Source: Candidatus Aerophobota bacterium (lineage in GTDB: Bacteria > Aerophobota > Aerophobia > Aerophobales > JAGGXI01). From it: 37,603 nucleotides of DNA. The notes beneath the pieces were generated by a model. It was not told the origin of the DNA, did not search any database, and saw only the letters and a program-made list of their open reading frames with translations. The stretch covers positions 1 through 37,603 of the forward strand of contig JAGGXI010000076.1 of assembly GCA_021163155.1 (NCBI GenBank). Reading direction: 5' to 3'. Below are positions 1 to 37,603 of this stretch, in pieces (position 1 is the first letter of the stretch; the number at the start of each line of letters is the position of its first letter). A program made the translations under genes and the position numbers.

Positions 1-182
1 AAATGACCAGGTCAAAAATTGTTGGATGTGTTGTTTCTGCCGAACCACCTGACTGGAACAGAATGACCGCAGGTTTCATGGAAGGCCTATATTCTGTAGA
101 CCCTGAAATTAAATTCTTATATAATGTGATTGATGCAAGAGCTTATGAGGACGCGGGCTCACTTTTGGATTGCAGATTGTAG
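1..182 (+). pseudogene. BMP-family ABC substrate-binding protein, internal fragment
   Basis: The frame open from base 3 encodes residues such as KIVGCVVSAEPPDWNRMTAGF followed by MEGLYSVDPEIKFLYNV. These match the N-terminal part of the basic membrane protein (BMP/PnrA-like, PF02608) family, which are lipoproteins that bind nucleosides or related solutes for an ABC importer. Recognisable similarity stops near base 158, and the frame closes at a TAG at 180-182, far short of a complete protein of about 330 residues. The gene begins upstream of the window, so its 5' end is unseen. DNA for an ABC permease tail follows immediately in another frame. I read this as the left part of a deletion that removed most of a transporter operon, although a mis-assembly would look the same. 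Confidence 0.6.
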
Positions 183-307
183 GGTTGAATATTCCTCGTG
201 AATTTATATTGATGCTCCCCTATATTGCAATAATTGTATCTTTGACTATTCTTGCAAGAAATACGCGGCTTCCGGGAGCTTTTTGTTTGCCTTATGAAAG
301 AGAATAA
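167..307 (+). pseudogene. ABC permease (BMP/nucleoside type), C-terminal remnant
   Basis: This frame encodes GLQIVGLNIPREFILMLPY, a hydrophobic stretch, and then RLPGAFCLPYERE before TAA at 305-307. It closely resembles the extreme C-terminus of the second permease in BMP-type nucleoside importers (YufQ-like, BPD_transp_2 family), including the final transmembrane helix and the 'P-Y-E-R' tail. It has no start codon of its own. It lies one frame away from the upstream substrate-binding fragment, and the junction falls at about 158-167. In intact operons an ATPase and another permease normally separate these two genes, so several kilobases would be missing. It is non-functional as seen. Confidence 0.6.
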
Positions 308-399
308 AAAACAACCATTTTAGGAATATAATAACTGGCATAATCAGATTTTATAAAATGTAAAGAAAATAAATAATACTTTTTAGAGGAGATAAATGG

Positions 400-2268
400 A
401 TGGATAGTAGGTATGGAGGTTACAAAGGAAAATTGCTTCGGGTTAATTTAACTAAAAGTTCTTGTAAGACAGAAGAGCTTGATTTTGATTTATTGCGCAG
501 ATTTATTGGGGGAAGGGGGTTAGGAGCAGCTTTATTATATCAAGAACTTTCTCCTGGGATAGATCCCCTAAGTGCGGATAATAAATTAATATTCTTGACA
601 GGTCCTTTAGTGGGGACAGCAACACCTTGCAGTGCTCGCTGGAGTATTAGTACTAAATCTCCCGAGACGGGAATTATTCTTTTTTCTATATGTTCAGGAA
701 TGTTTGGAACAGCACTTAAAAAAGCTGGGTATGATGTTATTGTCATAGAAGGAAAAGCCTCAAGGCCTTCCTTTTTGCTAATCTCAGATAAAGAATTTAG
801 TATAAAAGATGCCTCAGATATATGGGGAATGACTACAGAAGAAACTGAAGAATCTATCCAAAAGAAGATTTCGGCAGAGGGCAAATTTTCTGTTGTTTCC
901 ATTGGGCCAGCAGGAGAGAAACAGATTAAAATAGCAGGTGTGTTTAGCAATCGTCGAGCAGCTGGTCGTGGTGGAGCAGGGGCAGTAATGGGATCTAAAA
1001 ATTTAAAAGCTATAGCTGCGAGAGGAACCACAAAAATATCATTTTATGATGAGGATAAGCTCCGGGTAGCGATAAAAAAGTTTAGAAAAAATATAGAAAT
1101 TAATCCCTTTTTACAAAATGTTCTCTCTAAATATGGCTCGGCAAGTACCGTTAATATTACCGGTAAATTTGGAGTAATGCCTATTCGGAATTGGCAAAAA
1201 GCTACGATGGAAGGATTTAATACTCTTCGCCCAGAGACTATGAGGGAGAAATTTTTAGTTAAAGATAAAGCTTGTCCTACCTGTCCGGTTGGTTGTTCTA
1301 AAATCACTGCTGTCTCTTCAGGGACTTTTGCTGGAGCGGAAACAGAAGGTCCTGAATATGAAACTATTTACGCTTTTGGTTCTGCTCTTGAGAATAGCAA
1401 TTTCGAATCTATTATTTATGCAGATAAGTTATGTGACCAATTAGGTATGGATACTATAGCTTCCGGGATAACTATAGCTTTTGCTATGGAATGTTATGAG
1501 AAAAGGGTTCTTACTAAAGCAGATGCGGATGGGCTAGATCTTTCTTTTGGTAATGCTCAAGTTATTCCTATTCTTCTAAATAAGATGGCTAAAAGAGAAG
1601 GGATAGGAGATTTGATGGCGGATGGGGTAAGGGAAATGGCAAGGCGTCTGGGAAAAGGCACAGAGAAATTTGCTATGCATGCAAAAGGGATGGAATTAGG
1701 CGGATATGACCCTCGGGGTATTAGAGCTCAAGCATTGGTTCTTGCTTGTGGACCTCGCGGTGGCTGCCATCATGGCGGTGGTTACGTAATTACGGATGAA
1801 TTAGTTAGTGGTCGTTATGACCGATTTTCTGTAAAAGGTAAAGCAGCATTAACTAAAAGAGCGAGAGATTTTCGATTAATTATGGATTCTGCTTTGTATT
1901 GTGCTTTTGTGGGAGGAAGTGCTTGTAGTGTTGATACGGCTGCGCAAATGATTGCTGCGGCTACAGGATTTGATATAAGCAGTGAAGAATTGATGATTAT
2001 AGGAGAAAGAGCAAGCAATGTAGAACGAGCATATAATGTAAGGGAAGGAATACGACGAGACGATGATACTTTGCCGGAGAGACTTTTAAAAGAGCCTCTT
2101 CCAGATGGTCTTTCCAAAGGCTCAATATTAGGAAAAGACTTTGAACAATTGATAGATGAATTTTATGAGGTCTGTGGATGGAACAAAGTTACTGGAATTC
2201 CAACTAAAGAGACTTTAAAGCGATTAGGATTGGTAGAGATGGTGGGAGATATCATTGAGTTATCTTAA
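400..2268 (+). CDS. Aldehyde:ferredoxin oxidoreductase family, tungsten enzyme
   Basis: The 622-aa product has the size and architecture of the AOR family, which oxidises aldehydes to carboxylates with ferredoxin as electron acceptor, using a tungsten bis-pterin and one 4Fe-4S cluster. The N-terminal beta-rich domain begins YGGYKGKLLRVNL and carries the glycine-rich IGGRGLGA pterin region. The cluster ligands are visible as C292, C295 and C299 (CPTCPVGC) with a distant C501 (LYCAF), the CX2CX3C...C spacing of the Pyrococcus enzyme. The start is ATG 400, with AGGAG eight bases upstream. The ATG at 396 is a dead end that stops after three codons. The gene for a molybdenum-hydroxylase large subunit follows 27 bp downstream, so the two are probably co-transcribed. 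The substrate cannot be read from sequence. Confidence 0.93.
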   Translation: MDSRYGGYKGKLLRVNLTKSSCKTEELDFDLLRRFIGGRGLGAALLYQELSPGIDPLSADNKLIFLTGPLVGTATPCSARWSISTKSPETGIILFSICSGMFGTALKKAGYDVIVIEGKASRPSFLLISDKEFSIKDASDIWGMTTEETEESIQKKISAEGKFSVVSIGPAGEKQIKIAGVFSNRRAAGRGGAGAVMGSKNLKAIAARGTTKISFYDEDKLRVAIKKFRKNIEINPFLQNVLSKYGSASTVNITGKFGVMPIRNWQKATMEGFNTLRPETMREKFLVKDKACPTCPVGCSKITAVSSGTFAGAETEGPEYETIYAFGSALENSNFESIIYADKLCDQLGMDTIASGITIAFAMECYEKRVLTKADADGLDLSFGNAQVIPILLNKMAKREGIGDLMADGVREMARRLGKGTEKFAMHAKGMELGGYDPRGIRAQALVLACGPRGGCHHGGGYVITDELVSGRYDRFSVKGKAALTKRARDFRLIMDSALYCAFVGGSACSVDTAAQMIAAATGFDISSEELMIIGERASNVERAYNVREGIRRDDDTLPERLLKEPLPDGLSKGSILGKDFEQLIDEFYEVCGWNKVTGIPTKETLKRLGLVEMVGDIIELS

Positions 2269-2295
2269 TATTAAGAAAATAACAAGGAGAGCACT

Positions 2296-4599
2296 ATGAG
2301 TGAGTTTACAGTTTTTGGGAAATCGGTGCCCAGAGTGGACGCTCGGGCTAAAGTTAGTGGAGAGACAAAATATCTTGATGATATTAAATTAGATGGGATG
2401 TTATATGGGAAGATACTTCGTAGCCCTCATCCCCATGCGAGGATATTAGGCATTGATATTAGTAAGGCAAAAAAATTAACTGGAGTAAGAGCGGTTATTA
2501 CAGCAGAAGATACTCCAAAGATTAAATTTAGTTTTGTCCAGGATTTAGCTGATAAACTTCCTCTTTGTGATAAAGAGGTTTGCTACGTAGGTGATGAGGT
2601 AGCTGCTGTAGCAGCGGATAGTTTAGAAATAGCGGAAGAGGCAATTGATTCAATAGAGGTAAAATATGAGGTTTTACCGGCTATTTTTGATCCTAAAGAA
2701 GCTATAAAACCTTCTTCTGTTCTTGTTCATGAAGATAATAAGAAGAGTAATATAGCTTTTGAGATACATAAAAAATTTGGGGATGTAGAAAAGGGTTTTA
2801 AAAAATCTGATCATGTTTTTGAAGATGAGTTTGTTACTTCAAAAGTTACTCATTGCTGTATGGAGACGCATGGATGTATCGCTTATTTTAACTATGAAGG
2901 TAGATTAACTATTTATTGTCCTTCTCAAGCACCTCACACAATTCGTCAAGAAATAGCGAGAATTTTAAATATACCTCGTTCTAAAGTGCGAATAGTGAGT
3001 ACTCCTGCAGGAGGAGCGTTTGGTGAGCGATTAGTTACGGATATGAAACAACCTGTAGCCGCTATCCTTTCCCGCCTTACAAGAAGACCAGTAAAAATAG
3101 TTAATACTCGAGAAGAAGAATTTATGACTGCTCGTACTAGATATCCCTATATTGTTTCTGTAAAGACAGGAGTAACTAAAAAAGGTAAGATTTTAGCCAG
3201 ACAAGCTAAAGTTGTTGTAGATAATGGTGCTTACAATGATAAAGGAATATCTACCCTTAATTATGCAGGAGAGTGTTTTCTTATGTCTTATAATATTCCT
3301 AATCTTCAATACGACGGTTTTGGGGTATATACTAATAAACAATTTGGAACAGCATTTAGAGGTTTTGGCAATCCTCAGGTAACTTTTGCTACAGAAACTC
3401 AGCTTGATGACATTGCTTCTAAGTTAAATATGGACCCTGCGGAATTACGGTTGAAGAATGTAAATAGAGCGGGGGATGTTACAGTATCTGGCACTGAGAT
3501 AACCAACTCGGGTCTTGTTGATTGTATTGATAGAGCAGTAGAAAAGTCGGGATGGCAAGAAAAGAGGAGTGGACCAAGGAAAGTGGGAGAAAATAAGTAT
3601 CGGGGAATTGGAATGGCTATAATGTCTCACACCGGCTCGGGAGGGAGATTTTATGGCTACGCAGCTACAGATACCTTTCTTAAGGTTTCAGAGGAAGGAC
3701 AGGTAACAGTAATTACTCCTGCTCCCGACATTGGACAGGGAACCACAACAGTTGTTGCTCAAATAGTAGCAGAAGTGATAGGGGTAGACCTATCAAATAT
3801 CATTGTTATTAATAGTGATACAGATATTATTCCTTATGATTTAGGAGCCTGGGGGAGTAGATCGGTTTTTGTTTGCGGAAATGCTGCTAAAGCTGCAGCA
3901 GAAAATTTAAAAAAAGAGATAATAGAAGTAGTCTCTAAAATGTTTGAAGTAAGCCCTGAAGAGGTAGAAATTAAGAATGGAGAAGCTTTTTTAAAAGAAA
4001 ATCATGGAAGAAGGATTTCTTTCGGTAAAGTAGCGGAATTTTCCGTTAATAGATTGGGCCATCCTTTATCAGGCAGAGGGCGTTATTTTGATCCTTTAGC
4101 TTCTGAGGTGACTTATTATAAACGTGCTGGCAAACATATTCCTACTTTTACTTATGGTTGTCAGATAGTGGAGGTTGAAGTAGATACTCTTACAGGGGAG
4201 ATAAAGGTAATTAAAATTACTGCTGCTCAAGATACTGGAAAGACTGTTAATCCTTATATGGCGGAAGGTCAGATGGAAGGAGCTATTCTTCAGGGATTAG
4301 GATACGCTCTTTCTGAGGAATGTCTTTTAGATAAAGGTCGACCAATAAATCCAAATTTTACTGATTACAAGGTATGGACCGCTCTTGATATACCTAAGGA
4401 AGAGATTATATTCGTAGAAACTGATGATCCTCTTGGTCCTTTTGGAGCAAAAGGGATAGGAGAACCGGGTTTAGTTCCTACGCCTGCGGCTATATCTAAT
4501 GCTATTTATCATGCTACTGGCATTCGGTTAAAACGGTTGCCTATGAATTCCGAGAGAATGTTTTATACTTTGAAAAAAAGAGATAATAATAAGAAGTAG
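2296..4599 (+). CDS. Xanthine dehydrogenase-family molybdenum hydroxylase, large subunit
   Basis: This 767-aa protein is the molybdopterin-cytosine-dinucleotide-type catalytic subunit. The N-terminal a/b-hammerhead domain (about residues 1-130) starts VPRVDARAKVSGETKYLDD. The cofactor-binding domain follows, with GGAFGE at 239-244, AFRGFGNPQ around R355, and GIGEPG with the probable catalytic base E723. The RGFG loop differs from the C-containing loop of aerobic CO dehydrogenases, so a purine, heterocycle, aldehyde or aromatic-CoA substrate is likelier. The separate FAD and 2Fe-2S subunits lie downstream, giving a three-subunit enzyme. An SD (AAGGAG) precedes the ATG. A 243-bp gap holding a palindromic repeat separates it from the FAD subunit gene. 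Assignment to xanthine specifically is not supported. Confidence 0.92.
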   Translation: MSEFTVFGKSVPRVDARAKVSGETKYLDDIKLDGMLYGKILRSPHPHARILGIDISKAKKLTGVRAVITAEDTPKIKFSFVQDLADKLPLCDKEVCYVGDEVAAVAADSLEIAEEAIDSIEVKYEVLPAIFDPKEAIKPSSVLVHEDNKKSNIAFEIHKKFGDVEKGFKKSDHVFEDEFVTSKVTHCCMETHGCIAYFNYEGRLTIYCPSQAPHTIRQEIARILNIPRSKVRIVSTPAGGAFGERLVTDMKQPVAAILSRLTRRPVKIVNTREEEFMTARTRYPYIVSVKTGVTKKGKILARQAKVVVDNGAYNDKGISTLNYAGECFLMSYNIPNLQYDGFGVYTNKQFGTAFRGFGNPQVTFATETQLDDIASKLNMDPAELRLKNVNRAGDVTVSGTEITNSGLVDCIDRAVEKSGWQEKRSGPRKVGENKYRGIGMAIMSHTGSGGRFYGYAATDTFLKVSEEGQVTVITPAPDIGQGTTTVVAQIVAEVIGVDLSNIIVINSDTDIIPYDLGAWGSRSVFVCGNAAKAAAENLKKEIIEVVSKMFEVSPEEVEIKNGEAFLKENHGRRISFGKVAEFSVNRLGHPLSGRGRYFDPLASEVTYYKRAGKHIPTFTYGCQIVEVEVDTLTGEIKVIKITAAQDTGKTVNPYMAEGQMEGAILQGLGYALSEECLLDKGRPINPNFTDYKVWTALDIPKEEIIFVETDDPLGPFGAKGIGEPGLVPTPAAISNAIYHATGIRLKRLPMNSERMFYTLKKRDNNKK

Positions 4600-4647
4600 A
4601 AAATTTATTTTTAATAGATAGAAAGAGCTCATTAAAGTTCTCCACCT

Positions 4648-4723
4648 GGGTAGGGGAGGCTTTAGCCTCCCAATCGCTTTTTAACTCTTGCTTCACAAAG
4701 GGCGACTAAAGTCGTCCCTACCC
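4648..4723. repeat. Nested-palindrome repeat (GGGTAGGG outer stem), copy A
   Basis: The outer arms GGGTAGGG and CCCTACCC enclose two inner hairpins, GGGAGGCTTTAGCCTCCC and GGGCGACTAAAGTCGTCCC, so the unit can fold as a branched structure. Flanking bases from about 4630 to 4750 match those of the copy at 14022-14180. Related cores lie inside the MITE-like elements at 21638-21894, 23869-24108 and 37203-37432. It fills most of the 4600-4842 gap between the large and FAD subunit genes. I see no other gene there. Confidence 0.85.
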
Positions 4724-4842
4724 ACAAGTGGGTTGTCTAAAATTTTGATGAAGCAGTACGAATATAGGAAGTAACTATTTTTTTACTCCAGAAAAAGTTA
4801 ATAGGATGTAAATTTTAGTATAAAAACAGGGAGGATAGGATT

Positions 4843-5727
4843 ATGTTAAGAAAAATGAAGAGATTTGAATATTTTGAGCCTTCTACGTTAGAAGAAGCCT
4901 TTTCTTTACTAAATAAATACAATGGCAAAGTAAAGATATTAAGTGGAGGTACAGATTTATTAGTAGCAATGAAAGAAAGAGGGTTAGCTCCTTCTTATGT
5001 AATGAATGTTAAGTGTATCCCCGGCTTGGATTATATTAAATACGAAGAGAAAAAAGATTTAAGAATAGGTGCTTTAACTACTATACGCACCATAGAGACC
5101 TCCAATGTAATTCGCGAGAAGTTTTCTGTGCTTGCTCAAGCGGCAAGTATGCTGGGCTCTATTCAAGTTAGAAATCGGGCTACTATAGGAGGTAATCTTT
5201 GCAATGCTGCTCCTTCAGCAGAGACTGCTCCAAGTTTAATTGGCTTAAAGGCTAAAGTAAAAATAGCAAGTTTGGAGGGAGAGAGGATTGTTCCTCTGGA
5301 AAAGTTTTTTGTAGGACCAGGGATAACTGTTTTGAAAAAAGGAGAAATTCTTGCTGAAATCATTGTGCCTTTCCCTTTACCCCACACCAAAGGAATATAT
5401 ATAAAATATGGCCGAAGAAAGGCTATGGAGATTGCTATGGTATCAGTAGCAGTAATAGCTACTTTGAGTGTAGAAGGAGAAGTATGGGAAGATGTAAATA
5501 TAATTCTTGGAGCAGTAGCCCCTACCCCTTTAAGGGCTCGAAAAGCAGAGGAAGTTTTGCAGAGTAAAAGAATAAGTGAGCCTTTAATAGAGAAAGTTGG
5601 CCAATTAGCTTACGAAGAAGCTTGCCCAATTTCAGATATGCGTGCTTCTGCTGATTATAGAAAAGAAATGGTTAAAGTATTAGTAAAAAAGGCCATAAGA
5701 GAGATTTCAGGATTAAAAAAGAGTTAG
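4843..5727 (+). CDS. Molybdenum hydroxylase FAD-binding subunit (CoxM/XdhB-like)
   Basis: At 294 aa the length is typical for the medium subunit of xanthine dehydrogenase-type enzymes, which passes electrons from the iron-sulfur subunit to an external acceptor. Two FAD-binding signatures are visible: the early KILSGGTDLLVAMKE segment, and RNRATIGGNLCNAAPSAE with TIGGN at residues 114-118. The C-terminal third matches the CO dehydrogenase flavoprotein C-terminal domain (GAVAPTPLRARKAEEVL). The start ATG has a strong GGGAGG SD. It lies between the large subunit and a small zinc-ribbon gene, and all are on the same strand, as expected for one enzyme complex. Confidence 0.92.
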   Translation: MLRKMKRFEYFEPSTLEEAFSLLNKYNGKVKILSGGTDLLVAMKERGLAPSYVMNVKCIPGLDYIKYEEKKDLRIGALTTIRTIETSNVIREKFSVLAQAASMLGSIQVRNRATIGGNLCNAAPSAETAPSLIGLKAKVKIASLEGERIVPLEKFFVGPGITVLKKGEILAEIIVPFPLPHTKGIYIKYGRRKAMEIAMVSVAVIATLSVEGEVWEDVNIILGAVAPTPLRARKAEEVLQSKRISEPLIEKVGQLAYEEACPISDMRASADYRKEMVKVLVKKAIREISGLKKS

Positions 5728-5757
5728 TATAATAAATAGGAGAAGAAGTAGGTTAAA

Positions 5758-6063
5758 ATGAAGTGCAATCTTCACCCTTTCTACCCGCGAAAATATTGCT
5801 GGGGATGTAAATATAAAGATATATGCGAAATTTGTGGAGAAAAAAAATATACTCGAAGGGTAAAAGCGAGGGAGGAAGGGGAAAAATTAGGGAATAAAGA
5901 AGATATAATAGCGATAAATATATGTGAGGATTGTTACTCTTCTATATTTAAAAAAGAAAAAATAAGAAGTTATGACGGAAGATTCGTCATTTATGTAAAA
6001 GTGGATAGCAAGAGGAATAAATTTTTAAAAATAAAATGCTATACTAAAATAAAGTGGGGGTAG
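5758..6063 (+). CDS. Small two-site zinc-ribbon protein of unknown function
   Basis: I do not recognise this 101-aa protein. It carries two apparent metal sites: C3, H6, C14 and C17 near the N-terminus, and C23, C26, C56 and C59 (CEICG and CEDC knuckles). The rest is basic and lysine-rich with no membrane segment. It sits between the FAD and 2Fe-2S subunit genes, with gaps of only 30 and 6 bp, so it is almost certainly co-expressed with them. The position suggests a role in assembly, cofactor insertion or electron transfer for the hydroxylase, or a regulator, but this is inference from context. Coding status is supported by the tight spacing and the paired cysteines. Confidence 0.75.
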   Translation: MKCNLHPFYPRKYCWGCKYKDICEICGEKKYTRRVKAREEGEKLGNKEDIIAINICEDCYSSIFKKEKIRSYDGRFVIYVKVDSKRNKFLKIKCYTKIKWG

Positions 6064-6069
6064 AGAATA

Positions 6070-6555
6070 ATGATTCAAAAGAGAATTCAGTTGAAGGTAA
6101 ACGGAGAAGAATATAAATTGGAAGTAAAATCTAATGATACTTTATTAGATGTAATAAGAGATAGACTTTCTCTTACAGGAACAAAGAGAGGTTGCGATAC
6201 TGGTGATTGTGGGGCCTGTACAGTTCTTCTTGAAGGTAAACCTGTTAACTCTTGTTTAGTGTTAGCCATAGAGGCTGATGGAAAGGAAGTAATTACTATA
6301 GAGGGATTAACAAAGGAAGGTAAGCTTGACTTGGTTCAAGAGGCTTTTATTGAACAAGGTGCTATCCAGTGCGGTTTTTGTACACCAGGAATGGTTTTAT
6401 CTGCTAAAGCTCTATTGGATGAGAATCGTAATCCTACAGAAAGTGAAATAAAGACTGCTATAGCAGGTAATTTATGCAGATGTACTGGATATGTTAAAAT
6501 TGTGAAAGCTATCTCTTCTGCAGCAGAGAAAATGAGAAAAATTAGAAAAAGTTAA
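6070..6555 (+). CDS. Molybdenum hydroxylase 2Fe-2S subunit (CoxS/XdhC-like)
   Basis: The 161-aa product is the small iron-sulfur subunit of the three-part hydroxylase. The N-terminal ferredoxin-like domain has the plant-type cluster ligands C42, C47, C50 and C62 (CDTGDCGACTVLLEG...NSC). The C-terminal helical domain holds the second cluster with C101, C104, C136 and C138 (QCGFCTPGM and CRCTGY), the cluster closest to the molybdopterin in known structures. All eight ligands are present, so it should be functional. It starts 6 bp after the zinc-ribbon gene and ends the hydroxylase block. The UbiX-like gene follows after 88 bp. Confidence 0.95.
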   Translation: MIQKRIQLKVNGEEYKLEVKSNDTLLDVIRDRLSLTGTKRGCDTGDCGACTVLLEGKPVNSCLVLAIEADGKEVITIEGLTKEGKLDLVQEAFIEQGAIQCGFCTPGMVLSAKALLDENRNPTESEIKTAIAGNLCRCTGYVKIVKAISSAAEKMRKIRKS

Positions 6556-6643
6556 ATAGTAAATTAACAATAGTTGATAGTCATACAGGAGAAGATTTAA
6601 TTTTTCATTTGCTTATGATGTTAGGGAAAGGAGAAAATTATTC

Positions 6644-7201
6644 ATGAGGTTAGTTGTTGGGATAAGTGGAGCAAGTGGTGTTATATATGGAGTAAGACTT
6701 CTTGAGGAATTAAAAAAGAAAAAGATAGAAACTTATCTTACAATAACGCCGACAGCGGAGAAAATTTTAGAATACGAAACTGATTTTAAGAAAGAAGAAT
6801 TAATAAAACTTGCAAGTCATTATTGTACTATTGACGATATGTTTGCTCCTATTGCCAGCGGTTCTTTCAAAATTGAAGGCTGTGTGATTGTTCCTTGCAG
6901 CATGAGAACAATAGCTGGTATAGCTTATGGATATTCTGAGAATCTTTTATTAAGAGTTGCTGATGTTACTTTGAAGGAAAAAAGACCTTTAATCTTAGTC
7001 CCCAGAGAAACTCCTTTAAGTATAATCCATTTGGAAAATATGCTACGCTTGGCATATAGGGGGGCTAACATCTTACCTGCTATGCCTGCATTTTATCATA
7101 ACCCGAAAACATTGAATGATAATATTAATTTTATAGTGGGCAAAATTTTGGATATTCTAAAAATTGATAATAATTTATACTTAAGATGGAAAGAGTATTA
7201 A
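6644..7201 (+). CDS. ubiX: UbiX-like flavin prenyltransferase
   Basis: At 185 aa this matches UbiX/Pad1 proteins, which attach a dimethylallyl group to FMN to make the prenylated flavin used by UbiD-type decarboxylases. The N-terminal flavoprotein motif GISGASGVIYG binds FMN. The central VPCSMRTIAGIAYGYS and the later LVPRETPLSIIHLENML segments are family signatures. No ubiD is in the window, so the partner must lie elsewhere, or this copy serves a decarboxylase linked to the neighbouring redox cluster. The SD GGAAAGGAG is good. The protein ends at its normal length, and its TAA stop lies inside the terminal TTAA of a repeat element that begins at 7198. Confidence 0.9.
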   Translation: MRLVVGISGASGVIYGVRLLEELKKKKIETYLTITPTAEKILEYETDFKKEELIKLASHYCTIDDMFAPIASGSFKIEGCVIVPCSMRTIAGIAYGYSENLLLRVADVTLKEKRPLILVPRETPLSIIHLENMLRLAYRGANILPAMPAFYHNPKTLNDNINFIVGKILDILKIDNNLYLRWKEY

Positions 7202-7232
7202 ACCCGGATTCGGCAATTTGAATAATGACCAT
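7198..7232. repeat. Solo end of the TTAA-type MITE-like element
   Basis: TTAAACCCGGATTCGGCAA followed by TTTGAATAATGACCAT matches the AT-rich end of the larger elements at 21638 and 18653 and, inverted, at 23869 and 37203. Similarity fades after about 7232 and no opposite end is nearby, so this is a truncated copy. Its first bases overlap the ubiX stop codon. Confidence 0.7.
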
Positions 7233-7298
7233 AATTTTACCACCAACTCCTGGAAGGGAAATCGATTTAATAGCGCTCATTAAAGAATAAAAAATATA

Positions 7299-7357
7299 GT
7301 GGATCCTAAAAATTGGACAGTACATTAAGGTACTGTAAAATAAAAAAAGGGGTCCAC
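7299..7357. mobile_element. Possible IS3-like terminal remnant
   Basis: The segment TGGATCCTAAAAATTGGACA resembles the ends of IS3-family elements, whose termini often read CCNAAAAANTTGGACA. It is followed by a perfect hairpin (ACAGTAC at 7317-7323 with GTACTGT at 7330-7336), and outer arms GTGGA/TCCAC close the unit. No transposase gene or second end is visible. Together with the next hairpins it occupies the 408-bp gap before the ECF gene. This is a weak call based on remembered end consensus. Confidence 0.3.
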
Positions 7358-7475
7358 CTCAGTTTCTGTAAAGTAAATACAAAGAAAGATAAAAAATAAC
7401 TGGTTCTTGATCATTATAGCGATCATATAAAATCAAGTATGTTTTTAAAGAAATTTTAATTCATTAAAGAGTCCC

Positions 7476-7505
7476 TTTCAGGAAAGTATTACCCTGAGGT
7501 TTTTT
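7476..7505 (+). terminator. Terminator-like hairpin in the leader of the ECF gene
   Basis: TTTCAGG (7476-7482) can pair with CCTGAGG (7493-7499), and a run of six T follows. It lies about 105 bases before the ECF S-component gene and after another possible stem (CTTGAT 7406-7411 with ATCAAG 7432-7437). It could end read-through from ubiX or act as an attenuator. The stem is short and includes two G-U pairs. Confidence 0.4.
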
Positions 7506-7609
7506 GATTAGTAAAAATAAAGATGAGGTGAGCAAAAAATTTTCGGGAGAACTGAATAATAAGGATAGAGGAATTTAAAATTAAATAATTTTGACAAGGA
7601 GGGAAAAAA

Positions 7610-8131
7610 ATGAATGAAAAAAAGAGTAAAAAGAAGGGAATGAACACAAGAGATGTTGCCTTGTGTGGGGTAATGATTGCAGTTACAGCAGCAATGACAC
7701 TTTTAGTTAGAATTCCTGTTGCTCCTACTAGGGGTTACCTGAATTTAGGGGACGCTATGGTATTTTTTTCAGCTTTATCTTTAGGGAGTAAAATTGGAGG
7801 AATATCAGGAGGTGTAGGTTCAGCTATTGCTGATATCTTAGGGGGATATGCATATTTTGCTCCTATTACTCTTGTGGTAAAGGGAGTAGAAGGATTGGTT
7901 GCTGGACTTGTAGCAAAAAAAGGCACTTTCATTGTAATGCTTGCGGGGACAATTGCTGGGGGAGCTGTTATGATAGGGGGGTATTTTATTGCAGAGACAC
8001 TTATGTATGGAGTTGGTCCTGCGTTAGTTGAAATTCCTGCTAACATTATTCAAATAGTCGGAGGATTAGTAATAGCTATACCTCTTACATATGCTGTTAG
8101 AAAAGCATATCCGAGAATCAGAAAAGTATAA
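7610..8131 (+). CDS. ECF transporter S component, substrate unknown
   Basis: This 173-aa, strongly hydrophobic protein has about five or six transmembrane helices after a lysine-rich N-terminus. The pattern GYLNLGDAMVFFSALSLG and then GGVGSAIADILGGYAYFAP matches S components of energy-coupling-factor vitamin importers (UPF0397/PF07155-like). Such a protein captures a vitamin or vitamin precursor in the membrane and works with a shared EcfAAT energising module, which is not encoded here. The SD AAGGAGGG is strong. The gene stands alone, convergent with the NusB-CCA gene (22-bp gap). The possible structured leader at about 7400-7510 would suit ligand-controlled expression, but no known riboswitch class could be recognised. 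Confidence 0.82.
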   Translation: MNEKKSKKKGMNTRDVALCGVMIAVTAAMTLLVRIPVAPTRGYLNLGDAMVFFSALSLGSKIGGISGGVGSAIADILGGYAYFAPITLVVKGVEGLVAGLVAKKGTFIVMLAGTIAGGAVMIGGYFIAETLMYGVGPALVEIPANIIQIVGGLVIAIPLTYAVRKAYPRIRKV

Positions 8132-8153
8132 AAATTGCCAGGACAATATGTAT

Positions 8154-9857
8154 TTATGTAGAGATCAACTTTTTGGCAAATTCAATAGCCTTTTCTTTAG
8201 TGTTGATTTTTCCTGATACTTGAGCTTGGTGAATTTTATTTAAAATATAAGCAATTTGAGGACCAGCAGGAATCCCCAATAACTTCATCACTTCTTCTCC
8301 TTTAATTAATATAGAATGACGTGATAATAAAGAGGATTTTTGAAAATATTCTTGAAGAAGAGAGAAAACAAATTTTTGAGAGGAAAAACACTCAAAATTT
8401 ACTGTTAAAAAGAGTAACGAAATTTCCACCGTTTCCTTGTCTGCTTCTATTAAGAATTGAGCTGTTAACGTGGGATTTCTTTGCTGGCCTTCCATAATTT
8501 TTTCTATGGATGGATAGATTTTTTCTACTTTTTCTATTATTGTTATCTGTTTGCGGGTTAGCTTCAAGTGCTTTCCTATAGAGGATAAAGAAGTTTTCTC
8601 TGCCGGAGAAAAGAGTAAAACAATAAGTTTTAATAGATCTTTCCGATTTTTTTTGTCCTGGTTATTCTCCCTTAAATGGAGTAAAACTTTTTTTCTAATC
8701 TCTCTGGGAATTATTTTATTAGAAGAGAGTATTTCTTCTAATCTTTTTAAATTTTTTATATTTGGGTTCTGTCCAAATATCTGTTTTAACAATATTTTTG
8801 AAGAGGGATTATCTATATATTTATGAGAAATAGGGCATTTAAGCAAAAGAAAAATTTCTTCCCTTACTCGTTCTATAGATACATTTTTAATAGAGATAGA
8901 TTTTTGCTGAAAAAAAGGGGAAATATTTTCTTCTATATCGAAGCTGAGTTGCGCAGCTAAACGAAAAGCTCGCAACATACGAAGAGGGTCTTCATCTATC
9001 GATTCTTTTCTTATTAACTTAATTTTCTTATTTATTAAATCCTCTAAACCTGTAGAAGGGTCTATAAGAAATAAAGAAGGGAATTCAAGGTAGTCTACAT
9101 CCAAAGATAAAGCATTGATGGTAAAATCACGTTTGATTAGATTTGTTTGTACTTGGTCATAGTTTTTAAGAGTAAAGTCGATATTAACCTCTTGAGAAAA
9201 GGAAATTTTTCTTAAAGTAGGACTCAAGGTAATTAAGTTTCTTTTTATATGTTGTGCAAAGAGTTGAGCAGTTTTAAAATTAAGGTCTTCTACTATTAAA
9301 TCTAAGTCTTTTTTCTCTTTTCCCAAAAGAAGATTCCTGATGCATCCTCCTACTAACCAAATTTTATCTTTCCCTTTTACTTCAATTAACTTTTTAAGAA
9401 GAGGGTCTTTTTTTAGGGAATCTTTTAGGTAAGTCCATTTTAAAAAACTTTTTGATCCTCTTTCTTTACTGATCTTATCCAATATCCCATTAACAAATTT
9501 TCCTGAATCAGCTGTTCCGTAGCGTTTGGCTATTTCTACAGCTTCATTTATACTTACTACAGGAGGTATATCGTCGAGAAGAAGAAGCTCGTAGATAGAT
9601 AGGCGCATGATATTTCGATCTACTGTAGCCATTCTATCGAGAGTCCAATTTTTAGCGTATTTTTTGATTAAAGCGTCAATAGGGGAAAGAAATTGATAAG
9701 TCCCTAAGATTAACTTTTGGGTAAATCTTTTTATCTCGGGCTTAAATCTATAACGAGAAAAGGTGATATCTAAGACTTTCTCTGCCGAGATTTTTCTTAT
9801 ATCTACCTCGTAGAGAATTTGTAGAGCAATTTCTCTAGCTCTGCGACGATTTTTCAT
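8154..9857 (-). CDS. NusB fused to CCA-adding/poly(A) polymerase-type nucleotidyltransferase
   Basis: Residues 1 to about 132 form a complete NusB domain (RRRAREIALQILYEVD ... SINEAVEIAKRYGT), the RNA-binding antitermination factor that acts with NusE on rRNA leaders. From about 150 to 567 follows a class II tRNA nucleotidyltransferase: the head domain has VGGCIRNLLLG (G170-G171), the metal-binding DLD at 184-186, and KRDFTINALSLDV, followed by EDPLRMLRAFRLAAQ and a helical RNA-binding tail. The reading frame is continuous, with no stop or frameshift between the parts. The head motif reads GGCIRN where GGxVRD is usual, a conservative difference. An AAGGA lies about 11 bases before the ATG. 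The catalytic half is probably CCA-adding, since the tRNA in this window lacks an encoded CCA, but poly(A) polymerase cannot be excluded. Confidence 0.88.
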   Translation of the reverse strand: MKNRRRAREIALQILYEVDIRKISAEKVLDITFSRYRFKPEIKRFTQKLILGTYQFLSPIDALIKKYAKNWTLDRMATVDRNIMRLSIYELLLLDDIPPVVSINEAVEIAKRYGTADSGKFVNGILDKISKERGSKSFLKWTYLKDSLKKDPLLKKLIEVKGKDKIWLVGGCIRNLLLGKEKKDLDLIVEDLNFKTAQLFAQHIKRNLITLSPTLRKISFSQEVNIDFTLKNYDQVQTNLIKRDFTINALSLDVDYLEFPSLFLIDPSTGLEDLINKKIKLIRKESIDEDPLRMLRAFRLAAQLSFDIEENISPFFQQKSISIKNVSIERVREEIFLLLKCPISHKYIDNPSSKILLKQIFGQNPNIKNLKRLEEILSSNKIIPREIRKKVLLHLRENNQDKKNRKDLLKLIVLLFSPAEKTSLSSIGKHLKLTRKQITIIEKVEKIYPSIEKIMEGQQRNPTLTAQFLIEADKETVEISLLFLTVNFECFSSQKFVFSLLQEYFQKSSLLSRHSILIKGEEVMKLLGIPAGPQIAYILNKIHQAQVSGKINTKEKAIEFAKKLIST

Positions 9858-9916
9858 CCTTTAAAAGATCCTTATCTATTTTATTCAATTATCAACGTTT
9901 TAAACTTAGGTATTAT

Positions 9917-9944
9917 AAGTTATTATATTTTATATCTTTGTCAA
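9917..9944 (-). promoter_or_regulatory. Candidate promoter for the NusB-CCA gene
   Basis: On the minus strand TTGACA (9944-9939) is followed by an AT-only tract containing several TATAAT-like hexamers, none at the ideal 16-18 spacing; TAACTT sits at 16. The -35 box lies at the edge of a repeat shared with 24731-24797. Confidence 0.35.
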
Positions 9945-9966
9945 CCAACTTTTGCACGAAAAAATT

Positions 9967-10007
9967 GGTAGCCGCGAGGCTCAGAGCCTGCGTAAAACAG
10001 CGCTACC
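9967..10007. repeat. REP-like nested hairpin (GGTAGCCGC family)
   Basis: GGTAGC pairs with GCTACC as an outer stem around an inner CGAGGCT/AGCCTGCG hairpin. Similar units occur at 24731-24770, 31337-31360, 37488-37503 and 37547-37570. On the minus strand this copy runs straight into a CGTGCAAAAGTTGGTTGACA segment that is also attached to the 24731 copy. The rest of the 9858-10299 gap shows only the promoters listed. Confidence 0.8.
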
Positions 10008-10180
10008 TTACTTTACCGATCAATCTTGATAGTGCAAGGATAACTACAGCTTAAATGTGATATTTGTGATTTTGAAATTAATCTTTCTCCTCTTATATAG
10101 ATCGTTATTAATTAATGCAAATATTAAGGGTTTCAAGATATTCTAAAAATCTAATAAGATGAGTTTCCTATAAAAGTTGC

Positions 10181-10209
10181 TTGACATACTTTTTGAAATG
10201 TGTTATAGT
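10181..10209 (+). promoter_or_regulatory. Sigma-70-type promoter of the HU gene
   Basis: TTGACA at 10181-10186 and TATAGT at 10204-10209 are separated by 17 bases, close to consensus. The HU start lies about 85 bases beyond the expected transcription start. Confidence 0.75.
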
Positions 10210-10299
10210 TCAACGATTAAGAGTTGAATTTTTGTAGTCTTCTATTAAAGCCATTTTTAGAGGGCGGTATCCTAAAAGTTTGATAAGGAGGTGAGACAG

Positions 10300-10572
10300 G
10301 TGAATAAAGCAGAATTAGTAGATGAAGTATCTTCTGAGGTGGGCTTAACTAAGAAAGATGTTAATAATGTAGTGGACGCTATAACTTCAGCAATTACTAA
10401 CTCATTAGCTCAGAAGGAAAGAGTTACCTTGGTTGGTTTTGGAACTTTTCAGGTACAGAGAAGGAAAGAGAGACAGGGTGTGAATCCTCAAACTAAAGCT
10501 AAGATAAAAATTCCAGCCAAAAATGTACCTAAATTTAAACCAGGGAAAAATTTAAGAGAAGCGGTAGAATAA
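10300..10572 (+). CDS. hup: HU-family DNA-binding protein
   Basis: This 90-aa protein is a typical HU/IHF histone-like factor that bends and compacts DNA as a dimer. The body begins NKAELVDEVSSEVGLTKKDV. The beta-arm region contains GFGTFQVQRRKERQGVNPQT and ends in the standard KIPAKNVPKFKPGKNLREAV. GTG 10300 is chosen as start because the perfect AAGGAGGTGA (10285-10294) lies at normal distance from it and overlaps the earlier in-frame GTG at 10291, and because HU proteins normally begin MNKAEL. The gene has its own promoter upstream and a strong terminator downstream, so it is monocistronic. Confidence 0.95.
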   Translation: MNKAELVDEVSSEVGLTKKDVNNVVDAITSAITNSLAQKERVTLVGFGTFQVQRRKERQGVNPQTKAKIKIPAKNVPKFKPGKNLREAVE

Positions 10573-10586
10573 AGAAGTTCTTAAAT

Positions 10587-10632
10587 AGAGGCTAAGGGGT
10601 GAGGATTAACCCTTTAGCCTCTCTCTTTATTT
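10587..10632 (+). terminator. Rho-independent terminator after HU
   Basis: AGAGGCTAAGGGGT (10587-10600) pairs along 14 bases, with one G-U, with ACCCTTTAGCCTCT (10609-10622) around an 8-base loop, and a T-rich tail follows. Confidence 0.92.
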
Positions 10633-10644
10633 TTTATTAGTAAA

Positions 10645-10676
10645 ACCCGATTAGATGATTACTATCTAATGAGGGT
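10645..10676. repeat. ATTAGAT/ATCTAAT palindromic unit
   Basis: ACCCgATTAGAT and ATCTAATgaGGGT form an inverted repeat around a 7-base loop. Related units lie at 14096-14122 and 24688-24734. It ends just before the start region of the Mth938-like gene. Confidence 0.6.
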
Positions 10677-10690
10677 AAAGGGTGATTGAA

Positions 10691-11029
10691 ATGATAAATT
10701 CTTATGAGTTTGGATATATTGTTATTGATGGAAAAAGTTATACTTCAGATGTTATTATTTATCCACAAAGAATAGATGCTAATTGGTGGCGAAAAGAGGG
10801 GCACCTTCTTTTTCCTCAAGATATAAAGGAAATTATAGAGGAGAAACCGGAGGTTCTTATTATAGGTACAGGAGATTTTGGGTTAATGAAAGTTCCTCCT
10901 GAAACTCTAAAGTATATTAAATCAAAGGGAATCGAGGTGAAAACTAAACCTACAAGATTAGCATGCCAGCTCTATAACGAAATTTATAATTCCCAAAAGA
11001 CGATTGCTGCTTTACATTTAACTTGTTAA
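10691..11029 (+). CDS. Mth938-like domain protein
   Basis: The product of about 112 aa matches the small Mth938/AAMDC-like (DUF498, PF04430) fold: INSYEFGYIVIDGKSYTSDVII, then the central EVLIIGTGDFGLMKVPPETL and the end KTKPTRLACQLYNE. The family is widespread but has no settled biochemical role in bacteria. ATG 10691 is preferred because homologues begin with 'M-I-x-S-Y-x-F-G'; GTG 10682, which is in frame and preceded by GAGGG, would add three residues. It lies between the HU terminator and prfB and appears to be transcribed alone. Confidence 0.82.
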   Translation: MINSYEFGYIVIDGKSYTSDVIIYPQRIDANWWRKEGHLLFPQDIKEIIEEKPEVLIIGTGDFGLMKVPPETLKYIKSKGIEVKTKPTRLACQLYNEIYNSQKTIAALHLTC

Positions 11030-11113
11030 AAAAATACAAAACTTTTTATCAGTGTAATCATTTTTAGGAACGTGTGTAATCAGAGGTCCTTTTTTGTACC
11101 TTTTTTTGTAAAG

Positions 11114-11141
11114 TTGACTAATCGATTCCTTATGCTATCTT
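11114..11141 (+). promoter_or_regulatory. Promoter of prfB
   Basis: TTGACT (11114-11119) and TATCTT (11136-11141) are 16 bases apart. The prfB SD follows about 10 bases downstream of the -10 box. Upstream, at about 11050-11100, lies a short copy of the GTGTAATCAGAGG repeat family. Confidence 0.55.
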
Positions 11142-11158
11142 AAATTAAGGAGGATAAT

Positions 11159-12263
11159 ATGACAACGAAAGGTGATTTCGGATTAATAAATTTAAAGGAA
11201 GAGATAAATAAATTAAGAGGATATCTTTGAAGTAGATAAAATAAAAAAGAAGATCAAAAATTTAGAAAAAAAGGTTTCATTAAATTCCTGGAAGGAAACC
11301 GATAAAAATATAGAGATATTACAAGAATTACACCGTCTTAAGGAAAAAGAGGAAGAATGGAATAAGATAAATGTTTTATATGAAGAATTACTTACTTTAG
11401 AGCAACTTCTTGAAGAGGAGAAAGATGAGAGCTTGGAAGAGGAGAAGAGAAAGAAGTTAGTATTTTTGCAAAAAAAATTAAAAGAATATCAGATAAAATC
11501 GTTATTAAATGGTAAAAATGATCGAGCTAATGCTATTTTATCAGTTCACCCAGGGGCAGGGGGTACAGATTCATGTGATTGGGCAGAAATTCTTCTTAGA
11601 ATGTATTTAGAGTGGGCAGGGAAGAGAGGATATAGAATAAGAGTGGTAGAACGAATAGATGGGGAGGAGGCAGGTATAAAAACGGCTGTAGTAGTAATTG
11701 AGGGAGAATTTGCTTATGGTTATCTTAAACAGGAAGTGGGAATCCATAGATTAGTTCGTATTTCCCCTTTTGATGCTTCTCATCGTCGCCATACCTCTTT
11801 TGCTGCAGTAGATGTGATTCCTGAGGTTGATGAGATTAAAGTAGAAATTAAAGAGAGCGATCTTCATATTGATACTTTTAGATCCAGTGGACCAGGGGGT
11901 CAACATGTCAATGTTACAGATTCTGCTGTAAGAATTACCCATCTACCTACAGGAATAATTGTGCAATGTCAAAATGAGCGTTCCCAGCATAAAAACAAAG
12001 CTACAGCAATGAGAATTCTTAAAGCTCGGTTATATAATTTTCATGAACTGGAGAAAGAAAAGGGATTTAAAAAAAGACACAAGGAGAAAGCGAGAATAGA
12101 ATGGGGTAACCAGGTGCGCTCTTATATTTTACATCCTTATACTTTGGTTAAAGATCATAGGACTAATGTAGAAAGAAGTGATGTAGAGAGAGTATTAGAG
12201 GGTGATATTGATGGTTTTATAATTGCCTCTTTAAAAGAAAAAAATTTGATAAATAGAATTTAG
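11159..12263 (+). CDS. prfB: Peptide chain release factor 2 with programmed +1 frameshift
   Basis: Translation begins at ATG 11159 (AAGGAGG upstream) and runs 23 codons to an in-frame TGA at 11228-11230. The context is the classic RF2 autoregulation site: a purine-rich AGAGGA, then TAT CTT TGA, so the ribosome can slip +1 on CTT and continue at GAA 11229. The full product is about 367 aa, the usual RF2 length. S202-P203-F204 is the UGA/UAA-recognising tripeptide, and G246-G247-Q248 is the catalytic GGQ that triggers peptidyl-tRNA hydrolysis. When RF2 is scarce, the pause at TGA favours the shift and restores RF2. Calling only the downstream frame (from TTG 11433) would miss the N-terminal domain. 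Confidence 0.95.
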
Positions 12264-12267
12264 TCAT

Positions 12268-12432
12268 CAGAATTCAGGAGCCAGAAGAGATAATGAATGA
12301 TATAGAATTAAAAAGAAAAATTGAAGAAAAGAATGTCATCTAAATTCTTCTTAAGTTTATTTGTATTCTTACTACTGAATGTTGATTAGCCTTGTTCTAT
12401 TCTGAATTCTGGCTTCTCACTGCTGAATTCTA
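12268..12432. repeat. Inverted-repeat-bounded segment in the prfB-guaB3 gap
   Basis: AGAATTCAGGAGCCAGAAG near 12269-12287 recurs in reverse complement within 12402-12431, where the copy is interrupted by a few bases (CTGGCTTCT...CTGAATTCT). The 320-bp gap 12264-12582 otherwise shows no gene. It ends in the strong SD AAGGAGG of the next gene. Confidence 0.55.
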
Positions 12433-12582
12433 CATAGAAGGAGTTCCCATGGTTTGCCGAATAGGGGTTAAAAGATAACTGAGTTTACAGAAATTTTTAG
12501 TTTAATGTTAGAGAAAAGTAGATAATTTTGAATTTAATATTCTAAGAAAGCTATTGCTTTATAAACAAGTAAGGAGGTTATA

Positions 12583-13737
12583 ATGGGCGGCTTTTATATA
12601 GGTAAAGAAAAGAGAGCGCGAAAAGCTTACGGATTTGATGAAGTTGCTTTAGTTCCGGGTAATAAAACCCTTGATCCTGGGGATATTGATATAAAATGGA
12701 AAATAGGAGATATAAATTTTGATATTCCTATTATAGCTTCAGCGATGGATGGGGTTGTAGATACAAATTTTGCTGTTCGGATGGGAAAATTAGGAGGATT
12801 AGCTGTTTTAAATTTGGAAGGAGTTCATACCCGCTATGAAAATCCAACAAAAATGATAGAGGAGATTATAAATTCTTCTAATAAAGAAGCTATAAAGATA
12901 ATCCAAAATATTTATAAAGAACCGATAAAAGAAGAGTTAATAGAGAAGAGAATTAAACAGATGAAAAAGGAAAAAGTTATTACTGCTGTATCTTGTACCC
13001 CTCAGCGAGCAACTCATTTTGGCCCAATTGCTCAGGAGGCAGGAGTAGATATTTTCATTGTTCAGGCTACAGTAGCTACAGCAGAATATATGTCCTCTAA
13101 GAAGAAAGGATTAAATATTAAAAAATTCTGTAAAGGGCTTTCTGTCCCAATTATCGCAGGAAATTGTGTTACTTATCAATCTGCTTATGATCTTATGGAA
13201 ACAGGGATAGATGCTCTTTTGGTAGGAGTGGGTCCGGGTGCCGCCTGCACTACCCGTGAGGTTTTAGGAATAGGGGTTCCCCAAGTTACTGCTACTGTTG
13301 ATGCTTCTGCTGCTCGGGATGATTATTTTAAGAAGAGCGGTCGATATGTTTCTGTTATTACTGATGGAGGTATGAGGCTAGGAGGGGACATATGTAAGGC
13401 TTTTGCCTCCGGAGCAGATGCAGTAATGATTGGTTCAGCTTTTGCTCGGGCTGAAGAAGCCCCGGGAAAAGGCTATCATTGGGGTATGGCCACCTCGGAT
13501 AAAAATTTACCTCGAGGAGCAAGAGTGAGAGTAGGAACAACAGGCACATTAAAAGATATTCTTTATGGTCCGGCTAAATTAGATGATGGTTCTCAAAATT
13601 TAGTCTGGGCGATAAAAACTTGTATGGGATATTGTGGAGTAGCTAATATAAAAGAGATGCATGAAGTTGAGATGGTAATTGCTCCCGCTATAAAAAGCGA
13701 AGGTAAATTTTTTCAACATACTCAAAACCTTTTTTAA
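12583..13737 (+). CDS. guaB3: GuaB3-family IMP dehydrogenase-related protein
   Basis: The 384-aa product is a TIM-barrel enzyme of the IMPDH/GMP reductase superfamily, closest in pattern to the GuaB3 (IMP_DH_rel) group. The catalytic loop [17 protein letters not shown] places the nucleophile at C222, and the phosphate-binding [15 protein letters not shown] and [15 protein letters not shown] segments follow. It has no CBS pair, and carries the helical insertion (about 90-130) and the [13 protein letters not shown] flap typical of the group. Some GuaB3 proteins are reported to act as GMP reductases; whether this one makes XMP or IMP cannot be decided here. It has its own strong SD and stands alone before the convergent rpmB. 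Confidence 0.85.
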
Positions 13738-13767
13738 ACAAGGAAAGAAAAGATTAGACAAAATATC

Positions 13768-13959
13768 TTAAATCACCTTTTCTATTTTCCCTGAGCGAAT
13801 ACAATGAGTACAAACATAAGCTTTTTTTATCCGATTATTAATTTTTATTTTAATATGCTGAAGATTAGGGGACCAACTCCTTTTTGTTCTTATCCCAGAT
13901 TTACTTAATCTGTGCCCGATAGTTACCCCTTTACCGCATATTTCACATTTTTTTGCCAT
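13768..13959 (-). CDS. rpmB: 50S ribosomal protein L28
   Basis: The 63-aa product begins MAKKCEICGKGVTIGHRLSKSG, followed by KRSWSPNLQHIKI, the L28 signature. It binds 23S rRNA in the large subunit. Two CxxC pairs (CEIC and CTHC) mark it as the zinc-binding form. The frame is open further upstream, but the start is placed at 13959 because AGGAG lies seven bases before it and L28 proteins begin MAKxC. It converges on guaB3 with a 30-bp gap. Confidence 0.95.
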   Translation of the reverse strand: MAKKCEICGKGVTIGHRLSKSGIRTKRSWSPNLQHIKIKINNRIKKAYVCTHCIRSGKIEKVI

Positions 13960-14021
13960 AACCAAACTCCTCATTTTATTTAAGTTAGTTTTAAATTTAG
14001 CATATTTTAAAAAAATGACAA

Positions 14022-14180
14022 GGAGCCGCATTAAAGTTCTTCATCTGGGTAGGGGAGGCTTTAGCCTCCCAAAATTGTTTTTTAACTTTTGATTCACCCT
14101 GTTAGTAAACATCTAATGGGGTTCACCAATGGCGATTAGCCTTGCCTCTCTAGTCGCAAGTAGATTGTCTAAAATTTTGG
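14022..14180. repeat. Nested-palindrome repeat, copy B, with inserted ATTAG-type palindrome
   Basis: CATTAAAGTTCTTCATCTGGG and the hairpin GGGGAGGCTTTAGCCTCCC match copy A at 4630-4750, and the right flank TTGTCTAAAATTTTG also matches. The middle is longer and more decayed than copy A because a second palindrome (ACCCTGTTAG...CTAATGGGGT, 14096-14122) interrupts it. No gene is seen in 13960-14306 apart from this repeat and the promoter at 14251. Confidence 0.75.
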
Positions 14181-14250
14181 TGGGTTGAATTGGGTTAAAA
14201 ATACAAGAAGATGATATACAGCGACAGAGGGGAAAAGTCCCGAGATATTT

Positions 14251-14278
14251 TTGACGGTTTTGTTAGAAATAGTATAAT
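14251..14278 (+). promoter_or_regulatory. Promoter of the conserved hypothetical gene
   Basis: TTGACG (14251-14256) and TATAAT (14273-14278) are 16 bases apart. The gene start lies 28 bases beyond the -10 box, giving a short leader with AAGGAG as SD. Confidence 0.65.
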
Positions 14279-14306
14279 AAAGGTAGATAAAAAAAGGAGT
14301 GAATAG

Positions 14307-14840
14307 ATGAATTTATATGAAAAATGGGAAAAGGCCGTTAAAGAAACCAGGATACTAAAGTTTCGCTTACCCAACCTTTTGTCTTTTGAAGCTACTATTC
14401 TACCTTATATCTCCTTAGCTGAGTCGACAATTAATACTGGAGATACAGTAGTGAGAAAAGGCGAAGTTATAGCTCAAAAACCTTTAATTATTCTTCCTCC
14501 TAATTTGCCCCAATTTGAGGGGTTCGAATTTGAAGATGATTATCAATTAAATAATGATGAAATCAGAAGATTTTTATTAATGAGAGGGGTTTCCTTCCCT
14601 TCTTTAAAATACCGTAATGAGACCTATAATGTTGATATTTTTGAGGGTTGTTTAAATAAAGCAATAGAATATTTTTCTCGACGGATGGAAAAAAAGGAGG
14701 ATATTCATTCGGGGTTAATAGCAGGTCCGGAAGACTCCTGGCAATTTTCTGTTTTAATTTATGTAATAGCTCTTACTTCCAGGTCAGCTCCCGAAGATTT
14801 TAGGAGAATTCTGAATAATTTGAGAAAAAAATATAAGTGA
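14307..14840 (+). CDS. Conserved hypothetical protein
   Basis: This 177-aa soluble protein has no function I recognise. It has no signal peptide or membrane segment and only one cysteine. Notable segments are ISLAESTINTGDTVVRKGEV, then an acidic stretch FEGFEFEDDYQ, and SGLIAGPEDSWQFSVLIYVIA near the C-terminus, which ends in a basic helix. The gene has a good promoter and SD and is convergent with the GspK-like gene (20-bp gap), so it is a stand-alone unit. The composition looks like a regular cytoplasmic protein, and I would treat it as a real lineage-conserved gene. Confidence 0.7.
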   Translation: MNLYEKWEKAVKETRILKFRLPNLLSFEATILPYISLAESTINTGDTVVRKGEVIAQKPLIILPPNLPQFEGFEFEDDYQLNNDEIRRFLLMRGVSFPSLKYRNETYNVDIFEGCLNKAIEYFSRRMEKKEDIHSGLIAGPEDSWQFSVLIYVIALTSRSAPEDFRRILNNLRKKYK

Positions 14841-14860
14841 AATGGTACAATATAATAAGA

Positions 14861-17089
14861 TTAATTTATTTCTTTATAATACTTTATTTTTAAAGGATGA
14901 GCTCCTCTATCGAGAATTACTTTTATTTTCTTCTCTGAAATAATTTCTTTTAATTTCTTAATCTGGCCAAGGGATGTCACCGTAAAACAGTTAGAGCGAG
15001 TTGTAATTAAATTAGAAAGAGAACGAAATATCATTTCTTTCTCATCATCTTCGTCAATATATCCATCTCCATCATCATCCTTTCCATTATAACCCAATTT
15101 AGCTATGATAATAATCTCAAGTAATTCTCCTATCTCATTAAAAGGTTTTCTTTTGCTATTCCCGTAATTTATTATAGCATTAGCTAATGAGGAGTCGATT
15201 CCGGGAAGACTTTTTAAAACTTGACGAGATGCAGTATTTATGTTTATTCTTCCTTTTGTAGTTTTTACAGGAGGATTAGCTATACTAATTTTGTCCAGTA
15301 TTTGCCAGTCTCCTCCAGCCTGTAGTTTTATTGTCTGCCACTCTTTCCCTTTATGGATATATCCCACTTCTCCGATATTAGCAAAGGGCTTATTTTTAAT
15401 ATAGAAGCTGCTATAGTCATTTTCATCGTTTCCTTCGCCTACGGTAGGCATCCAGAACCAGTTGCGGAAGCCAGGGCTTCCTCCAGGAAGACTACTAACA
15501 AATTTTCTTGCCCTTGGGTCGTTTTTTTCAAAAGCATTCCAGGGGGCCCCATAATTATCATAGGATACTTTGTCTACTATATTTCCCCATGTATCTATTA
15601 AGATTACTGTATCACTGTTATTATTTAGTAGTTCTTTGCCTATAGTCTCCCCCTCCATTTTTATAACCATATTAAATATAATTCTATATCCCCGAGCAGG
15701 AACTTCTCCCCATAATATCATCCTTCTTAAGGAGGTTTTAATTTGCCATCCCCATATTTTACAAGAAGTATCATAAGGATTAAAAAGTTCTATCCATTCC
15801 ATTTCTATATCTATATCTATCTTTTTACCTGCCTTTTTATCTGTCTTCTTTTCCGCTGCTTCAGCTTTTTCCTCTTTAAAAATTTTTAAAACTCCTCTTG
15901 TCTTTTCCACTGTTTCTTTATTATCTTCAAGCTCGTCAAGGATCCGCTTTAGATTTTCCTCTTTATCCGAGGTGTCTTTTTCTATTTCATTTTCTATTAT
16001 TCTTGTGGCTTTTTCTTCCAATTTCTCTTTCGTCTTCTCTTTTATTTTATCCTCAAGAAGGCTTATTCCTCCTTTTATTAAATCTTTTGCCGCTGTTGTA
16101 ACTGAAGAAGTAAAGTGAGGCATTACTTCATTAATGTAAGGGGTTCTCTCAATCCCATATTTACCTTTATATTCTGTAGGAGAATTATTTTCATCACGAA
16201 AGTCAACTATATTCACAGCTATTTGATTAGCTTTATCTTGAGATATCCCTATTTTTTGTAAGGCCTGGCTAATAGTAGAAGCAGGAGAAATATTAATATT
16301 AACTCTTAAATTTTTTTCTTTGTCTACATTTTTATCATAAGAGTAAACAGTAATATAATCCTTTATTTTATTGAAAGTAGTTTCTCCTATTCCCTTAACA
16401 AGCCTTACCTCTTCTATAGTATCAAAGGGATTATCGTCTCCATAAGGTTTATCTGGACAAAACTCATCGGGCTCGTCAATCCCTTCATTTTTTTCATCTA
16501 TTATACCATCTCCATCATTATCTATTCCATCTGATTGAAGGATATTATTATCTTTATCGTCATCTACTCCTTTTTTGCCTGGAGAGGCGTCTTTACCATA
16601 ACGATAGTTTATGATTGATTCCACTTTCTCATTATCAAGTCCATTTAGTGTCCCTAAATTAACTTCGTAGGTAGTCCACCCTTGGTTAAACTTTTCATTA
16701 CCGGCTGTATTTAAATTAATCTTTGATGCTTCATCGAAAATACCTAACTTATCAACATTTTCTTTGTTCTCTTCTTCAACAACGTTATAGATTCCCTCTC
16801 CTAATTCTCCTTTAACGCCTTTTGCCCAATTCTCATAAAGGTCGTCATATTCATTGTTATCATTTTTTAATTCAGCTATTGCTCTTTCTATCCCCGCTTG
16901 AGCAAGATAATTTGCCTTAATACTATCTTTATAGTTAAAGCTTGCCCTTTCTTCAATTCTCATTTTATAAAGAAAACTTATAGCCATTATCCCAAGAATA
17001 GATAAGAGAAATAGAGAGAGAATTAATCCCATCTGCCCTTTGTCTCTTTTACGAAGGAAAAGTTTTATCTTAAATAAAACCTTATTCAT
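14861..17089 (-). CDS. Large GspK-like pseudopilin with helix-hairpin-helix and lamin-tail domains
   Basis: At 742 aa this is more than twice the usual GspK length. A type IV pilin-like N-terminus (KGQMGLILSLFLLSILGIM, membrane helix about 20-42) is followed by the GspK/PilX hallmark LAQAGIERAIAEL. Next come a first helix-hairpin-helix-like unit (SKINLNTAG, 122-130), a calcium-loop-like DNDGDGIID (190-198), a second HhH (about 224-248), a third (about 265-300), a charged coiled-coil region (about 340-425), a probable lamin-tail domain (about 428-530, WIELFNPYD...), another HhH (GRININTASRQVLKSLPG, 613-630) and a second DDDGDGYID loop (671-679). GspK caps the type II secretion pseudopilus. No other gsp genes are nearby, so the partner system is unknown. 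It is probably co-transcribed with the zinc-ribbon gene upstream (2-bp gap). Confidence 0.8.
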   Translation of the reverse strand: MNKVLFKIKLFLRKRDKGQMGLILSLFLLSILGIMAISFLYKMRIEERASFNYKDSIKANYLAQAGIERAIAELKNDNNEYDDLYENWAKGVKGELGEGIYNVVEEENKENVDKLGIFDEASKINLNTAGNEKFNQGWTTYEVNLGTLNGLDNEKVESIINYRYGKDASPGKKGVDDDKDNNILQSDGIDNDGDGIIDEKNEGIDEPDEFCPDKPYGDDNPFDTIEEVRLVKGIGETTFNKIKDYITVYSYDKNVDKEKNLRVNINISPASTISQALQKIGISQDKANQIAVNIVDFRDENNSPTEYKGKYGIERTPYINEVMPHFTSSVTTAAKDLIKGGISLLEDKIKEKTKEKLEEKATRIIENEIEKDTSDKEENLKRILDELEDNKETVEKTRGVLKIFKEEKAEAAEKKTDKKAGKKIDIDIEMEWIELFNPYDTSCKIWGWQIKTSLRRMILWGEVPARGYRIIFNMVIKMEGETIGKELLNNNSDTVILIDTWGNIVDKVSYDNYGAPWNAFEKNDPRARKFVSSLPGGSPGFRNWFWMPTVGEGNDENDYSSFYIKNKPFANIGEVGYIHKGKEWQTIKLQAGGDWQILDKISIANPPVKTTKGRININTASRQVLKSLPGIDSSLANAIINYGNSKRKPFNEIGELLEIIIIAKLGYNGKDDDGDGYIDEDDEKEMIFRSLSNLITTRSNCFTVTSLGQIKKLKEIISEKKIKVILDRGAHPLKIKYYKEIN

Positions 17090-17091
17090 TT

Positions 17092-17697
17092 TTAAGACTG
17101 TTTTTTAGAAATCTTCCTCTCTGTTTTTCTCATATAGCCATTGAGAAAGCGAATATATCCTCGTTTATTCCCTTTTTTGTCTTTAAAGGAACTAATAAAC
17201 TTTATAATATTTTCTATAACCTCAATAATTTCCTCAGAAGAAAATGTTTCTCCTTCGCCCCTTTTTTCTTTTAAGAATTCTTTAACATCATTCCATAAAT
17301 ATTCTTCCATAGAGAGTTTGCTCATTTCGGGTATAAAAATGGGGCTTGCTTTTCGTCTAAGAAAGTTTAAACTAACAAGAATATCTTCATCTGTAATATT
17401 AATTTTATTTTTATAATATTGGTAAATTTGAAATTCAATAAAGTTCATAAATTCTGCTAATTTTTTTTTATCTTCATTTATATAGTTAGCATATCTTTCT
17501 AAATAGCCTTTTTCATTTTCTATGACTAATTTTTCCTCCTGGTATTTTTCATGATTTTGAAAATAAGGACAATCAGATGGACAGTTAATTATTATTCCTC
17601 TGTTTTCACCGCAACACTGAGCACAGATATATCCTCCTAAAGGTTTACATTTTCTTGTGCCTCTTTTTTTACCACATTTTATACATTTTTTATTCAT
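17092..17697 (-). CDS. Zinc-ribbon conserved hypothetical protein
   Basis: The 201-aa product starts with a cysteine-rich module (C5, C8, C17, C25, C28, C29, C39, C43: CIKCGKKRG... ICAQCCGENRG... CPSDCPYF), which looks like a small treble-clef or ribbon domain. A helical, charged remainder is rich in Lys and Glu, with no membrane segment. I know this N-terminal pattern only from uncharacterised proteins. It ends 2 bp before the start of the GspK-like gene, so the pair is one transcription unit. Whether it serves the pseudopilin or is an unrelated passenger cannot be told. Confidence 0.7.
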   Translation of the reverse strand: MNKKCIKCGKKRGTRKCKPLGGYICAQCCGENRGIIINCPSDCPYFQNHEKYQEEKLVIENEKGYLERYANYINEDKKKLAEFMNFIEFQIYQYYKNKINITDEDILVSLNFLRRKASPIFIPEMSKLSMEEYLWNDVKEFLKEKRGEGETFSSEEIIEVIENIIKFISSFKDKKGNKRGYIRFLNGYMRKTERKISKKQS

Positions 17698-17854
17698 TTA
17701 TTTTTTCCCTTAACTTTGAATGGAAGTCAGCCTGAAGCGATGTCTATACTTATTTATCTTTGTAATTCACAACATCTTTAAATTTGATATAGTTATTATG
17801 ATGATTTTTATTATAACATTTTAGAATCGTTTAGCAAACAATAGGAGGAGACTA

Positions 17855-18400
17855 ATGGAAAGAGAAGAAGCATGGAAGTTAATTCAGGCCAAAGTAAAAA
17901 ACAAAAATTTAAAGAAACATATGCTGGCTACCGAAGCTATTATGATTGATTTGGCTTTGAGGTTCGGAGAAGATAAGGAAAAGTGGGGATTAACAGGGCT
18001 CCTGCACGACATAGACTATGAAGAGACTTCCTCTAAACCTACCCAACATGGAATAGTAGGAGCGGCTTTGTTAGAGGAAAAAGGGGTGGAGGGAGATATT
18101 ACTCAGGCAATTAAAGCTCATGCTGGCCATTCACCTACAAAAACTTTACTGGATAAGGCTCTTTATGCAGTAGATCCTCTTACCGGTCTTATTGTAGCTT
18201 GTGCTTTAATTCATCCAGATAAGAAACTGAATTCTATTGATACTAAATTTGTGATGAAGAGATTCAAGGAGAAGCGTTTTGCCGCTGGTGCAAATAGAGA
18301 TCAAATTAAGACATGTAATCAATTGAATTTTACTTTAGAGGAATTTATTGATATAGGTTTAAAGGCAATGCAAAAGATTGCCGATAAATTGGGCCTTTAA
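17855..18400 (+). CDS. HDIG-domain protein (HD phosphohydrolase family)
   Basis: This 181-aa single-domain HD protein has the metal-binding pattern H20 (KKHMLATEAI), then LLHDIDYE, and a conserved AHAGH further on, as in the HDIG subgroup. Such proteins hydrolyse phosphoester or nucleotide substrates in the cytoplasm, but the substrate of this subgroup is not established. The start ATG follows AGGAGG at good distance. The gene is divergent from the zinc-ribbon/GspK-like operon (157-bp shared upstream region) and precedes the tRNA gene on the opposite strand. Confidence 0.8.
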   Translation: MEREEAWKLIQAKVKNKNLKKHMLATEAIMIDLALRFGEDKEKWGLTGLLHDIDYEETSSKPTQHGIVGAALLEEKGVEGDITQAIKAHAGHSPTKTLLDKALYAVDPLTGLIVACALIHPDKKLNSIDTKFVMKRFKEKRFAAGANRDQIKTCNQLNFTLEEFIDIGLKAMQKIADKLGL

Positions 18401-18452
18401 TTAATAAAAAAGCTATTTAACTTATCAGATTGATTTTTGGTATAGAAAAAGA

Positions 18453-18525
18453 CGCGCCTGGCAGGATTCGAACCTGCGACCTTCGGCTCCGGGGGCCGAC
18501 ATTCTATCCACTGAACTACAGGCGC
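18453..18525 (-). tRNA. tRNA-Arg (anticodon CCG)
   Basis: On the minus strand a full cloverleaf can be drawn: acceptor GCGCCTG with CAGGCGC, D stem GTTC/GAAT, anticodon stem TCGGC/GCCGA, and T arm GCAGG-TTCGAAT-CCTGC, with G at the discriminator position. The seven-base anticodon loop is CCCCGGA, giving anticodon CCG (Arg). Position 33 is C where nearly all tRNAs have U. The 3' CCA is not encoded (TCT follows), so a CCA-adding enzyme is required. Confidence 0.92.
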
Positions 18526-18652
18526 AGTTAATTAAGGATTGAGAATTAAGAAAAACTTCATAATTCAGAATTAAGAACCTCTTTATAAACCTTAGTTCTC
18601 AATGCTTAGTGCTTAATTCTGTTTTCTTATTTCTTAGACACAAAATAGTTAA

Positions 18653-18775
18653 TTAATCCCAGATTCGGCAATTTAAATTTAAATAATGATCATTAAGTTT
18701 GTCCTGGAATATTGTTCTGAATCTAATCTTCATGAAAATTAAATTTTTCGTAATAGTTTACCAAATCCAAGTTAA
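18653..18775. repeat. Short form (123 bp) of the TTAA-type MITE-like element
   Basis: It starts TTAATCCCAGATTCGGCAA and ends with an inverted, degraded copy of the same end (TTTACCAAATCCAAGTTAA). Between them it matches the AT-rich arm of the element at 21638 but lacks the whole nested-palindrome core. Either the core was deleted, or it was inserted into a shorter ancestral unit. Upstream, 18526-18652 holds another imperfect inverted repeat (GAATTAAG/CTTAATTC types); no gene is visible between the tRNA and argG. Confidence 0.75.
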
Positions 18776-18977
18776 TAGTATATTAATGGATTTTTTCTGT
18801 TTAGTCAAATTTTAATAATAAGAGAGATTTCTGACTTCTTTAGAAATCTTAATAAATGTGGAACCTGTGATTCAAAAGCAATCCTTTCGGTATATAGGAT
18901 AGATCGCTGTCAGCCTAAGAATTATAAGATTAAAAAAAATATTTAAAATTGGACGTAAAAGGTGTACAACAAATTTC

Positions 18978-19031
18978 GTGCAAAAAAGTGCAAAAAAGCT
19001 TGATTGACAAAATTTTAAGATATGGTAAACT
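18978..19031 (+). promoter_or_regulatory. Promoter of argG with tandem 10-bp direct repeats
   Basis: TTGACA (19004-19009) and TAAACT (19026-19031) are 16 bases apart, with a TG one base before the -10 box (extended -10). Immediately upstream, GTGCAAAAAA occurs twice in direct tandem (18978-18987 and 18988-18997), a possible operator. The transcript would carry a leader of about 110 bases before argG. Confidence 0.65.
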
Positions 19032-19145
19032 TTGTTCCAATATTTTGATAAGCCATGTTAAATGTTTACTATTAACAGGGTAAATTTAAATTGATGCTTT
19101 AATGAGGTTAACGGTAACTTTTAATAAAATTTGGAAAGGAAAAAT

Positions 19146-20396
19146 ATGACAAAGAAAAAGGTAGTACTTGCTTACAGTGGAGGATTAGATACCTCTGTAA
19201 TTTTAAAGTGGTTCATTAACAAAGGATATGAGGTTGTCTGTTTTGTTGGTAATGTTGGGCAACAAGATGATTTTAAAGAAGTAGAAGAGAAAGCTTTAAA
19301 AATAGGGGCATCAAAAGTTTATATAGAGGATTTGAGAGAAGAATTTGTTACCGATTTTATTTTTCCTGCTCTTCGGGGGAATGCTATTTATGAAGGAAGA
19401 TATCTCCTTGGAACATCGTTAGCAAGACCTTTACTTGCTAAAAAGCAGATTGAGATAGCAGAGAAAGAAGAAGCAGAATATGTAGCTCATGGCGCAACAG
19501 GTAAAGGAAATGATCAGGTAAGATTTGAACTTACATATTACGCTCTTAATCCGAAAATAAAAATTATTTCTCCCTGGAAAGACCCTGAATTTCTTTCACA
19601 ATTTAAGGGAAGAAGTGATTTAATTGCCTATGCTGAAGAGTGGAAGATTCCTGTAAAGGCTTCTAAAGAGAAACCCTATAGTGAGGATGATAATTTAATG
19701 CATATTAGTCATGAAGCAGGAGTTTTAGAAAATTCGCTATTTAGACCACCGGAGGATTTGTTTACTAAGACAGTATCTCCTAAGGAAGCTCCGGATATAG
19801 AGACAATAGTTGAAATTTATTTTAAATACGGCACCCCGGTAAAAGTTATAAACAAAAATGAGGAAACGATAAAAACAGAGCCTTTGGAATTATTTATCTA
19901 TCTCAACGAGCTTGGCGATAAGAACGGTATTGGCAGAGTTGATATGATAGAAAATAGATTTATTGGTATAAAATCGAGAGGAGTTTATGAAACTCCCGGG
20001 GCGACAATTCTTTGGATTGCTCATAGAGATCTTGAAGGTATCGCTATGGATAAAGAGGTAATGCATTTAAGAGATATGCTTATACCAAAATTTTCGGAGT
20101 TAATATACAATGGTTTTTGGTTTTCTCCGGAAATGGACTTTATAATAAGTGCTTTCAATAAAAGTCAGGAAGCTATTGATGGAAAGGTTATTCTATCACT
20201 CTACAAAGGAAATGTTAATGTAATCGGCAGGGAATCACCAACCTCACTTTACGATCAAAAATTGTCCAGCATGGATGTTGAAGGTGGTTTTGATGCAACT
20301 GACTCCAGAGGATTTATTAACATTCATGCGATAAGATTAAAGGCTCATAATATAGTTTTAAGGAAAAAGAAACCTTATGAATGGCGCAAAAAATAG
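19146..20396 (+). CDS. argG: Argininosuccinate synthase
   Basis: The 416-aa product catalyses the ATP-driven joining of citrulline and aspartate in arginine synthesis. The N-terminal PP-loop AYSGGLDTS (residues 9-17) binds ATP. Further family segments include [34 protein letters not shown] and [14 protein letters not shown]. The length is normal. ATG 19146 is chosen because GGAAAGGA ends five bases upstream; the in-frame TTG at 19131 overlaps that SD. A perfect hairpin follows the stop codon, and argH starts 70 bp later, so the two form an arginine operon. Confidence 0.96.
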
Positions 20397-20423
20397 AGAT
20401 TTCTGAAAAAGTCAGAAATCTCT
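20395..20423. repeat. Perfect 12-bp hairpin between argG and argH
   Basis: AGAGATTTCTGA and TCAGAAATCTCT form an uninterrupted stem with a five-base loop, starting within the argG stop codon. No T-run follows, so it is not a classical terminator; it could stabilise the argG message. The same arms recur near 18828, 29203, 31930 and 33467, beside the GTGTAATCAGAGG repeat family, which follows here at 20430-20447. Confidence 0.8.
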
Positions 20424-20465
20424 ATAAATCTGTGTAATCAGAGGCCTCAAAGTAGGGATGTTTAA

Positions 20466-21641
20466 ATGAAACTTTGGGAAAAAGAATACAAATTAAATAG
20501 GCAGATAGAAAATTTTACAGTTGGGGATGATTATATTTTGGATAGGAGACTTGTTAGATATGATTGTCTTGCTTCAATAGCTCATGCAAAAATGCTTGGC
20601 AGAATTGGCATATTAAAAACGGAAGAGGTCCAAAGATTAGTTAAAGAGCTTAATAATATTATCAACTTTGATAAAAAAGGTGAATTTAAGATTTTAAAAG
20701 AACAGGAAGATTGTCATACTGCTATTGAAAACTATTTAACAGAGAAATTGGGAGATTTAGGAAAGAAAATACATACTGCAAGGTCAAGAAACGACCAGGT
20801 GTTAACAGCTTTGAGGTTGTATTATAAAGAGGAATTAAACGATTGTGAGAAATTAATTAATGAACTAATTAAAACAATCATAAAATTCCTTAAAGAATAT
20901 GGGGAAATAGAACTTCCAGGTTATACACATACCAGAAAGGCGATGCCTTCATCTATTCTAATGTGGGGAAACTCATTTATTGATTCAATGAAGGATAATT
21001 TAAAGTTAATAAATTTTGCAAGGGAACTAATTGACCAATCTCCACTTGGAACCGGTGCCGGATACTGTATACCTCTTAAGATTGATAGAGAATATACTGC
21101 TAAATTTCTTGGATTTAAAAAAGTGCAAGAAAATCCTATTTATACGCAGAATAGCAGAGGTAAATTTGAGTCAACAATATTGCATGCTTTAGGTCAAATA
21201 GTATTTGATCTAAACAAAATAGCATCCGATGTGATTATATTTAGTATGCCAGAATTTGGTTATTTTGAACTACCTAAAGAATTTTATACAGGAAGTTCTA
21301 TTATGCCGCAAAAGAAAAATCCGGATGTTTTAGAATTGTTAAGAGCAAAATATCATATTATTGTTTCTTATGAATTTCAGATAAAAAATATAATTAGTAA
21401 TCTTTTATCAGGTTATAATCGTGACTTGCAGCTTACAAAAGAGCCAACTATGAAGGGGTTGCAAATAACAAAAGAGAGTTTATCTATTATGGGTTTAATA
21501 TTTAAAAATTTAAAGGTTAACAGAAAAAATTGTAGTAAATCCTTAACAAAGGATATTTACGCAACAGAAGAAGTATACCAATTAGTTAAGAAAGGAGTAC
21601 CATTTAGAGAAGCGTATAAAACTATTTCTGGAAAATATTAA
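20466..21641 (+). CDS. argH: Argininosuccinate lyase, C-terminally short
   Basis: This is the last enzyme of arginine synthesis, cleaving argininosuccinate to arginine and fumarate. The superfamily signature GSSIMPQKKNP is at 276-286, and TARSRNDQVLTALRLYYKE and the PLGTGAGYCIPL loop are in place. The protein is 391 aa, whereas most bacterial ArgH proteins are about 430-470 aa. It stops at KGVPFREAYKTISGKY, the point where others continue with the rest of the C-terminal domain. The TAA stop at 21639-21641 is part of the terminal TTAA of the repeat element beginning at 21638, so an insertion probably trimmed the gene. Catalytic residues are upstream of the cut. Naturally short ArgH versions may exist, so loss of function is not certain. 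Confidence 0.9.
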   Translation: MKLWEKEYKLNRQIENFTVGDDYILDRRLVRYDCLASIAHAKMLGRIGILKTEEVQRLVKELNNIINFDKKGEFKILKEQEDCHTAIENYLTEKLGDLGKKIHTARSRNDQVLTALRLYYKEELNDCEKLINELIKTIIKFLKEYGEIELPGYTHTRKAMPSSILMWGNSFIDSMKDNLKLINFARELIDQSPLGTGAGYCIPLKIDREYTAKFLGFKKVQENPIYTQNSRGKFESTILHALGQIVFDLNKIASDVIIFSMPEFGYFELPKEFYTGSSIMPQKKNPDVLELLRAKYHIIVSYEFQIKNIISNLLSGYNRDLQLTKEPTMKGLQITKESLSIMGLIFKNLKVNRKNCSKSLTKDIYATEEVYQLVKKGVPFREAYKTISGKY

Positions 21642-21894
21642 CCCAGATTTGGCAATTTGAATAATAACCATTAAGTTTATCCTAAATATTCTTCTAAGTC
21701 TAATCTCCATGAAAATTAGATTTTTAAAAATTTTTTAGGAACAAAAAATATTTTTCTTTTTTGGGTAGGGGCGAGTTCAGTCGCCCTTTACAAAACAAGA
21801 GTTAGAGGTAATTGGGAGGCTAAAGCCTCCCCTACCCAGGCTAGGCACTCTAACAGTTTGCCGAATCTGGGCAGTTTGCCGAATCTGGGATTAA
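21638..21894. mobile_element. MITE-like element, full-length copy with duplicated right end
   Basis: The terminal sequences TTAACCCAGATTTGGCAA and, inverted, CCGAATCTGGGATTAA flank an AT-rich arm and the nested-palindrome core (GGGTAGGGG...CCCTACCC, about 21765-21838). The right end contains CAGTTTGCCGAATCTGGG twice in tandem. No coding capacity is present. It lies between argH and the PEPCK-like gene and supplies the argH stop codon. TTAA at both borders fits either a target preference or a duplicated target. Confidence 0.75.
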
Positions 21895-21914
21895 AGTAGT
21901 CGGGAGCAAGCAAG

Positions 21915-23492
21915 ATGATAAATGAATTTCAAAAAACTGCAAGTAAGATTTACGAAGATGCAAGAAAAGAGGATCGATTAATAGATAATCCAAATAGTGT
22001 TTATTTGAGGAAACTCGCTTTAGAAGAACCAGAAGTTAAAGAGACGAGATACGGGAATATTGTGGCTGATTCAGAACCAACTTCAAGAGCAGCCCTGTTC
22101 ACAAAAAATAATATTGATTTTAAATTTGGAAAAGAGGAGCAGGAATTATTAGAAGATGCAAGAACGCTTTTGAGTAAAGAGAAGATTATAAGCGTAGATG
22201 TTGAAGTTGGGGATGGAAGTAAAGGAATAACAGCAAGGTTAATTGTTCCAAAGAGATTCGCTCATGTAGCTTATGGTGGCATAAAGTTGTTTAAGCCAAC
22301 TGTTGTTCAAAATCCTACTTATCAGGTTATAATGTTTTTTGATGATGAATATGAAAGAAATAAATCAAAAACTCTTCCTAATAAAAATATTAAGATAAGA
22401 AATGCACATTCTCCAAAGGGAAGCCTTGTAAAAATAATTAAGAATAGTAATTATATAGGTGAATGGAAAAAAGGGATTTTTACAGGGGAGGATTATAGGG
22501 TAAAGCAAAGTGGCAATGCTATTTTTCTTCATGCAGGATGTAGAGAAGATTATCTTGAGATGGCTCATGGAGGTTATGGAACACAGTTTTCCTTATTTGT
22601 TGCCTTGAGTGCAAATGGGAAAACATCTTTAACTTGCAAAGTTTTAGCAAGAAAAGGAAAAGAAAAATCATGGCTTATTCAAGATGATGGGGGGACATTA
22701 AAAAGGGATGGTTCTTTTAGGGGATTTGAGGCGGGGGGATTGTTTGTAAAGACAGATAGTTTAAATCCTTATGACCAGATAGAGACATATTATGGAGCTT
22801 TAAAAACAGATACTTTTCTTGAGAATGTTTATGTTAATAAAGATGGAGAAATTGATTTTTATAATGTAAAAAGAACTTCAAATGGGAGAGCAGTTATTGA
22901 AAGAAAAGATTTTATGCATGCGAGTCGGAATATAAACGCTAAAAGAATCAATAATCTATTTATAATAACAAGAGGAGATATTATACCTGCTGTTTCAAAA
23001 TTAACACCTGAGGAGGCAACCGCATTTATGGTTTTAGGGAAGTCAATGGAATCTTCTGCAGGAGATCCAACTCAGGCAGGAAAAATAAAAAGTGTATTTT
23101 TTTATGACCCTTTTGTTGTAGGAAACAGAACAGACCATATAAATTTATTTTATGATATTTTAAAAGATAATCCTCATATAAACTGTTACCTTCTTAACAC
23201 CGGAGGAATTGGTGAGAGAGATAGGCATCATAACATTAGTTTGCAAGATACAATGGGCATTTTAGATTCAATATTAAGATGTGGTTTAGAAGATTGGATT
23301 GAATCTAAAGAAACAGGGTTGATAGTTCCTAAATCTATAAGAACAGTTGATTCTATTTTAATGCATCCAGAGAAATTATATCCTTCTTTAGAGTTTAAAA
23401 AAATACAAGAAGAATTAAATAAACAAAGAGCAGAAACTTTAGATAAATACCCTGGATTAGATAAGAAAGTCAAAGTTGTCTTCCAAAATTAA
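21915..23492 (+). CDS. Divergent PEP carboxykinase (ATP-type) family protein
   Basis: The 525-aa protein shares the ATP-PEPCK layout. A P-loop-like ALSANGKTSLT (230-240) aligns with the family's SGTGKTTLS. The second metal/nucleotide motif is IQDDGG (255-260). FLENVYVNKDGEIDF (301-315) matches the LLENV...GEVDF region, and IIPAVSKLTPEEATAFM (356-372) matches the PPVSKLTPEQA region. The later LLNTGGIGERDRHH replaces the usual VNTGW...GVGKR nucleotide-binding segment, so the active site is altered. Canonical enzymes convert oxaloacetate and ATP to PEP and CO2; this subgroup may do so or may use another substrate. The SD GGGAG is eight bases before ATG. It stands between two MITE-like elements. 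Confidence 0.65.
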   Translation: MINEFQKTASKIYEDARKEDRLIDNPNSVYLRKLALEEPEVKETRYGNIVADSEPTSRAALFTKNNIDFKFGKEEQELLEDARTLLSKEKIISVDVEVGDGSKGITARLIVPKRFAHVAYGGIKLFKPTVVQNPTYQVIMFFDDEYERNKSKTLPNKNIKIRNAHSPKGSLVKIIKNSNYIGEWKKGIFTGEDYRVKQSGNAIFLHAGCREDYLEMAHGGYGTQFSLFVALSANGKTSLTCKVLARKGKEKSWLIQDDGGTLKRDGSFRGFEAGGLFVKTDSLNPYDQIETYYGALKTDTFLENVYVNKDGEIDFYNVKRTSNGRAVIERKDFMHASRNINAKRINNLFIITRGDIIPAVSKLTPEEATAFMVLGKSMESSAGDPTQAGKIKSVFFYDPFVVGNRTDHINLFYDILKDNPHINCYLLNTGGIGERDRHHNISLQDTMGILDSILRCGLEDWIESKETGLIVPKSIRTVDSILMHPEKLYPSLEFKKIQEELNKQRAETLDKYPGLDKKVKVVFQN

Positions 23493-23595
23493 ATCATAAA
23501 ATTATTTTGTTATTTTCACCTATGTATATAAGGGATATCTAATTATTTATTTTTACCCCCCCAACCGATTTCCAAAAATTTACAGAGTCTAAGGT

Positions 23596-23632
23596 AAGAA
23601 AGCCCCCGACTCCTATTCGTGGAGAGTGTCAA
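23596..23632 (+). mobile_element. IS200/IS605-like right-end remnant
   Basis: AAGCCCCCGACTCC, a short loop, and GGAGAGTGTCAA resemble the right end and omega-RNA 3' hairpin of IS200/IS605-family (TnpB-type) elements, which typically end in GCCCCC...GGGGAGTGTCAA. No tnpA or tnpB reading frame is left upstream, so it would be a solo end. The remainder of the 23493-23868 gap shows no credible gene; a 65-codon minus-strand frame across it is most likely spurious. Confidence 0.4.
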
Positions 23633-23868
23633 TTTTTGTTTCTTGCTTGAGAGTAAATCCATCTGTTCAAATTCATTTTGTCGATAATCCTTAAGAGTAA
23701 TTTTAATAAAGCATTTTAACAGCGTATTAGCCACTTCCACAAAAAATAAGAACTTTTAGAGGACTTTGATGGGCAAAATCCTCTATTTATGCGGCTCATT
23801 CTTTTAAGAATTCAAATCTTTTTTTGACACAAAATTTGAATAAGATATACTCGTATTTGATAATGAAA

Positions 23869-24108
23869 TTAATTTCAGATTCGGCAAACTGTGAGAGTGC
23901 CTGACCTGGCGAGGGGAGGCTTTAGCCTCCCAGTAGACTTTAGCTTTTGTTTTGCAAAGGGCGGCTGAACTCGCCCCTACCCAAAAAAGAAAAATATTTT
24001 TTGTTCCTAAAAAATTTTAAAAAAATTAATTTTCATGAAAATTAGAGTCAGAATAATATTTTAGGATAAACTTAATGATCATTATTCAAATTACCAAATC
24101 TGGGTTAA
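23869..24108. mobile_element. MITE-like element, inverted copy
   Basis: This is a 240-bp copy in the opposite orientation to the one at 21638. It starts with the end TTAATTTCAGATTCGGCAA, continues with ACTGTGAGAGTGCCTG, then the nested-palindrome core (about 23911-23984), then the AT-rich arm, and finishes with CCAAATCTGGGTTAA. The PEPCK-like gene is thus bracketed by inverted copies. Confidence 0.78.
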
Positions 24109-24170
24109 TAGCACTATAAAATTATAGACATTAATTAATGATTTCTATTAAAGGTAAGGAATTTATAAAA

Positions 24171-24674
24171 ATGAAAAAATTAATTGCTGTTTCAGGAAGT
24201 GATAGTGATGATGGAAGTCTTACAGAGTTTGCATTAAAAGCTGCGGAGGAAGTAGGGTATTGTATTGCTAAAAAAGGTGGAGTTTTAATCTGTGGTGGCA
24301 GGGGTGGAATTATGGAATCAGCGTCTAAAGGAGCAAAAAAAGGAGGAGGATTAACTGTAGGAATTTTGCCTGGGTCGAAAGAAGAGGCAAATGAATTTAT
24401 CGATATAGCTATTCCTACTTATTTAGGTTATTTTAGAAATTATATTCTTATGAGTAGTGCTGATGCAATAATTGGTATAGCTGGTAGATGGGGGACTTTA
24501 AACGAGATTTCTTTTGCTTTAAATATTGACAAACCTGTTATTATTTTAAAGGGTAGCGGTGGCTGGGTAGATATTTTAAGCGATAAGGAGTTATTAAAAA
24601 AATTTGAAAGAAAGCCTTACATCGCTCAATCAACAAAAGAGGCGGTTGAACTTGCCTTTAAAGTCAGTTCTTGA
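24171..24674 (+). CDS. LOG/SLOG-fold protein (TIGR00725-like)
   Basis: The product of about 167 aa has the Rossmann-like fold shared by lysine-decarboxylase-like (LOG) phosphoribohydrolases and DprA-type nucleotide-binding domains. Visible motifs are the N-terminal IAVSGSD, then ICGGRGGIMESASKGA (the GGRGGxME nucleotide-binding signature), and GRWGTLNEISFALN in place of the LOG PGGxGTxxE motif. This subgroup lacks a confirmed reaction; binding or hydrolysis of a nucleotide monophosphate is plausible. ATG 24171 is preferred over ATG 24138 because AAGGTAAGGA lies just upstream of it and the core begins directly after it. Confidence 0.8.
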   Translation: MKKLIAVSGSDSDDGSLTEFALKAAEEVGYCIAKKGGVLICGGRGGIMESASKGAKKGGGLTVGILPGSKEEANEFIDIAIPTYLGYFRNYILMSSADAIIGIAGRWGTLNEISFALNIDKPVIILKGSGGWVDILSDKELLKKFERKPYIAQSTKEAVELAFKVSS

Positions 24675-24687
24675 TCATTATCCCATC

Positions 24688-24734
24688 AACCTTTACCCCG
24701 CTAAATAGTAGTAACATCTAATGGGGTTTAGGTT
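24688..24734. repeat. Palindromic unit (ACCCC...ATCTAATGGGGT)
   Basis: AACCTTTACCCC and GGGGTTTAGGTT can pair around an internal segment containing AACATCTAATGGGG, which is shared with 14096-14122. It directly abuts the REP-like repeat at 24731. Confidence 0.6.
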
Positions 24735-24797
24735 GCGTAAAGAGACGCAGGCTAAAGCCTTGCGGCTACCATTTTTTCGTGCAAAAGTTAGCTGACA
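24731..24797. repeat. REP-like hairpin plus CGTGCAAAA tail
   Basis: GGTTGCG...CGGCTACC arms enclose GCAGGCTAAAGCCTTGC, the reverse-oriented form of the GGTAGCCGC family. The following ATTTTTTCGTGCAAAAGTT and CTGACA nearly duplicate the minus-strand sequence at 9966-9939, so the true repeat unit is about 67 bp. It fills the gap before the PHP gene. Confidence 0.75.
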
Positions 24798-24837
24798 ATC
24801 TTCGATATAAATTAAAATGAAAAAGCAGGAGAAAAAT

Positions 24838-25680
24838 TTGGAAAGGATAGATTTACATATTCATAGTATATATTCTGACGGGAGTTTTACGCCAGAGGAG
24901 ATTGTTTATAGAGCTAAAAAACTTAAACTAAAGGTTATTTCCATTACAGATCATGATAGTATCTCAGGAATAGAGGAAGAAATAGAAGCAGGTAAAAAAT
25001 TAAAAGTGGAAATTGTGCCAGGTGTTGAGATGAGTACCGATGTAGGAAATGACGAAATTCATATTCTTGGTTATTACATAGATTGGAAAAATAAAATTTT
25101 TTTAACTCAATTAAAGATATTCCAAGAGTCACGGGCAAAAAGAAATAAAAAATTGGTTGAGAGGCTTAAAGAGTTGGGAATGCCCGTTAACTATCACGAA
25201 TTGAAGAAATTAGCTGCTAAAGGAGGAGTGGTAAATCGTCTCCATATCGCTCGTTTAATGAAAGAAAAAGGGTACGTTTCCTCTATAGGAGAAGCTTTTG
25301 AAGAATGGTTAAACCCGGGTAAACCCGCTTATATAAAGAGAATGAAAGTATCTCCTTTTGAAATTATTCAATTGATTCTGGATATAGGAGGAATTCCTGT
25401 TTTTGCTCACCCTTATCTTTCTAAAAGGGATGATTTAATAGCTGATTTTGTAAAAGCAGGACTTAAGGGAATAGAAGTCTATCATAGCGCACATAACGCT
25501 CAAGCTGAACAACATTATCGAAAAATAGCTCAAAAATATCATCTTCTTATCACTGGAGGCTCGGATTGTCATGGAAAAAATAAGGATAAGATATTGATGG
25601 GCACAGTGAATGTTCCTGCTACCCTCTTAGAAAATTTGAAGAAAGAAAAGGAAAAACTTAAATGCTCTCTGCTTATCTAA
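24838..25680 (+). CDS. PHP-domain phosphoesterase (RNase AM/YciV-like)
   Basis: The product of about 280 aa is a polymerase-and-histidinol-phosphatase-type metal enzyme. Motifs in order: IDLHIHSIYSDGSFTPEEIV, ITDHDSISG, PGVEMST near the domain core, VFAHPYLSK, and GGSDCHG at the end. This arrangement matches the YciV/RNase AM group, which hydrolyses 3',5'-nucleoside bisphosphates or trims short RNAs. The TTG at 24838 is favoured because GCAGGAGA lies at normal SD distance and the domain starts right after it; ATG 24817, without a visible SD, would add seven residues. It overlaps the miaB start by 19 bases, so it heads the tRNA-modification operon. Confidence 0.85.
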   Translation: MERIDLHIHSIYSDGSFTPEEIVYRAKKLKLKVISITDHDSISGIEEEIEAGKKLKVEIVPGVEMSTDVGNDEIHILGYYIDWKNKIFLTQLKIFQESRAKRNKKLVERLKELGMPVNYHELKKLAAKGGVVNRLHIARLMKEKGYVSSIGEAFEEWLNPGKPAYIKRMKVSPFEIIQLILDIGGIPVFAHPYLSKRDDLIADFVKAGLKGIEVYHSAHNAQAEQHYRKIAQKYHLLITGGSDCHGKNKDKILMGTVNVPATLLENLKKEKEKLKCSLLI

Positions 25681-26978
25681 AGACCTATGGCTGCCAGATG
25701 AACGAATATGATTCTGAGGTTATGGCTGGATTATTAAAAGAAAATGGTTATGGTTTAGTAGATAATCCAGAGAAGGCAGATGTAATTTTACTTAATACTT
25801 GTTATGTACGAGAGAAAGTTAAGCATAAGATTTATAGTAAATTAGGGGAACTTGAAAAATTAAAGGAAAAGAATCCTCATATTATACTGGGTCTCTGCGG
25901 ATGTCTTGTCCAGAGAGAGCCGAAAGAAACTATTCAAAGAGCTCCATTTTTAGATTTTCTTTTAGGCACTTTTAGTTTTTATAAATTGTCAGAGGTAATC
26001 AATAATATTAGGAAAAATCATAAAATGGTAATAAATGTGGAAGAAAATAGTAATGGATTACCCAAGGGCTTACCTAAATTGAGAAGGAAAAAGTTTAGCG
26101 CTTTTGTTCCTATAATACGAGGTTGTAATAATTTTTGTTCTTATTGTAATGTCCCTTATGTTAGAGGGAGAGAGAAGAGCAGAGCTCCTGAAGATATTTT
26201 AAAAGAGATTGATGAACTCTCCTCTCATGGATACAAAGAGGTGACTCTCCTTGGACAAAATGTGAATTCATATGGTAAGGATTTAAAAGAAAAAATAGAT
26301 TTTGCTGATATACTTTCTTTAATTAATCAAATTAAAGGAATAAAGAGAATAAGGTTTACCACTTCTCATCCAAAGGATTTAAATAGTAAACTTATAAGAA
26401 GTATGGACAGCCTGGATAAGGTTTGTGAACATCTTCATCTTCCTCTTCAATCCGGGTCCGATAAAATTTTACAACAAATGAGAAGGGGATATACGCGGAG
26501 TATGTACAGAGACTTAGTTAATGAAACTCGCAAGATAGTTCCTGGGATAAGTCTTACTACTGATATTATTGTAGGATTTCCTGGAGAGGAAGAGAGAGAT
26601 TTTCAGGATACCCTAAATTTAGTAAAAGAGATAAGATTTGATGGAGCATTTACCTTTATCTATTCTTGTTTAAAGGGGACAAAAGCAGCCGAACTTAAGC
26701 ATCAGATTCCCGAGGAGGTAAAGAAAGAGAGGTTACGTAGACTTATTGAGATTCAAAAGAAAATTAATCAGGAGAATAATGAGACTTTGGTAGAAAAAGA
26801 ATTTAGTGTTCTTGTAGAGGGAGTATCAAAAAAAAACGAAAGTGAACTACAAGGGAGAACTCGTCATAATAAGATTGTGGTCTTTAAAGGTAAAAGAGAT
26901 TTAATAGGTAAATTTGTTCTTGTAAAGGTAACTGAAGGTGGTTGTTGGGCTTTAAAGGGGGATAGGATTATTTGTTGA
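25662..26978 (+). CDS. miaB: tRNA-2-methylthio-N6-dimethylallyladenosine synthase
   Basis: This 438-aa radical-SAM methylthiotransferase adds the 2-methylthio group to i6A37 of tRNAs reading UNN codons. The N-terminal UPF0004 domain holds three cluster cysteines (KTYGCQMNEYDSE, LLNTCYVREK, GLCGCLVQRE). The radical-SAM core carries CNNFCSYCNVPYVRGRE, and a TRAM RNA-binding domain ends the protein. All expected ligands are present. Its start lies inside the 3' end of the PHP gene, and its last bases overlap the start of miaA, which makes the substrate i6A37. The two steps of the pathway are thus translationally linked. Confidence 0.96.
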   Translation: MLSAYLKTYGCQMNEYDSEVMAGLLKENGYGLVDNPEKADVILLNTCYVREKVKHKIYSKLGELEKLKEKNPHIILGLCGCLVQREPKETIQRAPFLDFLLGTFSFYKLSEVINNIRKNHKMVINVEENSNGLPKGLPKLRRKKFSAFVPIIRGCNNFCSYCNVPYVRGREKSRAPEDILKEIDELSSHGYKEVTLLGQNVNSYGKDLKEKIDFADILSLINQIKGIKRIRFTTSHPKDLNSKLIRSMDSLDKVCEHLHLPLQSGSDKILQQMRRGYTRSMYRDLVNETRKIVPGISLTTDIIVGFPGEEERDFQDTLNLVKEIRFDGAFTFIYSCLKGTKAAELKHQIPEEVKKERLRRLIEIQKKINQENNETLVEKEFSVLVEGVSKKNESELQGRTRHNKIVVFKGKRDLIGKFVLVKVTEGGCWALKGDRIIC

Positions 26979-27934
26979 AAGCTCTTTTAATTATTTTGGG
27001 GCCAACTGCGGTAGGGAAAACAGAGGTAGCTTTAAGTCTTTTAAAGAAGATTAAAGGAGAGATAATATCCGCCGATTCTCGCCAGATTTATAAAAATATG
27101 GATATAGGAACAGCCAAACCTTCCAAAGAGGTAAGAGAAGAATTCCCCCATCATCTTGTAGATATATTTTCTCCCGATAAGATTTTCAGTGCTGCTGAAT
27201 TTAAAGAAAGAGCAGAAATTATCATCAAATCTCTGCAAAAAGAAAATAAGTTACCTATCATTGTTGGTGGTTCAGGACTTTATATAAAGGTAGTTGTTGA
27301 TGGGATTTTTGTAGGTCCAGGAGCAAACTGGCAATTGCGAGAACAACTTAAAGAAAGAGCAAGAAAAGAAGGCGAGAAATCTTTGTATCAGGAGTTGGAA
27401 AGGATAGACCCTTTGGCAGCTTCTCGCATTCATCCTCATGATGAGATAAGGGTTATTCGTGCTCTTGAAGTTTATTATCTTACAAAGAAACCTATCTCAT
27501 CTTATCAAAAGCAGAGACTTTCTTCTTTATCCAATACATTGATAATTGGTTTAAGAAGAGAAAGAGCTCTTCTTTATCAATTAATTAATCAACGTGTGGA
27601 TAAGATGATAAAAGAGGGATTAATTAGTGAGGTAGAGTCTCTTCTTAAGAGAGGATATTCAGAAAATTTATTTTCTCTACAAGGATTGGGATATAAACAC
27701 ATTGTTAAATATTTAAGAGGAGATTATACGAAGGAAGAGGCGATAAGATTAATGAAAAGGGATACACGAAGATTTGCTAAAAGACAACTAAACTATTTTA
27801 AACAGGATAAACGGATAATCTGGTTGGATATGGAAAAATACTCTTCCCCTGAAGATGTTTCCAAAGAGATAATAAAAATTCTTTCTGAGAAACTACCTCA
27901 AAATGTGGTGCAGTCCTTTAGTTTAACAAGTTAA
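26972..27934 (+). CDS. miaA: tRNA dimethylallyltransferase
   Basis: The 320-aa enzyme transfers the isopentenyl group from DMAPP to A37 of tRNA. The P-loop-like GPTAVGKTEVA, the substrate-binding ISADSRQIYKNMDIGTAKP and the VVGGSGLYIK loop are all present, and the length is normal. It begins with TTG (26972 or the next codon, 26975), overlapping the end of miaB, with an AGGGGGATAGGA purine tract as SD. The product feeds MiaB, so the pair completes ms2i6A37 modification. Confidence 0.95.
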   Translation: MLKALLIILGPTAVGKTEVALSLLKKIKGEIISADSRQIYKNMDIGTAKPSKEVREEFPHHLVDIFSPDKIFSAAEFKERAEIIIKSLQKENKLPIIVGGSGLYIKVVVDGIFVGPGANWQLREQLKERARKEGEKSLYQELERIDPLAASRIHPHDEIRVIRALEVYYLTKKPISSYQKQRLSSLSNTLIIGLRRERALLYQLINQRVDKMIKEGLISEVESLLKRGYSENLFSLQGLGYKHIVKYLRGDYTKEEAIRLMKRDTRRFAKRQLNYFKQDKRIIWLDMEKYSSPEDVSKEIIKILSEKLPQNVVQSFSLTS

Positions 27935-27956
27935 ATTTAAATATAGAGGGAGATAA

Positions 27957-29165
27957 ATGAATTTTAGAGAACAGGTTTGTTTAATCAAGGAAAATACAGT
28001 AGACCTTATTCAAGAAGAAGAGCTTTTAAGGAGAATAGAAAAAAAGGGCTCCATCAGAGTTAAATTTGGGGTTGACCCCACATCTCCTGATATTCATTTA
28101 GGGCATAGTGTAGTTCTTCTTAAATTAAGATGCTTTCAGGATTTAGGGCATAAAGTAGTTCTTTTAATTGGAGATTTTACCGCTAAGGTCGGAGATCCCA
28201 GTGGAAGAAACAAGATGAGGAAGCCTCTTTCTACTGAAGAGATAAAAGCTAATGCTAAAACATATAAAGAGCAAGCTTTTAAGATTTTAAGTCCTGAAAA
28301 GACAGAGGTGCTTTATAACAGCACATGGCTAAGTAAGATGAATTTTTCTCGTGTTTTAAAGCTTGCCTCTCATTATACTGTTGCCAGGATGTTGGAGAGA
28401 GACGACTTTAATGAGCGATACCATAGTAAATATCCCATAGGTTTGCACGAGTTTTTCTATCCTCTTATGCAGGCTTACGATTCAATAGCTTTAAAGGCAG
28501 ATGTTGAAATTGGGGGGACAGACCAGAAATTCAATCTCCTTTTAGGAAGACAGATGCAGAAATCTTATGGCCAGGCTCCTCAAGTGATAATTACTATGCC
28601 CATTCTTGAAGGAACCGATGGCGTGGAAAAAATGAGCAAAAGTTTAGGAAATTACATTGGCATTACAGAATCTCCTCGCGAGATGTATGGTAAACTTATG
28701 TCTATCCCGGATAATTTAATATTCAGATATTTTAGATTACTTACCTCTTTATCTGAAGAAAAGATTCAAAAGAAAGAAGAAGCTTTGTCTAAAGGGATAC
28801 TCCATCCCAAGGAGATAAAAAAAGATTTAGCTAAATGGATAGTTACTTTTTATTATGGTGCATCTTCTGCAAATATGGAGGAGAAGAGATTTGAAAATTT
28901 ATTTAAAAAAAGAAAAATTCCTGAAGAGTTGCCTTCCTATTGTGTACATTCTTGCGAGCTGAAAAATGATAAAATTTGGATAATAAAACTTCTTAAATTA
29001 GCACATTTTGCAAGAAGTGGCTCAGAGGCTCGTCGCTTAATTGCCCAGGGAGGAGTGAAGTGGGATGGAAAGAGAATAAAAGATGTTGAGCTTGAGCTTT
29101 CTTTAGATAATGGACATATCTTACAGGTAGGAAAAAGAAGTTTTATGAAGATTATAAAATTGTAG
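27957..29165 (+). CDS. tyrS: Tyrosyl-tRNA synthetase
   Basis: The 402-aa class I synthetase charges tRNA-Tyr. HLGH at 47-50 is the HIGH motif, followed by the GDPSGRN region. KMSKS is exact at 225-229, and a C-terminal S4 RNA-binding domain begins with LLKLAHFARSGSEARRLI. The overall layout is that of the bacterial TyrRS subgroup with a longer connective region. It follows miaA by 22 bp with a GAGGGAG SD, so it probably belongs to the PHP-miaB-miaA operon. Confidence 0.95.
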   Translation: MNFREQVCLIKENTVDLIQEEELLRRIEKKGSIRVKFGVDPTSPDIHLGHSVVLLKLRCFQDLGHKVVLLIGDFTAKVGDPSGRNKMRKPLSTEEIKANAKTYKEQAFKILSPEKTEVLYNSTWLSKMNFSRVLKLASHYTVARMLERDDFNERYHSKYPIGLHEFFYPLMQAYDSIALKADVEIGGTDQKFNLLLGRQMQKSYGQAPQVIITMPILEGTDGVEKMSKSLGNYIGITESPREMYGKLMSIPDNLIFRYFRLLTSLSEEKIQKKEEALSKGILHPKEIKKDLAKWIVTFYYGASSANMEEKRFENLFKKRKIPEELPSYCVHSCELKNDKIWIIKLLKLAHFARSGSEARRLIAQGGVKWDGKRIKDVELELSLDNGHILQVGKRSFMKIIKL

Positions 29166-29192
29166 AGAGTTTTAATAGAGAGTCCTGAAGAA

Positions 29193-31321
<2,129 letters not shown>

Positions 31322-31336
31322 ATAGAAAGAGATACC

Positions 31337-31402
31337 GGTAGCCGCAGGCTTCAGCCTGCGAAGAGGTGAGATGTGAGAGGAAAAAAGCAGGATTATAAGT
31401 GA
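31337..31402. repeat. REP-like hairpin with conserved 3' tail
   Basis: GGTAGCCGCAGGCTTCAGCCTGCG (31337-31360) forms the family hairpin. It and the following 40 bases (AAGAGGTGAGATGTGAGAGG...) are almost identical to 37547-37603. It lies between ligA and the phosphoesterase gene. Confidence 0.85.
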
Positions 31403-31415
31403 AAGGATTTATAAG

Positions 31416-31901
31416 ATGCTTATCGGAATTATGGCCGATTCTCATGATAATTTACCTATGATTGAGAGAGCGGTAAAATTTTTTAATCAGAAAAAGGTAG
31501 AATTAGTCCTTCACGCCGGTGATTTTATAGCTCCCTTTGTTGTGATAAGAGAGTTAAAGAATCTTTCTTCTCCTTTAATTGGTGTCTTTGGAAATAATGA
31601 TGGAGAGAAAGAGGGACTAAGAAAAGAAATAGCTAAAATAGGAGAGATTCATTCTCCTCCATATGAATTAAAATACGGAGGAAGAAAAATTGTTCTTTCT
31701 CATATTCCCCTTGATCTTAAAAAGATAAAAGAGTCTGAATACGACCTCATTGTTTATGGTCATACTCATCAACCTGTAATAAAAAGAGATAAAGGGTCTT
31801 TATTAGTTAACCCTGGAGAGTGTGGAGGATGGATTACTGGATATGCTACTGTAGCCCTGGTAGATTTGGACAAAATGGAAGCAGAGATAGGTAACCTTTA
31901 G
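31416..31901 (+). CDS. YfcE/MJ0936-type metallophosphodiesterase
   Basis: The 161-aa calcineurin-like enzyme has the five metal-binding blocks in order: GIMADSHDN at the N-terminus, LHAGDF, GVFGNNDGE, LSHIP, and YGHTHQP. Proteins of this size and pattern (YfcE group) hydrolyse phosphodiesters with Mn or a related metal in the cytoplasm; the natural substrate is unknown. No signal peptide is seen. The C-terminal NPGECGGWITGYATVALVDL is family-typical. It stands alone behind a REP-like repeat. Confidence 0.88.
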   Translation: MLIGIMADSHDNLPMIERAVKFFNQKKVELVLHAGDFIAPFVVIRELKNLSSPLIGVFGNNDGEKEGLRKEIAKIGEIHSPPYELKYGGRKIVLSHIPLDLKKIKESEYDLIVYGHTHQPVIKRDKGSLLVNPGECGGWITGYATVALVDLDKMEAEIGNL

Positions 31902-31921
31902 TAGTTACCTTCACTCTCTTT

Positions 31922-32058
31922 TTGTAATTTGAGATTTCTGATTACACAGATAAAAGTTCAAATTACACAGATTTCATTATTGTAAATCAGTGTAATCATC
32001 TTTAAGAGTCTGTGTAATCAGAGGCCTCTGGAGGTTTTTCAGAGGTCTCTAATTTGGT
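31922..32058. repeat. GTGTAATCAGAGG-family repeat, longest copy
   Basis: It contains GAGATTTCTGATTACACAGAT, AATTACACAGATTTC, AATCAGTGTAATCATC and CTGTGTAATCAGAGG, and ends in the hairpin AGAGGCCTCTGG...CAGAGGTCTCT. It matches 29193-29296 over most of its length and lies immediately upstream of the tandem promoters. Confidence 0.75.
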
Positions 32059-32061
32059 AGA

Positions 32062-32277
32062 TTGACATATTAGATATTTTGGATATAGTTTAAAAGGTTG
32101 ACAAATAAAAGGTTTTAGGATAAACTCTCTCCTGGGCATTGCTAAAGTCCCGTGTCAAGCCTATTGACTATTTTGGGAAGTATGTTAAAATAAAGGATAT
32201 GAGGGGATAAGGAGAAGAAGGTGGCTCAGGTGAAAGAAGAAGATACGTATTGACATTAAAAAGACAATATGTATGAT
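32062..32277 (+). promoter_or_regulatory. Four tandem promoter-like sequences upstream of the barrel gene
   Basis: P1: TTGACA 32062 and TATAGT 32084 (spacer 16). P2: TTGACA 32098 and TAAACT 32121 (17). P3: TTGACT 32164 and TAAAAT 32186 (16, extended TG). P4: TTGACA 32250 and TATGAT 32272 (16). P4 would give a leader of about 128 bases. The leader contains the near-perfect SD AAAGGAGGTGATG at 32325-32337, where the only ATG opens an 8-codon frame; otherwise 32278-32411 holds no clear gene. Confidence 0.6.
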
Positions 32278-32411
32278 ATATTATAATGATGTAAGAGAAG
32301 AGGTATTCTTTGCAGAGTTTAAGAAAAGGAGGTGATGAAAAGGAAAAAATTAAACTAGGTATTAAGGTGGAGGAAATTAAAATAGAAGGATTTAAAGATT
32401 AGGAGGAAAGA

Positions 32412-33329
32412 ATGAAAAAGGGCTTATTAGTAACAGTGGTGTTGCTGGCAGTAGCTCTGGTATTCACCGGATGTGCTTTTGCTGCAGACACTACAATAAC
32501 TACAAGCGGAACAATTGAGTTCAAGATTACAGGAACAGATGCGGAAGGTGAAGCCAGTGGGCTGTTTGCAGCAGGTGATGTATATGTAGATTACGAAGTC
32601 ATTGGCACTTCAGGAGATTGGGAAATTAATATTAGCCCCGAATTTGATGTGGTAGGTGGAGCATTAACGGAATGCGATTCCTATATCAAGTACAGTGGAG
32701 AAGGGATGAGTTTAACTCTTGATCCGGTGGGGATAGATTATGATCTCTGGGATGTTGCAGGAAATGCAGGAACTCCTGCTATTCCTGATAATTCAGGAAT
32801 AGCTCTGGATTTAGATATGGAACCTTTAGCTCTTAACCTGGTGGTTAACAATCAAGCAGTTGGCGATGAAACAAAATATAACTTTGGTGCAGGAATATCC
32901 TATTCTGCCTCACCAGTTACCGTTGATATTGGAATGGGCACTACTCCTGTAGAGACTGCTACCTGGTACGGTACTTTCTATGGAATTAGTTTAACAGCAG
33001 ATATGGCTCCCATAACTCTAATTGGCGAATACGGTACTTTCAGTCCTGAGGCATCTGGATTAGAAGACGGCAGCGGTTATTATGTGGAGTTAGATTATGA
33101 TTTACCTGAAGGCGGAGGCTCGCTTGGAGCTTGTTATAATGGAGCAGATGAAGCGCTGAACGGAGCTGGAACGAAAACAGCAGATAAATACTCTTATGTT
33201 GAGGGATGGTATACTTATTCTATAACTGATGATGTGAGCTTAACATTTGATGTAGCCAGTGAGGATACAGGTCTTGCAGGAGCAAAATCAGTAACTTCTT
33301 ATTATGCGAAGGTGAGCGCGTCTTTATAA
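32412..33329 (+). CDS. Probable outer-membrane beta-barrel (porin-like) protein
   Basis: The 305-aa product has a signal peptide (MKKGLLVTVVLLAVALVF...) with likely cleavage after AFA at about residue 24. A Cys at about 21 gives a weak lipobox-like FTGC, but AFA-A favours signal peptidase I. The mature part is acidic, nearly free of Lys/Arg clusters, and made of alternating hydrophobic/polar beta strands ending KVSASL, as in small porins. The usual terminal aromatic residue is missing, with tyrosines three and four residues further in. Richer base composition than its neighbours, four tandem promoters, the SD AGGAGG and a strong terminator suggest a highly expressed envelope protein. The exact pore function is inference. 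Confidence 0.7.
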   Translation: MKKGLLVTVVLLAVALVFTGCAFAADTTITTSGTIEFKITGTDAEGEASGLFAAGDVYVDYEVIGTSGDWEINISPEFDVVGGALTECDSYIKYSGEGMSLTLDPVGIDYDLWDVAGNAGTPAIPDNSGIALDLDMEPLALNLVVNNQAVGDETKYNFGAGISYSASPVTVDIGMGTTPVETATWYGTFYGISLTADMAPITLIGEYGTFSPEASGLEDGSGYYVELDYDLPEGGGSLGACYNGADEALNGAGTKTADKYSYVEGWYTYSITDDVSLTFDVASEDTGLAGAKSVTSYYAKVSASL

Positions 33330-33360
33330 GCAGGTAATAAATGAATAATGAATAGGGGAA

Positions 33361-33415
33361 AAAAGAGGCAAGCCTTTATATTGTGAAGGAGAAGAGCTTG
33401 CCTCTTTTTGTTTTT
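33361..33415 (+). terminator. Rho-independent terminator after the barrel gene
   Basis: AAAAGAGGCAAGC (33361-33373) pairs perfectly with GCTTGCCTCTTTT (33396-33408), followed by GTTTTT. A further fragment of the GTGTAATC repeat family, including GATTTCTG/CAGAAATC arms, follows at 33420-33490. Confidence 0.9.
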
Positions 33416-33506
33416 AAGAAAAAGTCTCTAATCTGTGTAATTTCGATTTTTATCTGTAAAATCAGGGATTTCTGATTTTTCCAGAAATCTTTAGAAAAGT
33501 AAAATA

Positions 33507-34028
33507 ATGAAAGTTGTTATTTTAGTAGATGGTTATAATACACTTTATCAGTCCTCTTTTTTAAAAAATCTATTGAAGAAGAATTTACATCAGGCTCAGG
33601 AAGAATTAATTAGATTAATATCTAATTACTGTTCACTTAAAGGAAGAGAAGGATACATTATTTTTGATGCATACAGACAATCATCTTCTTTAGATGTTGA
33701 GGAAGAGATTACCTCTGAGGTAAAAGTTGTTCTTACGGGAAAAGGAAAAACAGCAGATTCTTATATTGAAAGATTTATTTTTCAAAATAAATCTCGCTAT
33801 GATTATATTTATGTAGTTACTTCCGATTACTCTCAAGGAATGACAGTGATGGATACCAAAATCTTTCCCCTTTCCCCCCAGAATTTTCTTAAAGAAGTCA
33901 AAGCTTACCAAAAAGAGTTTTTAATGAAAGCGCATTCATTTAGTTCTTCCCAGAAATTTAATCCAAGATTATCTGATTACTTAAAAGATGAAGTAAGAGA
34001 AAAGTTAAAAGAAATAGGGAAAGAGTAG
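33507..34028 (+). CDS. NYN-domain (YacP/Rae1-like) endoribonuclease family protein
   Basis: The 173-aa protein has a PIN-like NYN fold. It starts VVILVDGYNTLYQ (the conserved DGYN), then IIFDAYRQ in the middle, KGKTADSYIERFI with the acidic catalytic residues, and VVTSDYSQG. This matches YacP/Rae1, a ribosome-associated endonuclease that cuts mRNA in the A site in Bacillus. The C-terminal helices are basic. It precedes the phoH-pgpH-ybeY cluster, separated by a 280-bp repeat-containing gap, and is therefore likely RNA-related. Confidence 0.85.
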   Translation: MKVVILVDGYNTLYQSSFLKNLLKKNLHQAQEELIRLISNYCSLKGREGYIIFDAYRQSSSLDVEEEITSEVKVVLTGKGKTADSYIERFIFQNKSRYDYIYVVTSDYSQGMTVMDTKIFPLSPQNFLKEVKAYQKEFLMKAHSFSSSQKFNPRLSDYLKDEVREKLKEIGKE

Positions 34029-34030
34029 AG

Positions 34031-34232
34031 GAGTAAATGGGTGAATGAGTGGATGGGATGATGAGTTGATGGGTAGATGAGATAATGGGTAAATGAGAAA
34101 TTAACCCATAAAGATAATGAGAAGAGCTGCTCCTCTCAATACCTCCAAATATAGGTGAAGAAGTCCCAAGAAATAGTATTAAAAAGTTTGTCTAATACCC
34201 ACTCACCCCTCAACCCATCCACTCATCTACCT
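34031..34232. repeat. Inverted array of degenerate GATGGGTAAATGAGT heptad repeats
   Basis: The left arm (34031-34100) is a run of variants of ATGGGTG/AATGAGT/GGATGGG. The right arm (34196-34232) is the reverse complement of the same pattern (ACCCACTCACCCCTCAACCC). A further short array lies at 36693-36725 after pgpH. No gene is visible between yacP and phoH. Confidence 0.75.
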
Positions 34233-34234
34233 AT

Positions 34235-34262
34235 TTGACAGATTGGTTGTTTTATATAAGAT
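34235..34262 (+). promoter_or_regulatory. Promoter of the phoH-pgpH-ybeY operon
   Basis: TTGACA (34235-34240) and TAAGAT (34257-34262) are 16 bases apart, beginning right after the right arm of the heptad array. The phoH start lies about 47 bases further on. Confidence 0.55.
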
Positions 34263-34308
34263 GAAACTATCCGTTTTCTCTTAATTAATTTTTATAGGAA
34301 AGGGGAAG

Positions 34309-35277
34309 TTGAAAGAAAAGAAGATAAAAATAGAGGAAAGGGGAGATATTCTCCTTCTTTGTGGAAAAGGGGATGAAAACTTAAAATTAATAGAAAAAGA
34401 ACTAAAGATAAAATTTATTCTGCGAGATAACTTCTTGAAGATTAAAGGCGAGGAGGAGGGAGTAAGAGAAGCAGAAAAATTTATTAAAGAAATTTTCTCT
34501 CAAATGCACAAGGGGTATATACCTTCGAAAAAAGAATTAAAGGTTGCCCTAAAAAGGATAAAACAGGGTGGTAAAGAGAGGCTATTTGAGGAGATTTCCC
34601 CTTCTGTTATATTTACTACACTTCATGGAAGGAAAATAAAGCCAAGAACTGAAGGTCAAAAAAGGTATGTAGAGGCAATAAAGAATAATAACGTAGTATT
34701 CAGTATAGGTCCTGCAGGAACAGGCAAGACTTATTTAGCAGTAACTATGGCTGTAGCTGCTTTAGAAAATAAGGAAGTAGTCCGTATAATCTTAACCAGA
34801 CCTACGGTAGAGGCGGGGGAAAGATTAGGGTATTTACCTGGAGGCATGGAAGAAAAAGTGGAGCCTTATCTTCGCCCTTTATATGATGCTTTATATGATT
34901 TAATATTCGCTGAAAAATTTCAGACTCTTCTGGAGAGGAGAATCATTGAGATTGCTCCTCTTGCTTATATGAGAGGACGCACTTTAAATAATGCATTTAT
35001 TATACTTGATGAGGCACAAAATACAACGTATGAACAGATGAAAATGTTTTTAACAAGATTGGGATTTGGTTCAAAAGTTGTAATTACAGGAGATGTTACC
35101 CAGATAGATCTTCCCAACCATAAAAGCTCGGGTTTAGTTAAGGTACAGTCGCTATTTAAGGGAATAAAAGGAATAGAAACTATCTATCTTACTCAGAAAG
35201 ATGTGGTAAGGCATAAATTAGTTCAAGAGATTGTAAAATCCTATGAAATTTACGAAAAAAAGATTAAAAAGGGTTAA
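34309..35277 (+). CDS. phoH: PhoH-family ATPase
   Basis: The 322-aa protein has a short N-terminal KH-like RNA-binding region (about 1-75) and then the PhoH P-loop domain: Walker A GPAGTGKT at 134-141, and Walker B AFIILDEAQN with D234-E235. It is an ATPase linked with RNA metabolism and the ribosome-maturation factor YbeY, whose gene follows two genes downstream. It begins with TTG preceded by GGAAAGGGGAAG. Its 3' end overlaps pgpH by 35 bases, so the two are translationally coupled. All catalytic motifs are intact. Confidence 0.93.
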   Translation: MKEKKIKIEERGDILLLCGKGDENLKLIEKELKIKFILRDNFLKIKGEEEGVREAEKFIKEIFSQMHKGYIPSKKELKVALKRIKQGGKERLFEEISPSVIFTTLHGRKIKPRTEGQKRYVEAIKNNNVVFSIGPAGTGKTYLAVTMAVAALENKEVVRIILTRPTVEAGERLGYLPGGMEEKVEPYLRPLYDALYDLIFAEKFQTLLERRIIEIAPLAYMRGRTLNNAFIILDEAQNTTYEQMKMFLTRLGFGSKVVITGDVTQIDLPNHKSSGLVKVQSLFKGIKGIETIYLTQKDVVRHKLVQEIVKSYEIYEKKIKKG

Positions 35278-36697
35278 GACAGAGAAGAAAGAGGATGAGA
35301 AGAGTTTTAAAATTAAATGTTTGTTTAAGAAGTCTCATTTATGGGAATGGATATGGGGTATAAGTTTAGAGATATGTTTATCATTGCTTTTTCTCTTACC
35401 TTTTGCAAAAGGAATGACTTTTTTTAATAAAGTAGGTATGATTATTCTCATATCTCTTTTTATTACTATCTTATTTATTTACTGGCGACATTTTTATTCT
35501 CAGTTTCTTACCCCCAAGCTTTTATCTTTATCCTTAATTTTGATTGTCTTGACTTGTTTGATGGGAAGAGTTGTGATTTTTTTACCTAATATATCTATTT
35601 ACTTTATCCCTATCCCCTTTTTATCTATACTATTTTCTCTTTTTTTCGGATTTTCCCTTTCCGTTGTGGTTACTTTATTTTTAAGTATCCTTTTTAGCAT
35701 TAATGCGGGAAGTTTGCCACTTATGCCTGTATTAATGGTAGGGGGAATGGTAGGAGCATATAGCGCTTGCTTTGTTCATGAAAGAGTGGACTTAAGTAAG
35801 GGTGGTGTTTATATAGGGATATTCAATGTGTGCACTATTTGGGCTGTAGGATTATTAAATGGCTACCTTTACATTAAAATAATTTCTTTGAGTCTATGGG
35901 GAATGTCAAATGGTTTATTTTCAAGTATTTTAGCTTTAACTATACTACCTTATGTGGAGACATATTTTGGTATTACTACTGATATTAAACTGTTAGAGTT
36001 AAGTAATCCTAACCATCCTCTTCTTCACAGACTATTTATAGAAGCTCCAGGGACATATCATCATGCTGTAATAGTAGCAAGTTTAGCTGAAGTTGCTGCA
36101 GAAAGCATAGGAAGCAACTCTCTTTTATGTAGAGTGGGAGCTTATTATCATGATATTGGTAAAGTTCTTCGCCCTCATTTTTTCTTTGAAAATAGTGAGA
36201 TAACTAAGGAAGATTATCATAAAAAAGTAACTCCAACTTTAAGTTCTACAATTATTATCTCTCATGTTAAGGATGGGGTAGAGCTTGCCCGAGAAAATCG
36301 GCTACCTCAAGCTGTAATTGACATACTTGAGCAACATCATGGAAAAGGATTAATGGCTTATTTTTATAGAAAAGCATTGCTAAAAGCTAAGAATGATAAA
36401 GAGTTCATAGACGAAGAGAGTTTTCGCTATGCAGGTCCTAAACCTCAAACTAAGGAGGCAGGTATTATAATGTTGGCAGATTCAGTTGAAGCTGATTTCC
36501 GTTTTTCTCCTTCTAAAAGTTCCAAAAGTATAGAAGCTCAAATAAAAAAGGTTGTATGGAATAAAATAAATGATGGACAGTTAGAGGAGTGTGATTTAAC
36601 CTTAAAAGAGATAGCAAAGATAATTGAAGCGTTTACAAGAGTTCTCACTGGTCTCGTTCATACAAGAGGAGGATATCCTATGGGGAGTAATGAGTAG
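35243..36697 (+). CDS. 7TM-HD phosphohydrolase (PgpH/YqfF-like) lacking the extracellular domain
   Basis: The protein is 484 aa, compared with about 700 aa for PgpH proteins, which degrade cyclic di-AMP. Six or seven hydrophobic helices occupy about 34-235 and run nearly without a gap. The roughly 250-residue 7TMR-HDED ectodomain that normally follows the first helix is absent. The cytoplasmic HD domain is intact: EAPGTYHHAVIVASLAE (H273, H274), AYYHDIGK (H303-D304), then LEQHHGKGLMAYFY and IIMLADSVEA. The standard order phoH-pgpH-ybeY supports the assignment. Hydrolysis of a cyclic dinucleotide to pApA is the likely reaction; how it is controlled without the ectodomain is open. Confidence 0.85.
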   Translation: MKFTKKRLKRVKTEKKEDEKSFKIKCLFKKSHLWEWIWGISLEICLSLLFLLPFAKGMTFFNKVGMIILISLFITILFIYWRHFYSQFLTPKLLSLSLILIVLTCLMGRVVIFLPNISIYFIPIPFLSILFSLFFGFSLSVVVTLFLSILFSINAGSLPLMPVLMVGGMVGAYSACFVHERVDLSKGGVYIGIFNVCTIWAVGLLNGYLYIKIISLSLWGMSNGLFSSILALTILPYVETYFGITTDIKLLELSNPNHPLLHRLFIEAPGTYHHAVIVASLAEVAAESIGSNSLLCRVGAYYHDIGKVLRPHFFFENSEITKEDYHKKVTPTLSSTIIISHVKDGVELARENRLPQAVIDILEQHHGKGLMAYFYRKALLKAKNDKEFIDEESFRYAGPKPQTKEAGIIMLADSVEADFRFSPSKSSKSIEAQIKKVVWNKINDGQLEECDLTLKEIAKIIEAFTRVLTGLVHTRGGYPMGSNE

Positions 36698-36746
36698 ATG
36701 GGTAAATGGGTAAAAGAGTAGATGAGAAAAAACAAAAAAGTGCGCT

Positions 36747-37205
36747 ATGAAAAAAGTAAAAAGCCGAGTTCAAGTAAGAAATTGTCAAAAAAAATGGGTA
36801 AATACAGATTTTTTAAGAAAGGTAGCTTTACATACATTAAAGAAAGAGTTGATAAAGGCGAATAAACAGATTAGTATAGCTTTGGTGGATAATAAGAAAA
36901 TCGTTGAGCTAAACAGGGAGTTTAGAGGAATAAGTAAAGTTACTGATGTATTGGCTTTTTCCTTAGGAGGAGAGTTTGTTTCTACAGAAAATCTGTTGGG
37001 TGAAGTGGTAATTTCTGTGGAAGCAGCAGAAGAACAGGCCAGGGAAAGAAAACACTCTTTAAGGGAAGAGCTTGCTTTATTAGTCGCCCATGGAGTTCTT
37101 CATCTACTTGGTTATAGTGATAAAGAAGAAACAGAAAGAGAAATTATGCAAAATAAAGAGAAGATTATTTTAAAATCTTTAGGCATAAGAGAGAATCTTG
37201 TATAA
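36747..37205 (+). CDS. ybeY: Endoribonuclease/rRNA maturation factor YbeY
   Basis: The 152-aa UPF0054 protein, of normal length, acts in 16S rRNA 3'-end maturation and ribosome quality control. NREFRGISKVTDVLAFSLG and LLGEVVISVEAAEEQARE are typical. The zinc motif, usually HGxLHLxGYDH, here reads HGVLHLLGYSD: H115 and H119 are kept, but the third ligand is Asp125. Aspartate could still bind a metal. No good SD precedes the ATG, suggesting coupling to the upstream genes. The TAA stop is part of the repeat element that begins at 37203. Confidence 0.92.
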   Translation: MKKVKSRVQVRNCQKKWVNTDFLRKVALHTLKKELIKANKQISIALVDNKKIVELNREFRGISKVTDVLAFSLGGEFVSTENLLGEVVISVEAAEEQARERKHSLREELALLVAHGVLHLLGYSDKEETEREIMQNKEKIILKSLGIRENLV

Positions 37206-37432
37206 ACCCAGATTCGGCAAACTGTTAGAGTGCCTGGCCTGGGTAGAGGAGGCTTTAGCCTCCTAATAGGCTCTAATTCTTATTTTGCAAAGGGCTACTG
37301 AATTCGCCTCTACCCCAAAAAAGAAAAATATTTTTTGTTCCTAAAAAATTTAATCTTTATGAAGTTTAGACTCAGAGCAATACTTGACGATAAACTTAAT
37401 GGTCATCATTCAAATTGCCGAATCCGGATTAA
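37203..37432. mobile_element. MITE-like element, copy after ybeY
   Basis: This 230-bp copy has the same orientation as the one at 23869. It opens TAAACCCAGATTCGGCAA, continues ACTGTTAGAGTGCCTGGCC, carries the nested core (GGGTAGAGGAGGCTTTAGCC...CGCCTCTACCC), then the AT-rich arm, and ends TTGCCGAATCCGGATTAA. Its first three bases are the ybeY stop codon. Confidence 0.8.
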
Positions 37433-37487
37433 AGGATTAAAGGATTAAAGGGAAAACAAAACAGTGAGAAGTAAATTGGTAGCCGCG

Positions 37488-37603
37488 AGGCTCAGAGCCT
37501 GCGTAGAAGCAGGACTAAAAAAGCAGGATTAAAGGGAAAGAGATACGGTAGCCGCAGGCTTTAGCCTGCGAAGAGGTGATATGTGAGAGGAAAAAGCAGG
37601 ATT
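37488..37603. repeat. Two REP-like hairpins at the window edge
   Basis: GGTAGCCGCGAGGCTCAGAGCC (like 9967) is followed 59 bases later by GGTAGCCGCAGGCTTTAGCC (37547 onward) with the tail seen at 31361-31402. An AAAGCAGGATTAAAGG-like unit recurs between them (37430-37545). The array may continue past the window. Confidence 0.8.

Follow-up and report, generated by a model that had tools for sequence, protein, structure and literature searches.

The question raised by this locus is whether a single open reading frame can genuinely encode both a complete NusB and a complete tRNA nucleotidyltransferase, and what the two halves of such a protein would do. Lasting gene fusions often signal proteins that work together, and the fusion in Aerophobetes is a naturally occurring case in which to ask whether tRNA maturation is recruited by antitermination complexes. 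Throughout, "the window" denotes the whole stretch of DNA that was analysed (37,603 nucleotides), and "the order" denotes the bacterial order to which its genome belongs.

One frame, two domains

The gene and its parts, all on the minus strand of the window, are as follows.

8154..9857, minus strand: nusB-cca fusion gene, one frame of 567 aa, with its ATG at 9857-9855 and its stop codon at 8156-8154
9465..9857, minus strand: NusB domain, aa 1-131, complete (Pfam, NCBIfam and structure match)
9366..9464, minus strand: linker, aa 132-164 (alignment of 11 homologues)
9021..9365, minus strand: class II nucleotidyltransferase head domain, aa 165-279 (PF01743)
9300..9308, minus strand: catalytic DxD (D184-L-D186), both Asp invariant (alignment)
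9132..9173, minus strand: shortened motif A-B loop, aa 229-242, 14 residues (loop comparison)
8979..8993, minus strand: nucleotide-template motif EDPLR, aa 289-293, of the EDxxR type, with D290, P291, L292 and R293 invariant
8778..8942, minus strand: neck / RNA-binding domain, aa 306-360 (PF12627, slightly below cut-off)
8181..8600, minus strand: C-terminal body/tail, aa 420-559 (PF13735)

The minus-strand translation of 8154-9857 runs for 567 aa without a stop, and the plus strand here is rich in stops. At the N-terminus, the Pfam NusB match (aa 5-131, E = 2.1e-37) covers profile positions 1-133 of 133, and the NCBIfam nusB equivalog (TIGR01951) scores 139.5 bits against a cut-off of 88. That is, the likeness to known NusB proteins (TIGR01951 / PF01029) extends over the full domain and its fold, and the difference lies in the attached nucleotidyltransferase. 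The latter spans aa 165-567, a complete class II enzyme, with Pfam matches to the PolyA_pol head (aa 166-279, E = 1.6e-14) and to tRNA_NucTran2_2 (aa 420-559, E = 5.5e-9); the match to PolyA_pol_RNAbd (aa 306-360) reaches 21.6 bits against a cut-off of 22. An AlphaFold2 model of the fusion, built from an input of 11 homologues, has a mean pLDDT of 87. Its NusB half superposes on T. maritima NusB (1tzv) with a target TM of 0.86 and an rmsd of 1.6, and the model also fits solved CCA/CC-adding enzymes. Given the Pfam and NCBIfam matches and the stop-free translation, the original prediction, according to which one 567-aa frame joins a complete NusB to a complete class II nucleotidyltransferase, is borne out, and its coordinates are right; the strand, left unstated there, is minus.

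Conservation and distribution of the fusion

The same two-domain order, which the original prediction proposed to look for in other genomes, recurs at full length in 10 additional genomes from the order (11 with the window), in frames 44-59% identical to the window copy; a further copy (L014) runs off the end of its contig. Those matches that bear a name belong to Candidatus Aerophobetes MAGs, drawn from several assemblies, and kinship places the window's genome with them. Across the 11 aligned full-length homologues the linker (aa 132-164) shows gaps in just 1-2 columns, and L139, W141, L148 and L154 are invariant. Its dN/dS is about 0.05-0.15 where dS can be estimated, dN being far below dS; as judged from these rates, the linker is evolving under purifying selection.

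The divergent neighbours of the fusion, named by sequence recognition, are listed below.

10682-11029, plus strand: small protein
11433-12263, plus strand: release-factor-2-like gene
12583-13737, plus strand: IMP-dehydrogenase-like gene

All three (10682..13737) also adjoin the fusion in two order-mates (L025 and L027); a third, with a short flank (L062), has the release-factor gene there. Thus the order-mates carry a fused frame, several of them with shared flanking genes, rather than the two separate genes that would have spoken against the prediction. The source data are a MAG, and an assembly or sequencing error might be imagined to have joined two genes, but we reject such a merger as scarcely credible because full-length fusions occur in 11 genomes, the named copies coming from several assemblies, at 44-59% identity to the window copy and with shared synteny, and the linker between the two domains is under purifying selection. 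We also rejected the release of a free enzyme from an internal start: the linker region contains no ATG, and no GTG or TTG there either recurs in every species or follows an obvious ribosome-binding site.

Outside the order, a broad survey covered 386 genomes, 369 of them from other bacteria, with matches listed down to about 2e-37, a level above which the fusion is expected to rank. No fusion of NusB with a nucleotidyltransferase occurs among the listed matches from these 369 (about 370) genomes; the two proteins lie there in separate frames, and the NusB frames of other phyla are roughly 130-220 aa among the matches listed, bar one. Five phylum searches likewise returned no fusion: four of these phyla were represented by 2-9 genomes each, and the fifth by 386 further genomes, with no match of fusion strength. 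The exceptional frame (L120:2514-5000, plus strand, genome G353, contig C97) is an 829-aa union of NusB with NAD-dependent DNA ligase (LigA) that adjoins riboflavin genes; it may be either a real fusion or a sequencing error. In another genome of the same genus (G223, locus L135), nusB and ligA are separate adjacent frames.

Each domain is already known in itself, and it is their fixed union in place of a free NusB that appears to be undescribed: we found no account of a NusB-nucleotidyltransferase fusion in the open literature, most subscription journals lying outside the scope of that search.

The two halves and a second nucleotidyltransferase

We wish to establish whether the fusion supplies the cell with its only NusB. 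The window's genome is 93% complete, and a profile search at the Pfam NusB cut-off finds a single NusB in it, the fusion itself. The same holds across the order, where all 12 NusB domains over the cut-off sit in the fusion frame (17 genomes searched). A stand-alone nusB, whose presence was a natural concern of the original prediction, is thus absent over the Pfam cut-off from the window's genome and from the 17 order genomes. Five of the 17 have neither the fusion nor a NusB match, and all five are 69-84% complete. Candidates for a second nusB in the window's genome and the order amount to two sub-threshold matches, of which the one on contig C108 falls in an unrelated-looking 162-aa frame.

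In E. coli, NusB pairs with S10 (NusE) and binds boxA in rRNA antitermination (PMC6614801, PMC10250234). By analogy, the NusB domain of the fusion should form the same pair with S10 and recognise boxA in nascent rRNA. A known precedent in architecture is RsmB, the 16S rRNA m5C967 methyltransferase, in which an N-terminal NusB-like domain is likewise placed on an RNA-modifying enzyme. The enzyme attached in RsmB is a methyltransferase, and a separate NusB exists alongside its NusB-like domain, whereas the NusB domain of the fusion is itself the genome's sole NusB over the cut-off. Cross-matches of the fusion to the RsmB family stay below the NCBIfam cut-off.

The second half carries the class II motifs GG..R, DxD, RRDFT-like and EDxxR, as seen by alignment, and D184, D186, R243, D244, D290 and R293 are invariant across the fusions (11-homologue alignment). 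The loop between motifs A and B, measured from the second catalytic strand to the RRDFT-like motif, has 13-14 residues in the 11 fusions versus 28 in the A-type enzymes compared. Many unfused relatives have the same loop length of 13-14 residues, and some genomes with such an unfused enzyme also hold an A-type enzyme (for example G026, with L131 and L132). Deletion of the flexible loop is, according to reviews, the hallmark of bacterial CC-adding enzymes (PMC3925840, PMC7014341), although loop transplants do not always convert specificity (PMC3925840). By eye, the B/A (basic/acidic) motif upstream of the loop reads LKK or LKN in most fusions, versus RRE/RKE-like in A-type enzymes. The HD motif of many unfused short-loop relatives is absent from the fusion.

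The solved nucleotidyltransferase that matches best in sequence is 3wfo; we take 3wfo-3wfs to represent the CC-adding enzyme of A. aeolicus (AaS). The fusion resembles AaS in its short A-B loop, its DxD, RRDFT-like and EDxxR motifs and its overall fold, and differs from it in having an N-terminal NusB and in not clustering with it in the tree. In that tree the fusions form one supported group (100/99) that is not joined to 3wfo, and the deep branches are weak. Since grouping with the A. aeolicus reference is not seen in the tree, the CC-adding label is supported mainly by the short loop.

Two other assignments were considered. A full CCA-adding enzyme would be expected to possess the flexible loop of that class, which is missing in the fusions. 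As for a bacterial poly(A) polymerase (PcnB), which we rejected, its signature, which we assume to be [LIV][LIV]G[RK][RK]F.[LIV], is absent from all fusions in a pattern search run without a known PcnB as positive control, and the fusion scores 75.7 bits on TIGR01942, where the cut-off is 306. The enzyme half is therefore most likely, from its motifs and loop, a CC-adding enzyme rather than a full CCA-adding enzyme or a poly(A) polymerase. Of the earlier label "CCA-adding/poly(A) polymerase", the class II nucleotidyltransferase stands; the remainder is at odds with the deleted loop, the missing PcnB signature and the presence of a long-loop partner elsewhere in the genome.

That partner answers the question of a second cca, which had been raised from the sequence. 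On contig C92 of the window's genome (G000), a frame of 871 aa, unlike the fusion in type, combines DHH, CBS and nucleotidyltransferase domains, with a long motif A-B loop and no NusB. It matches the A-adding family NF041569 over its full length at 743 bits, short of the curated cut-off of 1440; the solved enzymes nearest to it are the CCA-adding enzyme of T. maritima (E = 1.6e-76), followed by the A-adding enzyme of A. aeolicus (5e-66). An enzyme of this A-adding or T. maritima CCA-adding type, in the same genome, is the probable partner of the fusion and is unlike it in its 28-residue loop, its DHH and CBS domains and its lack of NusB. Because the NF041569 score falls below the cut-off and the closest solved relative is a CCA-adding enzyme, the partner could, on sequence grounds, add all of CCA alone. 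DHH-CBS-type frames of about 860-920 aa occur in every order genome with any match except G002, whose listed frame has 441 aa; some of these frames were inspected individually. In four order-mates (G003:C58, G004:C41, G011:C17, G012:C1) the DHH-CBS nucleotidyltransferase gene lies about 5-10 kb from 16S, by chance or by shared synteny.

Substrates for both activities can be sought in the rRNA operons and tRNA genes. A boxA-like TGCTCTTTGA lies near both ends of 16S in all seven order genomes that have a 16S, the upstream site about 50 bases before 16S with 0-2 mismatches to TGCTCTTTGA and the site after 16S with 0-1 mismatch. The window's own genome has no 16S match, and so the boxA evidence comes from its relatives. 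In all seven, tRNA-Ile and tRNA-Ala adjoin 16S, and where gene order was read out the operon runs boxA - 16S - tRNA-Ile - tRNA-Ala - boxA. Most operon copies of the two tRNAs encode CCA; in L113 and L116, the 16S-23S spacer holds a tRNA-Ile and/or tRNA-Ala without one or two of the CCA letters, and the other five species keep CCA. Of 37 distinct tRNA genes inspected in the window's genome, 13 have no encoded CCA, so that tail addition is needed. Since boxA flanks 16S and these 13 genes lack CCA, both activities of the fusion are plausibly needed. We had also considered boxA sites upstream of tRNA genes as support for coupling, and discarded them: the window's genome shows no boxA excess near tRNA genes, its six one-mismatch matches being about the number estimated by chance (roughly 5).

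Readings of the join

The reading we prefer, to which we assign a probability of roughly two in three, is that the frame encodes one bifunctional protein that would serve both as the sole NusB and, in a system that splits CC from A addition, as the CC-adding component. In this scheme the N-terminal domain would act with S10 (NusE) on the boxA of newly made rRNA, the C-terminal class II enzyme would add C74 and C75 to tRNAs without them, and the separate long-loop DHH-CBS nucleotidyltransferase would add A76. The most plausible gain would come from tethering the enzyme close to the transcripts of rRNA operons, in which tRNA-Ile and tRNA-Ala are included; a neutral join is just as possible. We infer both activities, the division of labour between CC and A addition, and any benefit of tethering. 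Together with its DHH-CBS partner, the fusion provides a case of how split CC/A tRNA finishing is organised.

Whether the join itself matters is a separate question, and we give even odds to the view that it does not: the genes would have been joined once in an ancestor, the domains would work independently, and both activities may be retained. Each domain has a known role of its own, CCA is encoded in most of the spacer tRNAs of the rRNA operons, and boxA sites are not in excess near tRNA genes. In addition, the NusB-LigA frame of L120, compared with the separate genes of G223 in the same genus, indicates that adjacent genes can end up as one frame. Against neutrality, the join is unsplit in every genome seen, down to 44% identity, and the linker is nearly fixed in length with four invariant residues.

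Under the opposite view, which takes up the coupling suggested in the original prediction, NusB at boxA/S10 would bring the CC-adding domain to RNA still being transcribed, and the operon tRNAs (Ile, Ala), or 3' ends of other kinds, would be finished or repaired near the polymerase. The operon order in the order-mates is consistent with such delivery, as are the incomplete CCA tails of some operon tRNAs in two of seven species (L113 and L116), the single NusB and the long-standing conservation of the linker. However, CCA is already encoded in most operon tRNAs, and a nucleotidyltransferase requires a free 3' end, so that RNase cleavage must precede its action; we regard delivery as possible but doubtful. 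The wider proposal, that the lineage as a whole would possess an antitermination factor with its own tRNA 3'-end enzyme, coupling rRNA transcription to tRNA-end finishing or repair, strikes us as unlikely.

Less probable still is a scheme in which the DHH-CBS partner builds the whole CCA tail, as happens in Thermotoga, and the fusion is otherwise employed, for example in C addition to other RNAs or in tRNA repair only. The rank of the T. maritima CCA-adding enzyme ahead of the A. aeolicus A-adding enzyme points in this direction, as does CCA addition reported for the aeolicus A-adding enzyme (PMC3925840). But the fusion retains its catalytic residues, and its short loop is shared with a large unfused group, some of whose genomes, such as G026, also have an A-type enzyme.

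Elsewhere in the window, further genes were recognised from their sequences. A molybdenum-hydroxylase-like set (large, FAD and 2Fe-2S subunits) occupies 2296-6555 on the plus strand, and a gene resembling the flavin prenyltransferase UbiX accompanies it at 6644-7201. At 14861-17089 on the minus strand lies a large frame whose start resembles a minor pseudopilin of type II secretion or pili, and which by eye contains a long internal charged stretch.
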